DNA of 64,000 bases from Firmicutes bacterium HGW-Firmicutes-2 (GTDB lineage Bacteria; Bacillota; Clostridia; Lachnospirales; Vallitaleaceae), in the NCBI GenBank assembly GCA_002841495.1, contig PGZV01000005.1, positions 62,001-126,000 on the forward strand, in the 5' to 3' direction. The first letter of the stretch is position 1, and the number at the start of each line of letters is the position of its first letter. The notes under the pieces were generated by a model, which saw nothing but the letters and a program-made list of their open reading frames with translations, made no database searches and was not told where the DNA came from. A program made the position numbers and the translations under genes. Shown piece after piece: positions 1 through 64,000 of the stretch.

Positions 1-2
1 AT

Positions 3-497
3 GCAGCGTATAAAACCATGACAAAGGTCAAAGTTCTTAAAGCATCTTATGATCAAGTTATAGCATTTAACGGATCTGAAAAAAAGTATGAAACATTTGA
101 AGGTGATTCTTATGCAGCGGTATTTGCCGGTGTAGAGATTGACTTAAGTGAAGCGGAAATGGTAGGTGACAGTGCATCTCTTAGAATTTATGCTGAATTT
201 GCCGGTGTGGAGATTACTGTACCCAAGGATTGGAATGTAAAAGTAGATGGTATTGCGGATAAGGCAGGCGTTAGCAACCAGGTGGATTATAGACCAGACG
301 ACACCACATCGAAGCGCTTAACCATTGACTATAACATTAAATTTGCAGGACTTGAGATAAAACGTGTTGATCAGGATGATGCGATAGAAATTGAGATTGA
401 AGATGAGCCAAGCTTCGGTAATCCGGATATAGATGATGTTGAAGTTGATACTGAAACAGAGACTGAAACTGAAGCTGAATTTCCAACCCAGTCATAG
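3..497 (+). CDS. LiaF-like C-terminal domain protein (5' end outside window)
   Basis: The reading frame is open to the left edge with no stop before the first ATG at 18, so this is probably the C-terminal part of a longer protein. Three repeats of a beta-strand motif (FAGVEI, FAGVEI, FAGLEI) spaced 25-50 residues apart, with a VPKDW segment between them, match the LiaF C-terminal beta-helix domain seen in cell-wall stress proteins. Family members usually have several N-terminal membrane helices, which would lie outside the window. The tail is acidic (DTETETETEAE) and ends in FPTQS. A terminator follows immediately. The domain call is fairly secure; a role in envelope-stress signalling is inference from the family. 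Confidence 0.6.
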   Translation, partial: AAYKTMTKVKVLKASYDQVIAFNGSEKKYETFEGDSYAAVFAGVEIDLSEAEMVGDSASLRIYAEFAGVEITVPKDWNVKVDGIADKAGVSNQVDYRPDDTTSKRLTIDYNIKFAGLEIKRVDQDDAIEIEIEDEPSFGNPDIDDVEVDTETETETEAEFPTQS

Positions 498-508
498 ATA
501 ATTTAAAT

Positions 509-537
509 GCCAATGCTAGTATAGGTTGGCTTTTTTT
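509..537 (+). terminator. Intrinsic terminator after the LiaF-like gene
   Basis: GCCAA at 509-513 pairs with TTGGC at 526-530, with an inner CTA/TAG pairing, followed by seven T residues. It lies 12 bases after the stop codon. Confidence 0.7.
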
Positions 538-567
538 ATTTATTTTGCTAGGAGAGAATGCTATAAT

Positions 568-584
568 ATCATTATGATAATGAT
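568..584. promoter_or_regulatory. 8-1-8 palindrome, candidate operator for the adenosyltransferase gene
   Basis: ATCATTAT-G-ATAATGAT is a perfect inverted repeat. It begins one base after a TATAAT hexamer (562-567) and ends just before the AAAGGAGG ribosome binding site of the next gene. The position fits a repressor site. It contains GATAAT-type half sites reminiscent of Fur-family boxes, but the half-site order differs from the classical 7-1-7 box, so the binding protein is unknown. Confidence 0.45.
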
Positions 585-605
585 TCTTAAAAAGGAGGCA
601 CTGGA

Positions 606-1151
606 ATGAAAATATACACAAAAAAAGGTGATCAAGGTTATACCAGCAATATAAATGGAGAACCAATTAAAAAATCAGAGGCACTACTAGAGTTGCAAGG
701 TACCATAGATGAAGGGAATGCGGCCATAGGTTACCTTAGATCCTTAATGGAAGGAAAGCATCCTGAGTTGGAAGATATGCTAAAAGACGTTCAATATGCC
801 CTTTTTAGAATGGGTAGTGATATTACCTATGGCTTTACTCAAAGCCTTATTACAGAAGAAGATGTGTCAGTGCTTGAGACAGAGATTGACAGGATGACCG
901 AGGTTTTTGGGACTCAGACAACATTTCTTTACTATAATGGTCATCAAACAGCTACTTTTTCTCAGTTTATAAGAAGCATAGTTAGACGTGGGGAAAGAGC
1001 ATTTGTTAGGGCCTATGTGGGTGATGATTATCCTATGGACTTGAAGTATCTGAACCGACTTGCAGACTATATGTATGCCCTCGGTCGCTATTTGAATCAT
1101 CTAAATGATGTTGCCGAAGAGAAAATGACCATTCGAGATAAGAGGGCTTGA
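606..1151 (+). CDS. PduO-type ATP:cob(I)alamin adenosyltransferase
   Basis: This enzyme transfers the 5'-deoxyadenosyl group of ATP to cob(I)alamin to make adenosylcobalamin in the cytoplasm. At 181 residues it has the family's usual length. Visible motifs are the N-terminal phosphate-binding TKKGDQGYT (residues 5-13), the RRGER motif near residue 127, and YLNRLADYMYALGRYLNH near residue 145. The canonical N-terminal motif is usually TGDxGxT, so KKGDQGYT is a slightly divergent form. A strong AAAGGAGG sits seven bases before the ATG. It lies 6 kb upstream of the cobalamin island and presumably feeds the class II ribonucleotide reductase at 29-31 kb. A perfect palindrome before the RBS suggests its own repressor. 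Confidence 0.88.
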   Translation: MKIYTKKGDQGYTSNINGEPIKKSEALLELQGTIDEGNAAIGYLRSLMEGKHPELEDMLKDVQYALFRMGSDITYGFTQSLITEEDVSVLETEIDRMTEVFGTQTTFLYYNGHQTATFSQFIRSIVRRGERAFVRAYVGDDYPMDLKYLNRLADYMYALGRYLNHLNDVAEEKMTIRDKRA

Positions 1152-1240
1152 GTTTCAATTTGTTGTAAGATATGTTAGAATTGAATCTGATTATAATACA
1201 TGATTCCAGATAGAACGCTTGAATGAATCGAGGAAAAAAC

Positions 1241-4200
1241 ATGACGACAAAAGATTCGAAAATAGAATTTGCCCACCTACATGTCCATACCCAATACAGT
1301 CTGTTAGATGGCTCCAGTAAAATTGATGAACTCATAAGACAAGTAAAAGATTTGGGTATGAAGAGTATAGCCATAACAGATCATGGTGTAATGTATGGCG
1401 TTGTTGACTTTTACGACGAAGCCATTAAACAAGGCATCAAACCAATTATCGGATGTGAAGTCTATGTGGCGAATCGTAAGAGAACAGATAAAGAAACAGG
1501 TATTGATAATACCTACTATCATTTGGTACTATTGGCAGAAAATCAAGAAGGTTATCAGAATCTGATGCGTCTTGTATCAGACGGCTTTACGGAAGGTTTT
1601 TACTATAAGCCAAGAATTGATTTGGATTTACTTGAAAGATTTAGCAAAGGTATTATTGGACTGAGTGCCTGTTTAGGTGGTCATGTGCCCAATGAAATCC
1701 TTAGAGGCGACCGGACACAAGCAAAAGAAGTTGCTAAGACATATAATAGAATTTTTGGACAAGGGAACTTTTTCCTAGAGTTACAAGATCATGGATATGA
1801 GGAACAGCATCTTGTCAATAAAGCGTTGATTGAGATGAGTGAAGAACTCTCTATACCACTTGTTGCAACCAATGACGTCCATTACACGTATAAAGAGGAT
1901 GTGGAAGCGCACGATATCCTTTTGTGCATTCAAACCAATAAAAAGGTGACAGATGAAGACCGTATGCGTTATTCGGGCGGTCAGTTTTATCTAAAGTCAC
2001 CTGAAGAAATGTCAGTACTTTTTTCTTATGCACCGGAGGCACTTAGAAATACAGCGGAGATAGCAAGGCGATGTCAAGTTGAGTTCGAATTTGGGCAATA
2101 CAAATTACCCAAGTATGAATTGGATGAAAGCATAGACAAGCGTCTATATATTAAGGATATTTGCTATGAAGGTCTAAAGGAACGGTACGAAATCGTAACA
2201 GATGCCCATGAAGAACGACTGAACTATGAGCTCAAGGTTATTGAAGAGATGGGTTTTATTGACTATTTTCTCATTACCTGGGATTTTATCAAGTTTGCCA
2301 GGGACCATCACATTATGGTGGGTCCGGGTCGTGGTTCTGCTGCTGGAAGTTTGGTTTCCTATTGTTTGAAGATCACGGATATTGACCCATTAAAATATAA
2401 CCTGTTGTTTGAACGATTTTTGAATCCTGAACGGATCAGCATGCCGGATATTGATATAGATTTTTGCTATGAACGTAGACAAGAAGTGATTGACTATGTT
2501 GTCAAAAAATATGGTGAAGACAAGGTTGCTCAGATTATTACCTTCGGAACAATGGCTGCAAGAGCGGCTATTAGAGATGTGGGGCGTGCACTTGATATGC
2601 CTTATAACGAAGTGGATAAGGTTGCCAAAATGATTCCTCAGGAGCTAAAAATCACCATCGACAAGGCACTGAAGATGAACAGAGAACTTCAAAGTCTGTA
2701 CGATGAAGATGAACACGTTAAGTATTTGATTGATATGTCAAAACGCTTAGAAGGATTAACCAGACATAGTTCGACTCATGCGGCCGGTGTGGTCATTTGC
2801 GATCGTGCTGTTAATGAATATGTACCACTTAATACCAATGATGATGCAGTAACGACCCAATTTACCATGAATACCCTAGAACGATTGGGGTTATTAAAAA
2901 TGGATTTTTTAGGTCTTCGTACTTTGACAGTTATACAAGATGCCATTCTAAATGTTAAAAAATCACAGGGCATTCAACTGGATATGAACCGCATTGATGA
3001 CAATGATTCTAAGGTTTTTGAGTTGATCGGGACCGCTAAAACCGAAGGGGTATTTCAACTTGAAAGTGATGGCATGAAGAATTTCATGAAGGACTTAAAG
3101 CCACAAAGTCTTGAAGATATTATTGCAGGGATATCGTTGTACCGACCGGGCCCTATGGAATTTATACCGGCCTATATTCAAGGTAGCCGACACGCTAAAG
3201 ACATTACCTATGACTGCCCCCAGCTTGAACCGATTCTTAAGCCGACCTATGGTGTTATTGTCTATCAAGAACAGGTTATGCAGATCGTTAGAGATCTGGC
3301 AGGTTACACTTTAGGACGTAGTGACTTAGTTCGCCGTGCGATGTCTAAGAAAAAAGAAGATGTGATGTTAAAAGAACGGGCGAACTTTATATACGGCAAC
3401 AAAGAAGAAGGCGTACTTGGATGTGTGAACAACGGTATTGATGCATCTGCAGCCAATAAAATATTTGATAAAATGACGGATTTTGCAAAATATGCTTTTA
3501 ACAAGTCCCATGCAGCGGCTTATGCCATCATTGCATATCAAACTGCTTGGCTCAAAGCTTATTACCCTGTGGAATTCATGGCAGCCTTACTCACTTCTGT
3601 TATGTTTGGTGGGGGTAAGGTAGCAGAATATATTTATAGCCTTAAAGGCATGGGTATAGAAGTGCTGCCGCCGGATATTAATGAAGGCTATTATAACTTT
3701 TCAGTTTCTAAGGGTAAGATTCGATATGGCTTAGCGGCTGTGAAGAATGTTGGAAGAGGTGTGATTGAGCATATGGTTGCTGAGAGAGAAGCAGGTGGCC
3801 CTTTTGTATCTTTGACGGATTTTTGTACCCGAATGGATGCAAAAGACCTTAACAAACGTATGATGGAAAACCTGATCTATGCCGGTGCTTTTACATCACT
3901 TGGTGGCACAAGAAAACAATACATTCATAATTATAAGTTTGTACTAGAAGCCATCAACCATGAAAAGAAAGCGACGATTAACGGTCAGATTAATCTATTT
4001 GATCTTACAGAAGAACTACAAGAGAACAAAGCTGATCGGTTTGAAGTGGTGGGTGAATTCTCCAAAGAACAATTATTAACTTATGAAAAAGAAGTCATGG
4101 GCATATATTTATCAGGGCACCCTCTAGAAGATTATGCAGACGTTTTAAAAAGGGTCCTGACCAACAAAAGCTTGGATTTTCAACCTTTGATAGATGGTAC

Positions 4201-4720
4201 CTTCAAAGTGACCGATGGTACATTGGTTAAATATGGTGGTATCATCAGCAATAAAGTGGTTAAGACGACAAGAAATAACCAGACAATGGCATTTCTTAGT
4301 GTGGAAGACCTTTTTGGTACCGTTGAAGTTGTGGTGTTTCCAAATGATTATGAGGTCAATCGACATTATTTAAATGAAGATGAAGTCGTTATTGTGAAAG
4401 GTAGGGTGTCCACTCAAGAGGATCAAGACGGTAAAATTATCTGTCAGACTATTAAGCGCCTTGAAGACGTTTTAAGAGAAGTTCTATACATCCAGTTTGA
4501 CGACTTAGAGCATTATCAGTCCGTCATTAAACAAATTACACCCTTATTGCAAGCAGAGCAGGGAGAGACGCCGGTTGTTGCTTATCTAAAGGACACCAAA
4601 CGTAAAAATGACTTTGGCGGTAATTACCTGGTTACCATTAAGCCCAGTTTGATTGAAGAACTGGAAGCTTTAATGGATAAGGATAATGTCAAAGTTGTGA
4701 AAAGTCTATTGAAATTCTAA
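1241..4720 (+). CDS. dnaE: DNA polymerase III alpha subunit, DnaE type
   Basis: This is a C-family replicative polymerase that extends DNA at the fork; in Gram-positive bacteria DnaE works alongside PolC. The start at 1241 is chosen because CGAGGA at 1229-1234 is well spaced for it, while the in-frame ATG at 1223 has no ribosome binding site. The 1159-residue product has an N-terminal PHP domain (HLHVHTQYSLLDG, then AITDHGVMYG), the palm motifs GPGRGSAAGSLVSY and MPDIDIDF carrying the catalytic aspartates near residues 403 and 405, a THAAGVVI block, and a C-terminal helix-hairpin and OB-fold region. A TATAAT hexamer at 1192-1197 may serve as its -10. Nothing looks broken. Confidence 0.97.
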   Translation: MTTKDSKIEFAHLHVHTQYSLLDGSSKIDELIRQVKDLGMKSIAITDHGVMYGVVDFYDEAIKQGIKPIIGCEVYVANRKRTDKETGIDNTYYHLVLLAENQEGYQNLMRLVSDGFTEGFYYKPRIDLDLLERFSKGIIGLSACLGGHVPNEILRGDRTQAKEVAKTYNRIFGQGNFFLELQDHGYEEQHLVNKALIEMSEELSIPLVATNDVHYTYKEDVEAHDILLCIQTNKKVTDEDRMRYSGGQFYLKSPEEMSVLFSYAPEALRNTAEIARRCQVEFEFGQYKLPKYELDESIDKRLYIKDICYEGLKERYEIVTDAHEERLNYELKVIEEMGFIDYFLITWDFIKFARDHHIMVGPGRGSAAGSLVSYCLKITDIDPLKYNLLFERFLNPERISMPDIDIDFCYERRQEVIDYVVKKYGEDKVAQIITFGTMAARAAIRDVGRALDMPYNEVDKVAKMIPQELKITIDKALKMNRELQSLYDEDEHVKYLIDMSKRLEGLTRHSSTHAAGVVICDRAVNEYVPLNTNDDAVTTQFTMNTLERLGLLKMDFLGLRTLTVIQDAILNVKKSQGIQLDMNRIDDNDSKVFELIGTAKTEGVFQLESDGMKNFMKDLKPQSLEDIIAGISLYRPGPMEFIPAYIQGSRHAKDITYDCPQLEPILKPTYGVIVYQEQVMQIVRDLAGYTLGRSDLVRRAMSKKKEDVMLKERANFIYGNKEEGVLGCVNNGIDASAANKIFDKMTDFAKYAFNKSHAAAYAIIAYQTAWLKAYYPVEFMAALLTSVMFGGGKVAEYIYSLKGMGIEVLPPDINEGYYNFSVSKGKIRYGLAAVKNVGRGVIEHMVAEREAGGPFVSLTDFCTRMDAKDLNKRMMENLIYAGAFTSLGGTRKQYIHNYKFVLEAINHEKKATINGQINLFDLTEELQENKADRFEVVGEFSKEQLLTYEKEVMGIYLSGHPLEDYADVLKRVLTNKSLDFQPLIDGTFKVTDGTLVKYGGIISNKVVKTTRNNQTMAFLSVEDLFGTVEVVVFPNDYEVNRHYLNEDEVVIVKGRVSTQEDQDGKIICQTIKRLEDVLREVLYIQFDDLEHYQSVIKQITPLLQAEQGETPVVAYLKDTKRKNDFGGNYLVTIKPSLIEELEALMDKDNVKVVKSLLKF

Positions 4721-4812
4721 AGAATGTGGTATACAATATAGCGTGAGAAAATGAGAAACTTAGTGAGGCATAGTTGAGTGTAAGAGCTCAATGAAAATGT
4801 GGAGGAAAGAAG

Positions 4813-5790
4813 ATGTCAAAAGAGATTAAAACCATTGGTGTATTAACAAGTGGTGGTGATGCACCGGGTATGAATGCAGCAATAAGAGCCGTTGTTCGTA
4901 CTGCATTAGCACGCGGGAAAAGAGTTATGGGTATTAGAAAAGGTTATCAAGGGCTCATCAATGGCGATATATTTGAAATGGATGCAAGAAGTGTTTCAGA
5001 TACCATCCAAAGAGGTGGTACTATGTTATATACAGCGCGTTGTATTGAGTTTCTACAACCGGAAGTACAACAAAGAGGTGCCGATATGTGTAAGGTATTT
5101 GGCATCGACGGATTGGTTGTTATTGGTGGTGACGGTTCTTTCAAAGGTGCCGGTAAATTAGCAAATCTAGGGATTAATACGATTGGGATTCCAGGTACCA
5201 TTGATCTTGATATTGATTGTACAGATTATACCATTGGTTTTGATACGGCTGTTAATACGGCTATGGAGGCCATTGATCGGCTTAGAGATACCTCGACTTC
5301 CCATGAGCGTTGTTCGGTTGTAGAAGTTATGGGTCGTGATGCAGGGTACATTGCTTTATGGTGTGGTATTGTGAATGGTGCGGAATATGTATTTCTACCG
5401 GAAGTTGAGAATATAAAAGAAGAAGAACTGATTGAAAAAATATTGATGAACCGTAAAAAAGGTAAGCGTCATAACCTAATTATCATGTCAGAGGGCGTTG
5501 GTGGTTCGGATGAGCTGGCTAAAAGAATAGAAGCGGCTACAGGTATTGAAACCAGAGCAACGATTCTAGGTCATTTACAAAGAGGTGGTAGCCCAACTGC
5601 AATCGATCGTATGCATGCATCCATGATGGGCGCTTATGCTGTAGATTTGATATGTAAAGGTGAAAGCAATCGTGTGGTTGGCTTTAAAAACAATACTTAT
5701 GTTGATTTTGATATTGAAGAAGCTTTGGCGATGCAAAAAGATATTAGTAGTAGACAATATGAGGTTAGTCAGATGTTGGAGACCAGATAA
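4813..5790 (+). CDS. pfkA: ATP-dependent 6-phosphofructokinase
   Basis: It phosphorylates fructose 6-phosphate to fructose 1,6-bisphosphate, the committed step of glycolysis. The 325 residues contain the nucleotide loop GVLTSGGDAPGMNAAIR (residues 9-25), GGDGSFKGA, where the Gly-Ser pair marks the ATP-type rather than the pyrophosphate-type enzyme, the catalytic GIPGTIDLDI, and MGRDAGYIALW. The common TIDNDI is TIDLDI here; as I recall this variant is usual in clostridial PfkA. GGAGGAAAGAAG precedes the ATG. A small hairpin (TTGAG/CTCAA, about 4773-4790) lies upstream. Confidence 0.95.
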   Translation: MSKEIKTIGVLTSGGDAPGMNAAIRAVVRTALARGKRVMGIRKGYQGLINGDIFEMDARSVSDTIQRGGTMLYTARCIEFLQPEVQQRGADMCKVFGIDGLVVIGGDGSFKGAGKLANLGINTIGIPGTIDLDIDCTDYTIGFDTAVNTAMEAIDRLRDTSTSHERCSVVEVMGRDAGYIALWCGIVNGAEYVFLPEVENIKEEELIEKILMNRKKGKRHNLIIMSEGVGGSDELAKRIEAATGIETRATILGHLQRGGSPTAIDRMHASMMGAYAVDLICKGESNRVVGFKNNTYVDFDIEEALAMQKDISSRQYEVSQMLETR

Positions 5791-5811
5791 AAGAATGGTT
5801 TTATGCAGTGA

Positions 5812-5831
5812 GTCCCATGAAAACCCTTCCA
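5812..5831. repeat. 20-bp inverted copy of the arm of the 17.6-kb palindrome
   Basis: This 20-mer is the exact reverse complement of 17673-17692, the right arm of the nested palindrome near leuD. It is bracketed by a 9-bp direct repeat, GCAGTGAGT at 5805-5813 and 5844-5852. It looks like a fragment of an interspersed repeat family. The rest of the 5791-5970 intergenic region holds only a TATAAT hexamer at 5923-5928. Confidence 0.55.
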
Positions 5832-5970
5832 GAAATTAATTTAGCAGTGAGTGTTTATTTTATCTGACCTTTGAAGGGAAGGTGAAATGAATACTTACTG
5901 TTTTTTATACCCTTTTTTATGTTATAATTAATCTTGTGCTCATGGCTATTAGTAGAGGGTAGGTGATGGT

Positions 5971-6882
5971 GTGTTGTGTTCTCAGTGTAAAGCAGAACTA
6001 AAAGACAATGAGACTGTTTGCCATGTTTGTGGGCATAGAAAGCCTAACATGGAGGATGTGGATTTAATTATCAACAGTCTTATAGAAGAAGATATTATGG
6101 GGGCTTCAGAAGGTATAGAAGTCGATGATGGGGACAGGGAAAAGAAGCGTTGGTTTGGTAAATCTAAGGGAACAAATACAGAGAATAGAATGGTCCAAGG
6201 GATTCGGTATATGATTTTTGTATCGATTATTCTTTTTATTGTAGCCTTGTTTATGAATTGGTTCACTATATCCGGTACGACCGTTGATTATGGATTTGTC
6301 AACAACGCGTTCACTCAGAAATATTTTCAAGATACAGAGGATGAACCTTTTATTGAGTTTTCAGGATATGACCTGTTTAACTACAGCAGATCTACAAGGG
6401 ATGAACATCAAATGATTATGGGATCAGATGGTGACTTCGTTATTTCAAGTGGATCAGTTATACATATGTATATCATGTTGGCTATGGCTGTATTGATGGT
6501 AACAAGCCTTGTTGCCTGTTGTGTAGCATTCTTGCTTAAAACATTTACGGGAATTGCTATGATAAGGAATCTGGCGATTGTGAACCTGGTTATAATTGGT
6601 CTGAATTATACCTTTCTAAATATTACTTTTTTAAGTGCCATAGCGATTCGGGCTAAATCGGTCATTAATCAGCAAAAAGATTTTGGGACTTTGCATTTGA
6701 CCTTTAATGGTATATCTCATGACCAATATTTTTATACATATAAAGTAGCGGAAAATTCAGGATTTTATGGTACAATAATAGCACTAGGTATATGGTTAAC
6801 ACTTTCGATCATACTATATGAAATGAAAAACAGTGAAAAAGTGAGAGCTATAGAAAATGGTGAAATAGATGAAGTATTATAA
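5971..6882 (+). CDS. Zinc-ribbon membrane protein of unknown function
   Basis: This 303-residue protein starts at GTG 5971 behind a GGGTAGG-like site. The N-terminus carries a paired-cysteine zinc ribbon (CSQC ... CHVCGH, residues 3-22), then a charged linker. Four hydrophobic segments follow at about residues 78-98, 165-190, 195-225 and 260-280. The loop between the first and second segments (roughly 100-160) is polar and probably extracytoplasmic. This architecture, a cytoplasmic zinc ribbon tethered to a membrane domain, is common in clostridial proteins of unknown role. The downstream acetyltransferase starts 12 bases after its stop, so the two are probably co-transcribed. I do not recognise a specific family. 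Confidence 0.75.
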   Translation: MLCSQCKAELKDNETVCHVCGHRKPNMEDVDLIINSLIEEDIMGASEGIEVDDGDREKKRWFGKSKGTNTENRMVQGIRYMIFVSIILFIVALFMNWFTISGTTVDYGFVNNAFTQKYFQDTEDEPFIEFSGYDLFNYSRSTRDEHQMIMGSDGDFVISSGSVIHMYIMLAMAVLMVTSLVACCVAFLLKTFTGIAMIRNLAIVNLVIIGLNYTFLNITFLSAIAIRAKSVINQQKDFGTLHLTFNGISHDQYFYTYKVAENSGFYGTIIALGIWLTLSIILYEMKNSEKVRAIENGEIDEVL

Positions 6883-6894
6883 GGAGGTAAGATA

Positions 6895-7308
6895 GTGAAT
6901 TTGTTTGTTAATGAATATGAAATTAGTGATGATAAGAAGAGGCTTCAATTGAATGTTGTTCATGAATTATTAAAAGGCACATACTGGGCTAAAGACCGTT
7001 CCATTCAAGTCATAGAAAAAAGTGTGGCTAATTCTATATGTTACGGTGTATATTTAGAAGATAAAATGGTAGGTTTTGGTAGAGTTGTTACGGACTATGC
7101 TACCATGTATTGGGTTGCAGATATTGTTATTGATGAAGCCCACAGGGGTAAAGGTCTTGGTAAGGCAATGATGAATTGTATTGAAGAAAATAAAGATATA
7201 GAAGGTCTAATGGGCATATTGGCAACGAGAGATGCTCATGGGCTTTATCAGAAGTATGGCTTCATGCAAGATCCGGAAAAGTTTATGAAAAAACCTAGGC
7301 TAGAGTAA
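6895..7308 (+). CDS. GNAT-family N-acetyltransferase
   Basis: The product is a small (137-residue) acetyltransferase of the GNAT fold, which transfers acetyl groups from acetyl-CoA to an unidentified amine. The central acetyl-CoA-binding motif appears as DIVIDEAHRGKGLGKAMM (around residues 80-97, matching the R/Q-x-x-G-x-G/A signature), and the C-terminal GLYQKYGF block is typical of the YjcF/YhbS-like branch. It starts at GTG 6895, with AAGGAGG overlapping the end of the upstream gene. Substrate unknown. Confidence 0.85.
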   Translation: MNLFVNEYEISDDKKRLQLNVVHELLKGTYWAKDRSIQVIEKSVANSICYGVYLEDKMVGFGRVVTDYATMYWVADIVIDEAHRGKGLGKAMMNCIEENKDIEGLMGILATRDAHGLYQKYGFMQDPEKFMKKPRLE

Positions 7309-7325
7309 TTAATAGGAATTATGGA

Positions 7326-7354
7326 TTGACTTTTAATTAGGACATAGGTATAGT
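7326..7354 (+). promoter_or_regulatory. Sigma-A-type promoter of the cobalamin operon
   Basis: TTGACT at 7326-7331 and TATAGT at 7349-7354 are separated by 17 bases. Transcription would begin near 7361, just before the first helix of the cobalamin riboswitch. Confidence 0.7.
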
Positions 7355-7371
7355 TAAACAAAGAATATATA

Positions 7372-7524
7372 AAATCATATAGCATGGAAGTCGGTTAAAA
7401 GCCGACACAGCCACCGCTACTGTAATGACGACTGAAACACTGGCCATATAGGCGAATCACTGATGAAAATCGGGAAGATGTGTGGAGGGTTGATGTCTAA
7501 GTCAGGATACTTGCTTTATGATTT
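7372..7524 (+). promoter_or_regulatory. Cobalamin riboswitch
   Basis: The B12-box hallmarks are visible in order: GGAAGTCGGTTAAAAGCCGAC, then CACAGCCACCGCTACTGT, and AAGTCAGGATACTTGC near the 3' end. The closing helix P1 can be drawn between AAATCATA (7372-7379) and TATGATTT (7517-7524). It sits between a good promoter and cobQ, so it should repress the salvage and uptake operon when adenosylcobalamin is plentiful. Downstream, TTCCAA at 7530-7535 can pair either locally with TGGAA (7544-7548) or with TTGGAA (7589-7594), which overlaps the cobQ ribosome binding site. No U-rich terminator is evident, suggesting translational control. Confidence 0.9.
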
Positions 7525-7602
7525 GTTGATTCCAAATTTCGTGTGGAAATAATGGGACTTTTATTTTACCTTTCTTTAAAAGTGCTCATTGGAAGGAGTA
7601 AA

Positions 7603-9087
7603 ATGGCAAAGAATATCATGTTACAAGGGACTGGGTCAACTGTAGGGAAAAGTGTAATTACAGCAGCGCTTTGTCGCATATTGAGTGATGAAGGTTACAA
7701 GGTTGCCCCATTTAAATCACAAAACATGGCTCTTAATGCTTATGTTACAAGAGAAGGTAAAGAAATGGGTAGAGCACAGGTGGTTCAAGCTGAGGCGGCT
7801 AGAATAGAACCACATGTTAATATGAATCCTATATTACTAAAACCAACCAGTGACATGGGAAGCCAGGTCATTGTGAATGGTGAAGTTTATATGAATTTGT
7901 CTGCATTGGATTATTATCGTCATAAAGAAAAGCTGATGGCGGAAGTGAAAAAAGCTTATAGGATCCTAGATGAAGCTTATGAGATTATCGTTATCGAAGG
8001 TGCCGGCAGTCCGGCTGAAATCAATCTTAGAAAAAATGATATAGTAAATATGGGCTTGGCTGAGGAAATTGATACACCGGTTATCTTGATTGGAGATATT
8101 GACAAGGGCGGCGTATTTGCTTCAATATATGGGACTTATATGCTATTGTCACCATCTGAACAAAAAAGGATAAAAGGTTATATTATCAATAAATTCCGAG
8201 GTGATGTAACACTTTTAGAACCTGGTATAGAGATGTTTTATGAACGTTTACCGATTCCCTGTCTTGGCGTGATACCATTTGAACCTATTGCTGTAGATGA
8301 CGAAGACAGTGTGACGGAGCGGTTTGTAAGTCGAAATACATGTCCAATACAGGTTGGTGTTGTAAGACTACCCTATCTGTCCAATTTTACAGATTTTACG
8401 CCTTTTGAATTGGAACCGGACGTAGGTGTACAATACATCTTTACGCAAGATGATTTCGAGAAATCGGATCTGATTATTTTGCCCGGAAGTAAAAGTACCA
8501 TAAAAGACCTTGAGTATATTAAGCGTCTCAAAATGGATGTATGGATTAAAGAAGCACACCGTCAAGGCAAAATTATTATAGGTATTTGTGGTGGCTACCA
8601 AATGCTAGGACAAGAGATCAAAGACCCTTTACATGTAGAAACGGGTCAGGACTATATAGAAGGTCTTGGACTGCTTGAGATGACTACTACTATGATGCCG
8701 GATAAAACAACGATTCAGTCGGAAGGTGAAGTTCTAAACTGTCCCACAGGTATAAATAACACAAACCAGAAAGTAAAAGGCTATGAAATACATATGGGGG
8801 TATCAACTTACTCACAAAACATGCGACCTTTTCTAAAGCTGAACGATCAGTTGGACGGTTGCATGAACGAAGCGGGTACAGTATGTGGCACCTATTTACA
8901 TGGCCTTTTTGATATGGACAGTTTTAGACATGGATTACTGTCAGCCATTAGAAATGAGAAGGCGATGGAACAACAAGATGTTGTGAATTTTGCTCGGTTA
9001 AAAGAAGAAGCTTATGATCATTTAGCAAAACTGGTTAAACAAAATATAGATATGGATCAAATCAAGGCGATTGCAGGTATAGTATGA
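7603..9087 (+). CDS. cobQ: Cobyric acid synthase
   Basis: CobQ uses glutamine and ATP to amidate four carboxylates of adenosylcobyrinic acid a,c-diamide, giving adenosylcobyric acid. The start at 7603 follows GGAAGGAG by five bases; an in-frame ATG at 7543 has no ribosome binding site and would prepend 20 unrelated residues. The 494-residue protein has an N-terminal P-loop-like GTGSTVGKS motif, FKSQNMALNAY, and a C-terminal class I glutamine amidotransferase domain with the nucleophile in GICGGYQMLG and a YEIHMG block. It is the first gene after the riboswitch and overlaps cbiB by four bases. Confidence 0.95.
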   Translation: MAKNIMLQGTGSTVGKSVITAALCRILSDEGYKVAPFKSQNMALNAYVTREGKEMGRAQVVQAEAARIEPHVNMNPILLKPTSDMGSQVIVNGEVYMNLSALDYYRHKEKLMAEVKKAYRILDEAYEIIVIEGAGSPAEINLRKNDIVNMGLAEEIDTPVILIGDIDKGGVFASIYGTYMLLSPSEQKRIKGYIINKFRGDVTLLEPGIEMFYERLPIPCLGVIPFEPIAVDDEDSVTERFVSRNTCPIQVGVVRLPYLSNFTDFTPFELEPDVGVQYIFTQDDFEKSDLIILPGSKSTIKDLEYIKRLKMDVWIKEAHRQGKIIIGICGGYQMLGQEIKDPLHVETGQDYIEGLGLLEMTTTMMPDKTTIQSEGEVLNCPTGINNTNQKVKGYEIHMGVSTYSQNMRPFLKLNDQLDGCMNEAGTVCGTYLHGLFDMDSFRHGLLSAIRNEKAMEQQDVVNFARLKEEAYDHLAKLVKQNIDMDQIKAIAGIV

Positions 9088-10043
9088 ATCTATTTTTTGT
9101 ATTGTTGACGGTTACTTTTTTGGACTATGTAATTGGTGACCCACCCAATTGGCCCCACCCTATTATATATATTGGAAAGCTCATCTCATGGTTTGAAAAG
9201 TTATTGAGAAAGCACGGATTGGCGACAAAGTTTGGTGGTTTGATTCTTTTCATAGTAACGGTATGGATCACATTAGGTACCTTGACAATCATTCTGGGTA
9301 TATTCAGCAAAGCCGGAAAAGTCATTGAAGGGATTGTTGTTATATATTTTTTAACATCAGCACTAGCGGCTACTTGCTTGAAAAAAGAAGTAATGAAAGT
9401 GGCTTATGCTTTAGAAAATGGCACGATAAATGAAAGTCGAATTGCCCTTTCCTATTTAGTGGGTAGAGACACGCAAACATTATCTCATGATGCGATTATA
9501 AAAGGCACAGTAGAAACAACGGCAGAAAATACCATTGACGGTGTTATTGCGCCACTTTTCTATATGGTCATAGGTTTAATCTTAGACTGTCCGGTACAAA
9601 TGGTATTTTTATATAAAACCATAAATACATTGGACTCGATGGTTGGGTACATACAGGAACCTTATACACAGATTGGCTATGTCTCAGCAAAAATGGATGA
9701 TTTGGTTAATTTAATCCCGGCTAGACTTGGGAGTTTCTTGATGTTACTATCCGGCATTTTTCTTAGATTAGATGTGAAACAAGGCCTAAGAATATGGAAA
9801 AGGGATAGTAGAAATCACAAAAGCCCCAATGCCGGGCATCCGGAATCTGTAGTAGCTGGACTCCTTGGTATTCGTCTTGGCGGAACCCATACTTATTTTT
9901 CTCAAGTTCTTGAAAAACCCACAATTGGTGATCCGATTAGGAACCCGGAGCTTCAAGATATAGAGATGACCACCCATATCATGTATGTTGCAGAGTTGAT
10001 GATGATCATATTAAGTGGTATTTTATTGTTGTTCATAAGATAG
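9084..10043 (+). CDS. cbiB: Adenosylcobinamide-phosphate synthase
   Basis: This is the membrane enzyme that joins adenosylcobyric acid to aminopropanol phosphate, called CbiB in Salmonella and CobD in Pseudomonas nomenclature. The 319-residue product begins with a hydrophobic helix followed by the family signature DYVIGDPPNWPHPIIYIGK. Later conserved blocks are GRDTQTLSHDAIIKGTVETTAENTIDGV (residues about 129-156), VGYIQEPYTQIGYVSAKMDD and SPNAGHPES. It has several membrane segments including the last 20 residues. It overlaps cobQ by ATGA, so the two are translationally coupled. Confidence 0.93.
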   Translation: MNLFFVLLTVTFLDYVIGDPPNWPHPIIYIGKLISWFEKLLRKHGLATKFGGLILFIVTVWITLGTLTIILGIFSKAGKVIEGIVVIYFLTSALAATCLKKEVMKVAYALENGTINESRIALSYLVGRDTQTLSHDAIIKGTVETTAENTIDGVIAPLFYMVIGLILDCPVQMVFLYKTINTLDSMVGYIQEPYTQIGYVSAKMDDLVNLIPARLGSFLMLLSGIFLRLDVKQGLRIWKRDSRNHKSPNAGHPESVVAGLLGIRLGGTHTYFSQVLEKPTIGDPIRNPELQDIEMTTHIMYVAELMMIILSGILLLFIR

Positions 10044-10051
10044 GAGAGAAA

Positions 10052-11098
10052 ATGTTAAAACATGGTGGTTATGCAAAAGGTATCTTAGATTTTAGTGTGA
10101 ATGTGAATCCTTGTGTTACCCAAGCCTTACTTATGCCATATATGGAAGAGGCAGTGGGTGAGATTGGTCGATATCCAGATATTTTGGGCAATAGTCTCGT
10201 AGAGAAAATAGCAGAGACAGAAAAAATTTCAGTTGACCATATCATCGTAGGTAACGGTGCCAGTGACTGTCTTTATACCTGCGCAAGAGCTCTTAAACCT
10301 CAGACAGTGCTTATTATTGAACCGACTTTTACAGAGTATAGGCGCGCTTTTGAAGGGGTAGGTAGCCATGTTCTTTCCTTAAGTATCAATCTATCAGAAC
10401 ATCCGGATAGTATAGAAGAGAAACTCATACATCAGATTAGAAAAATCAAGAGCGATATGGTTGTACTATGTAATCCCAACAATCCGACCGGTGGCGTTTA
10501 TAGTGAAGCATTCATTGAACAAATTATAAAAATACAAGCTTCACATAAGGGTTTTGTACTTATAGACGCCTCGTTTAGACAATTTGAAGGATTACCTACT
10601 TATTTCGATGAAAAACGCTGGAACTTAATTGTGCTCATGTCTTTAACGAAGTATTATGGTGTTCCGGGACTGCGATGTGGTTACTTGATGGCCACTAAGT
10701 CAGTGATTATGGCTATGAAAGAACATCAGGTACCATGGTCCGTTAATAGTCTGGCACTTGAGGTTATGCCTCGTCTCATAGAAGATAAAGAGCTGAACAA
10801 GGCGACACAAGAATGGTATCAGGCAGAAAAAAGTAAAATGGTAAAGGCTTTGTCAGATTTATCCTTTACTAAGCCTATGAAGAGTCATGCTAACTTTATA
10901 TGTTGCAGATTGTCAAATGTATCAGGGTATGATTTAAACCAATGGTTACTCAAACAAGTACCACCCATGGCCCTTCGGACTTGTGATGATTTTGTGGGTA
11001 TGGGCGATGCATTTATACGAATCGGTCTTAAAGATGCTCTTAGTAATGACCGACTCATTGAAGCTCTAAAACATTATGAGGAGGAAGTCTATGGGTAA
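10052..11098 (+). CDS. cobD: Threonine-phosphate decarboxylase (CobD-type, PLP)
   Basis: This PLP enzyme decarboxylates L-threonine O-3-phosphate to aminopropanol phosphate, the linker substrate for CbiB. It belongs to the class I aminotransferase fold: LDFSVNVNP near the N-terminus, GNGASDC, CNPNNPTGGVY, LIDASFRQFEG, and the Schiff-base lysine in SLTKYYGVPGLRCGY. At 348 residues it is close to the family length. GGAGAG sits five bases before the ATG. Position between cbiB and cobU favours CobD over a histidinol-phosphate aminotransferase, its nearest look-alike. The last eight bases overlap cobU. No threonine kinase (pduX-like) gene is seen nearby. Confidence 0.88.
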   Translation: MLKHGGYAKGILDFSVNVNPCVTQALLMPYMEEAVGEIGRYPDILGNSLVEKIAETEKISVDHIIVGNGASDCLYTCARALKPQTVLIIEPTFTEYRRAFEGVGSHVLSLSINLSEHPDSIEEKLIHQIRKIKSDMVVLCNPNNPTGGVYSEAFIEQIIKIQASHKGFVLIDASFRQFEGLPTYFDEKRWNLIVLMSLTKYYGVPGLRCGYLMATKSVIMAMKEHQVPWSVNSLALEVMPRLIEDKELNKATQEWYQAEKSKMVKALSDLSFTKPMKSHANFICCRLSNVSGYDLNQWLLKQVPPMALRTCDDFVGMGDAFIRIGLKDALSNDRLIEALKHYEEEVYG

Positions 11099-11660
11099 GA
11101 TCATTATGGTAACCGGTGGAGCACGAAGTGGAAAATCCGGTTTCGCAGAAAAAAAAGTTCTGGAAATAGGTAATAAGATCGGATACATGGCTACAGCGGT
11201 TATTACCGATGAGGATATGGCAAAGCGTATTGAGCACCATAAAGCTTCGAGACCAAAAGAATGGCCGACTTTTGAGCGGTATAAAGCCTTTGAAGTATTG
11301 AAAAGGGATGAAGAGTTCTTAACATGTGACACATTGATTTTTGATTGTGTTACGACAGCTGTGACGAGTATTATGTTAGATGAACCGGTTGACTATGACA
11401 AAGACAGTCAAGAGGTTATGGATAAAGTTGAAGTGCAGGTGAAAAAAGAGCTGGTAGCCTTATTGGATATGGTGACGGAAACAGGACAGAATCTGGTACT
11501 TGTAACCAATGAAGTTGGACTTGGCATCGTACCAGCTTATCGACTGGGTAGTATTTTTAGAGATATTGCAGGTAGAATGAATCAATATCTAGCCAGTAGA
11601 GCGGATGAAGTTTATTTTATTGTATCAGGTTTACCGATGACACTGAAACATAGTTTATGA
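11091..11660 (+). CDS. cobU: Adenosylcobinamide kinase / adenosylcobinamide-phosphate guanylyltransferase
   Basis: This bifunctional enzyme phosphorylates adenosylcobinamide and then transfers GMP to it, producing adenosylcobinamide-GDP for CobS. The 189 residues carry the P-loop GGARSGKS (residues 8-15), the histidine/arginine block EHHKASRPKEWPTFE that includes the guanylylated histidine, and the C-terminal VTNEVGLGIVP and FRDIAGRMNQYLA motifs. The start at 11091 has GAGGAGGA seven bases upstream and overlaps the cobD stop. The in-frame ATG at 11076 lies before that site and is unlikely. Confidence 0.94.
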   Translation: MGKIIMVTGGARSGKSGFAEKKVLEIGNKIGYMATAVITDEDMAKRIEHHKASRPKEWPTFERYKAFEVLKRDEEFLTCDTLIFDCVTTAVTSIMLDEPVDYDKDSQEVMDKVEVQVKKELVALLDMVTETGQNLVLVTNEVGLGIVPAYRLGSIFRDIAGRMNQYLASRADEVYFIVSGLPMTLKHSL

Positions 11661-11674
11661 TGCTGTGAGGTTCA

Positions 11675-12397
11675 ATGATGAAATCCTTTATTATGATGTT
11701 AACCTATATCACCAGAATACCTTATCCTGTTAACTTAGAATATGATGAGCAAACATTTGCTAAAGGCCTTTACGCCATGCCTGTTATTGGTATTTTTATT
11801 GGATTGGCTATGGCGGGTGTGATGTGGATTCTAAAAGAACAGATACCTCAAGTGAAGGCTTTTGTAATCATACTCATATACCTTGTTATGGTAGGCGGTC
11901 TTCATTTAGATGGTTTGGCAGACTATATGGATGGTATATTCAGTGGAAGAACCAAAGATAGAATATTGGAAATCATGGGCGACAGTCGTATCGGTAGCTT
12001 TGGTGTTGTTGGTCTGTGCCTGTATTTTCTAGGTATGTATATTGGATTACAAAATAGCAGTTGGCAGGTCGTTCTATTAGCACCTGTGGTAGCCAGAACA
12101 ATGGCGGTATGGGTGATTGGTTTTGGTACATACGCTAAAGAGGAAGGTATGGGCCAAGGTCTTATTGAGTATGGAAGACCTTGGCATGGTATCATTATAT
12201 TTTTTATACTAGTGACAGTTTTATATATTTGGCAACCCGCTCTTATAAAGTCCGTTGTAGTAACACTTCTTGGAACGGTTTTATTACTTAGATGGACAAC
12301 CAAGCAAATGGGCGGCATCACTGGTGATGTCATTGGTGCAGTGATTGAAAGTACACAAGTTTTTTGGTTGTTATCCATCATTTTGATTGGAGGTTAA
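11675..12397 (+). CDS. cobS: Adenosylcobinamide-GDP ribazoletransferase (cobalamin synthase)
   Basis: CobS condenses adenosylcobinamide-GDP with alpha-ribazole or its phosphate, the last assembly step, in the membrane. The 240-residue protein starts near the conserved TRIPYP and has the diagnostic GLHLDGLADYMDGIFSG metal-binding segment, GDSRIGSFGV, and five or six hydrophobic helices ending in a hydrophobic C-terminus. Two ATGs in tandem (11675, 11678) follow TGTGAGG. It lies 14 bases after cobU and three bases before cobC. Its GGAGGT near the 3' end acts as the ribosome binding site of cobC. Confidence 0.94.
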   Translation: MMKSFIMMLTYITRIPYPVNLEYDEQTFAKGLYAMPVIGIFIGLAMAGVMWILKEQIPQVKAFVIILIYLVMVGGLHLDGLADYMDGIFSGRTKDRILEIMGDSRIGSFGVVGLCLYFLGMYIGLQNSSWQVVLLAPVVARTMAVWVIGFGTYAKEEGMGQGLIEYGRPWHGIIIFFILVTVLYIWQPALIKSVVVTLLGTVLLLRWTTKQMGGITGDVIGAVIESTQVFWLLSIILIGG

Positions 12398-12400
12398 GGC

Positions 12401-12988
12401 ATGCGTTTTATATTTCTACGACATCCTGAAACAACAGCAAACGAGAAAAATCTTATATATGGAAAAACCGATTATCCTTATACAAAAAGAGGGCAGCAAC
12501 AATTTGAGGAAGCTTTGGACTATGTAGAGCGGTTTAGATTTGATAAGATCTTAACCAGTCCTCTTGGAAGGGCCTATGAACTAGCAAGTGCTGTGGCTTC
12601 AAAAATGAGTAAGGAACTGATCGTTCATGAAGAATTGGAAGAGATGAATTTTGGCATTTTTGAAGGGTTAACAGAGGATGAAGCGATGATTAAATATCCG
12701 GATGTTCATCAGGCATTTGTTGAAAGCTTTGAGACAACTTTGTTTCCGGAAGGTGAGAGTTTTGATGTTTTTAAGAACCGTGTTGAAGGATTTGTTAATC
12801 ACTACAGACAATCAGAGATGGACTGGCTGGTTGTAAGTCATGGAGGTGTTATTCGAACTGCAATAGAATATTTACTTGATAATAAATCCGGGCTTTCATG
12901 GCATTTGGAAATAGGCAATTGTTCGATCATTGAGATTCATATTAATGAGGGTAAACCTTCTATTATTAAGAATATATTGAACCCATAA
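12401..12988 (+). CDS. cobC: Alpha-ribazole phosphatase-like histidine phosphatase
   Basis: A histidine phosphatase superfamily member of 195 residues. In this context it probably removes phosphate from alpha-ribazole 5'-phosphate or adenosylcobalamin 5'-phosphate. The phospho-accepting histidine is in FLRHPETTAN (residues 5-14), where the usual RHGET glycine is replaced by proline. Other catalytic elements are TSPLGRAYELA, EEMNFGIFEG with the acidic residue, and the second histidine in VSHGGVIRT. The gene sits three bases after cobS. The assignment rests on operon position; the sequence alone supports only the superfamily. Confidence 0.83.
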   Translation: MRFIFLRHPETTANEKNLIYGKTDYPYTKRGQQQFEEALDYVERFRFDKILTSPLGRAYELASAVASKMSKELIVHEELEEMNFGIFEGLTEDEAMIKYPDVHQAFVESFETTLFPEGESFDVFKNRVEGFVNHYRQSEMDWLVVSHGGVIRTAIEYLLDNKSGLSWHLEIGNCSIIEIHINEGKPSIIKNILNP

Positions 12989-13006
12989 GAGAAAAGGAGA
13001 TTATTT

Positions 13007-13504
13007 ATGAAAATAACAACGAAGGAATTGGTAACAACAGGGCTGATGATTGCTATGGCTGCTGTACTGGCACAGTTTCCGATTTATGGAAGTATTGCTT
13101 TTGACGCTTTGCCGGCTTTTTTAACAGCGGTTATGGTTGGTCCGATACTTGGCGGTCTAGTGGGGTTCATCGCCCACTTACTGGTAGCGATGTTCACAGG
13201 ATTCCCATTTTCCTTACCCCTTCATCTGCTTATTGCAGTTTTGATGTTTGTGAGTTGCTATGTTTATGGCAAAGTACGTCAGAGTCATAATAGATATTTG
13301 GCCATGGCTTTAGGTATTATTATGAATGGACCGGTGTCACTCGCCCTTATTTCAATATTTGCTAAGATTTTGGGTATGCCTTTTTCTGGCATGATCATGT
13401 TTTCAACCTTGATTTTACCTCTACTGGTAGGATCAATGGTCAACATCGTTGTAGCGGATATCGTCTATAGCATCATCAAAGAAAAAATAAAAATAAGGGT
13501 GTGA
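13007..13504 (+). CDS. cblT: ECF transporter S component, probable alpha-ribazole transporter CblT
   Basis: A 165-residue integral membrane protein with five or six hydrophobic segments, starting with TTKELVTTGLMIAMAAVLAQ, the typical start of ECF substrate-specificity subunits that share an energising module encoded elsewhere. The gene immediately precedes a CblS-like gene. In other Firmicutes the cblT-cblS pair takes up alpha-ribazole and phosphorylates it, replacing the CobT route, so that role is inferred here. AAAAGGAG lies before the ATG. Without the neighbour I would call it only an S component of unknown substrate. Confidence 0.8.
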   Translation: MKITTKELVTTGLMIAMAAVLAQFPIYGSIAFDALPAFLTAVMVGPILGGLVGFIAHLLVAMFTGFPFSLPLHLLIAVLMFVSCYVYGKVRQSHNRYLAMALGIIMNGPVSLALISIFAKILGMPFSGMIMFSTLILPLLVGSMVNIVVADIVYSIIKEKIKIRV

Positions 13505-13514
13505 GTTGAATTAA

Positions 13515-14264
13515 ATGATGAATTATAGAGATATTCAGCTTATTGATCAAGATGATAAAAACTTTATTGCCGTTGCTTGTGATGTGTCAGGTGGTATTGG
13601 TGAAAAGCCTAACGACCTTATTCGTGTGAGTAATGAAGTGGCAGGGTATTATGCCGCTGCAGTTCCTTTAATTGAATTACTCAGCATTCGTGGGACACCT
13701 ATAAGTGTGGTCAACACCTTATCTGTTGAGATGAATCCATCCGGACAGGCTATTATAATGGGTATAAAAAAGGCGCTGAAGGAAATCGGTGTGGATGAAG
13801 GGTGCTTGACCGGCTCCACAGAAGATAACATAGAAACCAGTATGACAGGAATTGGTGTAACGGTTATTGGTGAAGTTGAGAAAAAAGCCATACGCGACAA
13901 ATTGCCTATGAGGGGACAACAGGTCTATCTTGTGGGATTGCCAAAGATGGGCAAGCAACTCCTTGAGGAAGAAATTGAAGGGCAATATGGGGAAATCATC
14001 ACCCTAGATTGGGTAAAAAAAATCAGCAAATATCCACAAATCGGTCATATGTTACCGGTAGGTTCCAAAGGTATCAGATATGAAGTCGAGACCCTAGCAA
14101 AAACCAACGGCTTAGGTTGTATGCTAAAATCCAATCTGGACATTAATCTTGATGCTTCAGCCGGACCGGCTACATGTATGTTGGTATGTATGTACAGTAG
14201 AGATGAGATGTTTATGACCATGCAAACCAAGCAACCGATTAGGCAAATTGGTTTGTTGTTATAG
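13515..14264 (+). CDS. cblS: Probable alpha-ribazole kinase CblS (PurM/AIR-synthase-like)
   Basis: The 249-residue protein resembles the AIR synthase/ThiL/selenophosphate synthetase fold: an early AVACDVSGGIGEKPNDL segment, a glycine-rich TGSTEDNIETSMTGIGVTVIG region, and a C-terminal DASAGPATCMLV block. Its pairing with an S component inside a cobalamin operon is the known arrangement of CblS, which phosphorylates alpha-ribazole to alpha-ribazole 5'-phosphate. The start is at ATGATG with only a weak ribosome binding site, ten bases after cblT, suggesting coupling. No cobT was seen, which supports dependence on salvaged alpha-ribazole, though cobT could be elsewhere. Confidence 0.8.
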   Translation: MMNYRDIQLIDQDDKNFIAVACDVSGGIGEKPNDLIRVSNEVAGYYAAAVPLIELLSIRGTPISVVNTLSVEMNPSGQAIIMGIKKALKEIGVDEGCLTGSTEDNIETSMTGIGVTVIGEVEKKAIRDKLPMRGQQVYLVGLPKMGKQLLEEEIEGQYGEIITLDWVKKISKYPQIGHMLPVGSKGIRYEVETLAKTNGLGCMLKSNLDINLDASAGPATCMLVCMYSRDEMFMTMQTKQPIRQIGLLL

Positions 14265-14317
14265 ATATTTAAAATAACGGTATGAGTTTTGGGCTTTTAC
14301 CAAAGAATGGAGAAAAT

Positions 14318-15271
14318 ATGAAATCAAAAATATCAAAACATGTATTAATAATCCTATTAACAATGATAACGATTGTGCTTTTACTGGCAGCTTGTGCCAA
14401 AGATGATGTAATCATAGAGGAGAAAATACCAATAGTAAGCGATGACAGTAGTGAGACCTATCCGATGACCATAGTAGACAAATTCGGTGATTCAGTGGTT
14501 ATTGAGAAGGCACCGAATACTTTGATTTCTTTATCACCTGAGATTACAGAAATTATATTCGCATTAAACGCCGGTGAGCTTATGATTGGTCGGTCATCCT
14601 ATTGTGATAATCCCATAGAAACTAAAGATATTCAAGATTTTGGCACGCTTTTTGACTTGAATGTAGAAAGTATCGTAGAAGCGAACCCAGATGTTCTCTT
14701 CCTATCGTCCATGGCTTCTGAGGACTTAGCATCGAACCTTAAAAACCAGGGTATTACTGTCGTAATACTGGACAAAGACAGTACTCTAGAAGGTACTTAT
14801 GCGTATTATCAAACAGTTGGCCAGGTTATTAACAGAAATGATGAAGCTAAGGCATTAGAAGAAAAAGTCGGGGCACAGATTGAGGCGGTCAAATTAGCAG
14901 TAGCAGGCTTAACGCCACCAACGGTTTACTATGTTGTGCATGCTGCAGAAGGCGTAGATACTACAGCTACAGGTGATACTTTTATTCATGATATGATTAC
15001 GTTGGCAGGTGGAGATAATGTGGCCAAAGATGGAACAGACTGGATGTATAGCCTTGAAAAAATAATAGAAAAGAACCCTGATCTTATGTTATGTTCCCAA
15101 TACTGGGATACAAAAGCCAGTATAGTAAAACTTGAAGGCTATAAAGAACTGGATGCTATTAAAGAAGATCGTCTATATGAAGTGGATGAGAATATGATTG
15201 TAAGACAAGGTCCAAGGATAGGAGACGCTATAGAAGTTATGGCGCGATTATTCCATCCGGAAGCCTTCTAA
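14318..15271 (+). CDS. btuF: Corrinoid ABC transporter substrate-binding lipoprotein (BtuF-like)
   Basis: This is the extracytoplasmic corrinoid receptor of an ABC importer. The start at 14318 has GGAGA seven bases upstream and directly yields a lipoprotein signal: basic MKSKISKH, a hydrophobic stretch, and the lipobox LLAAC with the lipidated cysteine near residue 25. An earlier in-frame ATG (14282) would spoil the signal. The mature part is a class III periplasmic-binding fold: DKFGDSVVIEKAPNTLISLSP, GRSSYCDNP, and VEANPDVLFLSS. Such proteins bind B12, haem or siderophores; the operon indicates corrinoids. The btuC and btuD genes follow. Confidence 0.88.
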   Translation: MKSKISKHVLIILLTMITIVLLLAACAKDDVIIEEKIPIVSDDSSETYPMTIVDKFGDSVVIEKAPNTLISLSPEITEIIFALNAGELMIGRSSYCDNPIETKDIQDFGTLFDLNVESIVEANPDVLFLSSMASEDLASNLKNQGITVVILDKDSTLEGTYAYYQTVGQVINRNDEAKALEEKVGAQIEAVKLAVAGLTPPTVYYVVHAAEGVDTTATGDTFIHDMITLAGGDNVAKDGTDWMYSLEKIIEKNPDLMLCSQYWDTKASIVKLEGYKELDAIKEDRLYEVDENMIVRQGPRIGDAIEVMARLFHPEAF

Positions 15272-15293
15272 AGTAGATGAATCGGGGTACAAT

Positions 15294-16325
15294 ATGAGAA
15301 GACCAATGACAAAAATGAATTTCATTATCGCTATGGCCTTATTGTTACTCACTATTGCTGTTGCGGCTACTATGGGGAGTGCAAACATATCCCTTAAGGA
15401 TTTCATAGGGACCATTTTTAGTAAATTCCCAATTATTGGTTCTTATTTTGAAACCACTGGGAGTTATGAAACCATTATTTTTAATCTGAGACTTCCAAGA
15501 ATTATATTGGCGCTTTTAGCCGGTATGGGTCTTTCAGTGACCGGATGTGTATTTCAAGGTGTTTTTTCTAATCCAATGGCAGAGCCATATTTATTAGGTG
15601 TTTCCTCAGGGGCTGCATTTGGTGCGACTCTTGCAGCTGTTATGCAGATACAAATGCGTTTTTTATCCTTTACGACGGTTTCTCTTTTTGCATTTATAGG
15701 TGCCATAACGGTTATGCTTCTGATTTATAAATTAGCGGTAGTAAAAGGTGAATTGCCGGTTTCGGTGTTACTTTTATCCGGCTTAGCGGTGAATTACTTT
15801 TTAAGTGCCCTCATTACGCTCATTATGACGTTTAATCAAGAACAAGTTGAATCTGTATACTTTTGGACTTTAGGCAGCTTTAAAAATGCTTCATGGGATA
15901 AGGTGTTGCTTGTATTTTTGGTGGTTGGTATAAGTATTGTATATATCTACAAGCACAGTGGTGAACTGGACATGATTATGATGGGGGATGAACAGGCAAA
16001 ATCTGTTGGCGTAGAGGTCGATAAGCTTAAGAAACGGCTTCTAATAGTAAGCTCTCTGGTTGCAGCTGTGATTGTAGCCTCCAGTGGTATTATCGGATTT
16101 GTAGGCTTAATTATTCCTCATGGTGTAAGATTAATAACTGGTCCAAGCCACAGGAAGCTGATACCTATGGCGGCCATAAGTGGTGGTATATTCTTAATTA
16201 TTTGTGATACCATTGCAAGAGTAACGCTCAGTAACAAGGAACTTTCTGTAGGGATCATAACAGCTTTGTGTGGCGTGCCTTTCTTTTTATGGCTGTTATA
16301 TAAGCATCGAAAGTTGGTGAGCTAA
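15294..16325 (+). CDS. btuC: Corrinoid ABC transporter permease (BtuC/FecCD family)
   Basis: A 343-residue FecCD-family permease with about ten membrane helices. Conserved elements include FNLRLPRIILALLAGMGLSVTGC, FSNPMAEPYLLGVSSGAAFGA and the coupling segment GFVGLIIPHGVRLITGPSHRKLIP near residue 265. It forms the channel through which BtuF-delivered corrinoid enters the cell. Its stop codon shares one base with the ATPase start at 16325, so the two are coupled. The ribosome binding site (GGGG before ATG) is weak. Confidence 0.9.
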   Translation: MRRPMTKMNFIIAMALLLLTIAVAATMGSANISLKDFIGTIFSKFPIIGSYFETTGSYETIIFNLRLPRIILALLAGMGLSVTGCVFQGVFSNPMAEPYLLGVSSGAAFGATLAAVMQIQMRFLSFTTVSLFAFIGAITVMLLIYKLAVVKGELPVSVLLLSGLAVNYFLSALITLIMTFNQEQVESVYFWTLGSFKNASWDKVLLVFLVVGISIVYIYKHSGELDMIMMGDEQAKSVGVEVDKLKKRLLIVSSLVAAVIVASSGIIGFVGLIIPHGVRLITGPSHRKLIPMAAISGGIFLIICDTIARVTLSNKELSVGIITALCGVPFFLWLLYKHRKLVS

Positions 16326-17098
16326 TGGGTTACGAAATACCTTTACAGGTAAAAAACTTAAGCTTTGCTTATGACAGGCAAGACGTATTACACCTGGTTG
16401 AAGGTGATTTCTATCAAGGTACTTTTTATGGAATTGCCGGTCCTAACGGCTCCGGAAAATCTACGTGGTTGAAGCTTATGGCCGGGCTAAACAATTGTCC
16501 ACACAACCGTATTCATATTTTCGGTCAAGATATCCATAAGATGCCGCGCATGACTTTAGCAAAAAAAATTAGTTTTGTACCTCAAATGTTTAATATGAAA
16601 TATGCTTTTACAGTTGAGGAAGTCGTCATGATGGGTCGATATCCGTATACAAACAGAATGACCAACATTACAAAAAAGGATTACGACATGGTGGAAACCA
16701 CACTTTTGGAAACGAATCTGATGCCTTTAAGGGACAGACATGTTAATGAACTGAGTGGTGGTGAGCTTCAACGGGTGGTTATTGCAAGAGCCATTGCTCA
16801 AGATACGGATATTATTCTTCTTGATGAACCTATTTCTCACCTAGATATTCATTATCAGTATGAAATCATAGCCTTATTAAAAGAAATCTGCAGGAAGCAG
16901 AATAAAATAGTGATATCTGTTTTGCATGATCTGAACATTACCATGAACCATTGCGATCATATTTTTCTTATGAAAGAGGGTCAGATTATTAAGCAGGGGG
17001 AGCCTCTTAAGATACTGACTGAAGAGAATATAGATGAGGTTTATAATTTGAAAGTGAATATGCTTATAAATCATGATAAGAAATGGATTACTTGGTAG
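16325..17098 (+). CDS. btuD: Corrinoid ABC transporter ATP-binding protein (BtuD/FecE family)
   Basis: This is the 257-residue nucleotide-binding subunit that powers corrinoid import. It has Walker A GPNGSGKST (around residue 40), a Q-loop in ISFVPQM, the ABC signature LSGGELQRV, Walker B IILLDEP, and an H-loop in VISVLHDLN. It overlaps the permease by one base and ends the cobalamin operon. A weak hairpin, AACCC/GGGTT at about 17131-17152, could end transcription, followed by the palindrome-rich intergenic region. Confidence 0.92.
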   Translation: MGYEIPLQVKNLSFAYDRQDVLHLVEGDFYQGTFYGIAGPNGSGKSTWLKLMAGLNNCPHNRIHIFGQDIHKMPRMTLAKKISFVPQMFNMKYAFTVEEVVMMGRYPYTNRMTNITKKDYDMVETTLLETNLMPLRDRHVNELSGGELQRVVIARAIAQDTDIILLDEPISHLDIHYQYEIIALLKEICRKQNKIVISVLHDLNITMNHCDHIFLMKEGQIIKQGEPLKILTEENIDEVYNLKVNMLINHDKKWITW

Positions 17099-17170
17099 AA
17101 GTTTCGCTTTAGAAATAAACAGTCTCAAAAAACCCATAATGATAATGGGGTTAAGTTTCTGGTAATAATC

Positions 17171-17243
17171 GTAGATGTAACACACAGCTTTTTCTTGCCT
17201 TACACTTCGTACGGTCAGCGGAAAAGCTGTGTATCACATCTAC
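17171..17243. repeat. Long palindrome 1 in the 17.1-17.7 kb intergenic region
   Basis: GTAGATGT (17171-17178) pairs with ACATCTAC (17236-17243), and ACACAGCTTTT (17182-17192) pairs with AAAAGCTGTGT (17222-17232), separated by a symmetrical 3-base interruption. The loop of about 29 bases contains CGTACG. It lies between convergent genes in a 609-base stretch (17099-17707) with no convincing coding sequence. Confidence 0.75.
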
Positions 17244-17270
17244 TCGGTAATAGGTCGTCATTTCGTCAAT

Positions 17271-17365
17271 AAAAAGCACTGCTCAATCATCCTTCCTTTT
17301 TTACATCCTGTAAAAATGAAGGACGTTCTACATCCATGTAGAACTGTGATTGATCAGTGCTTTTT
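17271..17365. repeat. Long palindrome 2: outer stem enclosing two hairpins
   Basis: The outer arms 17271-17290 and 17346-17365 match at about 18 of 20 positions and end in A5 and T5 runs, so the element could also work as a two-way terminator. Inside are two side-by-side hairpins: an imperfect stem at 17290-17323 with a TCC loop, and a perfect 9-bp stem GTTCTACAT/ATGTAGAAC (17325-17344) with a 2-base CC loop. The whole is a three-way junction. Confidence 0.8.
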
Positions 17366-17444
17366 CTTTCCTCATTCGGTGCCGCATGTGCGTCATTTCA
17401 TTAGGCTTTAATTCTTATAAATAATTGATGTGCTAAAGTAACAG

Positions 17445-17494
17445 TTAGATTCTCTGAATCAGACTCTTTGAACTTGTTAGACAGCAGAGTCTAA
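17445..17494. repeat. Palindrome pair between the larger elements
   Basis: GATTC-TCT-GAATC (17448-17460) is a short hairpin placed directly beside AGACTCT (17461-17467), which pairs with AGAGTCT (17486-17492). It is smaller than its neighbours. A further GTTGG/CCAAC hairpin lies at 17534-17548. Confidence 0.5.
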
Positions 17495-17563
17495 TTGTCG
17501 TCCTATACGCCTAATTTGTATTGGTGAGTAGAAGAAAATCTAAGTTGGGCAAGCCAACATCGA

Positions 17564-17689
17564 CCATGAAGTTCCTGGAACAGTGTGTATGACTTAAGCA
17601 AGACAGCAGGAAGCTGTCCGCCGACTTTTGGTGCATGGATGCACCAACCGGAGGCCGTAGTCATACACACTGTGGAAGGGTTTTCATGG
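17564..17689. repeat. Long palindrome 3: 126-base three-way junction element
   Basis: CCATGAA (17564-17570) pairs with TTCATGG (17683-17689), then ACAGTGTGTATGACT (17580-17594) pairs perfectly with AGTCATACACACTGT (17659-17673). Inside lie ACAGC/GCTGT (17603-17617) and the perfect 9-bp TTGGTGCAT/ATGCACCAA (17628-17647) with a 2-base GG loop. The plan matches palindrome 2: outer stem, short hairpin, then a 9-bp hairpin with a 2-base loop. Part of its right arm recurs inverted at 5812-5831. Confidence 0.8.
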
Positions 17690-17707
17690 GACCCAGTTTA
17701 TAATAAC

Positions 17708-18301
17708 CTATACCAGGTGATGTTCCTTCTCATACTTTTGAATCTTATCTTCTTTTAGTAAAGTGAGTCCGATATCATCAAGACCATTTAATAACTTATG
17801 CTTGTGGAAAGGGTTTATATCAAACTTGATTTCTAACCCGTCACTGTCTTTGATGGTTTGCGCTTCAAGATCCACTTCTAACTTATAGCCTTCTTTTGCA
17901 TAGGTTTTTTCAAATAATATATCCATCATGCTGTTTTCTAGTTCTATTGGAAGGATACCATTATTGAAACAATTATTATGAAAAATATCCGCATAACTTG
18001 GAGCAATGATGACTTTAAAGCCATAGTCTTCTAAAGCCCAAGGTGCATGTTCTCTAGAAGAACCGCAACCGAAATTAGCTCTGGATATTAAGACGGAAGC
18101 GCCTTCATATCTTGGCATATTAAAGATGGAATCTTCAATGGGTTGATTTTGTTCATCGTATCTAAACTCATAAAAAACATACTGCCCAAAACCGCTGCGT
18201 TCTATACGTTTTAGGAATTGTTTGGGGATGATGGCATCTGTGTCTATATTGGTTCGATCGATTGGCATAACAATGCCATTAATTTTTTTATAGGGTTCCA
18301 T
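17708..18301 (-). CDS. leuD: 3-isopropylmalate dehydratase small subunit
   Basis: LeuD is the swivelling-domain subunit of isopropylmalate isomerase in leucine biosynthesis. The 197-residue length is that of the bacterial type rather than the shorter archaeal type. Visible motifs are [14 protein letters not shown] (residues 18-31), [16 protein letters not shown] and the swivel segment [12 protein letters not shown] strong AAGGAGGT precedes the ATG at 18301. It lies directly downstream of leuC on the minus strand, and its start overlaps the frameshifted tail of leuC by 14 bases. Confidence 0.95.
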
Positions 18302-19634
18302 GATGATACCTCCTTAAGCTTCTAATGCTTCGATTTTTCTGATTACGGTTAGATGTTGAAGCACAACGCTCCTTAGGCTGTAGATAATCCGGATTCATGG
18401 CCAAGCACATGCTACATCCGGATTCACGCCATTCAAAACCTGCTTCAATAAAAATCTGATCAAGACCTTCGGCCTCTGCAGCAAGCTTAACTTTTTGTGA
18501 GCCGGGAACCACAAGTGCTGTGACACCATCAGCTACTTTGCGACCTTTGGCTACTTTTGCAGCCGCACGAAGGTCTTCTATACGTCCGTTGGTACAAGAA
18601 CCGATGAAAGCATAATCAATTTTAATATCTGACATAGGTGTGCCGGGTGTAAGGCCCATGTACTCAAGGGCGTTTTCACAAGATTTTTGATCATCTGCTG
18701 ACTCAAAATCATTAGGAGATGGGACAACATCACTGATACTGGCACCCATTGAAGGACTTGTACCCCAAGTGACTTGAGGCTCCAAAACATTTAGGTCAAA
18801 CTCTAAAGTTGCATCATAGATTGCATCATCATCTGAAGCCAAAGCTCTCCAAACGGTGACAGCATCTTCATAAGCATCGTCTTTAGGTGCGTGTGGTCGC
18901 CCTTTCAAATAGTTAAAAGTTGTATCATCAGGAGAGATAAGACCAGCTCTTGCACCGGCTTCAATAGCCATGTTGCAGATGGTCATACGCTCTTCCATCG
19001 TCATTTGTCGGATGGCTTCGCCTGTGAATTCAACAACATGACCTGTCCCGAAATCCGTACCATATTGGCTGATAATACCAAGTATAACGTCTTTAGCCGT
19101 AACGCCATATCCTAGACGACCAAGTATTTTAACATTCATGGTTTTGGATTTAGATTGTTGTAAACATTGTGTCGATAAAACATGTTCCACTTCACTCGTA
19201 CCGATTCCAAAAGCTAAGGCACCGAAAGCACCATGGGTAGCCGTATGGCTATCGCCACAAACAATAGTTTTTCCAGGATGGGTTAAACCCAGTTCAGGGC
19301 CGATTACATGAACGATACCTTGATCAGGGCTATCCAGTCCGTATAAAGTCACACCAAATTCAGCACAATTCTTTTCCAAAGTTTGAATTTGAACCTTTGA
19401 TATTGGATCTGTGATGTTATATCGATCCTTGGTTGGAACATTATGGTCCATGGTTGCAAATGATAGATTAGGTCTTCGAACTTGGCGGTTAGAAAGTCTT
19501 AGGCCTTCAAAAGCCTGAGGTGAGGTCACCTCATGTAATAAGTGAAGGTCGATGTATAATATTCCCGGTTTGCCAGTTTCTTGATCCACGAGGTGATTGG
19601 CCCAAATTTTTTCATAAATAGTTTTGCCTGACAT
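18288..19634 (-). CDS. leuC: 3-isopropylmalate dehydratase large subunit, C-terminus lost by frameshifting deletion
   Basis: LeuC carries the [4Fe-4S] cluster that isomerises isopropylmalate. The start at 19634 ([14 protein letters not shown]) follows AAAGGATG; longer forms from 19700 lack support. Conserved blocks are present up to [22 protein letters not shown] and CASTSNRN (N429-R430-N431). The family normally continues with roughly FEGRQG...GGRTHLVSPAMAAAAA and GHFVD. Here, directly after NRN, the frame reads an unrelated 17-residue tail that runs into leuD. In the +1 frame the same DNA encodes RKIEALEA followed by a stop (18314-18316) just before the leuD ribosome binding site, which looks like the original C-terminus. 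About 30 codons appear deleted near 18340, including an arginine that corresponds to an aconitase active-site residue. Function is doubtful unless this is a sequencing error. Confidence 0.85.
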
Positions 19635-19753
19635 AGTAATCATCCTTTCATCCATTGTAATGCCTTCAAATACAAGACGTTTACATTTTATACTATCCAT
19701 TGTATACTTTTAATAGATATAAATAAAATAACTATTATTGATAGGTTACATAA

Positions 19754-20593
19754 CAATATGAAAGCATTTCAAAGGCAGCTAAAGCTTTATTTGTTTCTCA
19801 ACCGGCAATTAGTAAATCCATAAGGAACTTAGAGACGGATTTAGGCGTCTTACTATTTGTAAGACATGCTAAAGGTGTTACTCTAACGAAGGAGGGGCAG
19901 TTACTATATGATCATGTAGCCACCGCTTTTCGACAAATACACGAAGGAGAAAAACTTTTACATCAACTGAGAGATAGGTCTTTTGGTGCCATTAGAATCG
20001 GTATCAGTAACACTTTATGCAAGTATTATTTTATGCCGTTTTTGAATAGGTTTCATCAAGTATACCCTAAACTTAAGATAGAGATTGTGAATAGAACCAG
20101 TTTAGAAACCATGAAGCTTTTGGAGGAAGGTTTTTTAGACTGTGCCATTATCAGTGATATAAAATCTGAGCAGACATTAGAGTACATTGAATTAATGAAG
20201 ATTCAAGATATATTTGTATCCAGACAGCGCCCGCCAAAAGAAGTGATTCCTCTCAAAGATTTGGAAAAGTACCCTATGCTCTTACTGGAACGTAACAACG
20301 CTACAAGGGATCACTTAGAACGTTTTCTTGAGCAACATCATGTTGTTTTAAATGTTGATATTGAAATCAGTAGTATGGAGTTTTTAGTGGAGTTTGCAAA
20401 AATAGGCTTGGGGGTGGCATCAGTGATTGGAAATTTTGTGGCAGAAGAGATTCATGATAAAAAAATATATGAGTGGCCAGTAATACCTGGGATTCCTCAA
20501 AGAAGCATCGGATTACTTTTTGATAAAAAACGTGGCATCTCAATTGCATGTAATACATTTATAGAATTCATGAAGACAGATAATGGCATTTAA
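19754..20593 (+). pseudogene. LysR-family regulator lacking its N-terminal start (5'-truncated)
   Basis: The frame from 19754 to the stop at 20593 encodes QYESISKAAKALFVSQPAIS and onward through SIRNLETDLG, the second half of a LysR winged helix, followed by a complete effector domain (FMPFLNRFHQVYPKLKIEIVNRT and onward). A TAA at 19751 blocks the frame before any start codon, so the first 15-20 residues (helix 1 of the DNA-binding domain) are missing. The ATG at 20033 would give only the effector domain. It is divergent from leuC, the usual place for a LysR activator of leucine genes. It resembles the intact LysR at 60.0-60.9 kb (shared VNRTSL-type segment). Truncation by deletion or sequence error is equally possible. 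Confidence 0.75.
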
Positions 20594-20681
20594 TCTTTCT
20601 ATTTTCTATACGAAAGGAATAAGAAAGTGTATAATATAATAGAGATAAACGGATAGAAGTATTAAGGTGAGGAGTGGTAAA

Positions 20682-23600
20682 GTGAGTATAAAAAAATGGA
20701 TTACAGATAATAAAATCGGGTTAATATCCGGAATGTTGGCAGTTCTAGCAATTGGGGGGATTGTCTACTGGTTTGTGTATGGAAGAAACGCTGTAGATGC
20801 GCCTCTTTTGGACGATATACAAATAACGGATAATTATCAAATTGATGCTATGGAAGTTAAGGCTCTTGAAGTATTGAGTCAAGGCGTATCTGTAGACAGT
20901 CCTTTTGAGATTCAAATAAAAGGTATGATTAATGCGGATACATTAAAGAAGGTTCTTAAAGTGAAACCGGATAAGGCCTTTACTATTTCTGAAAAAAATG
21001 AGAAGGATTTAGTTTTTGAATTAACCTTTGATGATTCACTTGATGCAGGTGAAATCGTAAGTGTAGTTTATGATCTAGGTGAGACACCTTTTGGCTTTGC
21101 CTTTCAAACTCATAAGGTATTAGCTGTAAGCGCAGTATATCCGGCAGAGGATAAAGAATATGTACCAACCAATACTCTCATAGAAGTCTATTTTTCAAAA
21201 AACATTGACGCATCAGTAGAGGACTATATAAAGCTAACACCTCAGGTTGAAGGACGCGTGGAGGTTTTTAATAATGTCTATAGGTTTATACCTAAAGATA
21301 CACTTGAGCCTAATAAGAAATATACATTAACCATTGAAGATGGCTATGTTCATAATGAGGAACCATTAGAAGGTTTTACAACTTCTTTTACCACAGATTA
21401 CAGCGTATATTCGAATCAACAGCTTATCTATTTTCAAAATGAAGATTTGCTTTATCTGAATCCTGAAGGCGTTCAAAGCTTCAAAGCTTATAGTGATTTG
21501 TATACTGAAGGTGAAGCCATATCCGTAAAAGCATACCCAATTAAAGAAGAGGTGACGGCATTGCGCTTGAATGGGATGAGCCCAAAAGATGCTTATGCCT
21601 ATTTGGAAAGCAACAATAAGCTTTCAGAAACACCGAAATCAATTGGCGGTACTTATGATATTTATGACTATTATCAAGGTTATGTTACTTTGGGTGAGAA
21701 TCTAGCTAGGGGATATTACTATTTGCTTTTTGAAAAAGGTGATAAGATGGGGGGTACCTTGCTTCAAGTGACAGAGTATAATGGTTACCTGATGGCAGAT
21801 AAGGACCAATTGTTGGTATGGCTACAAAGCACCGGTGTTAGTTCTCTAGAAAGTGTCGTTATGATTGATGATACTTCAATCGGTTCAACAAACGGTGATG
21901 GACTTAGTATTATACCTTATAAAGCACCTCAAAATGCGCTTACAATGGTAAAGATAAAGACCAAAGAAGCACAGCCCTTGTTGATGCCCTTACGAACTGG
22001 TACCTATGAAAAACAGTTTAATGAAGACTATTGGTATTATGCTTATACGGATAGATCCGTCTATTTACCCACGGATTTAATTTATTTAACCGGATTCGTT
22101 CAACATAAACAGGGGAGTGCCACCCCATCTGTTACAATTAAAAGAGTTATTGGTGATAAGGTTTTAGAAGAAAAGACTGTAGCACTTTCAAAAAATGGGG
22201 ATTATTTGACTTCTTTTGAGTTTGAGGACCATTACGGTTATGGATTTGATCTACAGGTATTTATTGGTGATGAGATGCTGACAACTGTATATGTTGGTAT
22301 CAGTCAATTCGAAAAGCCAACGGTTACCATGAATGCAACTACGGATGCAGACATCATTATGATGGGTGATGAAATCGTCGTAAGCGGTGATGTCACATAC
22401 TTTGAAGGCACACCCTATGTTAGTCCAGAAATCGCTTTGGAGAGTGATTGGAATATTGATTTAAGAGAAGGGCTTAAGAGTGTTCAGTTTAAAGGTACAG
22501 AAAACGGACATTTTGAAGAAAGATTTAAACCTTATTTGGATACAACAACATGGTATCCAGAGGCAGTCCACCTTTATGCTAGGCTTGATACTATAGACAA
22601 TTATTATGATACAATACCGATATCTTTTATCATGTTACCTAGGGATATGATGACCACCCTTAATCTTGAAAAAGGTGACGGTGGTGGTTTTAGTATGATC
22701 TATCAAACCCATAACATAGATAAAGCAAAGTATAATCCGGAAATACTGGATGGTTCAAATCTTAAGGGTAATCCCATTGGCAATGTGAATGTAGATGTGA
22801 CTGTTAAGGAAAGCTATTATGAAAAAGAGTTTGTAGGTCAGTCATACGATGAAGTGATGAAAGTGACCTATGATCGCTATAATTATAAACGTATTGAGTC
22901 TGTTGTTATGAAAACATCTTTGGTAACAGATTCTCAAGGCGTCTTAACATTCCATTTTGATCAAGTAAATGAAGGTCGTGATTATGTGGTCGAAACGGTA
23001 TCCTATGATCAAAAAGGACGTATTATCAAGGACACACTTTATTTTGGAGCAGATGTATACTATAGAGATACGCTGGCCTATAATCAGTATGCTTATTTAG
23101 ATAGTGATCAGTATGCGTATGGTGTAGATGAAAATGTTCAGATGTTTGTAAATACAGATGATGGAAGAATACAAGGTGATAATCAGGATCAAATGCTTTT
23201 TATCGTGGTTAAAGAAGGCATATATGAGACATACTTGTCGGACACGCCTTCTGTTACGTTGAAATTTGAAGAAGAGATGATCCCTACAGTATATGTTCAA
23301 GGTGTCTATTTTGATGGTCGATACATGCATGCCGGTTATAATTTTAGAAAGTATTTACAGTTTGATACGGATGAAAGAGAAGCCATAATCGACATATTGT
23401 TTGAAGCGTCTAGCTATAAACCAGGTGACACAGTTCATGGTATCATTACGATGAAAGATAGAGACGGTAGACCACTAGAAGGCTATTATAATATGAGTGT
23501 GGTGGATGAAGCTTATTTCGCCCTTTATGAGGATTATAAAGATCCAAGAAGCGAACTCTACCATTGGCATTATAACACGGCTATATTAGGCGAAAAGGTT

Positions 23601-25547
23601 GCTACAACTAAGTTTATTGAAGCAAGTTATGGCGCAGAAGGTGGAGAAGGCGGCGACGGTAGCATACGGTCTGATTTTAAGAACACGGCTTACTTTAACA
23701 ATGGTACAACCAATGAAAAAGGTCAAGCGAACTTCTCCTTTAAGGTTCCGGATAATCTAACCAAATGGCGTGTAACTGTTAGTGGGATTACCCAGGATTT
23801 ATTTGCAGGGGTTTCAAAAGAAAACCTAGATGTAACACTGCCGTATTTTGTAACGGCTTTATTTGCGGATAATTTTTTAGAACAAGATGAGCTAGGTTTG
23901 ACATTAAAGTCAACTTCTAGGAGTGCGCCGTTGAATACAGAGGTCAGTTATAAAGTGGGTATTAAAAATCAAGAAGGGTTTGATTGGTCCTACGAAGAAA
24001 AAGGTCTGCTAAATGATTTCATGTATGTACCTGTTGGATCACTCCCATTGAGTTCCTTGATTCCGGGCAAATATACAGTATCAATAGAAGGCTCTGTACC
24101 GGGTCATAAGGATCGTTTATCAAAGACTATACAAATACAAAAGAGTGCACAAAGACTGCTATTGAATCATAAGGAGACCGTTAAAGAGACCACCCTTATA
24201 AAGCACAATGAGCAGATGGTGCAGATTTGCATGATGAATCCGCTTGCTATGGAACGCTATGAGATGCTCTCCAGATGGATATATAACCATGTAGACGCAC
24301 TTGAATACAAAGCAACAGGGTATATGGCTTATCTCAAAATGAAAAGCCTAGGGTTTGATGTTGGTCAGTTCACTTGGCTCAATCAAAAACCTTATTACTA
24401 CTTACCGGAGAATAACCTCTATAATTCAACCCATACAAGCGATGGTAGTGTTATAACCACAGTTGATTTGTTACAAATGGGATGGCGAGATATCATTGAA
24501 AACAGTGAAGTTGAACGACTCAAGCTTGGCTTATATCAAAAGGCGATGAGTAATAAGAGCAGTTATGTTGAGTCCATGGCAGCTTTATATGGGCTTGCCT
24601 TACTTGGTGAACCGATGCTAGAAGATATAAGAGCCGCCATTATGCAACCATCTTATAAAGAAGAACCTTTAGCTGTACTTTATGGTATAAAAGCACTAAC
24701 ATATTATGGCGCTTATCAAGAAGCCATACAATTATTATCAGAGCATTTTCCGTCAGAGAGTTTAGGTCTTGGAATGGACTATATTGAATCAGATGATCAA
24801 AATCAAAACAAGCAAAATGCACTGTTAATGGCCATATATACTGACTTAAACCAAGAGAAAATGGCCAGTTCTATATATGATAGGATTAAGGATTTGGAGG
24901 TAAAAGGTTATATCACAGCCAGTGAGAGCTTTTACTACACAACCCATTTACCAACCAACTTACTTGAGAGTGTAGTTGAAGTCAGCATAAACAAGCAGAA
25001 AGAAACTATTAGGCTTGGATATAACGATGTATGGCATCGCACATTAACGGCCAATGAAGCTAAGGAGACGGTATTCTTACCAGTTAAAGGTGAGACAACT
25101 ATGTCTACGAATTATATTGGGTCTTACAATGACGTGGAGATTACTAAGGACATAGAAGTAGAAACCGTTATTATTGAAGGAGATGATGGTATAAAAGTGG
25201 GTGACTTGGTCAATGTGGAACATCGAGTTAAGGTTCATCAACCTATTACCAGTCTAGAGGTTTTAGAAGTTTTACCCGCAGGTTTAGTCTTTGTCGGCAA
25301 TGTGGATATCTCTTCAAATGAGGTCAATATGATGGTTTACAATAATAATGAAGGTAGATCTTCACAATTTTATACCTATGCTTATCATCATGATTCGGAT
25401 AAGCTAAACAATTATGAATTTGTGATCAGATATCAAGCTCGCGCCATCACCATAGGTAAGTATGGATATGAACCGATTGTTGTGTTTGATGCAAAAAACC
25501 AAAGCTACGCTATAGGAGAAAAGATAAGCGTTGAAATTATTCAATAG
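20682..25547 (+). CDS. Membrane-anchored alpha-2-macroglobulin-like protein without thioester
   Basis: This very large protein (about 1621 residues) starts at GTG 20682 behind GAGGAG; the GTG at 20667 has no ribosome binding site. A short basic N-terminus precedes one membrane helix (GLISGMLAVLAIGGIVYWF), so the body is outside the cell. The extracellular part begins with Ig-like domains (VSAVYPAEDKEYVPTNTLIEVYF). It then shows bacterial A2M features: KPGDTVHGIITMKDRDGRPL, MSVVDEAYFALYED, a bait-like glycine-rich stretch (GAEGGEGGDGS near residue 1000), and the A2M block NLTKWRVTVSGITQDLFAG. The thioester motif (GCxEQ) is absent where expected, as in non-thioester bacterial A2Ms. Such proteins are thought to trap proteases. 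It overlaps the Memo-like gene by 17 bases. Confidence 0.82.
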   Translation: MSIKKWITDNKIGLISGMLAVLAIGGIVYWFVYGRNAVDAPLLDDIQITDNYQIDAMEVKALEVLSQGVSVDSPFEIQIKGMINADTLKKVLKVKPDKAFTISEKNEKDLVFELTFDDSLDAGEIVSVVYDLGETPFGFAFQTHKVLAVSAVYPAEDKEYVPTNTLIEVYFSKNIDASVEDYIKLTPQVEGRVEVFNNVYRFIPKDTLEPNKKYTLTIEDGYVHNEEPLEGFTTSFTTDYSVYSNQQLIYFQNEDLLYLNPEGVQSFKAYSDLYTEGEAISVKAYPIKEEVTALRLNGMSPKDAYAYLESNNKLSETPKSIGGTYDIYDYYQGYVTLGENLARGYYYLLFEKGDKMGGTLLQVTEYNGYLMADKDQLLVWLQSTGVSSLESVVMIDDTSIGSTNGDGLSIIPYKAPQNALTMVKIKTKEAQPLLMPLRTGTYEKQFNEDYWYYAYTDRSVYLPTDLIYLTGFVQHKQGSATPSVTIKRVIGDKVLEEKTVALSKNGDYLTSFEFEDHYGYGFDLQVFIGDEMLTTVYVGISQFEKPTVTMNATTDADIIMMGDEIVVSGDVTYFEGTPYVSPEIALESDWNIDLREGLKSVQFKGTENGHFEERFKPYLDTTTWYPEAVHLYARLDTIDNYYDTIPISFIMLPRDMMTTLNLEKGDGGGFSMIYQTHNIDKAKYNPEILDGSNLKGNPIGNVNVDVTVKESYYEKEFVGQSYDEVMKVTYDRYNYKRIESVVMKTSLVTDSQGVLTFHFDQVNEGRDYVVETVSYDQKGRIIKDTLYFGADVYYRDTLAYNQYAYLDSDQYAYGVDENVQMFVNTDDGRIQGDNQDQMLFIVVKEGIYETYLSDTPSVTLKFEEEMIPTVYVQGVYFDGRYMHAGYNFRKYLQFDTDEREAIIDILFEASSYKPGDTVHGIITMKDRDGRPLEGYYNMSVVDEAYFALYEDYKDPRSELYHWHYNTAILGEKVATTKFIEASYGAEGGEGGDGSIRSDFKNTAYFNNGTTNEKGQANFSFKVPDNLTKWRVTVSGITQDLFAGVSKENLDVTLPYFVTALFADNFLEQDELGLTLKSTSRSAPLNTEVSYKVGIKNQEGFDWSYEEKGLLNDFMYVPVGSLPLSSLIPGKYTVSIEGSVPGHKDRLSKTIQIQKSAQRLLLNHKETVKETTLIKHNEQMVQICMMNPLAMERYEMLSRWIYNHVDALEYKATGYMAYLKMKSLGFDVGQFTWLNQKPYYYLPENNLYNSTHTSDGSVITTVDLLQMGWRDIIENSEVERLKLGLYQKAMSNKSSYVESMAALYGLALLGEPMLEDIRAAIMQPSYKEEPLAVLYGIKALTYYGAYQEAIQLLSEHFPSESLGLGMDYIESDDQNQNKQNALLMAIYTDLNQEKMASSIYDRIKDLEVKGYITASESFYYTTHLPTNLLESVVEVSINKQKETIRLGYNDVWHRTLTANEAKETVFLPVKGETTMSTNYIGSYNDVEITKDIEVETVIIEGDDGIKVGDLVNVEHRVKVHQPITSLEVLEVLPAGLVFVGNVDISSNEVNMMVYNNNEGRSSQFYTYAYHHDSDKLNNYEFVIRYQARAITIGKYGYEPIVVFDAKNQSYAIGEKISVEIIQ

Positions 25548-26424
25548 AAACCTTAACAGAAATTTTAATATGTTTTTTATTTGGATGTTCATGGTTATTT
25601 TGACCGTTACATTAACGAGTAGTGCACCTATTATCCACAAGGAACCTGAGCGTGCCGCTTATGATATAGATGCTCGGATATTTATAGATAAAAAACAGAT
25701 CAACATAAGTGTCCCCCAGTATATGGAAACGATACAGGGTGGAATTGTGCCCCATCATCACATAGCCTATAGTATGATAGGCGAATTTTATGAAACGCTG
25801 GAGAAAGAAGTTGACTTAATTATGCTCATTGGGCCTAATCATAGTGGTAAAGGCCCAAGGTATCAAGCAGTAGGTTCAATATACATGACACATTATGGTC
25901 AGATTGCGCCATCACCATTATTTGGGCAATTGTTGAACGATGATGATGTTGTGATAGCTGATGACACTATGCTCAGAGGTGAGCATAGTGTGGGCATTCA
26001 TATGAATTTTATAAGCGCTTATTATGAGAACACGCCGGTTTTAACTTTGTTGGTCCACGAAACTGGTGGCATTCATGGTGTTGATCGTTTTGCTCAAAAA
26101 ATAAAGCACCTTATTGGGGATAAAAATGTAGTTATAATTGGTTCTGTCGATTTTTCTCATGATTTATCCTTGGAGCATGCAAATATGAAAGACCAATTGA
26201 CCAAAGAAATACTAAAAAATAAGAGTTATAAAAGACTTTTTACCTTAAATAACGATTATTTGGATTCTCCAACCACGGCTTATTTGACAATCATGCTTTT
26301 GAAAGAAATGGGTTATGAACATCAAGTCTTACTAAAAGAAGGCAATGCTGCCCTTATTCTGAATCGACCGAGTATGAAAGCAACAACCAGTTATTTGGTT
26401 TATGGTTATGGAAAAGAGGATTGA
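25531..26424 (+). CDS. Memo-family protein (AmmeMemoRadiSam protein B-like) with N-terminal membrane segment
   Basis: This 297-residue protein starts at TTG 25531, inside the end of the A2M gene, with TAGGAGAA ten bases upstream. A basic, hydrophobic N-terminus (FFIWMFMVILTVTLTSSAP) looks like a signal or anchor, so the domain may be outside the membrane. The rest matches the Memo family: GGIVPHHHIAYS, LIGPNHSGKG, GEHSVGIHMNF and IIGSVDFSHDLS, which include the histidines and aspartate that line the metal pocket in this LigB-like fold. Memo proteins usually occur with AMMECR1 and a radical SAM enzyme; those lie 31 kb away, while this copy is coupled to A2M. The reaction is unknown. Confidence 0.82.
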   Translation: MKLFNRNLNRNFNMFFIWMFMVILTVTLTSSAPIIHKEPERAAYDIDARIFIDKKQINISVPQYMETIQGGIVPHHHIAYSMIGEFYETLEKEVDLIMLIGPNHSGKGPRYQAVGSIYMTHYGQIAPSPLFGQLLNDDDVVIADDTMLRGEHSVGIHMNFISAYYENTPVLTLLVHETGGIHGVDRFAQKIKHLIGDKNVVIIGSVDFSHDLSLEHANMKDQLTKEILKNKSYKRLFTLNNDYLDSPTTAYLTIMLLKEMGYEHQVLLKEGNAALILNRPSMKATTSYLVYGYGKED

Positions 26425-26511
26425 GGCTGAGAACCCTTCCATAGCATAAATATACAAAACATGTTATAATAATAACACTATAATTTGGAAGTCATATATG
26501 AGGTTCCATTT

Positions 26512-28023
26512 ATGAAAGACAAAGGATGTTCTCTGAATATGTTAATACTTATGTTTATGGCCATGGGTCATACATCCTATGGGGCAACAGAAGCGACCAA
26601 CATGCCAGTGAGTTATGCGTTGGTTTTTATAATGATGCTTATTATTTTATTGGTAACTATTTTCAAGATGCATTTGAAGATAAAAAAACTTAAGGCAATT
26701 AAGCTGGAACTTGACGATCAAAATAATATACTACAATACATGGCCTCTCATGATCCTATAACACACTTATATAATCGTGGTACCATGGTTGAGCATATAC
26801 AAAAACACTTATTGATGCAAGAACATAAAATCAGTTATTTGTATGATATAGCGATAACTAATCTTAGATTAATTAATGACACCTACAGCCATGATATTGG
26901 AAATGAGGTGTTAAAAGTGGTTGCAAAAAGACTTAGAGAAGCATTTGATGGTCCATTAGAAACACTTGGAATGGATCAAATGACCTTTTTGGCTATAGAA
27001 AGTCATACACGTTCCAAAGAAGATGCCATAACCCGCGCTTATCGTCTGATTGAAGGCTTATCAGAACCTATAGAAGTGGATTATATGGAAATAGATGTAT
27101 TAATTAGTGTGGGTATATCCATGGCACCGGATCATTCATTGGATGCGAAACAACTTATTAAGAAAGCCAATATGGCTTTGGTAGAGTCTTTAAACCGTGG
27201 CTATAAATCCGTATATTATTATGAAGATACTCTGTATATAGATGTTATTAAGCGTATAACGTTGGAAAAGCAATTGAGAAGGGCAATCAAGCTGAATGAA
27301 ATGGTACTTTATTATCAACCTAAGATTAACTTAAAAACGATGAAGGTAGATGGTTGCGAAGCATTAATAAGATGGCATCACCCTGACGGACATGTTATTT
27401 ATCCCAATGATTTCATACCGCTTGCTGAAGATATCGGCTTTATTGATGATATTGGAAAGTGGGTGGTGACCGAGTCGATTTGTCAGGTTAAGAGATGGCA
27501 AAGTTTAGGACATAACATTAGAATCTCCATAAATGTTTCCGGAAAAGAATTTGATGATGAATTTATTGAACATATACAACAGAATATAAAAATTCATAAT
27601 ATTGATCCCTCTCTGTTAGAAGTGGAGATTACAGAAACAGCAGCTCTTAAGGATCTTAACCATAGTAGACATTTGGTTCAAACCCTTCATGATTTCGGAA
27701 TCAGAGTCTCTTTGGATGACTTTGGTACGGGTTACTCATCTATGACTTACATTAAACAGCTCAAAGCATCAAAGCTTAAAATAGACAAGTCTTTCATTGA
27801 TGATTTGGATAATATGGAGCAACGCATTGTCATAGAATCCATGATTTTACTCGGAAAAAAATTGGATTATTATATTAACATTGAAGGTGTTGAAAGTAAG
27901 AAACAATTAATGATATTAAAAAAACTAGGTGTAGATGAAGTACAAGGCTGGCTTTTTAGTAAAGCTATTTTACCAGAAGCATTCATTGAGTATGTGAAAG
28001 TCTTTGATGAAAATGGCTTATAG
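26512..28023 (+). CDS. Degenerate-GGDEF / EAL cyclic-di-GMP phosphodiesterase
   Basis: A 503-residue membrane signalling protein. ATG 26512 follows GAGG; an upstream TTG at 26485 lacks a binding site. Two hydrophobic stretches lie in the first 60 residues, then a diguanylate cyclase-like domain starting at SHDPITHLYNRGTM. Its active-site loop reads LGMDQMTF instead of GGDEF, so it should not make c-di-GMP. The EAL domain (residues about 255-500) keeps CEALIRW, INVSG, EITETA, SLDDFGTGYSS and KIDKSF, with IEGVES replacing the usual AEGVET and QGWLFSKA near the end. It is therefore probably an active c-di-GMP hydrolase with a regulatory GGDEF domain. Two TATAAT hexamers (26465 and 26479) lie upstream without clear -35 boxes. 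Confidence 0.88.
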   Translation: MKDKGCSLNMLILMFMAMGHTSYGATEATNMPVSYALVFIMMLIILLVTIFKMHLKIKKLKAIKLELDDQNNILQYMASHDPITHLYNRGTMVEHIQKHLLMQEHKISYLYDIAITNLRLINDTYSHDIGNEVLKVVAKRLREAFDGPLETLGMDQMTFLAIESHTRSKEDAITRAYRLIEGLSEPIEVDYMEIDVLISVGISMAPDHSLDAKQLIKKANMALVESLNRGYKSVYYYEDTLYIDVIKRITLEKQLRRAIKLNEMVLYYQPKINLKTMKVDGCEALIRWHHPDGHVIYPNDFIPLAEDIGFIDDIGKWVVTESICQVKRWQSLGHNIRISINVSGKEFDDEFIEHIQQNIKIHNIDPSLLEVEITETAALKDLNHSRHLVQTLHDFGIRVSLDDFGTGYSSMTYIKQLKASKLKIDKSFIDDLDNMEQRIVIESMILLGKKLDYYINIEGVESKKQLMILKKLGVDEVQGWLFSKAILPEAFIEYVKVFDENGL

Positions 28024-28073
28024 TTGAAATAGGTTTCAAACTTATAAAATCAAATGTTAGTGGAGTGTGTTTT

Positions 28074-29018
28074 ATGGAAAACAAATTAGACATAAAAGGA
28101 TATGCGTTGGTTTTTTCTTCCTATGTTATGTGGGGGTTACTGACTTTTTATTGGAAGCAGTTGACGATGCTATTACCATTTGAAGTATTGTCTACGAGAA
28201 TTATCTTTTCTTTTATAACAATGGGTTTAGTACTGGTGTGGAAAAAAAACCGTCTTTTTCTTTCTTACTTGACGGAGCAGAAAAAAAGAAGCATTTTACT
28301 CATAACCAGTTTGTTAATCATGGCGAATTGGGTCATTTATATCTACGCAGTAAGCTCAGATCAGATTGTACAGGCCAGTCTGGGATATTATATCAACCCA
28401 CTGATTAGTATTTTACTGGGTCTTCTTCTGCTCAAGGAAAAGATTACAAGACTCCAAACTATTGCTGTCGGTTTTGCCCTCGCCGGTGTCATGTATATGA
28501 CTTTCGGTTATGGTGACTTTCCATGGATAGCCATTGCGGTGGCCATGTCTTTTGGTTTTTATGGTTATTATAAGAAAAAAGAAAATCTAGATACTTTAAA
28601 CAGCCTTTTCGTGGAAATGATGATGGGCTTGCCACTGGCAATTATATACATGACCTGGCTGAACTCAAATGGTGGTTCCCATTTTGTGTCGGTTTCAATC
28701 TGGGTTACATTTTTGATGTGTCTATCGGGTATCGTATCTATCGTCCCTTTATTATGCTTTACAGAAGGTGCCAAAAGAATACCTCTGTCTAGTGTAGGTT
28801 TTTTACAGTACATAGCACCGACCTTGATGTTACTTATTGGTGTTTTAGTTTATGATGAGCCTTTTACAGGTGAACAGCTATTTAGTTTTATATTGATATG
28901 GATTGGTTTGAGTCTATATACTTTTAGTTTGATTCGAACCAAACCAAGAATGATTATAAAGACAAATGAAGAAGTTGGGCAGGGCAAAGTGATAGAGACA
29001 TTGGCAGATACAAAATAA
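28074..29018 (+). CDS. rarD: RarD-type EamA permease
   Basis: A 314-residue drug/metabolite transporter family protein with about ten hydrophobic helices in two repeats. The signature of the RarD branch is visible: GYALVFSSYVMWGLLTFYWK near the start, followed by PFEVLSTRIIFSF, YINPLISILLGLLLLKE, and the C-terminal LGFLQYIAPTLMLLIGVL-like segment (here VGFLQYIAPTLMLLIGVLVY). ATG 28074 has GGAG eight bases before it. Substrate is unknown in the family. A two-way terminator follows. Confidence 0.88.
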   Translation: MENKLDIKGYALVFSSYVMWGLLTFYWKQLTMLLPFEVLSTRIIFSFITMGLVLVWKKNRLFLSYLTEQKKRSILLITSLLIMANWVIYIYAVSSDQIVQASLGYYINPLISILLGLLLLKEKITRLQTIAVGFALAGVMYMTFGYGDFPWIAIAVAMSFGFYGYYKKKENLDTLNSLFVEMMMGLPLAIIYMTWLNSNGGSHFVSVSIWVTFLMCLSGIVSIVPLLCFTEGAKRIPLSSVGFLQYIAPTLMLLIGVLVYDEPFTGEQLFSFILIWIGLSLYTFSLIRTKPRMIIKTNEEVGQGKVIETLADTK

Positions 29019-29037
29019 ACGTTTAGGTGTTATTAAA

Positions 29038-29069
29038 AAACAGGACCCCATTCAATGAGGGTCCTGTTT
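29038..29069. terminator. Bidirectional terminator between rarD and nrdJ
   Basis: AAACAGGACCC (29038-29048) pairs perfectly with GGGTCCTGTTT (29059-29069) around a 10-base loop. The A-run and T-run on either side let it serve both convergent genes. Confidence 0.85.
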
Positions 29070-29124
29070 ATGTATCATCGTACCTTTGCACTTACTTTAA
29101 GAAATTCCGACATTTGCTTTCATC

Positions 29125-31482
29125 TTAACGGATAGGGCAAGCGCCGCCATCACATGTTTCTGTACCAAGATCTAGTTCAATCTCATGTTTTTCGTATTTG
29201 GAAAGTAGACTTGGAATGAAAGGCTTCATGAGTGCTTTTCTCTCATTATAGTCGTCCTCGGTTATGGATTCGTAAGGTAGCAATTGATAAAAGCTATCAT
29301 CTAAGGATAAAAAAGATAGTGCTACGACATCATCCCAGTTTTCCCATACCCATTCTTCAACAAGATCCCACTCATGTTCACGGACATGAATGGTTATGGA
29401 ACAATTATGGTCCACATAGTTTTCCATGAAAAGCTTGTAGTTTTCAAGTTGTTCAAGTGCGGATACATCATACTTGGTTGTGCCGTTAGGTGCTTTTACT
29501 GGGAACTCAATGACCTTGGTCGTACAGGTTGCCATATCTTGTCCTACCTCTGGGAAAATAGGATAATCTAATTCCTCACACACTTTAACCAGTGGATCAG
29601 ATGCATTGATTCGAACACGTCTCACATAATAGGGAGAATGGGAGTAATGAACACCACTGGATACAGTTGGTAACTGACTTAAAGTACCCTCAGGTTTGAC
29701 TGTTGTTACAAGAAGTGGAGGGTTTTCGCCAATATCACTTGCATATTCATTGGCAGCTTCTATTGCGACCGATCTAAGGTCACGTAAAAGTTTTGCCTGT
29801 GCTTTTTGATCATAAGCAAGGGCATTTACCATATCTTGCCATCCGGTCAAAGAGCAACCTAAAAGTTTGTCACGGTCTTGTACATAATTCCAATCAGGTA
29901 TTTCCAGTTCCACACATGTCATTCTGTATCCGGCCCTTGCAGATAGACGTTGGGCTTCCATTAGACCATCATAATCTAAGGTGTTATCATCGGTTACATA
30001 GGCAAAAACGTTAATCGTTGTTAAATTACATAGGCCATTAGAATCGAGCAGTATTTCACCACAAGGGTTGACACCGTTCATATTAGTTCTACGTTTTGCA
30101 CCGGCGACCTCATTGACCCAACCCGGTTCACCTGAGTAACGCATTTGTTCGATTTGCCAGTGGAGCTGCGCTCTTGTTGGTTTGCTTTGATAGTAGATAG
30201 AGTTGTTACTCATCTGTCTATGTATAATATCATGGTCTACAATCCATTGACCATCAATCTGTTTGTAAAGTGCATTTTTGGCTTCAATACATTCTTTATC
30301 ATCCGAATCGACGAGAACAATTTCAGCCGTTCTACGTACACCGCCGACCACCACATTTTCACCGATGATATTCGCGATGTCTAAGCAATCTATAGGTAAT
30401 AGTTTTACAAGTGCATCCCCTAGAACAACACCGCGTCGTCGCACCACATTGGTTATTTTTGTAAACATATTTTTCAGACTGGTATGCCCACTGGCTGTTC
30501 CGCCAAAAGTCTTTAAAAGTTCTCCTTTTGGTCGAACATTATTATAATTGATGACTACGGTATTGATACTGCGGTACTCATTGGAATATAGGATTTTTAT
30601 AAAGAAATCCAAGGACTGAACCCATCCTTCTTTACTATCACCTATAATAATTTTAACGGTATTGTTATGGGAAAAATCAAGGCTGGTGCTGTCTTCACGG
30701 AATTGCTTAGGAACAGGTGTATAATCCTCATGAATGACTTCAAAGCTTGTTCTAAGTTTTGGTAGTCTTGCAACATCAGATTTAAGAACTCTCACACCAA
30801 CACCTGAACCAACCATCAACAAGTAAAATAAATCTTTATAGGCATTATAGTTATTGATAACAGTAAAAGCACAATTAAAATTAGCCATGGGATAGTGCTT
30901 GGCAACATCTGTACCACCAACCCAAAAAGTTCGACCGGATAGAAATTGTCTTAGATTAAAGATATTATCGTACAACTTTTCTGCTTCACGTTTGGTTGTT
31001 GGCACCAAGCTACAATTATATTCAACAGATCTTCTTACGGTTTCCCACCAATATTCTCTTCTTTTTTCTTCAGGAAGCCATCTGGAGTAGGTTCTGTAGT
31101 AAACAAAATTACCAAGTTGCTTCATTGGGTTAGGGCGATGCTTGTATCGACTGATAAATTCTTCACTTAGAAGGCGCCCATCGATACGCTTGGATCTTTG
31201 ATCTCTGGTTTTGTCACGTTCATATCTGTATAGGATATAGCGTTTTGCTGCATCTTTTCTGGTAGACTCCATTAAATATTGCTCCACAAGATCTTGGACA
31301 TCTTCGACAGATACAGGACTTTGCATTTTCTCTAAGCTTTCTGCTACACGTTCGCTTATAGATGCTGCTAATATTTCATCAACGCTATCCTTCGTTTCAG
31401 CCATAGAGAGCTTGATTGCTGTAGATATTTTGTCGGGAATAAAAGCTGTAACGGTACCGTTACGCTTTAAAACTTTTATCAT
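29125..31482 (-). CDS. nrdJ: Adenosylcobalamin-dependent class II ribonucleoside-triphosphate reductase
   Basis: A monomeric class II reductase of the Lactobacillus leichmannii RTPR type, making deoxyribonucleotides with a B12-generated thiyl radical. The 785 residues start with an ATP-cone-like regulatory segment (VLKRNGTVTAFIPDKI). Catalytic cysteines are visible in NFNCAFTVI and in NPCGEILLDSNGLCNL, where the Cys and Glu of CGE and the Cys eleven residues later match the radical-site arrangement. The C-terminal CDGGACPIR supplies the redox pair. ATG 31482 follows GAGGTG; the ATG at 31497 overlaps that site. Upstream are a strong promoter and two NrdR-like boxes. The enzyme explains part of the cell's need for the B12 island. 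Confidence 0.95.
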   Translation of the reverse strand: MIKVLKRNGTVTAFIPDKISTAIKLSMAETKDSVDEILAASISERVAESLEKMQSPVSVEDVQDLVEQYLMESTRKDAAKRYILYRYERDKTRDQRSKRIDGRLLSEEFISRYKHRPNPMKQLGNFVYYRTYSRWLPEEKRREYWWETVRRSVEYNCSLVPTTKREAEKLYDNIFNLRQFLSGRTFWVGGTDVAKHYPMANFNCAFTVINNYNAYKDLFYLLMVGSGVGVRVLKSDVARLPKLRTSFEVIHEDYTPVPKQFREDSTSLDFSHNNTVKIIIGDSKEGWVQSLDFFIKILYSNEYRSINTVVINYNNVRPKGELLKTFGGTASGHTSLKNMFTKITNVVRRRGVVLGDALVKLLPIDCLDIANIIGENVVVGGVRRTAEIVLVDSDDKECIEAKNALYKQIDGQWIVDHDIIHRQMSNNSIYYQSKPTRAQLHWQIEQMRYSGEPGWVNEVAGAKRRTNMNGVNPCGEILLDSNGLCNLTTINVFAYVTDDNTLDYDGLMEAQRLSARAGYRMTCVELEIPDWNYVQDRDKLLGCSLTGWQDMVNALAYDQKAQAKLLRDLRSVAIEAANEYASDIGENPPLLVTTVKPEGTLSQLPTVSSGVHYSHSPYYVRRVRINASDPLVKVCEELDYPIFPEVGQDMATCTTKVIEFPVKAPNGTTKYDVSALEQLENYKLFMENYVDHNCSITIHVREHEWDLVEEWVWENWDDVVALSFLSLDDSFYQLLPYESITEDDYNERKALMKPFIPSLLSKYEKHEIELDLGTETCDGGACPIR

Positions 31483-31498
31483 AGCTGTACACCTCATT

Positions 31499-31544
31499 TA
31501 CAATATATAGTAGTTAATAAGAAACTGATACACTACATATTGTA
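31499..31544 (-). promoter_or_regulatory. Paired NrdR-like boxes upstream of nrdJ
   Basis: TACAATATATAGTA (31499-31512) and CACTACATATTGTA (31531-31544) each match about 12 of 14 positions of the palindromic NrdR-box core CACwATATATwGTG. Their starts are 32 bp apart, about three helical turns, as is usual for paired NrdR boxes. The distal box covers the -10 hexamer. This predicts NrdR repression of nrdJ. Confidence 0.7.
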
Positions 31545-31567
31545 CCAACCTCTTATCTAACTGTCAA
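31539..31567 (-). promoter_or_regulatory. nrdJ promoter
   Basis: Read on the minus strand: TTGACA (31567-31562), 17-bp spacer, TACAAT (31544-31539). Transcription would start near 31532. Confidence 0.75.
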
Positions 31568-31643
31568 TGCCGTTACTGGAAAAAAACATAGGTAAAGACG
31601 ATTTGTGAAATATGACAAAAAGTAAATAGGGGGTGATGTTCTA

Positions 31644-31672
31644 TTGACAAGTTTTAAAAGGTCATATATACT
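31644..31672 (+). promoter_or_regulatory. Consensus promoter in the nrdJ-cvfB intergenic region
   Basis: TTGACA (31644-31649), 17-bp spacer, TATACT (31667-31672). It points rightwards into a gene-free stretch that ends in a terminator 100-130 bases later. Confidence 0.75.
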
Positions 31673-31678
31673 TTGATT

Positions 31679-31799
31679 ATCAAAATATTTGATGGTAAAT
31701 ATTTTTTTCATTTTCTATTCTCGGAATAGAAACCCCCCTTTTAATGCTAGCACGATAGACTGTTGTGCAACACCGGCTCTATGCCTGGTGTTTTTTTTT
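31679..31799 (+). ncRNA. Candidate small RNA or attenuated leader
   Basis: A transcript of about 120 bases is implied by the consensus promoter at 31644-31672 and a strong terminator at 31769-31799. It contains perfect hairpins ATCAAA/TTTGAT at its 5' end and TTCTATTC/GAATAGAA around a TCG loop, with a C6 run just after the latter. No supported coding sequence lies within it. I do not recognise a known RNA family. It could be an independent small RNA or a premature-termination leader of the S1 protein gene 147 bases further on. Confidence 0.45.
31769..31799 (+). terminator. Strong intrinsic terminator of the candidate small RNA
   Basis: AACACC-GGC pairs with GCC-T-GGTGTT around a TCTAT loop, followed by nine T residues. 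Confidence 0.8.
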
Positions 31800-31945
31800 G
31801 TTCTCTTGGAAAGCTTATATGGATGGATCTAAGGTTTGTCTTGTGGAATACTTAGATAACTGTTATATTAAGTGTATATGTAATAAGCATGATTGCAGGC
31901 AATCATTATGAAGATTAAAGAGATGATTAGAGGAATAGGTGAACC

Positions 31946-32797
31946 ATGATTGAACTAGGAAAAAAACAGATAATGTACGTTGTTAAAAAGACACCATTAG
32001 GTATATTCATAAATGAAAATCCTGATGACCTTATTAACAGTATTGTATTGTCAAATCAAGAGTTAGAACGAGCTGACGATGAAAAAGTATACGAATTAGG
32101 TGATGAGATAGAGGTCTATTGTTATTTGGACCAGAAGAAGAAGCTACAAGGTACACTAATGCCGCCATTGTTATGTAATGGTGAAATCGGAATTTTGGAA
32201 GCGGTAGAAACCAACCATTTTGGCGCTTTTCTAGAATGGGGTTATGATAAGGATATATTGATGCCATTTAGTGAGCAACTAAGGCCAATAAAGAAGGGTT
32301 ACAAAGTATTGGTGGGTATTTATGAAGACAAATCAGGTAGGCTATGTGCTACGCAAAAGATAAAGAAGATCCTGCGTAGTGACAGTCCATACAAAGAAAA
32401 TGATCAAGTCACAGGTTTAATCTATGACATTAAGGATGATATGGGTGCCTTTGTTGCAGTAGAAGGCAAATACTATGGGCTTATTTTGACGAATGAACTG
32501 TTGCCGAATATGAAAATTGGTCAGAAAATCGAAGGACGTATTACCAAAGTTAGAGAAGATGGTAAATTAAATCTGACAACCGCACAAAGAATCGATTTTC
32601 AAATGGATTCAGACTCTGAAAGACTTTATCAGCGACTATGTGATGCAGATGGTTTTTTACCTTATCATGATAAAACGGATAAAGATGTTATAAATAAAGC
32701 ATTTAACATGAGTAAAGGTGCTTTTAAAAGGGCACTTGGTAGGTTGTATAAAGAGGAGAAGATATTGATTAAGGAAGATGGTATATATAAGATATAA
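31946..32797 (+). CDS. CvfB/YitL-family S1 RNA-binding protein
   Basis: A 283-residue protein with tandem S1-like beta-barrels followed by a C-terminal winged helix, the CvfB (YitL) plan. Visible features are an S1-like segment at residues 65-130 (GEIGILEAVETNHFGAFLEWGYDKDILMPF), another at 145-200 (VTGLIYDIKDDMGAFVAV), and the winged-helix tail from about 225 (FLPYHDKTDKDVINKAFNMSKGAFKRALGRLY). Homologues bind RNA and affect virulence gene expression in Staphylococcus. AGAGGAATAGGTG lies before the ATG. The upstream 147 bases hold an ATGATTG/CAATCAT hairpin (about 31887-31905). Confidence 0.88.
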   Translation: MIELGKKQIMYVVKKTPLGIFINENPDDLINSIVLSNQELERADDEKVYELGDEIEVYCYLDQKKKLQGTLMPPLLCNGEIGILEAVETNHFGAFLEWGYDKDILMPFSEQLRPIKKGYKVLVGIYEDKSGRLCATQKIKKILRSDSPYKENDQVTGLIYDIKDDMGAFVAVEGKYYGLILTNELLPNMKIGQKIEGRITKVREDGKLNLTTAQRIDFQMDSDSERLYQRLCDADGFLPYHDKTDKDVINKAFNMSKGAFKRALGRLYKEEKILIKEDGIYKI

Positions 32798-32859
32798 ATG
32801 AAGGTTATTCTACAGCGTAGGATAACCCCTATGTTCTAATGAATTAAATGAATCAACCA

Positions 32860-32895
32860 AGTCTCTAAGTGAAAAATGCTTAGAGACTTTTTTTA
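32860..32895 (+). terminator. Terminator after the S1 protein gene
   Basis: AGTCTCTAAG (32860-32869) pairs with CTTAGAGACT (32879-32888), followed by seven T residues. Confidence 0.85.
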
Positions 32896-32932
32896 GATGA
32901 AGTTAGATTTTCTTTTTACTCCCTAGTACAAA

Positions 32933-32959
32933 AAAAGACAAGCATTAAGCGCTTGCCTT
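32933..32959 (-). terminator. Terminator of argS (minus strand)
   Basis: On the minus strand AAGGCAAGC pairs with GCTTGTCTT (one G-T pair), followed by a T-run read from the A-tract at 32930-32936. Confidence 0.75.
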
Positions 32960-32980
32960 AGTATTATAATTATCCTGTTA

Positions 32981-34738
32981 TTACATTTTCTCAGGTACTT
33001 GGATACCGAGTAGATCAAGACACAAAAGTAAACATTTTTGTGTAATTTGAAGAACTTTCATCCATGAACCACGCTTAGCCAAATCCTTTTCATTAATAAT
33101 ATGGTGGGTATGGTAAAAACCATTAGCCAAAGTGGCTAAATCATAAACATACTCACATATAATATTTGGTGCACGGTCCTTAGCAGCTAAGGTGAGGGCT
33201 ATTTCCAGATTGTCGATTTTTAACATTAACTGGCGTTCCACTTCACTGGAGGGTGCCATAATCGTGTTAGGCAAAAAAAGTTCTTCATTAAGCTTATTCA
33301 TAATATTATTAATACGCACATAGGTATAAAGGATGTAAGGACCGGTTTTGCCTTCGAATGAGGAGAACTTGTCTAAATCAAAAACATAATCTTTCATACG
33401 GTAGTTGGAGAGGTCAGCATACTTTAGGGTTGCAAGGCCTACAATTCTTGCTGTTGTATCAATATCGACGCCTTCCTTATCATTGATTTTTTCTTTGGCA
33501 TTTGCTTCAATAGAATCGATAAAGTCAGCAAGTTTTAAAATACCGCCATCTCTGGTTTTAAAAGGTCGACCATCTTTTCCATTCATGGTTCCAAAGCCGA
33601 TATGCTCCAATGAAGTTTTTGCAGGTGCAATACCATGATCTGAGGCACATCTGAAAACTTGAATAAAATGGTTGGCCTGTCGACTATCAACGACATAAAG
33701 TATATAATCAGGATCAAAGTCTTCAACACGTTGCTCTATGGTTGCAAGGTCTGTTGTTCCATAAAGAATAGATCCGTCAGACTTATAAATGATGATAGGG
33801 GGAATTTCTTTTTTGTCATCAGGACGGGTGACATCAACAACCATGGCGCCATCACTCTCATATAAGGCACCTTTTGACTTGAGTGTATCAATAATCTTAG
33901 GTACATAAGCATTACTGTCACTTTCGCCATACCATAAATCAAAATGTACGTCTAAACGGTTATATATAGTTTGTATATCCTTTACAGATAAATCAACAAA
34001 ATGCTTCCATAAAGCGATATAGCCTGGTCGACCGTTTTGTAAATCAAAGGTTGCTTTTTTTGCTTTTTCATTGTAGTCAGGGTCTTCTTTGCATCGGTTA
34101 CTGGCTATGGGATATATTTCTTCTAGGTCATGAAAGTCAAAAGGTGGTTCGGTTGGGTATGGACCTTCATATTCAGGGTCGAAGTAGGGTAACTCAGGAT
34201 AAAGGCGATTGACCTCAACAATAATCATACCCATTTGTAATCCCCAGTCTCCAAGATGGACATCACCGATGACCTCATGGCCCAAGAATTTAAAGAGGCG
34301 TTTGATAGATTCGCCAATAATAGCAGGCCGCAAATGGCCCACATGCAAAGGTTTTGCTACATTGGGTCCGCCATAGTCAATAATTATCTTGTCTGGGTCC
34401 TTAGCGACTTCCACACCAATTCTATGATCATCTGCTATACTTTCGATATAATCAGCTAAATATTGATCAGAAAGGGATAAATTGATAAATCCTGGTTTTA
34501 CTGTCTCAGCAAGTGAGAACATATTTTTATAGGATTCAGTGGATTTAAGATGAGCAATAATTTCATCACTAATGAGAAAGGGAGGCTTTTTATAGACTTT
34601 AGCAGCACTCATTGCGCCATTACACTGAAATTGACATAAGTCCTGTCTGGCTGATGTGACAACCTGTCCGTAAGCTGGATCGTAACCACAGGCTAAGAAA
34701 GATGCTTCCATAAGTTTGGTGAGTTGTGCTGTCAACAT
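32981..34738 (-). CDS. argS: Arginyl-tRNA synthetase
   Basis: This class I aminoacyl-tRNA synthetase charges tRNA-Arg. The 585-residue product has an N-terminal tRNA-recognition domain, the HIGH-type motif in GGPNVAKPLHVGHLRPAIIG (around residue 125), DVHLGDWGLQMGM, and the C-terminal anticodon-binding DALR domain. As in many ArgRS the KMSKS loop is not canonical (PFKTRDGG here). The start at 34738 has AAGGAG nine bases upstream; a GTG at 34747 overlaps that site. The leader of about 150 bases contains an 11-bp inverted repeat (AATAGGTTTTT/AAAAACCTATT, 34763-34791), but no T-box motif was seen. Confidence 0.95.
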   Translation of the reverse strand: MLTAQLTKLMEASFLACGYDPAYGQVVTSARQDLCQFQCNGAMSAAKVYKKPPFLISDEIIAHLKSTESYKNMFSLAETVKPGFINLSLSDQYLADYIESIADDHRIGVEVAKDPDKIIIDYGGPNVAKPLHVGHLRPAIIGESIKRLFKFLGHEVIGDVHLGDWGLQMGMIIVEVNRLYPELPYFDPEYEGPYPTEPPFDFHDLEEIYPIASNRCKEDPDYNEKAKKATFDLQNGRPGYIALWKHFVDLSVKDIQTIYNRLDVHFDLWYGESDSNAYVPKIIDTLKSKGALYESDGAMVVDVTRPDDKKEIPPIIIYKSDGSILYGTTDLATIEQRVEDFDPDYILYVVDSRQANHFIQVFRCASDHGIAPAKTSLEHIGFGTMNGKDGRPFKTRDGGILKLADFIDSIEANAKEKINDKEGVDIDTTARIVGLATLKYADLSNYRMKDYVFDLDKFSSFEGKTGPYILYTYVRINNIMNKLNEELFLPNTIMAPSSEVERQLMLKIDNLEIALTLAAKDRAPNIICEYVYDLATLANGFYHTHHIINEKDLAKRGSWMKVLQITQKCLLLCLDLLGIQVPEKM

Positions 34739-34894
34739 AGTATTCACTCCTTGTGTTTATAATAGGTTTTTTGAATCTATAAAAACCTATTGAAATATTA
34801 TTATAGGGTTAAAGGGTCGAAACTTAGTTTTAGTAAATTTGCATTTGGATGTATATGAAAGTTTATTGGATTGTTTTGACGCCTTAACCAATAT

Positions 34895-34923
34895 ATTATA
34901 GCTTATTATGTATAGTAAGTAAA
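34895..34923 (-). promoter_or_regulatory. argS promoter
   Basis: On the minus strand TTTACT (34923-34918), 17-bp spacer, TATAAT (34900-34895). This leaves a leader of about 150 bases before argS. Confidence 0.6.
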
Positions 34924-34962
34924 GGTACCGATAGGTGCCAGATTGCTTAGTTGAAGGTTCTG

Positions 34963-34991
34963 TAGACAAATAAAAGGGCAAAGTGTATAAT
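34963..34991 (+). promoter_or_regulatory. Promoter of the cheY-like/hybrid kinase pair
   Basis: TAGACA (34963-34968), 17-bp spacer, TATAAT (34986-34991), pointing towards the receiver gene at 35088. It is arranged back-to-back with the argS promoter. Confidence 0.6.
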
Positions 34992-35087
34992 TATAATATC
35001 TTCCAATGATCATATAGATATCAATAAAATATTATAGCGTTGAAAATGGCAGGGGACTAGTAAGACAGGAAAGTGAGGCGAGTTGAA

Positions 35088-35372
35088 ATGGATTTAAAGG
35101 TAAGGGTATTGATTGTAGATGATTCGGTATTAATGCGAAATAAACTGGTTAAGATTATTGAAAGTCTTCATTATGAAGATATGAACGGGCTACAAGCAGT
35201 TGAAGCAATTATTGCCAAGCATCCCAATGCGAATATCATAATGGTGAGTGCATTGAATCAAAAGAAAATGGTATTGAGGGCCTTAGAAAAAGGTGCCAAA
35301 CATTTTATTATTAAGCCTTTTGAAGTGGAGCGTTTTAAGGAAGTGGTAGAAAAAGTGCTATGGGAGATGTAG
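35088..35372 (+). CDS. CheY-like receiver with internal deletion removing the phosphorylation site
   Basis: A 94-residue stand-alone receiver, about 25-30 residues shorter than normal. The N-terminal acidic pair is present (VLIVDDSVLMRNK, D11-D12), as are the switch MVSALNQ and the lysine in FIIKPF. Between them SLHYE (residues 26-30) is joined directly to DMNGLQAVEAI. In CheY proteins the segment in between carries the GEAxNG loop and the phospho-accepting aspartate (PDLVxMDxxMP) just before xMNGLQA. The reading frame is kept. The product therefore cannot be phosphorylated in the usual way. ATG 35088 is preferred over GTG 35073, which lacks a spaced ribosome binding site. The kinase gene starts four bases downstream. 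Confidence 0.85.
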   Translation: MDLKVRVLIVDDSVLMRNKLVKIIESLHYEDMNGLQAVEAIIAKHPNANIIMVSALNQKKMVLRALEKGAKHFIIKPFEVERFKEVVEKVLWEM

Positions 35373-35376
35373 AAAA

Positions 35377-38300
35377 ATGAAGCTTACAAAGGATTTGTCT
35401 TATATTTTATTATTTGGTTGTGTTTTGTTAGTTGCAATCGTATTGTTCAACCATGCTAGCTTAAACCTCTGTATAGGCGAGGCTACAACATTGCAAATAC
35501 CCTTAGCAGAGGTTGAGTCTGATTTTGGTAACGGCATACACCGTGCTAAGACGCTTAATGATCCGGAATATATTGAATATAAGATTCAAATAACTAAAGA
35601 AGCGTTAACTAGAGTGAGCGATCAACATCTTTTCTTAAGTGTTGGTTATTTTACAGTACAAGCATTTGAAGTTTATATTAATGATACACACATTGCATCT
35701 ATTGGAGACTATATGTTTGGACGAAGTGATGTGGGTAAGATTATCCACATCGTTCCGCTACATCAACATCTACTACAGGATGATAATACCATTACGTTTA
35801 AGACAAGAAGTATTCTTAATACAGGCATAAAAGGTAATGTTAGTATTCTAAACGAAATCTCAGCCATTGATCATAGGCAATGGCTGAGATTTGAGTATTG
35901 GTTAATATCATTTGTGGTTTTAGGGACGCTTCTACTTTCTATCGTATTAATTTTCCTTTCTTTTTCACTAATACGTGTCAGAGACTCGGCTTTTGGTTCA
36001 TCTTATATTTGGCTAAGTATTGCGGTCATATTTTTGTCGATTCATTCTATGGAACTCATTGGGGATAATTATTACTCATTGGATTATTCAATGGCTTACA
36101 GAATGAGTAGAATCTATGTTTTTCTTGCAGCATTTTCAATCATATGGGCAACCAAATTCTTTGAAACTAAAGCGAAGCGTTATTTCATTGCACCTATTCT
36201 AATATTGGCAATTATCTGGGTGACATTTTCAACAAACGACATTCATCTCTATAATAAGTATGCAGAGTACTTGATGCTCATGCTAATCGGAATCATCATT
36301 TTATCAATCATCCAACTTATGAATAGCCAACATACACAAAAAATGAAAAAATTTGGCGTGAATGTTGCAGCAACCATTATTCTGTCCATTGTCATTCGTC
36401 AATTGCCTAGGCTCATCAACCCTGACGTGATCTTAGAAAGAAACCTAGTGGGTATTGTACCGCTGTGCATGTTTTGGTTTTTGGTGACATACAGCATCCT
36501 TAAAGAATTAATGATTATTTATAACAATGAAAAGAAAGTTGCAAATGCCTTAAAGAATCAGCAGGAGCATGTGTATAAAAACATGGGAGAAGGCTTTTTC
36601 AAGGTAGGAGCCAGTGGGATTGTTGAAGATGTTCTGACACAAGTTTGCAACAGTATTTTTGGTAAAAACATTAAAGGGACACAGTTAACGGAATTAATTG
36701 GTATGAGAGAAGAAGAAGGCTTTGTTGCGGAACTTTTAGATGACTTGTTCAAAGGAAGTATACCTGCTGAACTTTGTTTTGAATTGTTGCCGGAGGAACT
36801 TGATATAGGCAGTCGATTTTTTCGTCTGACTTATGAAATGGAAAAAGAAAATGAAAAGATATCAGCACTGATTGTTGTCATGTCGGACATAACAGAAGCA
36901 AAACATTATGAGTTTACCCTATCTGAAGAAAGAAATAAATTAAAAATGGTGGTCAGCACCATGCTTAATAGGGATGATATAGTGGAGCTTGTAAATGAAT
37001 TTCTTGACTTTACAAAAGACATTAATGAAGGCATTTACAAATCGGAAGAGATTATAAACAAAGTACATACTTTTAAAGGGAACTTTGGTATGTATAATTT
37101 ATTGCATATCGTACCGTATTTACATACTCTGGAAGATCGACTTATTAATGGTGATACAATAGATCTTAATCTGGGCAATAAGCTTAGAAATATTATTTAT
37201 GAAGATTTGGAAATTGTAACAGATATAACAGGAAGCTCTTTCTTCGAAGATGAGCTTTATCTATCGGTTAATAAGAACAATCTTAAGAAAGTATATCAAA
37301 CGGTTCGTCGATATTTTTACGATAAGGAAGCATCTTTAATTCTAAGCATTGTTGACCAGTTGTTCTACAAATCTATTGGTGATGTATTGATGTTTTATGC
37401 AAGGGAGAGTGCTAAAACAGCTAGTATTAAAGACAAAATAGTAAATGTAGCGATTTTATCAGGCGATGAAGTTTTTGTTGATGTCAATTATTATAGGGAT
37501 ATATTTAGGTCTTTGGTCCATGTCTTTAATAATTGTATTGAACATGGTATAGAAAATGAAGAAGAACGGCTGATGGCAGGTAAAACACCTTTTGGCGAAA
37601 TTAGTTGTAATATTGATGACGTAGGTAATTTTTTTGAAATCAGAATATCCGATGATGGAAGAGGCATTGATTTAGGTGAAGTTTATTATAAAGCAATCAG
37701 TAAAGAAATTGTCACCGAAGAAATGGCTGAAAAAATGAGTGAAGAAGAAATGATGAACCTCATATTTGAGCCAAATTTTAGTACGAAAAGTTATGCAGAA
37801 ACCTTGAGTGGCAGAGGTGTTGGTATGGCAGCGGTAAAAGCAGAAGTTGAAAAAATAGGAGGTAAGATTAGAGTCAGCTCTGTTATGGATTTTGGAACTA
37901 CAGTAAAAATACTATTACCTAAGAACCAAGCTAAATTCATCAAGTTTTTCTCATTACCGATTGTACTAGATCTTTATGTGGAATCTTGTAAAATCTACTT
38001 GAAATCCAACAGCGTATTGGATCTGCCTCTATCCGTTTCAGGTATCAACAAGGGTGTTGAGATTTTTGATGTAACAGTAATCATACCCTTTAGTGGGCCA
38101 AAATCCGGGGCGTTCTATTTCTCAGCGAACAAATCTTTGATTCAAGGCCTAGCGAAAGCAATCATGTCATTTGATACACTTGACGACCTAACAGAAGATC
38201 TATATGAAGAGATCAAAGATGAAGTTATGAAAGAAACATGTAATATTATTGCCGGCAATGCAATTTCTCTTTTTGATGTTGATAATAAGATAGCTGATAT

Positions 38301-38454
38301 CGGAACACCTAGTATTATTGATCCGAATCATGAAATCTTTGACTTTAATATGTTGACCTGGAGTCTTGAACATGAGGATTCAAACTTTTGTCTTGGCATT
38401 GTTATTGACTATGAGGGCGAAGTCTTAGATATGGAAGGGCTACTAGATTATTAA
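35377..38454 (+). CDS. Hybrid sensor: 7TMR-DISM, PAS, HPt, CheA-type ATPase and CheX-like phosphatase domains
   Basis: A 1025-residue signalling protein. After an N-terminal helix comes an extracytoplasmic jelly-roll domain (residues about 40-165) and about seven membrane helices (170-390), together the 7TMR-DISM sensor plan. A PAS-like domain (400-520) is followed by an HPt segment with the phosphorylatable histidine in KVHTFKGNFGM (H564). Next is a CheA-like ATPase with its N box in HVFNNCIEHGIE (N719), SDDGRGI, and LSGRGVGMAAVKAEV. The C-terminus (from about residue 855) resembles CheX, keeping the E-x-x-N pair in MKETCNIIAGNAI (E953, N956). Kinase and phosphatase functions therefore seem fused. 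It is co-transcribed with the defective CheY-like gene. Confidence 0.82.
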   Translation: MKLTKDLSYILLFGCVLLVAIVLFNHASLNLCIGEATTLQIPLAEVESDFGNGIHRAKTLNDPEYIEYKIQITKEALTRVSDQHLFLSVGYFTVQAFEVYINDTHIASIGDYMFGRSDVGKIIHIVPLHQHLLQDDNTITFKTRSILNTGIKGNVSILNEISAIDHRQWLRFEYWLISFVVLGTLLLSIVLIFLSFSLIRVRDSAFGSSYIWLSIAVIFLSIHSMELIGDNYYSLDYSMAYRMSRIYVFLAAFSIIWATKFFETKAKRYFIAPILILAIIWVTFSTNDIHLYNKYAEYLMLMLIGIIILSIIQLMNSQHTQKMKKFGVNVAATIILSIVIRQLPRLINPDVILERNLVGIVPLCMFWFLVTYSILKELMIIYNNEKKVANALKNQQEHVYKNMGEGFFKVGASGIVEDVLTQVCNSIFGKNIKGTQLTELIGMREEEGFVAELLDDLFKGSIPAELCFELLPEELDIGSRFFRLTYEMEKENEKISALIVVMSDITEAKHYEFTLSEERNKLKMVVSTMLNRDDIVELVNEFLDFTKDINEGIYKSEEIINKVHTFKGNFGMYNLLHIVPYLHTLEDRLINGDTIDLNLGNKLRNIIYEDLEIVTDITGSSFFEDELYLSVNKNNLKKVYQTVRRYFYDKEASLILSIVDQLFYKSIGDVLMFYARESAKTASIKDKIVNVAILSGDEVFVDVNYYRDIFRSLVHVFNNCIEHGIENEEERLMAGKTPFGEISCNIDDVGNFFEIRISDDGRGIDLGEVYYKAISKEIVTEEMAEKMSEEEMMNLIFEPNFSTKSYAETLSGRGVGMAAVKAEVEKIGGKIRVSSVMDFGTTVKILLPKNQAKFIKFFSLPIVLDLYVESCKIYLKSNSVLDLPLSVSGINKGVEIFDVTVIIPFSGPKSGAFYFSANKSLIQGLAKAIMSFDTLDDLTEDLYEEIKDEVMKETCNIIAGNAISLFDVDNKIADIGTPSIIDPNHEIFDFNMLTWSLEHEDSNFCLGIVIDYEGEVLDMEGLLDY

Positions 38455-38463
38455 GATTAAAAT

Positions 38464-38506
38464 AAAAAAAGAACAGGATTGTGATTCACTGATCCCGTTC
38501 TTTTTT
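38464..38506. terminator. Bidirectional terminator between the hybrid kinase and PBP1A genes
   Basis: An A-run with GAAC-A-GGAT (38471-38479) pairs with ATCC-C-GTTC and a T-run (38492-38506). It serves the two convergent genes. Confidence 0.8.
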
Positions 38507-38522
38507 ATGCGTTAAATAATCA

Positions 38523-41102
38523 TTATTCTAACGGTTGAGAAGGTAGTGCATTTGGTAAAGGTTGAGGTGTTGGTTCCACTTTTGTATGGATGTTACAATA
38601 CTCATTTTCTATGGTACTTGGTAGTTCATAAACGTAATCTCGAATCCTAGGTGGTCTTGCAGGGTCCCATGAAGCCGGATTTAAAGGTTCAGTTCTTGCC
38701 GTATAAACACGTTGTACCAAACTACTAGGAGGACAGTATACAGTTGGTAAGAGGCCGGAATCCTTGCATACGGTAATCTTAACGTGAACATCACATGTTT
38801 CTGTTGGCGCTGTACCGGCAGCAAAGATCTCAGTTCTTGCTGTAGAACCCCGAGGATCATTGGTGCATAGGCCACTGACAGCAAGCTTGCCGGATTTTGT
38901 ACATATGGTGGCTTGTACGATGCCGTCTGGTCTTTGAAAGCTTTTATTCTCAAGATCTTCATGAATCTTGGACATGACATCACGCCATATAAGGGTATGA
39001 TAGCGCTTATTGTGGCTCATTCTCTCAGGATCATCATGGCCGAGCCATACACCGGCTACATAGTAAGGGGTGTAACCTATAAAGGCAAGGTCTTTAGAAT
39101 CACTTGTCGTACCCGTCTTTCCCGCAATAGACATATTGTTAAATCGTACAGCGGTACCTGTACCAGCCTTAACTACATCTTCCATAGAATTGGTAAGCAA
39201 GTAAGAAGTCGTTTCTTTCATAACAGTCTGTGTAAAAGGTTCTTTTAACAAGAGGAGTGACCCATCATGGGCAAGTACTTTTGTGTAGAAGGATGGCTCG
39301 ATATAAACACCGTTATTGGCTATAGCGCCATAAGCATTTGTCAGTTCTAGTAATGTGACACCATCTGTTAAACCGCCTAATGGTAAAACGATATTTTTAT
39401 CAGAGAAAATCGTGCCATTGACATCCCTTCTTTCAACAAGGGTGGTGAAACCAAGATTCTTCAAATAATCAAAACCGGTTTGAATCCCAATTTCATTCAT
39501 GGTTTTAACGGCCAGAAGGTTCATGGACCACTGGATACCTTCTCTTATGGTGGACAGCCCCCAATAGTTATAAGCTGCATGATCATACCAATTTTTTGGC
39601 GAGTAAGAACCGGCACCTGGAATTTGTATGGTATATGGAACATCATCGTATACTTTGGCGAGTGTCAAGCCCATAGTGTCCAGTGCGGGAAGGTAAGCCG
39701 CCAGTATCTTGAAGGTGGAACCGGGTTGTCGCTTACTCATAGTAGCGCGATTAAGGACCTGATTACCTATTTTTTGACCACGCCCACCGGTCATAGCTTT
39801 GACTTGACCGGTATGATAATCGATGACAACCATCGCGGCTTGAGGCTGAGGTATGAATAAAGCATTATCTGAGATGAGTGTATCCGTCTCGCCAACCCAT
39901 TCGCTTTTTAACAATTCAATATGTTCAAGTGCTTCTTCATCAGACTGCAGCAGCTTTTCCTCGTAATGGTGAAAAACACCTTCATCTGTTTGAACGGAAG
40001 CTGTATACATCAGCTTGACATTGTAATCATCTTGGATAGTCGGAAAATTATTTTCATCTGCAAAAGATTGGTCCAATATATTTTGTAAACCAATATCTTG
40101 GGTGATGTAGATATCCAGACCGCCACGATAGATGAGGTTAATAGCTTGAGTTGCCGTATAGCCTTTTTGAACTTCGAGATCGGATGCGACACGGCGTATG
40201 ACTTCGTCAACAAAATAAGTATAGTCGGACTTCGTCTCAAATTCTTGATTGGTAATTTGGATTTTATCATAGACATTTTCTTCTTTTGCTTCAAGGTAGT
40301 CCGCATTGGAGATTTTACCTTGATTCAAAAGATACTGTAGAATAATAAGTTGTCGATTACGATTATTCTCGGGATTCGTAACAGGGTCATAGTCAGATGG
40401 ACGTTGAGTGATACCGGCAATAACAGCTGCTTCAGCAATAGTAAGTTCACCTACATCTTTGTTAAAATAACGCCCTGCAGCTGCCTGTACGCCGTTGGTG
40501 CCTCTGCCTAGTCCTGCTGTATTTAGATATAATTCTAAGATTTTATCTTTGCTTAAGAATTTCTCGACTTGTATGGCAAGGTACTGTTCTTGAATCTTGC
40601 GTTCGAAACTTTTCACCGAAGATAAAACATTGTTTTTAATGACTTGTTGGGTGATTGTACTGGCGCCTTCAGTTAAGTCGCCGGACTTTAGATTGACAAA
40701 GATCGCTCTAAAAATACCACGCATATCAATACCATTATGCTCATAGAAACGTTCATCTTCTATTACAATAAATGCATCTTGTACATGTTTAGGAATCTCA
40801 TCGATTTCAACATAGATTCGATTAGCGTCTCCTGTAGACAATTCTTGTAAAATAACGCCATCCTGGTTACGGATAAATGATGTATACCCTACAGGTACAA
40901 GTGAGTCAAAATCAAGTTCAGGTGAAGCGTCTAATATTGCTTTTGCTACACCAATGCCACCGGAAATACCTAATACAGCAACAAGAAGTAAACTAAAAAA
41001 AAGTACTCGAACGGAAGAAGTGCCCATTAGTTTCATGATTTTGGTATATCTTGAATTGAGTCTCTGTATTTTTTTTTGATTGGCATGCTTTGAAAAATTC
41101 AT
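38523..41102 (-). CDS. Class A penicillin-binding protein (PBP1A type)
   Basis: A bifunctional peptidoglycan glycosyltransferase/transpeptidase of 859 residues. A basic cytoplasmic tail precedes one membrane helix (about residues 32-52). The glycosyltransferase domain shows EDERFYEHNGID (catalytic Glu), ASTITQQVIKN and the later RPSDYDP. The transpeptidase domain has the active serine in QPGSTFK, the SMN motif and KTGTT. A cysteine-containing, proline-rich C-terminal extension follows (TPQPLPNALPSQPLE). The ATG at 41102 has GGAGGC upstream. It is divergent from dapF, which also feeds cell-wall precursors. Confidence 0.93.
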   Translation of the reverse strand: MNFSKHANQKKIQRLNSRYTKIMKLMGTSSVRVLFFSLLLVAVLGISGGIGVAKAILDASPELDFDSLVPVGYTSFIRNQDGVILQELSTGDANRIYVEIDEIPKHVQDAFIVIEDERFYEHNGIDMRGIFRAIFVNLKSGDLTEGASTITQQVIKNNVLSSVKSFERKIQEQYLAIQVEKFLSKDKILELYLNTAGLGRGTNGVQAAAGRYFNKDVGELTIAEAAVIAGITQRPSDYDPVTNPENNRNRQLIILQYLLNQGKISNADYLEAKEENVYDKIQITNQEFETKSDYTYFVDEVIRRVASDLEVQKGYTATQAINLIYRGGLDIYITQDIGLQNILDQSFADENNFPTIQDDYNVKLMYTASVQTDEGVFHHYEEKLLQSDEEALEHIELLKSEWVGETDTLISDNALFIPQPQAAMVVIDYHTGQVKAMTGGRGQKIGNQVLNRATMSKRQPGSTFKILAAYLPALDTMGLTLAKVYDDVPYTIQIPGAGSYSPKNWYDHAAYNYWGLSTIREGIQWSMNLLAVKTMNEIGIQTGFDYLKNLGFTTLVERRDVNGTIFSDKNIVLPLGGLTDGVTLLELTNAYGAIANNGVYIEPSFYTKVLAHDGSLLLLKEPFTQTVMKETTSYLLTNSMEDVVKAGTGTAVRFNNMSIAGKTGTTSDSKDLAFIGYTPYYVAGVWLGHDDPERMSHNKRYHTLIWRDVMSKIHEDLENKSFQRPDGIVQATICTKSGKLAVSGLCTNDPRGSTARTEIFAAGTAPTETCDVHVKITVCKDSGLLPTVYCPPSSLVQRVYTARTEPLNPASWDPARPPRIRDYVYELPSTIENEYCNIHTKVEPTPQPLPNALPSQPLE

Positions 41103-41288
41103 ATTTGATGCCTCCTTTTCACTCTGACATTATACCAAACTAAGGGGTCAAGCGGAAGAGTCTTTTCAGGATTTATCAGAAATTTAATATTAGCAGAACA
41201 ATTTATAATGGTGACTCAGTTTAAAATAAAGTTGTATTAAAGAAAATCTTTTGGTACAATCGGTTATAATAGTGCTGTGTGAACCATG

Positions 41289-41317
41289 TTGCATAATCAT
41301 AAAATTTATTGTATACT
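41289..41317 (+). promoter_or_regulatory. dapF promoter
   Basis: TTGCAT (41289-41294), 17-bp spacer, TATACT (41312-41317), 49 bases before the dapF ATG. Confidence 0.65.
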
Positions 41318-41365
41318 GTTACGATAGTAGTTTTAATTAGTACCACTAAAACAAGAGGTGATAAA

Positions 41366-42193
41366 ATGAAATTCACAAAAATGCATGGTTGTGGCAATGA
41401 TTATGTTTATATTAATGGTCTTACTGAGAATGTAGATGACCCGAAATCACTATCCATAAAGATGAGTGATCGTCATTTTGGCGTTGGTTCAGATGGTATT
41501 GTTTTGATTTTACCTTCAGAAACTTCAGACTTTAAAATGCGTATGTTTAACGCCGACGGTTCAGAGGCAGAGATGTGTGGCAATGCAATCCGGTGTGTTG
41601 GAAAATACGTATACGACAACAAGATGATAGAATCCGAAGAAGTGACTATTGAAACTTTGGCGGGTGTTAAAAAACTCGAGTTAACAGTCGAAAATAATTA
41701 TGTGACCTATGCTAGAGTTGATATGGGTGAACCAATATTGAGTGCAGAAAGAATACCGGTTAAGAGTAGTCTTGAGCCGGTTGTAGGTGAGCTGGTAGTT
41801 GTTGACCATCAAGCCTATGCTTTAACCTGTGTGTCTATGGGTAATCCCCATGGCGTGGTTTTTGTTGATGAAATAACAGACGATCATGTTCATGGACTTG
41901 GACCTAAACTGGAAGTACATGATAAATTTCCACAGAAAATTAATATTGAGTTTGCTAAGGTTATAGATGATCACAATATAGAGATGCGGGTATGGGAACG
42001 AGGATCAGGTGAAACATTGGCTTGTGGAACGGGCGCTTGTGCAACTTTGGTTGCGGCGGTTTTAAATGGAAAAACAGGCAGAAAAGCTGCTGTTAATTTA
42101 ATAGGCGGTCAATTAATAATCGAATGGGATGAAGCAACCAATCATGTATTTATGTTTGGACCTGCTGTAACAGTTTTTGAAGGTATTTGGTAA
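41366..42193 (+). CDS. dapF: Diaminopimelate epimerase
   Basis: It converts LL-diaminopimelate to meso-diaminopimelate for lysine and peptidoglycan synthesis. The start at 41366 ([15 protein letters not shown]) follows AGAGGTG; the longer frame from 41309 covers the promoter. The 275-residue protein has both catalytic thiols: the N-terminal one in [10 protein letters not shown] and the C-terminal one in ACGTGACAT, with [12 protein letters not shown] just before. The next gene is dapL, whose product makes the LL substrate, so the two steps are adjacent. Confidence 0.95.
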
Positions 42194-42238
42194 GATGTCA
42201 CATTAAATGAACATGATGAACGAATAAGGAGGAGAACA

Positions 42239-43474
42239 ATGGCAGAACAATTTGTGCAGAACTTGATTGCAGAAAGAATTGGTGGCAATCAATTTGGAAA
42301 AAGTACGGTGATTTATAAGTTTGAAAAGATTAAAAGGGCTAAGAAGGCGGCCATGGTCGAGAGACCGGAAGTCGAGATTATTGACATGGGTGTTGGGGAA
42401 CCGGATGCAATGGCTGATTATAGAGTCGTTGAAAGACTGATGGATGAAGCTCAAAAATGGGTGAACAGAGATTATGCGGATAATGGTATAACTGAATTTA
42501 AAGAAGCAGCGGCTAAATATATTGGTGAAATCTATGGCGTCAAGTTAGATGCTGATTTAGAAGTGAATCATTCTATCGGTTCTAAGCCTGCACTGGCGAT
42601 GGTAGCTCAAGCTTTTATTAATCCGGGGGATATTGCCCTCATGACAGTACCAGGTTATCCGGTAATGGGCACCATGAGTAAATGGCTAGGTGGCGATGTA
42701 TATAATATGCCATTATTAGCGGAGAACAAATTTCTACCGGATTTGGATGCAATACCGAAAGATATATTGAAGAAAGCAAAGCTTTTATACCTGAATTATC
42801 CAAATAATCCTACTGGAGCTACAGCAACAAAAGCCTTTTATAAGAAAGTGGTTGAGTTTGCAAAAAGTAACAACATTTTGGTTGTATCAGATCTAGCGTA
42901 TGGTGCTTTGATGTTTGATGGCAATAAACCTTTAAGTTTTTTAAGTGTGCCAGGTGCTAAAAAAGTTGGTATTGAGATACATTCATTGTCTAAAGCTTTT
43001 AATATGACAGGGTGGCGTATGGCTTTTGTAGTGGGGAATGCCAAAGCGGTAGCTGCTTTTGCAACAGTAAAGGACAATAACGATTCAGGCCAGTTCAAAG
43101 CCATTCAAAAAGCGGGAATTACAGCCCTTGAGAATCCAAGTATCACGGAATATACCTGTGAAAAATATTCAAGACGCCATGATATGTTGGTTGCCACATT
43201 AAATAAGATTGGACTTAAGGCGACAAAGCCAAAAGGATCTTTCTATTTGTATGTACCTATTCCAAAAGGGGTTAAGAATGGACCGAAATTTAAGACAGCA
43301 GAAGATTTTTCCCAGTATTTAATTAAAGAAAAATCAATTTCTACTGTTCCTTGGGATGATGCAGGCAATTTTGTAAGATTTTCTGTTACTTTTTTGGCGG
43401 TAGACGAGTTCGAAGAACAAAAGGTCATGCATGAAATAGAAAGACGTTTATCTGATTTGGAATTTATTTTTTAG
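42239..43474 (+). CDS. dapL: LL-diaminopimelate aminotransferase
   Basis: A PLP enzyme of 411 residues that converts tetrahydrodipicolinate directly to LL-diaminopimelate, bypassing the acylated dap routes. The class I aminotransferase marks are MGVGEPDAMAD, the YADNGITEFKEA block typical of DapL, LNYPNNPTGA, SDLAYGALMF and the Schiff-base lysine in HSLSKAFNMTGWRMAFVVG. AAGGAGGAG precedes the ATG. Its position after dapF favours DapL over a general aspartate aminotransferase, to which it is related. Confidence 0.88.
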   Translation: MAEQFVQNLIAERIGGNQFGKSTVIYKFEKIKRAKKAAMVERPEVEIIDMGVGEPDAMADYRVVERLMDEAQKWVNRDYADNGITEFKEAAAKYIGEIYGVKLDADLEVNHSIGSKPALAMVAQAFINPGDIALMTVPGYPVMGTMSKWLGGDVYNMPLLAENKFLPDLDAIPKDILKKAKLLYLNYPNNPTGATATKAFYKKVVEFAKSNNILVVSDLAYGALMFDGNKPLSFLSVPGAKKVGIEIHSLSKAFNMTGWRMAFVVGNAKAVAAFATVKDNNDSGQFKAIQKAGITALENPSITEYTCEKYSRRHDMLVATLNKIGLKATKPKGSFYLYVPIPKGVKNGPKFKTAEDFSQYLIKEKSISTVPWDDAGNFVRFSVTFLAVDEFEEQKVMHEIERRLSDLEFIF

Positions 43475-43505
43475 GAGAAGTTAGTTTTGACCCTTTAACT
43501 ATAGA

Positions 43506-43534
43506 TTGATTATCAGTGAACATTAATTTATAAT
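43506..43534 (+). promoter_or_regulatory. glnA promoter
   Basis: TTGATT (43506-43511), 17-bp spacer, TATAAT (43529-43534). Transcription would start at about 43541, at the foot of the hexaloop hairpin. A second possible -35 (TTGACC, 43487-43492) lies upstream. Confidence 0.65.
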
Positions 43535-43540
43535 GAATAT

Positions 43541-43588
43541 GAAACAAAGGCGTTTCTATAGTGGCAAACACAATAGATGCGCCTTTTT
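43541..43588 (+). promoter_or_regulatory. glnA leader: ANTAR-type hexaloop hairpin overlapping an intrinsic terminator
   Basis: GAAAC (43541-43545) and GTTTC (43552-43556) form a stem with the six-base loop AAAGGC, which has A at position 1 and G at position 4 as required for ANTAR binding. The loop and 3' side are also the 5' arm of a terminator: 43546-43559 pairs with 43573-43586 (13 pairs, one T-T mismatch), with a T5 run at 43584-43588. The two folds exclude each other. A second upstream hexaloop hairpin (P1) was not found. Confidence 0.65.
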
Positions 43589-43622
43589 CCAATCAAATTA
43601 TAAATCTAGGAGGCGGTATCTG

Positions 43623-44951
43623 GTGGAAAGTAAGAAATATACTAAAGCAGACATTCATAGAATAGTAGCTGAAGAAGATATAAAGTTTATTCGTTTGCAG
43701 TTTGTAGATATTTTAGGCTCATTAAAAAATGTTGCGATTACAGTAGACCAACTTGACAAAGCTTTAAATGGAGAAATTATGTTTGACGGATCATCCATAT
43801 CCGGATTTGTTAGGATGGAAGAATCAGATATGTATTTGATTCCTGATTTGGATACATTTGTAAGCTTTCCTTGGAGAACCCATCAAAGCAAAGTAGCTAG
43901 ATTAATCTGTGATATTTATACAACAACTGGAGAACCTTATGGGGATGATCCAAGAGGTGTACTCAAGCATGTCATTGCAGAAGCAGAATCCATGGGCTAT
44001 GCATTTGATTTGAGGCCGGAATTTGAATTCTTTTTGTTTCATACAGATGAGAATGGTGATCCTACGACCATTACCCACGATAAGGCAGGCTACTTCGATC
44101 TTGGTCCTATGGATTTGGGAGAAAATGTTCGTAGAGATATGGTCTTGACTTTAGAGGAAATGGGTTTTAAAATTCGAGCAAGCCATCATGAAGATGCACC
44201 TGGACAACATGAAATTGACTTTGAGTCGGCAGATGCTATCACGATGGCAGATCAAATCGTCACCTTTAAGTTGGTGGTCAAAGTTGTTGCACAAAAGCAC
44301 GGTTTACACGCCACCTTCATGCCAAAACCTTTAAGTCACACGAATGGATCAGGTATGCACATAAACATGAAGCTCAAGGATCAACAAGGGAAAAATGTCT
44401 TTTATGATGAAGGTAATGCATTAAAGCTTTCTAAAACAGCTTACAATTTTCTGGGTGGTTTACTTACCCATGCAAAAGCCATAACAGCCATTACTAATCC
44501 TACAGTTAATTCTTACAAGCGCTTGGTGCCGGGCTTTGAAGCACCGGTACATATAGGATGGTCGACCTCAAATCTAAGTCCCTTAGTTAGAATTCCTACT
44601 GTAAGAGGCGAGGAAGCTCTATTGGAGTTGAGAAGCCCGGATCCGTCATGCAACCCATATCTAGGGTTAGCAGTCATACTAAAAGCAGGACTTGATGGTA
44701 TAAAAAATGAAATTATGCCACCTGAAATGATGAATTCAGATCAGCTTAGAGCTATATCCAATATATTGTCTGAAGACACTCTACCAAGTGATTTAAAAGA
44801 AGCGATTGTTGAATTGTCAAAGAATCAAGTCATTAAAGAGGCCCTTGGTACTGTTTATGATAGTTATATTAAGGCCAAAGGTTTTGAATGGGATGCTTAT
44901 CAAAAACAAGTACATGCTTGGGAAGTCGATACTTATACATCAAGATATTAG
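43623..44951 (+). CDS. glnA: Glutamine synthetase, type I
   Basis: It makes glutamine from glutamate, ammonia and ATP; the type I enzyme is a dodecamer. The start is GTG 43623, nine bases after CTAGGAGGCG; the ATG at 43533 lies inside the promoter and leader. The 442-residue length matches Bacillus-type GlnA. Visible are the beta-grasp domain with [31 protein letters not shown], and the catalytic [12 protein letters not shown] and [18 protein letters not shown] blocks. It is the first gene of a nitrogen module with the ANTAR regulator and glnN, and its leader carries a candidate antitermination site. Confidence 0.95.
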
Positions 44952-45011
44952 GGTAAGACGAGAAAGATGGCTAATAACTGTATATGGCACAGGCAATAGA
45001 GGATGAATGTA

Positions 45012-45581
45012 ATGAGTACTCGGGTGATAATTGGATCATCAAATGAAAAAATCATAAAACAACTGAGTCTGTTCTTAATCGAAAATGGTTTGAGTGTCAT
45101 TGGTGAAGCAACAAGTGGACATGACTTATTGAGAAAAGTACATACAGTTTATCCGGATCTAGCCATAGTGGACTACAAATTAAAGGGTATGAATGGTCAT
45201 GAACTATCGGAGATTATTATTGGTGAAAGACTATGTCCGGTCATCGCTTTAATTAGTCATGGAGAAATTGAGCATTTTATCAACTTAAGCCAGGAACCAA
45301 CCTTTGTACCACTCATCAAACCTTGTAGTAGACAAATGTTGATAGGAACTGTTGACTTATTGGTCAAGACTTCAAAAAGTATTGAGTTGCTTGAAAAACA
45401 GTTGGATCATTTAAAGACAAAAACAAATATGGATGCTGTTATAGAAAAAGCCAAGCAATTATTGATTGAAAATATGAATCTGACTGAAGAAGAGGCCCAT
45501 AGGCGTATTCAAAAACAAAGTATGGATAAGGGCATATCAAAAATAAAAATTGCAGAAGCCATTATTCTTATGTATGATTAA
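45012..45581 (+). CDS. ANTAR-domain RNA-binding antitermination regulator with atypical receiver
   Basis: A 189-residue response-regulator-like protein. Its N-terminal receiver keeps the aspartate in IVDYKLKGMNG and the lysine in PLIKPC. However, the acidic pair that normally binds magnesium is replaced (VIIGSSNEK), so phosphorylation may be altered. A coiled linker (LLEKQLDHLKTKTNMDAVI) leads into the C-terminal ANTAR three-helix domain (residues about 130-189: KAKQLLIENMNLTEEEAHRRI, then KISKIKIAEAII-like). ANTAR proteins bind paired hexaloop hairpins in nascent RNA to block terminators. It lies between glnA and glnN, whose leaders carry matching hairpins. ATG 45012 with GAGG nine bases upstream is preferred over ATG 45003. 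Confidence 0.9.
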   Translation: MSTRVIIGSSNEKIIKQLSLFLIENGLSVIGEATSGHDLLRKVHTVYPDLAIVDYKLKGMNGHELSEIIIGERLCPVIALISHGEIEHFINLSQEPTFVPLIKPCSRQMLIGTVDLLVKTSKSIELLEKQLDHLKTKTNMDAVIEKAKQLLIENMNLTEEEAHRRIQKQSMDKGISKIKIAEAIILMYD

Positions 45582-45624
45582 AATGTCAGAATATTCCGAA
45601 TTATAATTTATAACGTTTTTAATC

Positions 45625-45653
45625 TTGCATTTAGTAAAGTCGTATGATATAGT
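45625..45653 (+). promoter_or_regulatory. glnN promoter
   Basis: TTGCAT (45625-45630), 17-bp spacer, TATAGT (45648-45653). A TATAAT overlaps at 45653-45658. Confidence 0.6.
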
Positions 45654-45703
45654 ATAATCATAAATGATTTATGATTAAGTTTTCACAATACAGGTTTTTC
45701 TTA

Positions 45704-45744
45704 AGGGCAAAGGCGTTCTCAAGTTTATTGAGTACGCTTTTTTT
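45704..45744 (+). promoter_or_regulatory. glnN leader: ANTAR-type hexaloop hairpin overlapping an intrinsic terminator
   Basis: AGGGC (45704-45708) and GTTCT (45715-45719) form a stem with two G-T pairs around the loop AAAGGC, identical to the glnA hexaloop. The loop and 3' side are reused as the 5' arm of a terminator (45709-45722 with 45728-45741, T-run 45738-45744) that also has a T-T mismatch at the matching place. An 8-bp ATCATAAA/TTTATGAT hairpin with an odd TGA loop lies upstream, but no second hexaloop hairpin was found. Confidence 0.65.
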
Positions 45745-45816
45745 GATTTTTGCTAGCAAAACGCGACAGAGTCGCTGTAAGATGATGAAAAAAGATTTCA
45801 AAGGAGGAATAATAGG

Positions 45817-47904
45817 ATGGAAAACGTAACGCAATTATTTGGAATGAATGTATTTAGTGAGTCAGTTATGAAAGAAAGATTGCCAAAGGATACTTTTAAA
45901 GCATTGAAAAAAACCATGATTCTTGGTCATGAATTAGCTCCTGAAGTGGCGGAGGTAGTCGCTAATGCAATGAAAGACTGGGCAGTTGAAAAAGGTGCAA
46001 CCCATTATACACACTGGTTTCAACCAATGACTGGAAAAACTGCAGAAAAACATGATTCATTTATCGAGCCAACAGGGGACGGTAAGGTAATTATGGAGTT
46101 TAGTGGAAAACAATTGATTCAAGGTGAGCCGGATGCTTCATCATTTCCTAATGGTGGATTAAGAGCTACATTTGAAGCCAGAGGGTATACTGCATGGGAT
46201 GCAACATCACCTGCATTTATTAAAGACGATACATTATGTATACCAACTGCTTTCTGTTCTTATACTGGAGAAGCTCTGGATAAGAAAACACCACTGCTTA
46301 GGTCCATGCAAGCCGTATCAGAGCAAGCGGTAAGGATTCTTAGACTATTTGGTGACACTGAAACCAAAAAAGTAACATCAACTGTTGGTCCTGAACAAGA
46401 GTATTTCTTAGTTGATAAAAAGTTATACCAACTTAGAAAAGACCTGATTTTTTCTGGAAGAACTTTATTTGGCGCAATGCCACCTAAAGGACAGGAACTG
46501 GATGACCATTATTTTGGTAGCATAAAAGAACGGGTATCTGAGTTCATGAAGGAGTTTGATTTAGAGTTATGGAAACTTGGCATTTCTTCTAAAACAAAAC
46601 ATAATGAAGTGGCACCTGCTCAACATGAAATGGCGCCAATTTATTCAACGACCAATATTGCAACAGACCATAATCAGTTGGTTATGGATACGCTTATTAA
46701 AGTAGCTAACAGGCATGACTTGGCTTGTTTACTACATGAAAAACCATTTGCAGGTGTAAATGGATCAGGAAAGCATAACAACTGGTCAATCAGCACTGAA
46801 AAAGCCAACTTACTTGAACCAGGCGATACACCTCATGAGAATGCCCAATTCTTAACTTTCCTTGTTGCAACCATTGCAGCCGTTGATAAATATGCACCAC
46901 TACTAAGATTATCAGCAGCATCACCAGGTAATGATCATAGATTGGGAGCAAATGAAGCACCACCAGCGGTTATCTCTATCTTCCTTGGTGAGCAACTAAA
47001 TGCTATTATCGAACAGATTAAAGAAGGTGCTTTAACTTCTTCTACAAAAGCCAGTGCGATGGATCTTGGCGTTACAACTTTACCAAAATTTGCCAAGGAC
47101 GTAACAGATAGAAACAGAACATCACCATTTGCTTTCACCGGTAATAAATTCGAATTTAGAATGGTAGGATCTTCTGCATCTGTATCTGGTCCAAACATAG
47201 TTCTCAATACAATTGTTGCTGAAGTATTAAAAGAAATTGCTGACGAGTTGGAAATTGCAGAAGATTTCAATGCTACCTTAAAGACAATTATTGAGCGATT
47301 AATAAAAGCCCATAGTAGAATTATATTTAATGGTGACGGATACTCAGAAGATTGGTTAGAAGAAGCAGAACGACGTGAGCTACCTAATATAAAAACAGCG
47401 GTAGAGGCCATTAAGGTATTTGATGAACCGGAATACGTAGATCTTTTCTTAAGACATGGTGTATTTTTCAAAGGCGAAATAGCCGCGCGTCAGGAAATCA
47501 TGTTTGAAGAGTATATTAAAACCATCAATATTGAAGCCCTTACAATGGTTGAGATGGCTAAAAAGGAAATCATGCCTTCAGTTATTGAGTTTGCAACCAG
47601 TTTAGCAGACTCCATCAATGCTATAAAAGCCGCTGTTCCAAGTGCGTTGGTAAGTGTTCAAGAAAACCTCTTAATTAAAATATCCGAACTTTTAGTTGAA
47701 GCACAAGAAAAGTTAGTGGCACTTGAGGAAGAAGTAGCAAAAACTCATATGATTGAAGATATTGAGGAAGAAGCTTTTGCTTTTAAATTCAATGTTTTTG
47801 AGAAAATGGTGGACCTTAGAAAGCCATGTGATGAACTAGAAGTGATGGTTGCAGAAGACTACTGGCCATACCCAACATATAGTGATTTACTATTTAGAGT
47901 CTAA
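45817..47904 (+). CDS. glnN: Glutamine synthetase, type III
   Basis: A 695-residue glutamine synthetase of the GlnN (type III) family, found in Bacteroides, cyanobacteria and clostridia. AAAGGAGG precedes the ATG. Family marks are the N-terminal [58 protein letters not shown], the metal- and ATP-site blocks [22 protein letters not shown] and [14 protein letters not shown], and a long helical C-terminus. It complements glnA and is probably switched by the same ANTAR protein through its leader. A terminator follows. Confidence 0.95.
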
Positions 47905-47933
47905 TTATATTAAAATGAATAAATGAGTGAATC

Positions 47934-47975
47934 AAAGGATATCTAAGTCAAATCTTAGATGTCCTTTTCTTTTTG
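47934..47975 (+). terminator. Terminator after glnN
   Basis: AAAGGA-T-ATCTAAG (47934-47947) pairs with CTTAGAT-G-TCCTTTT (47954-47968), followed by a T-rich tract. Confidence 0.85.
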
Positions 47976-47994
47976 TAACTTTTAGTGCTAGCGC

Positions 47995-48023
47995 TTGATA
48001 TGAAGGGAAACGTAACGTATAAT
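47995..48023 (+). promoter_or_regulatory. Promoter of the PfkB-like/YigZ/ATPase operon
   Basis: TTGATA (47995-48000), 17-bp spacer, TATAAT (48018-48023). A CCGAT/ATCGG hairpin (about 48059-48077) ends directly before the AGGAGG of the first gene. Confidence 0.7.
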
Positions 48024-48088
48024 AAGTATAATGTGCAGGAATTTACTGGAAAGATGAGCCGATTGCTAAAAAATCGGTAGGAGGATAT

Positions 48089-49042
48089 ATGATTATTACC
48101 ATAGCACTGAATCCCGGTATTGAAAAAAGAATAACGGTTGACCAATTGGTCGTAGGCGAGGAACATAATGTTTTAGATTATCAGTTAATGATTGGACGAA
48201 GCAGTGTTTATTCAGCTTACATTATGCGTCTCTTACAAGGAGATCCGTATGTTATGGGGTTTGCCGGTGGTATCGGCGGTCGTTATATTAAGAATTTCTT
48301 GGATAAGAATCGAATAAAATCTAATTTTGTTTTAAAAGATAAAGAGATGGAATCTATTTTTCTTCTTAGGATGGAAGGGCAACCGGATACAAGATTTATT
48401 GATCATTCCCATCAACTCACACAAAACGATGCAAAAAATTTCAAGCATAAACTCATCGGACAGTTAAAGGATACAGACATCATATTATTAAATGGTGATA
48501 CATTAGACCATATGGCCATGTCGATTATGATTGATACGATGGATTTGATAAAAAAAGAAGGAAAAAGAGTGGTTCTGTCTGTAGAAGGTAATGATGTTGA
48601 GAATTTTGTAGCTAAAAAACCCTATGCATGGGTTGTTGATGATGGTCAAATGGAAGCACTTGGAATCTATGGAGATGAAGAACATCGCATTAAGCAGTTA
48701 CATTTATTTCTAATTACTCAAAAAATCCATTATGCTTTTTACCCTACTGAAGAAGGCGTTGTAGGTGTATCCCGTAACAAAATATGTAAAGGTAAGCTAG
48801 ATGGTATGGCTACAAAAGATACAGATTGGGTGAAAGAAGCTATAGCCGGCGGCGTTGTCATGGGTATAAAGAGGAAATATGAATTTGAGCGCATGGTAAA
48901 ACTGGCAAGTGGTATTGCTTGTGCCATAAATGACAAAACATACCCAAATATATGCACACGCAAAGAAATTGATGCCAATATGAACCAATGTAGAATTATT
49001 GAGTACTATAGTAAAGGCAAATATCACTTTGAGGATTTATAA
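48089..49042 (+). CDS. Divergent PfkB-family (1-phosphofructokinase-like) protein, probably catalytically degenerate
   Basis: A 317-residue protein whose start (IITIALNPGIEKRITVDQLVVGEEH) follows the pattern of 1-phosphofructokinases and tagatose-6-phosphate kinases. Two hallmarks are eroded. The N-terminal glycine-rich substrate motif (usually GGKGxN) reads IGRSSVYSA. The C-terminal anion-hole and catalytic motif (usually GAGDxFxAG) reads ATKDTDWVKEAIAGG: the aspartate may persist but the glycines are gone. The fold is probably kept while kinase activity is doubtful. The YigZ gene begins immediately after its stop codon, and the BrxD-like ATPase follows, so all three are likely one operon. 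Role unknown. Confidence 0.7.
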   Translation: MIITIALNPGIEKRITVDQLVVGEEHNVLDYQLMIGRSSVYSAYIMRLLQGDPYVMGFAGGIGGRYIKNFLDKNRIKSNFVLKDKEMESIFLLRMEGQPDTRFIDHSHQLTQNDAKNFKHKLIGQLKDTDIILLNGDTLDHMAMSIMIDTMDLIKKEGKRVVLSVEGNDVENFVAKKPYAWVVDDGQMEALGIYGDEEHRIKQLHLFLITQKIHYAFYPTEEGVVGVSRNKICKGKLDGMATKDTDWVKEAIAGGVVMGIKRKYEFERMVKLASGIACAINDKTYPNICTRKEIDANMNQCRIIEYYSKGKYHFEDL

Positions 49043-49687
49043 ATGTTGAAAGCTTACGAAACCATAAGACAAGAGGCGACAACGGAATTGATTGAGCATA
49101 AATCCAGGTTTATCGGGAGCTTGAGACCTGCATCATCTGAAGAAGAGGCAAAAGACATTGTAGCAAAAATCAACAAACAATTCAGAGATGCCAATCATAA
49201 TTGTTATGCATATAGAATCAATGAGGCGCAACTGGTAGAAAAGTATAGTGATGATGGTGAACCTACACAAACAGCGGGTATGCCTATGTTAGATTTATTA
49301 AGATCCAAAAATTTGGTGAACGTCGTGGTGGTTGTCACACGTTATTTTGGAGGTGTGAAGCTAGGAACAGGTGGTCTTGTTAGAGCCTACACAAAAACCT
49401 TACAATCGGCTCTTGACCAAGTTAATATAATAAAGAAAGACACCTATACCTTATTAAAGATTACTGTACCTTATACCTTTGCAGGAAAAATGGATTATTA
49501 TATTCAAAAAGAAGCGATTGTGGTTAAGGATATACAGTATGAAGATGAGATACACTACGAATTATACACAACCAACGACGATGGCTTAAGTCTTGCCGTA
49601 GTTGAGTTGACCAATGGCCAAAGTGTTATAAAAAAATTAGAAGAAGTGCTTGGATTCATAGAACGAGGAAAAATGTATGAGGAGTAG
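49043..49687 (+). CDS. YigZ/IMPACT-family protein
   Basis: A 214-residue protein of the YigZ (UPF0029) family, related to the eukaryotic translation regulator IMPACT. The signature block is intact: HNCYAYRI, then KYSDDGEPTQTAGMPML and VVVTRYFGGVKLGTGGLVRAYT (residues about 92-115). A C-terminal alpha/beta domain follows. The molecular function in bacteria is not settled. It abuts the PfkB-like gene and ends eight bases before the start of the ATPase gene. Confidence 0.92.
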   Translation: MLKAYETIRQEATTELIEHKSRFIGSLRPASSEEEAKDIVAKINKQFRDANHNCYAYRINEAQLVEKYSDDGEPTQTAGMPMLDLLRSKNLVNVVVVVTRYFGGVKLGTGGLVRAYTKTLQSALDQVNIIKKDTYTLLKITVPYTFAGKMDYYIQKEAIVVKDIQYEDEIHYELYTTNDDGLSLAVVELTNGQSVIKKLEEVLGFIERGKMYEE

Positions 49688-49694
49688 TGGCGTT

Positions 49695-50885
49695 ATGAAA
49701 GAGCTTGATCAGGTATTAAATGCGCTTCGGATGGGTGTCATACCCGGAACAAGTATTGATGACTTCATAGTGGGTAGAGATCAAGAAAAACAAGAACTTG
49801 AAACTTTTATGCTGAGTATTGAAAAAGGTGAAGGTCGGGTTAAATTTATTCGAGGTGCTTATGGTTCAGGGAAAACATTTTTGATGAAGTATTTGACTGA
49901 AAAAGCCCTAGACCAAGGATTTATTGTTGCAAATGTTCCGGTTCATAGTGGATTTGGTTTTTCAAAGCTTGATGGTGTTTATGCGAATATCATGAACCAT
50001 CTATTAATAAGAACAGATCAAGAAACCGGTACTAATTTTGAGATGCTGTTTGAAAAATGGATAGAAGGCCTAAAATCCAGTGGAGATGCTAGGAAGGCTT
50101 CCCAGAACATCTATAATGTTATTAAAGCTTTAAGTGATTATAACAGCTCTTTTTCAAGCGTGCTATTAATCTATATAAGAGCTTTAATTGGCAGAGATTA
50201 TGAACTGTCAACCATAGCTGCAGCTTGGATAAAAGGCGATAAAAATATAGACTATCAACTTAAGCGTAGATTAAACGTCAAAGGTTCCGTTGATGGGGAG
50301 AATGCGCTTGATATATTGAGCGGTTTTGTAAAGTTGATTCATCTGCTAGGTTATAAAGGTCTGATTATTACGTTTGATGAAGCAGAAATCATCATGCAAC
50401 AAAGGGTGGATACCAGACTTAAGGCATATGGGAACATACGGCAACTGATGGACTCTGCTGGGGCCGGATTGTTGGACCATGCCGGTTTTGTATTTGCAGG
50501 TACAGACGATTTTTTTGATGATGAAGATAAGGGTCTGAGAAGTTATAAGGCACTTGATCAAAGAATTGGTAGCAGTATGGAAAGTCCTTCAAGTATTACC
50601 AACGTCAGACAACCCATACTACAGATTCAAGCATTAAGAGATGATGACTACGAAATGTTGTCCAATAAGTTAGTAGAATTACACGCCAAGAGATATACTT
50701 ATGAGTATGCGGTGAATGCTTTACATATAGCAAACCTTGCTAAGCTTGAAGCTTCGAAATCAGAAGAGGGTAATACCATAACCGTGCGTATTTTTCTAAA
50801 AAAAGTATTGGAGCTTTTGGACTTGATGTTAGACAATCCGGACCTTCCAATATTTAACGCTATTAAAGTCAGTAATAAAGGTTGA
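49695..50885 (+). CDS. BrxC/BrxD-like P-loop ATPase (DUF2791-type), not in a BREX locus
   Basis: A 396-residue ATPase of the AAA/STAND-like type used as BrxD in BREX type 2 and as SngB in Shango defence. ATG 49695 follows AGGAG by ten bases; an ATG at 49677 precedes that site. Visible are the ligand-like IDDFIVGRDQEKQELETFM start, Walker A GAYGSGKT (about residue 39), an EVANVPVH-like strand, Walker B LIITFDEAE, and a FAGTDDFFDDEDKGLRSYKAL arginine-finger region. None of the usual defence partners (methylase, PglZ, helicase, TerB protein) is nearby. The neighbours are metabolic or translational, so its role here is unclear. Confidence 0.78.
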   Translation: MKELDQVLNALRMGVIPGTSIDDFIVGRDQEKQELETFMLSIEKGEGRVKFIRGAYGSGKTFLMKYLTEKALDQGFIVANVPVHSGFGFSKLDGVYANIMNHLLIRTDQETGTNFEMLFEKWIEGLKSSGDARKASQNIYNVIKALSDYNSSFSSVLLIYIRALIGRDYELSTIAAAWIKGDKNIDYQLKRRLNVKGSVDGENALDILSGFVKLIHLLGYKGLIITFDEAEIIMQQRVDTRLKAYGNIRQLMDSAGAGLLDHAGFVFAGTDDFFDDEDKGLRSYKALDQRIGSSMESPSSITNVRQPILQIQALRDDDYEMLSNKLVELHAKRYTYEYAVNALHIANLAKLEASKSEEGNTITVRIFLKKVLELLDLMLDNPDLPIFNAIKVSNKG

Positions 50886-51004
50886 AAAACTTTAAAAGCA
50901 TGTTTATAATTAAAGATAGTTATAATGTTAAAGTTGGTTACAGTAAATCTATATTTTAACATAACACTTAAAATCATTCATTCGAAGAGAGCCAGAGGTG
51001 TAAT

Positions 51005-51649
51005 ATGAAAATATTTATAGATACAGCAAATGTTGATGAAATAAGAGAGGCCAATGCCTTAGGCATTTTATCCGGTGTAACAACCAATCCATCTTTGATT
51101 GCCAGAGAAGGCAAAAAATTCACAGATGTGGTTCATGAGATTGTCACCATAGTAGACGGTCCTATTAGTGCTGAGGTCATTAGTTTAAAAGCTGAAGGTA
51201 TGATAGAAGAAGGTAGGGAATTAGCAAAAATACACCCTAACATTGTCGTTAAGGTTCCCATTACTTTAGAAGGCCTTAAAGCTGTCAGTCAATTCTCTAA
51301 GGAAAATATTAAAACCAATGTAACACTTATTTTTTCTGCAAACCAAGCACTATTAGCTGCAAGAGCAGGTGCAACTTATGTTAGTCCTTTTGTGGGACGT
51401 GTGGACGACATATCACAAGATGGTATGATCCTTATCGAAGACATTGTACAGATTTTCGACCTTCATGGTCTAGACACTGAAATCATAGCAGCAAGCATTA
51501 GAGGGCCATTACATATTATGCAAGCGGCAAAAGCCGGTGCACATATAGCAACCATACCTTATGATGTCATCAAAAAAGCCTTATTGCACCCATTAACAGA
51601 TGCAGGCATTGAAAGATTTTTAAAGGATTGGGAAAGTGTTCCTAACTAG
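51005..51649 (+). CDS. fsa: Fructose-6-phosphate aldolase / transaldolase-like protein
   Basis: A 214-residue protein of the small transaldolase (TalC/FSA) family. It starts [16 protein letters not shown] and contains [10 protein letters not shown], the Schiff-base lysine in [35 protein letters not shown] and [11 protein letters not shown]. The late block [14 protein letters not shown] is usually AASVRHPLHV, so histidine is replaced by glycine. Members act as fructose-6-phosphate aldolases or true transaldolases; sequence alone does not settle which. CCAGAGGTG precedes the ATG. It has its own upstream region of 119 bases with TATAAT-like sequence. Confidence 0.87.
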
Positions 51650-51682
51650 TTAAGATGGACTAAAAATAGGTCGATATACTTA

Positions 51683-51886
51683 GTGAAGAACTTAACTATA
51701 CCAATATAGAATTTCTAAGCGATGGTAATCCACATGTTAAAGATGAAAAGTACCTTTTCATCTGCGGTGGATTAGGCTTGCATGCAAGCCAAGAGCATAG
51801 AAATCCTTTGGTATAGTAAAGTGAAGAACTTAACTATACCAATATAGAATTTTTAAGCGATGGTAATCCACATGTTAAAGATGAAA
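51683..51886. repeat. 66-bp direct repeat pair (65/66 identical)
   Basis: Copies at 51683-51748 and 51821-51886 differ at one base and have a period of 138 bases. The first copy is the left part of a complete nested palindrome; the second is a truncated tandem copy that stops inside the inner hairpin. The intergenic region 51650-51948 holds no convincing gene. Confidence 0.85.
51695..51817. repeat. Nested palindrome of 123 bases
   Basis: ACTATACCAA (51695-51704) pairs with TTGGTATAGT (51808-51817). Inside are TAATCCAC/GTGGATTA (51726-51733, 51767-51774) with an inner AGATGAAAAG/CTTTTCATCT stem (51741-51763), and beside it the perfect palindrome GGCTTGCATGCAAGCC (51775-51790). The plan, an outer stem with two hairpins of which the second has a 2-base loop, is the same as the elements at 17.3 and 17.6 kb although the sequence differs. 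Confidence 0.8.
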
Positions 51887-51948
51887 GTGTCAGATAGAAT
51901 CAAGCAACTAAATAGTGTTATAAGATAAATGATGAAAGGTGTGATACC

Positions 51949-52959
51949 ATGAACGATAATAGAAAACCTACGATTCTAATTACAGAAAAAAGGACTTTAC
52001 GTTCATGTATTAGCAAGCACGATTTGAGTGCCTTTAACATCATAAGAAACCATGATCCTAGAGAGGTTTTTTCATTAGTATCCATCCATCATCCGGATTT
52101 GATTATCTTAGATGCAGAAATGGATGATGTATCTGGGTATGACTTGCTCAGAACACTGAAATCTTTTTATAAAACTGAAAGAATACCTGTGGTTTTGGTG
52201 GCAGAGATTACAGAGGATGTTGAACCTTGTTTAGCCTTAGAACTCGGTGCGATTGATTTTATGATTAAGCCTATTAGTGAACATTTGGTTACAGCAAAAA
52301 TCAATAATTATATCAAAATCTACCATTCATTATTATTACTAGAAGAAAAAGCCCATTATGCTAAGGAAATGAACCCAAATACGGGTTTACCGGGTAATAT
52401 GGCGATTAGTCGGTATATTACCAATGCTCTAAAAAGTAGAAAAGACAATGTCGTGGTGTATGCAGACTTGGATAATTTTAAATCTTATAATGACAAATAT
52501 GGTTTTGGTCGAGGTGATGAAATCATAAAGTTTACAGGTGGCGTTATTGCATCAGCATTAAGTGAAGCCTTAGGCGATACTTTCCTAGGCCATATCGGTG
52601 GCGATGATTTTGTTTTTGTTGCACCAGCAGATGAAGTAAAAGATATTGCCAACAACATCATTTATAATTTTGATCAGAAAATCAGACAACATTATTGCGA
52701 GGAAGATAAGGCGTCAGGGTTTATTATCTCAAAAGACCGACTTAATACCATACAAAAATATCCGATTATGACCATAAGTTTAGCAGGCGTAAGGCTTTTA
52801 GAGCACCCGGAAACTACCCGTTATGAGGTCATAGCTGATATATGTGCCGAGGTAAAGAAGTATGCAAAAACCTTTAACAACAGTTGTTTCTATATGGATA
52901 GGCGACAGGGTGAAGATTTTAGAAAAAAATATGACATGGCTTTTTCGACAGTCATGTAA
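51949..52959 (+). CDS. Receiver-GGDEF diguanylate cyclase
   Basis: A 336-residue protein: an N-terminal receiver (residues 8-125) and a C-terminal GGDEF domain (about 140-330). The receiver has the aspartate in LIILDAEMDDVSGYDLL and lysine in FMIKPIS, but its acidic pair is missing (ILITEKRT). The GGDEF domain begins at NTGLPGN, carries ADLDNFKSYNDKYGFGRGDEII and an active loop HIGGDDFVF, a functional GGDDF-type variant. It probably makes c-di-GMP. AAAGGTG precedes the ATG. It opposes the EAL protein at 26.5 kb in function. A terminator follows. Confidence 0.88.
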   Translation: MNDNRKPTILITEKRTLRSCISKHDLSAFNIIRNHDPREVFSLVSIHHPDLIILDAEMDDVSGYDLLRTLKSFYKTERIPVVLVAEITEDVEPCLALELGAIDFMIKPISEHLVTAKINNYIKIYHSLLLLEEKAHYAKEMNPNTGLPGNMAISRYITNALKSRKDNVVVYADLDNFKSYNDKYGFGRGDEIIKFTGGVIASALSEALGDTFLGHIGGDDFVFVAPADEVKDIANNIIYNFDQKIRQHYCEEDKASGFIISKDRLNTIQKYPIMTISLAGVRLLEHPETTRYEVIADICAEVKKYAKTFNNSCFYMDRRQGEDFRKKYDMAFSTVM

Positions 52960-52960
52960 T

Positions 52961-53000
52961 GAAAGATCCGGGCTTTTTTGCTTGGCTCTTTTTTTTTCAA
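52961..53000 (+). terminator. Terminator after the receiver-GGDEF gene
   Basis: An imperfect stem (GATCCGGGC with GCTTGGCTC, T6 loop) is followed by a run of nine T residues. Confidence 0.65.
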
Positions 53001-53012
53001 TATAAAACAAGA

Positions 53013-53060
53013 TTGACAAAAAGGTCATTGGGTAATATAATTGAAATAAGATGTCAGACA
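53013..53060 (+). promoter_or_regulatory. eda-kdgK promoter with candidate FadR-type operator
   Basis: TTGACA (53013-53018) and TATAAT (53036-53041) are consensus hexamers with a 17-bp spacer. TGTC-A-GACA (53052-53060), a 4-1-4 inverted repeat of the kind bound by FadR-subfamily GntR repressors, covers the start of the transcript, and a further AGACAA half site follows. The likely ligand-responsive repressor is encoded at 54857. Confidence 0.65.
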
Positions 53061-53089
53061 ACAGACAATGCATAAGAAGGGAAGGTTTT

Positions 53090-53734
53090 ATGAAAAAATA
53101 TGAGATTGTAAATGCAATGGTAGAAAATGGTGTGGTAGCGGTTATACGCGCAGAATCAAAGGAACAAGGTCTAAAGACAATTGAAGCAATCAAAGCCGGG
53201 GGTATCAAGGCTTTAGAGATAACCATGACGGTTCCGGGAGCACTGGATATCATTAAAGAACTGGCTGAAGTATATAAGGACGAAGACGTCATTATCGGCG
53301 CAGGTACAGTTCTTGATTCTGAAACAGCAAGAGCCTGTATTTTGGCGGGTGCAAAATACATTGTTAGTCCATGTTTTGAAGTTGAACTTGTAAAAATGTG
53401 TCATCGATATGGTGTTCCGGTAATGCCGGGCATTATGACCCCAAAAGAGGCTGTAGAAGCGCTTGAGTTAGGTGTTGATATATTAAAAGTGTTCCCGGGC
53501 AATGCTTTTGGACCATCTATTATATCTGCTTTTAAAGGACCTTTGCCACAAGGCAATTATATGCCCACAGGTGGTGTCGATCTCTCAAATGTAGATCAAT
53601 GGATTAAGAACGGAGCAGTAGCGGTTGGTGTTGGTAGTGTCTTGACAAAAGGTGCTGCGACTGGAGACTATGCATCAGTGACAGAAACAGCGAGGAAATT
53701 TGTTGAAGCTGTAAAATTAGCAAGACAATCGTAG
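53090..53734 (+). CDS. eda: 2-keto-3-deoxy-6-phosphogluconate aldolase
   Basis: It cleaves KDPG to pyruvate and glyceraldehyde 3-phosphate in the Entner-Doudoroff and uronate pathways. The start at 53090 (MKKYEIVNAMVENGVVAVIRAES) follows GGGAAGG; the frame from 53051 covers the operator. The 214-residue TIM barrel has the catalytic glutamate in KALEITMT, GAGTVLD and the Schiff-base lysine in KYIVSPCF, plus FPGNAFGP and PTGGVDLSN. It is followed 37 bases later by KDG kinase. Confidence 0.95.
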   Translation: MKKYEIVNAMVENGVVAVIRAESKEQGLKTIEAIKAGGIKALEITMTVPGALDIIKELAEVYKDEDVIIGAGTVLDSETARACILAGAKYIVSPCFEVELVKMCHRYGVPVMPGIMTPKEAVEALELGVDILKVFPGNAFGPSIISAFKGPLPQGNYMPTGGVDLSNVDQWIKNGAVAVGVGSVLTKGAATGDYASVTETARKFVEAVKLARQS

Positions 53735-53771
53735 ATTTGACATATTATTATAGATGAGAAAGGAAATGATT

Positions 53772-54794
53772 ATGAAAAAAGTAGTAACTTTAGGAGAAAT
53801 CATGTTAAGACTATCACCTCCGGAACACCAACGTTTTGTTCAAGCCAGCCAATTTGATATTGTATATGGTGGTGGCGAAGCAAATGTGGCTGTTTCATTG
53901 GCTAATTATGGTATGGATGCCTATTTTGTATCAAAGCTTCCTGACAATCCGATTGGACAAAGTGCTGTTAATGAGCTTAGGAAATATGGTGTCCACACAG
54001 ATTATGTGATTAGAGGTGGAGAACGTGTTGGCATATATTATCTGGAACACGGTGCTTCAATGCGTGCATCCAACGTTGTTTATGACAGGGCTCACTCTGC
54101 TATTGCAGAGGCAAAAGCAGAAGAGTTTGATTTTGATGCTATTTTTACAGGTGCCGATTGGTTCCACTTTTCCGGTATAACACCGGCTATTTCTTTAGAA
54201 GCCAGAGATATGACTTTAAAAGCTTTACAGGCAGCAAAACGACATGGTGTTACAGTATCTGTCGATTTGAATTATCGTAAAAAATTATGGACGCCTGAAG
54301 AAGCAAAAGCATGTATGACAGAGCTCATGGCCTACGTAGATGTGTGTATTGGAAACGAAGAAGATGCAGAAAAAGTACTTGGATTTAAGCCGGGAGAGAC
54401 GGATGTGACCAGTGGCGAACTTGAGATTGATGGCTACAAAAGTATTTTTAAGCAGATGCAAGAGACTTTTGATTTCAAATACGTTGTAACGACATTAAGA
54501 GAAAGCCATTCTGCTTCAGACAATGGGTGGTCAGCTTTGATTTATAATGGCCAGGAATTCTATCAGTCTAAGCATTACGATATTAGAATTGTGGACAGAG
54601 TCGGAGGTGGTGACTCCTTTGCAGGTGGTTTGATATATGGACTTATGGCTTATGAAGATCAAGGGAGTGCATTGGAATTCGCAGTTGCGGCTTCAGCACT
54701 AAAGCACACGATAGCTGGTGATTTTAATCATGCTACCATTGATGAAGTCTTGCGCTTAAGCGGTGGTGATGGTTCGGGTAGGGTTGAACGATAA
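53772..54794 (+). CDS. kdgK: 2-keto-3-deoxygluconate kinase (PfkB family)
   Basis: It phosphorylates KDG to KDPG, the substrate of the adjacent aldolase. The start at 53772 follows AAAGGAAA; the ATG at 53754 lies before that site. The 340-residue ribokinase-fold protein has TLGEIMLRLSPP, the sugar-binding GGGEANVAVSLA, DLNYRKKLW, and the catalytic GGGDSFAGGLIYG near residue 284. No uronate isomerase, oxidoreductase or pectinase gene is in the window, so the source of KDG is elsewhere. Confidence 0.93.
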   Translation: MKKVVTLGEIMLRLSPPEHQRFVQASQFDIVYGGGEANVAVSLANYGMDAYFVSKLPDNPIGQSAVNELRKYGVHTDYVIRGGERVGIYYLEHGASMRASNVVYDRAHSAIAEAKAEEFDFDAIFTGADWFHFSGITPAISLEARDMTLKALQAAKRHGVTVSVDLNYRKKLWTPEEAKACMTELMAYVDVCIGNEEDAEKVLGFKPGETDVTSGELEIDGYKSIFKQMQETFDFKYVVTTLRESHSASDNGWSALIYNGQEFYQSKHYDIRIVDRVGGGDSFAGGLIYGLMAYEDQGSALEFAVAASALKHTIAGDFNHATIDEVLRLSGGDGSGRVER

Positions 54795-54798
54795 ATCA

Positions 54799-54827
54799 TT
54801 GACAGGTATCTGGTTTTTAGGTAGTAT
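54799..54827 (+). promoter_or_regulatory. Promoter of the GntR regulator gene
   Basis: TTGACA (54799-54804), 17-bp spacer, TAGTAT (54822-54827), 30 bases before the ATG. It allows expression separate from eda-kdgK. Confidence 0.6.
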
Positions 54828-54856
54828 CAGTATGAAGAAATCTTGGAGGTCTGAAG

Positions 54857-55534
54857 ATGTATGACAAATCGATACTCTCACAAAGAGTTGCAGAAAATAT
54901 AAAGCAAATGATCTTAGATCAAGACTATCATCCTGGTGACAAACTACCCAATGAGATAGAAATGACTCAGATGGTGAATGTAAGTCGTTCTACCATAAGA
55001 GAAGCAATAAAAATCCTAGTATCCACGAATATATTAGAGGTAAGACGAGGCAAAGGTACTTATGTATCTGAGAAGCCGGGCCTAACGAAAGACCCATTGG
55101 GTATGGATTTTATTAATGAGGACCGACTGCTAATGGACCTTTTTGAAATAAGATTATTACTTGAACCGGATATGACGAAGTTGGCGGTAGAAAGAGGTAT
55201 GCAATCCGATTTTGATAAAATTTATGAGACTTACGAAAGAGTAGCAGAACAAATTAAAGCCGGTGTTAATCATACAGAAGCAGATATTGCCTTCCATACA
55301 GCCATTGCAGATGCCAGTCACAACATCATCATGAATAGGATTGTACCACTTATTAATGAAGGCATTGTTGGCGGGTATTTGAAAACAAAGGATAATCCTG
55401 AATCAGCAGAAGAAGTATTACGGCAGCATGAAAGCATTGTCGATTTTATAAAAAAAAGAGAACCTCAAAAAGCAAAAAAAGCTATGCAAGACCATATACT
55501 GTATGGATTGCAAGGCTTTAAAACCTATAATTGA
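54857..55534 (+). CDS. GntR-family (FadR subfamily) transcriptional regulator
   Basis: A 225-residue repressor. The N-terminal winged helix shows DYHPGDKLPNEIEMTQM and NVSRSTIREAIKILVSTNILEVRRGKGTYVS. The C-terminal FCD domain is all-helical with the metal- and ligand-pocket residues in FHTAIADASHN and RQHESIVDFIKKREPQKA. GGAGGT is before the ATG. Its position after eda and kdgK suggests it senses KDG, KDPG or an upstream sugar acid and represses the operon at the TGTCAGACA site. Confidence 0.92.
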   Translation: MYDKSILSQRVAENIKQMILDQDYHPGDKLPNEIEMTQMVNVSRSTIREAIKILVSTNILEVRRGKGTYVSEKPGLTKDPLGMDFINEDRLLMDLFEIRLLLEPDMTKLAVERGMQSDFDKIYETYERVAEQIKAGVNHTEADIAFHTAIADASHNIIMNRIVPLINEGIVGGYLKTKDNPESAEEVLRQHESIVDFIKKREPQKAKKAMQDHILYGLQGFKTYN

Positions 55535-55539
55535 ACAAA

Positions 55540-55630
55540 GAGGCTTCGCCTCGTTTTGCAAAGCAAATTGTTCCGGCAGGAAAGACTTCCTTGATCGTTT
55601 ACATAGCATAGACTTTCCTAGAGAAGAACA
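55540..55630. repeat. Hairpin cluster after the GntR gene
   Basis: Three structures in a row: GAGGC-TTC-GCCTC (55540-55552) followed by TTTT, which may be a terminator for gntR; TTTGC-AAA-GCAAA (55555-55567); and TGTTC/GAACA (55569-55573, 55626-55630) enclosing AGGAAAG/CTTTCCT (55578-55584, 55613-55619). Confidence 0.55.
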
Positions 55631-55643
55631 TAAACCTCCTGAT

Positions 55644-55677
55644 AAGACCTTGTTAGAGAAATCTGACAAGGTCTTTT
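55644..55677. terminator. Strong bidirectional terminator
   Basis: AAGACCTTGT (55644-55653) pairs perfectly with ACAAGGTCTT (55666-55675), followed by further T residues. Confidence 0.85.
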
Positions 55678-55783
55678 AAAATGCTATAGAAATCCTACAC
55701 ATTACATGTTACAATATTATCAGTCAATAGAAAATGATTATCAATTGATAAATTCGTCTGAAACAAGGAGGACATCGTATATT

Positions 55784-57013
55784 ATGGAAGACAAAGTAAA
55801 AGAAGTAGAATTAGATTCAAACAACAATGAGAAGATCATTATTATAGGTAATGGTGCGGCAGGGATATCTGCAGCAAAGGCCATTCGTAAACGGAATCAA
55901 GAGGTTAAAGTAACCATACTGGATCAAGAAAAACAAGTGATCTATTATAAACCTTTATTATCCGAGTATATAGCACAGGACGAGGTCCTTAAAAAAATAT
56001 ATATGCATAAACATAAATGGTATGAAGACCAACAGATAGAATTAAAACTGGGTGTGACGGTCACGAAAATAAACGCAGAGGCTAAAACCATTGAAACGGC
56101 TCAGGGTGAGATAATGGTATATGATAAGTTGATTTTAGCTCTTGGTAGCAGAAGTTTTATACCACCCATTAAAAATGCAGATTATGAAGGTGTGTTTACC
56201 CTTAGGAATATTGGTGATGCCGATAAAATTAAAGACTATGCCAAAGATTGTAAAAAGGCCGTGATTATCGGTGGTGGTTTATTGGGACTTGAGGCTGCGG
56301 ATCAGTTGCAAGAACTGGGGTTAGATATAACCGTGGTTGAACTCGCCAACAGATTACTTCCAAGACAGATTGATGAAAAGGGTGCTCATATTTTTGAAGC
56401 TGGTATCTTGAAGAAAGGCATCCATCTTGCAAAAGGAAATGCAGTTTCGATGATTATCGGGCATCATAAATCAGAATTTGTCCAATTGATGGATGGTCGT
56501 AAGATTCCGGCTGACTTAGTCATCATATCTGCAGGCATTGTATCAGAAGGTTATCTGGCTGAAGAAGCGGGATTGGAATATGATCGAAGTATTATTGTGA
56601 ACAAGCACATGCAAACAAGTAATCCGGACATCTATGCAGCAGGTGATGTTGCTCAGTTCTCAGAGAAGAACTATGGTATATGGCCTGAAGCCATGGAGCA
56701 GGGAAATGTAGCAGGTGCTAACGCAGTTGGAGATAAACTCACATATAAGGATTTCATACCTTCTAATACCTTTAATGGCTTAAATATGAATGTTTTTTCT
56801 ATTGGTCATGTTAATTATGAAGACGATGATGATGTTGCGATTTTAGGTTTTGAAGACTTAGTAAATGGTATCTATAAGAAACTATTTTTTAGGGATCAAT
56901 CTTTAATCGGTGCAGTTGTAATTGGAGATAACAGCAAAACAAAGTTGGTTGTGGAAGCTATGAAAATAAAGTCTTCACCTGGTGAATTGCTTGATATTTT
57001 GACGACAAAATAG
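55784..57013 (+). CDS. FAD/NAD(P)-dependent oxidoreductase (NADH:rubredoxin reductase-like)
   Basis: A 409-residue pyridine nucleotide-disulphide-type flavoprotein. ATG 55784 follows AAGGAGGA; the frame from 55706 has no such site. The FAD motif IIIIGNGAAGISAAKAIR is near the start. The NAD-binding motif AVIIGGGLLGLEAADQLQEL and the second FAD motif NPDIYAAGDVAQF follow, with a C-terminal domain like that of NADH:rubredoxin or nitrite reductase oxidoreductases. No iron-sulphur cysteines or redox disulphide are evident. It begins the gene cluster leading into the AmmeMemoRadiSam genes (34-base gap) and could supply electrons to them; that link is inference. Confidence 0.83.
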   Translation: MEDKVKEVELDSNNNEKIIIIGNGAAGISAAKAIRKRNQEVKVTILDQEKQVIYYKPLLSEYIAQDEVLKKIYMHKHKWYEDQQIELKLGVTVTKINAEAKTIETAQGEIMVYDKLILALGSRSFIPPIKNADYEGVFTLRNIGDADKIKDYAKDCKKAVIIGGGLLGLEAADQLQELGLDITVVELANRLLPRQIDEKGAHIFEAGILKKGIHLAKGNAVSMIIGHHKSEFVQLMDGRKIPADLVIISAGIVSEGYLAEEAGLEYDRSIIVNKHMQTSNPDIYAAGDVAQFSEKNYGIWPEAMEQGNVAGANAVGDKLTYKDFIPSNTFNGLNMNVFSIGHVNYEDDDDVAILGFEDLVNGIYKKLFFRDQSLIGAVVIGDNSKTKLVVEAMKIKSSPGELLDILTTK

Positions 57014-57047
57014 GCCAGATTTAAAGGAGTGTTTTGGGGGGGCGTTT

Positions 57048-57896
57048 ATGAAAGAGGCAATGTTTTACAAGGTAATTGAAGAACGGGCAATTTGTCAACT
57101 GTGTCCCAACAACTGTATCATTAAACCTAACCATAAAGGTTTATGTCAAACAAGAGCTTATCTTGATGGTAAGCTTATTGCACTGAATTTTGGTGAGGTA
57201 TCCGGCATACAGATTGACCCTATAGAGAAGAAGCCCTTAGCCCATTGGAGACAAGGGTCACAAATTCTGTCCTTTGGTAGTTATGGTTGTAACCTTAAAT
57301 GTCCTTTTTGCCAGAATTACAACATAAGCAGAGAAAAACCGAGGGTGATTACAATGACGCCGGAAGCGATAGTGGCTCAAGCGATTGCCTATGACTTAGA
57401 AGCGATTGCCTATACTTACAATGAGCCAACAGTATTTTATGAGATGGTGTATGAAACAGCTAAGATTGCACATTCAAAAGGAATTGCTAATGTTTTGGTT
57501 ACCAATGGCTATATCAATGAAGAACCTTTGTTAAAGTTATTACCTTATATAGATGCCATGAACATAGATGTAAAAACTTATGACGATCAAAAGATGTTAG
57601 ATATGTGCGGTGGTCGTCTTGACATAGTGATAGAGACCATAAAAAGAGCCAAAGTGAGCGCACATGTAGAGCTAACGATGTTGATTGTACCGGAACTTAA
57701 TGACGATTTGCAGGAAATGCGTCGCTTTTTGCAATGGCTTTTTTCAGAAGTGGGTGATGTGCCGATACATTTATCCCGCTATTTTCCCGCGTATGAATAT
57801 GATTTGCCACCAACCGACATTGATCTTATGATACAAATGCAAAAAGCAGCACGACAGTTTTTTACCCATGTATATTTAGGAAATGTAGGTGATTAG
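57048..57896 (+). CDS. amrS: AmmeMemoRadiSam system radical SAM enzyme
   Basis: A 282-residue radical SAM protein. The cluster-binding motif is CNLKCPFCQN (about residue 80), and an N-terminal CQLCPNNCIIKPNHKGLC segment holds four cysteines, which together define this family, a relative of pyruvate formate-lyase activating enzyme. Also seen are YTYNEPTVFYE, MNIDVKTY, CGGRLDIVIETI and LSRYFPAY. The protein stops at YLGNVGD, where I recall many homologues continue with a short cysteine-containing tail, so the C-terminus seems shortened. It abuts the dioxygenase-AMMECR1 fusion gene with no gap. The substrate is unknown throughout the family. Confidence 0.88.
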   Translation: MKEAMFYKVIEERAICQLCPNNCIIKPNHKGLCQTRAYLDGKLIALNFGEVSGIQIDPIEKKPLAHWRQGSQILSFGSYGCNLKCPFCQNYNISREKPRVITMTPEAIVAQAIAYDLEAIAYTYNEPTVFYEMVYETAKIAHSKGIANVLVTNGYINEEPLLKLLPYIDAMNIDVKTYDDQKMLDMCGGRLDIVIETIKRAKVSAHVELTMLIVPELNDDLQEMRRFLQWLFSEVGDVPIHLSRYFPAYEYDLPPTDIDLMIQMQKAARQFFTHVYLGNVGD

Positions 57897-59321
57897 ATGC
57901 AATCGATAGAAGTGTTTTTTTTGCCACACCCACCTGTAGCCATACCGGGAGTTGGGCAAGGTAGAGAAAGAGCTATTAGTAAAACGTTAGACGGCTATAG
58001 GACCATAGCCCAAAAAATAAAGAAAATCAAACCGGAGACGATTGTTGTGGTTACCCCTCATGGTCATACTTTTAGTAATGGTATTAGCTTGGTAGGAACA
58101 TCTAATGTTCAGGGAGATTTAAAAGGCTTTGGTGTTTCTGATGTCAGCATGTCAAAAAAAATCAATCTACCCTTAACACATTTGATACAAATGGCCTTTG
58201 AAGAAAATGATTTAGTATCTGTAGTGCTAGACGAAGTAATAGCAAAGAGCTATGGTACACAGCCAAAGATTGATCATGGCGCACTGGTGCCTTTGTATTT
58301 TGTGGATGAAGTTTATGATGACTATCAGGTGGTACATGTGACACCATGTGGGCTAAGTGCTCGGGATCATTATAATTATGGGGTTGCTATGAAAAATGTT
58401 ATTATGAGTTTTGATGAAACGGTGGTAATGATATGTAGTGGAGATTTGTCCCATGCTTTGACCGATGATGGACCTTATACTTACAATCCTTACGGAAAAC
58501 TCTTCGATGCTTTGGTTGTAGAAGCTATAACAGAAAAGTCACCGGAAGTTCTATTAAAATTAACACCAAAAGAGGTCTCAGATGCGGCCCAATGTGGATT
58601 AAATTCTTATCTTATGGGCTTTGGTATGATGGATGGCTATGATTATCATAGTGAAGTCATAAGTTACGAAGGACCTTTTGGCGTAGGTTATCTGACCGGT
58701 TACTTGGCCAATGATTTTACGACACTAACCAAATCTAAACAAATTGAATGGGACGCAGAAGCCATTAAAGCTTATGAAGAAAAGAAAAAGTTAGAGGATG
58801 GTTTCGTTAAGATTGCCAGACAATCAATTGAGCATTATGTAAGGACAAGTAGAAAAATTGGTAGAGAAGTGGCTATGGCGCTTGTCGATAAGGATACCCT
58901 AAAAGAGTTGATGCACCAAAAAGCAGGCGCCTTTGTATCCATTCATAAAGAGGGCAATCTTCGTGGATGTATAGGTACGATTGAAGCGGCTTGTGGTGAC
59001 TTATTGGACGAAATTATACACAATGCCATTAGTGCTTGTTCAAGTGATCCTAGGTTCAATCCTATTGAAGAAAGAGAACTGACCATGCTTGAGATAAAAG
59101 TCGATCGGTTATATCCATCTGAAAGAATAGAATCCTTGGAGGACTTGGATGTTAAGAAGTATGGGGTTATTGTTGAAGAAGGTCATAAAAGGGGTTTGTT
59201 ATTACCAAACCTTGAAGGTGTAGATACCACTTTACAACAAGTGGAGATTGCCAAAAAGAAAGCCGGTATAACTAAAGACAGCTTTACGATATATAGGTTT
59301 GAAGTAGAAAGACATGAATAG
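57897..59321 (+). CDS. AmmeMemoRadiSam fusion: LigB/Memo-like dioxygenase plus AMMECR1 domain
   Basis: A 474-residue two-domain protein. Residues 1-275 are a class III extradiol dioxygenase (LigB/Memo) fold with FLPHPPVAIPGVGQG, VVVTPHGHTF, IDHGALVPLYF, and ICSGDLSHAL, whose histidines probably bind iron. Residues about 298-474 are an AMMECR1 domain with the conserved GNLRGCIGTIEA, ACSSDPRFNPI and a LEGVDTTLQQVEIAKKKAGI block. AMMECR1, Memo and a radical SAM enzyme occur together across bacteria and archaea, but no pathway is established to my knowledge. The start follows the amrS stop directly, indicating coupled translation. Confidence 0.9.
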   Translation: MQSIEVFFLPHPPVAIPGVGQGRERAISKTLDGYRTIAQKIKKIKPETIVVVTPHGHTFSNGISLVGTSNVQGDLKGFGVSDVSMSKKINLPLTHLIQMAFEENDLVSVVLDEVIAKSYGTQPKIDHGALVPLYFVDEVYDDYQVVHVTPCGLSARDHYNYGVAMKNVIMSFDETVVMICSGDLSHALTDDGPYTYNPYGKLFDALVVEAITEKSPEVLLKLTPKEVSDAAQCGLNSYLMGFGMMDGYDYHSEVISYEGPFGVGYLTGYLANDFTTLTKSKQIEWDAEAIKAYEEKKKLEDGFVKIARQSIEHYVRTSRKIGREVAMALVDKDTLKELMHQKAGAFVSIHKEGNLRGCIGTIEAACGDLLDEIIHNAISACSSDPRFNPIEERELTMLEIKVDRLYPSERIESLEDLDVKKYGVIVEEGHKRGLLLPNLEGVDTTLQQVEIAKKKAGITKDSFTIYRFEVERHE

Positions 59322-59327
59322 AGAAAC

Positions 59328-59368
59328 AAAAATAGAGAAGCGCAGCTAAGCCGCGTTTCTCTATTTTT
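59328..59368. terminator. Bidirectional terminator
   Basis: AAAAATAGAGAA (59328-59339) pairs with TTCTCTATTTTT (59357-59368), with an inner CGC/GCG pairing. It separates the AmmeMemoRadiSam operon from the convergent membrane protein gene. Confidence 0.85.
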
Positions 59369-59406
59369 GATTTATAATGTAATAAAGCAAGACTAAGTCA
59401 CGCTTC

Positions 59407-59907
59407 TTATTTTCCGGGCCTTACTTTTAGTATGAGTAGGAAGCCAACAATAATAATAATGATTGAGAAAACAAAGTTAAAGCTAATGATACCGTTAAAT
59501 AGGATGGTAGAAACAATGAATGTGTTGAAAGCAAATATTGTAAAAAAGATAATGCCGATGACCTTGGACCATTGCTCTTTAGTGACGATATGATGATGCA
59601 TAAAGCCTATGGATATAGATAGGATATAAATGGGCCAAGTATAACCTGCAAACCGCCAGTGGGTAATGACTTCAAAAAGATGAAGCAAACCGATGGTGGT
59701 AAAAATACCTCCGGGAATTAAAAATCCCGGATATTTTTTTGTGCCATAGTGAAGCGCTTCAAAAGCAATCCCGATGGCAATGGTGGTTAATGGCCATAAA
59801 TCCCAAAAGTTTAAGACTAGGATATTTAGTTGGCTAAGAATCTGAAGAACCAGATATAGAGAGCCAAAAAGTATTAACAGTAACCCAGCTGATTTGTTGT
59901 TTTTCAT
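59407..59907 (-). CDS. Small integral membrane protein of unknown function (LiaI/DUF5668-like)
   Basis: A 166-residue, almost wholly hydrophobic protein with about five membrane helices and basic termini (MKNNKSAG ... LKVRPGK). The pattern SAGLLLILFGSLYLVLQ ... NFWDLWPLTTIAIGIAFEAL resembles the transmembrane part of LiaF/LiaI-type proteins, where a WDLWPLILI-like segment is typical. GGAGTCG lies before the ATG on the minus strand. It stands alone between a terminator and a LysR gene. Confidence 0.72.
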   Translation of the reverse strand: MKNNKSAGLLLILFGSLYLVLQILSQLNILVLNFWDLWPLTTIAIGIAFEALHYGTKKYPGFLIPGGIFTTIGLLHLFEVITHWRFAGYTWPIYILSISIGFMHHHIVTKEQWSKVIGIIFFTIFAFNTFIVSTILFNGIISFNFVFSIIIIIVGFLLILKVRPGK

Positions 59908-60030
59908 GATTAATCGACTCCTTTATCGGGAATAACATATTATTTGTAATTAATATCCTAATCATAGCATCTATATATTAAAATAGGATTATAAGGAACT
60001 AAAAAATGAAAAAGATAAATTGTTTCTGTT

Positions 60031-60906
60031 CTAATTGGATAACAGTGCAATGAATTTTTTGGAGGCTTCAGTTAAGGGATGTTTTTTGGGAATAACCACA
60101 CCCAATTGTCTTCTTGGTATTGGATCAGTCGTCTCTAAGATGCGTAAATCCGGTCGGTTTTTCATACAAAAATCCGGCACAAAAGAAACACCAAGATCAA
60201 TACTGGTTAAATCAATTAACAGATCTATACTACCAAGTTCAACAGAGGGCGTTATACTTAGACCTTCTGATTCGAAAAGTTGATGTAAATAGATACTGGT
60301 CGTGGTTTGTCTGGCAAGCATTAGAATCGGGTGCTTTGACAAAGAAGCGAGCGAATGAGGAGCGGAATCAATCTTGTACTTTTTACTGGCAATAAAGACA
60401 TCTTGAAAAGTTCGAACAGGCATAATATGCATACCTTCACTAATGGAAGGATTGGGAAGATTGGTTACAATTAAATCCACAAGACCTTTTTTTAGGAGTG
60501 CAACACATTGCAAAGAGGTACGATTGGTAACACGTATTTCGACACCCGGATATACATCATGAAATTTTTTGAAATAATCCAATAAATAGTATTTACAGAT
60601 GGTATCACTGGCACCGATGTGTAACTGCCCTCGATCGAGGGTCATGGTTTCTTTTAAGTAGGCTTCACCACCGGCTATCAAATGAAGGGCAGGCTCTATG
60701 TATTCCATTAATTTTTCACCCTGAAGTGTTAGAGTGACTTGTTTGGTACTTCTGTTAAAAAGAGGTGTCTCTAGTTTAGACTCAAGCTGTTTGATGCTTT
60801 GACTCACAGCCGATTGCGAAAGATATAGCACTTGAGAAGCAACAGAAAAGCTTAAATTTTTTGCTACATGATAAAAAACCTTGTAAAGCTCCAGATTCAC
60901 ACTCAT
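60031..60906 (-). CDS. LysR-family transcriptional regulator
   Basis: An intact 291-residue LysR regulator. The N-terminal winged helix reads LELYKVFYHVAKNLSFSVAS and LSQSAVSQSIKQLESKL. The effector domain begins near residue 90 (GQLHIGASDTICKYYLLDYF). The same segment in the truncated LysR at 19.8 kb reads IRIGISNTLCKYYFMPFL, so the two are paralogues. AAGGAGAG precedes the ATG. It is divergent from purL, but nothing in sequence ties it to purine synthesis. Ligand unknown. Confidence 0.92.
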   Translation of the reverse strand: MSVNLELYKVFYHVAKNLSFSVASQVLYLSQSAVSQSIKQLESKLETPLFNRSTKQVTLTLQGEKLMEYIEPALHLIAGGEAYLKETMTLDRGQLHIGASDTICKYYLLDYFKKFHDVYPGVEIRVTNRTSLQCVALLKKGLVDLIVTNLPNPSISEGMHIMPVRTFQDVFIASKKYKIDSAPHSLASLSKHPILMLARQTTTSIYLHQLFESEGLSITPSVELGSIDLLIDLTSIDLGVSFVPDFCMKNRPDLRILETTDPIPRRQLGVVIPKKHPLTEASKKFIALLSN

Positions 60907-61037
60907 GATAAGCTCTCCTTATAAGACCTATTAGAATTATTAATTATACTACTCAATAATACCATGTTAAGCTGTTTATGTAAATGGATAAGCTAAGTGA
61001 GTATACTTTATGAGAGTTTAACAGATTGGGAGGCACT

Positions 61038-64000
61038 ATGAAAGCCATAAGAAGAATATTTGTTGAGAAAAAAAAGGGATATAATGTTGAAAGTCAGCAG
61101 TTGTTGCAGGATATTAAAGAGAATCTTGGCATCACAACCCTTGAAAACTTAAGATTGTTACATCGCTATGATGTGGACCATATATCAGAGGATGCTTATG
61201 AAAAAGCCCTTCATACCATTTTTTCCGAACCACCTGTAGATCATTTGTTTGAAGAATCATTTAAGATAGATATTGATGAAGTCGCTTTTGGTATTGAATA
61301 CTTGCCGGGACAATATGACCAAAGAGCTGATTCAACAGAACAGTGTATTGAGATTATCAATGCCGATCAGAAGCCTGTCGTAAAAAGCGCTAAGATTATA
61401 GTGCTTAAAGGCCCGTTATCCGAAGAAAATATAGAAAAGATTAAAGCTTATTGCATTAACCCAGTGGATTCAAGAGAAGCGGATATGTTAAAGCCACAGA
61501 CCCTTGAAATTGATTTTCATATACCAACAGAAGTTGAAACCATTGAAGGTTTTACCAAACTGGATCATCAAGGTCTAAAGACACTATGGAAAGAATTAGG
61601 GCTAGCCATGAGCATGGATGACTTATCTCATACGCAAAAGTATTTTATTAATGATGAGAAAAGAAACCCAACCATAACAGAAATTAAGGTATTGGATACA
61701 TATTGGTCAGATCATTGTCGTCATACCACTTTCCTGACCAAAATTGAAGAAGCTACATTTGAAGAAGGTTTTTATAATCAACCGGTTCAAGCTACGTATA
61801 AGAAATATTTGGAAGATCGTCGTGAAGTCTTTGGTGAGAAGGTCCATGAAAAAGATGTCTGCTTGATGGATATTGCTTTGTTGGCGATGAGAAAGTTAAG
61901 AAGAGACGGGCAACTGGAAGACCTAGAGGTATCAGATGAAATTAATGCCTGTAGCATCATAGTACCTGTAGATGTAGATGGAGAAGAAACCTCTTGGTTG
62001 GTAATGTTTAAAAATGAGACACATAATCATCCAACTGAAATAGAACCGTTTGGTGGCGCGGCTACTTGTTTAGGTGGCGCTATTCGTGACCCCCTATCCG
62101 GTCGATCCTATGTGTATCAGGCTATGCGTGTTACCGGAGCTGCTGATCCAACAGTGGCTGTTGATCAGACTTTGCCAGGAAAGCTACCTCAAAGAAAGAT
62201 TGTCACCCAATCTGCCCATGGATACAGTTCCTATGGGAATCAAATTGGATTGGCAACAGGAAAAGTTGATGAGATTTATCATCCTGATTATGTGGCAAAA
62301 CGTATGGAAATCGGTGCAGTCATAGCAGCGGCACCTAGAGAAAATGTCTTGCGTGAAACATCAGATCCAGGTGACATCATTGTACTACTAGGTGGACGAA
62401 CAGGAAGAGACGGATGTGGTGGTGCAACTGGATCATCAAAAGAGCACACAGAAGACTCAATACATACTTGTGGTGCTGAAGTTCAAAAAGGAAATCCGCC
62501 AACAGAGCGTAAGATTCAACGTCTATTTAGAGATAAACATGTTGCATCAATGATTAAGAAGTGTAACGACTTCGGAGCAGGTGGGGTATCCGTTGCAATT
62601 GGTGAGTTAGCGGACGGGCTCATTATTGACCTTGATGCCGTGCCGAAAAAATATGCCGGTTTGGATGGAACAGAATTATCTATATCAGAATCTCAAGAAA
62701 GAATGGCTGTTGTTCTTGACCCAAAGGATGTGACCAGGTTTATTGAAGCATCAGAAAAAGAGAACCTTGAAGCCGTTGTTGTTGCAATCGTTACTGAAGA
62801 TAAGCGATTGATTATGAAATGGAACAACAAAGCAATTGTTAATATGAGCAGAAGTTTCGTGGATACCAATGGCGCAACTTCAAAAACTAAGGTTCATGTT
62901 GATCTGCCTCAAGATAAAAGTTATTTTCAAGAAAGACGGGATGTTTTTTCAGACAAAAAAGCGGTCCGAAGCCATTGGTTTGAAATACTGAAAGACTTAA
63001 ACAGTTGTTCAAAAAAAGGACTTGAGGAGCGTTTTGATAGCTCTATCGGGGCAGGAAGTGTATTCATGCCTTACGGTGGTTTGCACCAATTAACACCGAC
63101 ACAAAGCATGGTGGCCAAAATACCTCTGGAACAAGGAGAAACCACAACAGGTACAATAATGACATATGGTTACAATCCCTATCTGTCAAAGTGGAGTCCT
63201 TTTCATGGGGCTGTATATGCGGTGCTTGACTCTGTTGCAAAAGTGGTGGCCACAGGTGGAGATTATAAAAAAATTCGTTTTACATTTCAAGAGTATTTTA
63301 AAAGGTTGGGTGATAACCCTAGCCGCTGGGGAGAACCTTTTAGTGCGATGCTGGGTGCATATCATGCACAAATGGCACTGGGATTACCTTCAATTGGAGG
63401 TAAAGACAGTATGTCAGGTACGTTCCATGACATCGACGTGCCACCAACTTTAGTTTCTTTTGCAGTCGATGTCGTTGATGTAACACGTGTTATATCACCG
63501 GAATTCAAAGCTGACGGCCACAAGGTGGCATGTTTACATCAAAAAAGAGATCAGTATGATTTGCCGGATTTTGTACAGATGAAAAAAAATTATGAGACTT
63601 TATATAACATGATTGGCAAAAAAGAAATCCTTTCAGCCTATGCAATTGGTATTGGTGGCATGGCAGAAGCCATAAGTAAGATGACTTTTGGGAATAAAGT
63701 CGGTATAGTATTAGAAGAATCAATTGTTGGAACGATGCTCTTTACCCCTGATTATGGCTCCATATTGGTTGAATTAGCACCGGATATAGCTATAGAAGAC
63801 TTAGAAGAACATGAAGGATTTACTATGGTTGGCACCACAACTAAGCGGTCTCTGATTGAAGTATCGGAACATAAACTGGAAATAGATCAGCTTGTTGATA
63901 CTTGGGCGTCAACCTTGGAAAATGTGTTTCCATCAAAGGCATCAACAGAAGTATCGGAAATGATTAGGGACATAAAAACCTATGATCAGATCTATATCTG
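61038..64000 (+). CDS. purL: Phosphoribosylformylglycinamidine synthase, single-chain (3' end outside window)
   Basis: The fourth step of purine synthesis, converting FGAR to FGAM with glutamine and ATP. The frame is open from ATG 61038 (GGGAGGC seven bases upstream) to the window edge, 987 residues. Visible are the linker region with LDTYWSDHCRHTTF, the first catalytic domain with MFKNETHNHPTEIEPFGGAATCLGGAIRDPLSG, GGRTGRDGCGGATGSS, FGAGGVSVAIGELADG and GYNPYLSKWSPFHGA. The second AIR-synthase-like half follows (GGKDSMSGTF), ending within it. The glutaminase domain expected at the C-terminus of this large clostridial form (about 1250 residues) would lie beyond 64000. A possible -10 (TATACT, 61002-61007) is upstream. 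Confidence 0.95.
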   Translation, partial: MKAIRRIFVEKKKGYNVESQQLLQDIKENLGITTLENLRLLHRYDVDHISEDAYEKALHTIFSEPPVDHLFEESFKIDIDEVAFGIEYLPGQYDQRADSTEQCIEIINADQKPVVKSAKIIVLKGPLSEENIEKIKAYCINPVDSREADMLKPQTLEIDFHIPTEVETIEGFTKLDHQGLKTLWKELGLAMSMDDLSHTQKYFINDEKRNPTITEIKVLDTYWSDHCRHTTFLTKIEEATFEEGFYNQPVQATYKKYLEDRREVFGEKVHEKDVCLMDIALLAMRKLRRDGQLEDLEVSDEINACSIIVPVDVDGEETSWLVMFKNETHNHPTEIEPFGGAATCLGGAIRDPLSGRSYVYQAMRVTGAADPTVAVDQTLPGKLPQRKIVTQSAHGYSSYGNQIGLATGKVDEIYHPDYVAKRMEIGAVIAAAPRENVLRETSDPGDIIVLLGGRTGRDGCGGATGSSKEHTEDSIHTCGAEVQKGNPPTERKIQRLFRDKHVASMIKKCNDFGAGGVSVAIGELADGLIIDLDAVPKKYAGLDGTELSISESQERMAVVLDPKDVTRFIEASEKENLEAVVVAIVTEDKRLIMKWNNKAIVNMSRSFVDTNGATSKTKVHVDLPQDKSYFQERRDVFSDKKAVRSHWFEILKDLNSCSKKGLEERFDSSIGAGSVFMPYGGLHQLTPTQSMVAKIPLEQGETTTGTIMTYGYNPYLSKWSPFHGAVYAVLDSVAKVVATGGDYKKIRFTFQEYFKRLGDNPSRWGEPFSAMLGAYHAQMALGLPSIGGKDSMSGTFHDIDVPPTLVSFAVDVVDVTRVISPEFKADGHKVACLHQKRDQYDLPDFVQMKKNYETLYNMIGKKEILSAYAIGIGGMAEAISKMTFGNKVGIVLEESIVGTMLFTPDYGSILVELAPDIAIEDLEEHEGFTMVGTTTKRSLIEVSEHKLEIDQLVDTWASTLENVFPSKASTEVSEMIRDIKTYDQIYI

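Follow-up and report, generated by a model that had tools for sequence, protein, structure and literature searches.

The window analysed here, 64,000 nucleotides of contig PGZV01000005.1 from Firmicutes bacterium HGW-Firmicutes-2, holds a gene for an ANTAR protein between the genes for two types of glutamine synthetase, glnA and glnN. Does this one protein switch both genes and, if so, through which RNA elements and in response to what kind of signal?

Control by an ANTAR protein beside glnA is of a known kind, represented by EutV, NasR and AmiR and, next to clostridial glnA, by NitR. The accessible part of PMC4676874 names, besides nitR of C. acetobutylicum, an ANTAR gene from the GS-GOGAT cluster of C. 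thermocellum, and places NitR beside clostridial glnA before the ANTAR survey of 2012. The likeness to our locus lies in an ANTAR-type antiterminator linked to glutamine synthetase, with its gene adjoining glnA in Clostridium. In contrast, no single 5'-terminal hexaloop, control of glnN or pseudo-receiver is mentioned in that part of the paper. The eut leaders of Enterococcus faecalis are also alike: the ANTAR domain of EutV binds hexaloops with A at position 1 and G at position 4 (A1/G4), and the hairpin called P2 overlaps an intrinsic terminator.

The locus and its two leaders

The locus belongs to a 3.5-Mb genome and reads, on the + strand, dapF, dapL, glnA, ANTAR gene, glnN (Table 1). The first-pass annotation had reported an AAAGGC hairpin in both leaders, and the sequence confirmed these; in each, the loop is closed by a C:G pair. 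It had also reported that the loop and 3' arm double as the 5' arm of an intrinsic terminator with a T-T mismatch at the equivalent place. Folding of both leaders reproduced this overlap and the shared mismatch (U-U in the RNA). Likewise, the gene between glnA and glnN does encode an ANTAR protein: the ANTAR domain (PF03861) scored 55.1 bits, above the curated cut-off of 27.3, and a receiver domain was also found. The AlphaFold2 model is confident (mean pLDDT 92.4), and the best solved match of the predicted fold is EutV bound to RNA (6ww6, TM 0.82), followed by Rv1626; AmiR also scored high.

Table 1. Features of the glnA-ANTAR-glnN locus; positions are those of the window.
Feature	Position	Strand	Remarks
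Sigma-A type glnA promoter, TTGATT-17-TATAAT	43506..43534	+	Predicted; -10 ends 6 nt 5' of hairpin; layout common to L033, L036, L039
Single glnA hexaloop hairpin, GAAAC-AAAGGC-GTTTC	43541..43556	+	Loop 43546-43551; proposed ANTAR antiterminator at the RNA 5' end
glnA-leader intrinsic terminator	43546..43588	+	-20.8 kcal/mol, z -6.55; mutually exclusive with hairpin
glnA, type I glutamine synthetase	43623..44951	+	TIGR00653, 495 bits
ANTAR regulator gene with pseudo-receiver	45003..45581	+	Acidic pair lacking; Asp57 and Lys106 kept; His166 in place of EutV Tyr164
Sigma-A type glnN promoter, TTGCAT-17-TATAGT	45625..45653	+	Predicted; TTGCA and a -10 also in 18 relatives
Approximate site of relatives' P1 hairpin, decayed in window	45655..45678	+	No A1/G4 hexaloop
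glnN P2 hexaloop hairpin, AGGGC-AAAGGC-GTTCT	45704..45719	+	Loop 45709-45714; outer CTT/AAG pairs lengthen it to 45700-45723
glnN-leader intrinsic terminator	45709..45743	+	-14.4 kcal/mol, z -4.57; mutually exclusive with P2
glnN, type III glutamine synthetase	45817..47904	+	GSIII_N, 278 bits

None of 200 shuffles folded as well as the glnA terminator, nor as the glnN terminator. The small hairpins taken alone are weak: -3.7 kcal/mol (z -2.31; 9/200 shuffles equally good) for glnA and -4.5 kcal/mol (z -1.28; 27/200) for glnN. Since they are also unremarkable relative to shuffles, the argument for them rests on conservation. A search of Rfam gave nothing at the gathering threshold near the leaders, and four matches at E up to 5, far under their cut-offs (for example RefA9, 25.1 bits versus 49), were taken as chance.

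The pattern CRAWGGCGN{14,44}CGYYTTTT, combining loop, gap and U-tract, has exactly two matches in the genome, which are these two leaders (backward control, 0). Three congeners, G115, G036 and G196, have the same two sites and one extra match each (controls 0, 1 and 0). The pattern gives chance matches in genomes that have no ANTAR gene: five in G022 (control 8) and three in G058 (control 1).

Conservation of the hairpins and of the gene order

Nineteen relatives (L033-L051) were retrieved by means of the ANTAR protein. The gene directly 5' of the ANTAR gene is glnA in all of them, and glnN lies 3' of it in 18; in the remaining one (L039) the contig ends before glnN. An alignment of the glnN leaders from these 18 and the window (19 leaders, 16 distinct) contains 19 invariant columns across P2 and the terminator. 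Pairing was intact in 98.8% of cells for the five pairs of P2 and in 87.5% for the 14 pairs of the terminator, more in each case than in any slid control. All 19 leaders have a P2 loop with A or G at position 1, G at position 4, a C:G closing pair and the overlap with the terminator; the loop reads RAWGGC or RAWGGG, and G replaces A1 in a single case (L051).

Against shuffled partners, the terminator stood out by its paired cells (0/500 shuffles as good), by the cells changed on both sides (7 versus 2.4 expected, 0/500) and by its covariation score (2/500), and the number of pairs changed on both sides, two, was unremarkable (213/500). P2 showed no two-sided compensatory change and did not exceed shuffled partners (500/500), because its columns hardly vary.

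A covariance model, R1, was built from the 19 glnN leaders, and 196 genomes of the order were searched with it. The genomes with matches at E <= 4.7e-7 were precisely the 20 that encode this type of ANTAR protein (protein E <= 3.5e-43), and the next match was at 4.6e-5. Nineteen of these 20 match by construction, because their leaders fed the model; G190, whose glnN leader lies on another contig, gave a strong match without having done so. Weak matches (E 4.6e-5 to 0.09) occurred in 31 further genomes. The glnN-only model also finds the glnA leader of the window (43533-43591, 23.1 bits, E 0.068 in 310 kb); this leader was not among the matches of the R1 whole-genome search, whose first step is coarse. 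Over the window's own genome, R1 gave the glnN leader, followed by five matches scoring 18.0-18.9 bits (E 6-9).

In four genomes of the family, G022, G048, G058 and G147 (completeness 89-99%), a Pfam search found no ANTAR gene, and these serve as a natural control. All four keep glnN, and none has a C-RAWGGY-G loop within 400 nt of it. In G048, dapL is followed by glnN at a distance of 132 nt; the place therefore lacks all three of glnA, the ANTAR gene and the leader motif. One control locus (L191) has two unrelated hairpins of a loose type near glnN.

The hairpin of the glnA leader is present in only part of the family. It was not found within 260 nt in L038, L040-L043 or L045-L050; the glnA-side match of L044 is coding, and in L035 and L037 the closing pair is a C-A mismatch. 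The first-pass annotation had made its proposal depend on conservation of the AAAGGC hairpin in homologous leaders. This held for glnN, whereas for glnA it held in part of the family only.

The uniqueness of the two pattern sites, the kept gene order and glnN hairpin, and the absence of the hairpin from ANTAR-less relatives make control of both leaders by the neighbouring ANTAR protein well supported at the level of comparative sequence data. The earlier proposal of one ANTAR protein as the switch for both glutamine synthetases thus gains support from synteny, from the overlap in 19 of 19 glnN leaders, from the sole two pattern sites and from the four ANTAR-less genomes. In the scheme that we propose, transcription of each leader would by default end at its intrinsic terminator when the protein is missing. 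Under a demand for nitrogen assimilation, the ANTAR protein, encoded in a putative glnA-ANTAR operon, would bind the C:G-closed AAAGGC hexaloop and so sequester the loop and 3' arm required by the terminator, and the polymerase would continue into glnA and the ANTAR gene, and into glnN. The ANTAR gene begins 51 nt past glnA, and no + strand terminator was found between the two, so that read-through would raise the level of the protein itself, a positive loop.

One hairpin or two

The leaders of the window have several features of the dual-hexaloop motif, namely an A1/G4 hexaloop, its C:G closing pair and the overlap with a terminator; an upstream P1 hairpin was found in neither. To count as P1, a hairpin in the 55 nt before P2 had to have a loop with A or G in first place and G in fourth, a stem of at least 4 pairs and at least two G-C pairs. 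By these rules a clear P1 exists in 8 of the 19 glnN leaders, versus 0.10 expected from shuffles. The other 11, which include those of the window and its two congeners, do not qualify. One glnN leader (L037) has a long P1 with one G-C pair, and two others (L049 and L050) have six-base loops that lack G4. Each of the 19 glnN leaders allows the placing of a promoter with TTGCA as the -35 element and a -10 spaced 17-18 nt from it, P2 lying 31-52 nt past the presumed start; a generic scan of the window's leader favours another, overlapping pair, TTTAGT/TATAAT. P1 is decayed in the glnN leaders of the window's genus.

The glnA leader differs in its layout. In the window, the hairpin follows the end of the -10, TATAAT, at a distance of 6 nt, and the distances in L033, L036 and L039 are 6, 7 and 6 nt, so that the transcript is predicted to start at about the first pair of the hairpin. 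Because the predicted start sits at the hairpin, there would be no room for P1. The first-pass annotation had noted P1 as expected and not found: it is indeed absent from both leaders of the window, but it was not simply overlooked, being present in many relatives' glnN leaders, decayed in this genus and, by the predicted start, left no room before glnA. Promoter-like sites around the locus are no commoner than chance (11 versus 9.5 expected); single promoter calls are therefore weak, and the argument is carried by the repeated spacing.

This spacing was examined in other families, where weak R1 matches revealed the same hairpin arrangement. The 14-base stem-loop pattern GRACRAWGGYGTTC occurs at 103 places in the 196 genomes versus about 140 in the backward control (hand count); too loose and not enriched, it was rejected as a sufficient pattern alone. 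Thirty of the 103 places were read as loci, with terminators called by a simple test. A terminator was called at 14 of them, 13 of which precede glnA, glnN, glutamate synthase or amtB; the remaining one (L154) has no such nitrogen gene. Two loci before glnN or amtB fail the terminator test, and 14 have neither terminator nor nitrogen gene.

Twenty-two leaders of glnA, glutamate synthase (GOGAT) and amtB were picked by hand from the finds. In 20 of them, the end of the best promoter is 5-13 nt away from the hairpin that follows; the two exceptions, both at 17 nt, are L034 (which has no good promoter match) and L146. In 18 of the 22 the promoter score is among the top 6 of 200 single-base shuffles. 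A C:G-closed hexaloop with A or G at position 1 and G at position 4 was found in none of 28 glnA, GOGAT and amtB leaders within 60 nt upstream, where three have a poor hairpin of another kind.

A composite of consensus promoter and hexaloop gave 11 matches, spread over 8 of the 291 genomes searched in the class (backward control, 0). Seven of these loci were read (all but the class-wide L178, L180, L184 and L186): two precede glutamate synthase, one has no visible gene, and four precede carA, glmS (two) and glutamate dehydrogenase, as identified by reading of the translated starts. A phylum-wide pattern matched in 10 of 398 genomes (backward control, 2); L177 was left out of the reading, and some matches look like coding or chance (L168, L174).

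A single hexaloop at the extreme 5' end of the transcript would then be sufficient in the glnA leader, and probably also a single one in the glnN leader of this genus. According to the accessible part of PMC3369931, the leaders retrieved in the covariance search of Ramesh et al. (2012) included those of ammonium transporters and of the synthase genes for glutamine, glutamate and arginine; its motif consists of two hairpins, and single-hexaloop leaders would fall outside by that definition. This suggests that searches for two hairpins could miss part of the clostridial nitrogen regulons. A structural study of EutV with RNA from 2022, in its accessible part, proposes one hexaloop as the minimal ANTAR target and states that the extent of single-motif use needs further work (PMC8934654). 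With leaders that seem unable to hold a second hairpin, this question becomes directly testable. No description of 5'-terminal single-hexaloop leaders was found in the literature searched, most subscription papers lying outside its reach.

The regulator, its signal and alternative readings

Residues were compared in one alignment of 44 ANTAR proteins: 38 encoded after a glnA-like gene, and six others (EutV of this genome and of two congeners, plus L026, L193 and L194). The contacts of EutV with RNA, among them the stacking of Tyr164 on loop base G4, are taken from the accessible part of PMC8934654. Lys149, Glu160 and Met172 of EutV correspond to Lys151, Glu162 and Met174 here and are kept in all 38 glnA-linked proteins. 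Against the proposed binding, Arg142, Tyr164, Arg168 and Arg175 are replaced by Asp, His, Gln and Gly in the window protein; Arg142 is kept in one and Arg175 in 15 of the 38. His occupies the Tyr164 position in 38/38, and the six others have Tyr (4) or Met (2). In a tree, the 38 and the six are split by one branch with support of 100/99, and the placing inside the ANTAR tree is unsure because the program warns of long branches.

The receiver of the window protein does not carry the set of an EutV-type phosphorylated response regulator (acidic pair, phospho-Asp and Lys). The lack of the acidic pair, pointed out in the first reading, was right for this protein and extends to the group: none of the 38 keeps both acidic residues, 20 keep the phospho-Asp and 35 the Lys, and all four residues are kept in the six others. 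The locus differs from the EutV system, which, in the accessible parts of its descriptions (PMC3369931, PMC8934654), has a phosphorylated receiver, Tyr164 and two hairpins with a short linker, as against a pseudo-receiver, His and a single hairpin here.

Might both leaders nevertheless work by classical antitermination, with a cryptic P1 upstream of each P2 and both hairpins required, as in the eut, nas and ami leaders? The eight glnN leaders with a clear P1 speak for it, as does L175, a locus outside the class with paired hairpins and two AAAGGC loops before glnN. Against our scheme stand results in the accessible parts of the published work: EutV induction required both hairpins, linkers of 3 or 14 nt functioned badly, natural ones being 5-12 nt (PMC3369931), and NasR bound a single P2 at about 12 uM versus 1 uM for the pair, some 12 times more weakly (PMC7496416). 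Given that no hexaloop hairpin precedes P2 in the window's glnA or glnN leader, that no C:G-closed P1 was found in the 28 glnA, GOGAT and amtB leaders, and that the predicted start lies at or near the hairpin in 20 of 22, the classical account is quite improbable. The hairpin could also be bound by another RNA-binding protein, such as CsrA, or be a plain attenuator or a 5' stability element, the ANTAR gene being a mere neighbour. CsrA favours GGA in hairpin loops, A and G make up most of the loop, and a 5'-terminal stem can stabilise an RNA. However, the P2 loop has no GGA in any of the 19 glnN leaders, for which reason CsrA was set aside as the binder. Moreover, the hairpin is missing where the ANTAR gene is missing, obeys the A1/G4/C:G rule of EutV and NasR, and has nitrogen genes as its targets. 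We regard this explanation as very improbable.

As to the signal, an unlinked kinase could phosphorylate Asp57 of the regulator, in the way that EutW acts on EutV, and Asp57 and Lys106 are indeed kept in 20/20 proteins of the family type. In the same 20 proteins, however, the acidic pair is replaced, and Asp is also lost in 18/18 glnA-linked proteins of other families. The immediate neighbours include no kinase; a CheA-like protein, identified by reading, is encoded about 6.5 kb upstream (35377-38454). Phosphorylation is therefore unlikely. With a receiver devoid of the phosphorylation set, the regulator would probably take its input through contact with a partner protein, possibly glutamine synthetase itself. 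AmiR and NasT are alike in being ANTAR proteins controlled via a partner, AmiR with a pseudo-receiver (accessible parts of PMC3369931 and, for NasS-NasT, PMC3795266). Their partners are AmiC and NasS, whereas the conserved neighbour here is glutamine synthetase; to name this constant neighbour as the signal partner is a guess. The locus raises a clear question, namely by what means a pseudo-receiver next to glutamine synthetase would sense nitrogen.

Taken as a whole, ANTAR antitermination at both leaders, with a single hexaloop before glnA and a pseudo-receiver that takes its signal from a partner, is the reading we consider likely. From the sequences compared, an ANTAR switch that combines a single 5'-terminal hexaloop with a pseudo-receiver regulator seems to be a new form of a known control. 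A bolder extension, possible but doubtful, is that these proteins form an old, distinct ANTAR branch for core nitrogen assimilation in these clostridia, in which a pseudo-receiver ANTAR with His for Tyr grips one 5'-terminal hexaloop on its exit from RNA polymerase, glutamine synthetase being the signal source. If true, glutamine synthetase would report glutamine status to an RNA switch on its own gene.

The genome also codes for an EutV/EutW pair, on another contig. A script (stem of at least 4, A1, G4) did not find the dual-hexaloop motif in the eut region. The second ANTAR protein, beside EutW, is a canonical EutV; two ANTAR proteins therefore coexist in this genome, differing in the receiver and in the residue at the G4 position.

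Hairpins and gene order before glnN

Locus L175 belongs to G579, a genome from beyond the window's class, and its glnN gene is preceded by a dual motif, made of two hairpins that carry identical AAAGGC loops and lie about 10 nt apart. At the position of P1, the upstream hairpin of such dual motifs, the glnN leaders of three relatives' loci (L040, L043 and L044) have a strong, GC-rich hairpin devoid of a hexaloop, which looks more like a replacement of P1 than a mere loss. At locus L189 of G048, a genome of the window's family, glnN directly follows dapL, with neither glnA nor the ANTAR gene nor the leader hairpin between them. Three genomes of the same genus as G048 (G069, G123 and G184) differ from this arrangement.

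Hexaloops before other genes

Hexaloops placed either at a consensus promoter or 5′ of a U-tract were also seen upstream of genes at seven other loci (L179, L182, L187, L188, L170, L171 and L176). Judging from their translated starts, the only basis for these names, the downstream genes read like glutamate dehydrogenase, carA, glmS (at two loci), the ATPase of an amino-acid ABC transporter (at two loci) and an asparagine-synthase-like protein.

ANTAR systems and other features of the genome

The glnA-linked ANTAR system coexists in its own genome with a canonical one, located in an ethanolamine-utilisation cluster. About 6.5 kb upstream of the operon of the glnA-linked ANTAR gene lies a gene for a putative CheA-type kinase. 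Elsewhere, the window contains a cobalamin riboswitch.

Coordinates of the ethanolamine-utilisation cluster, the putative kinase gene and the riboswitch
Feature	Position	Strand	Description
Ethanolamine-utilisation cluster (L052)	G000:C32:104000-118000		EutP-, EutV- and EutW-like genes
Putative kinase gene	window 35377-38454		large protein; by eye, appears CheA-type and membrane-bound, with a histidine-kinase ATPase stretch
Cobalamin riboswitch	window 7330-7532	+	RF00174, 75 bits
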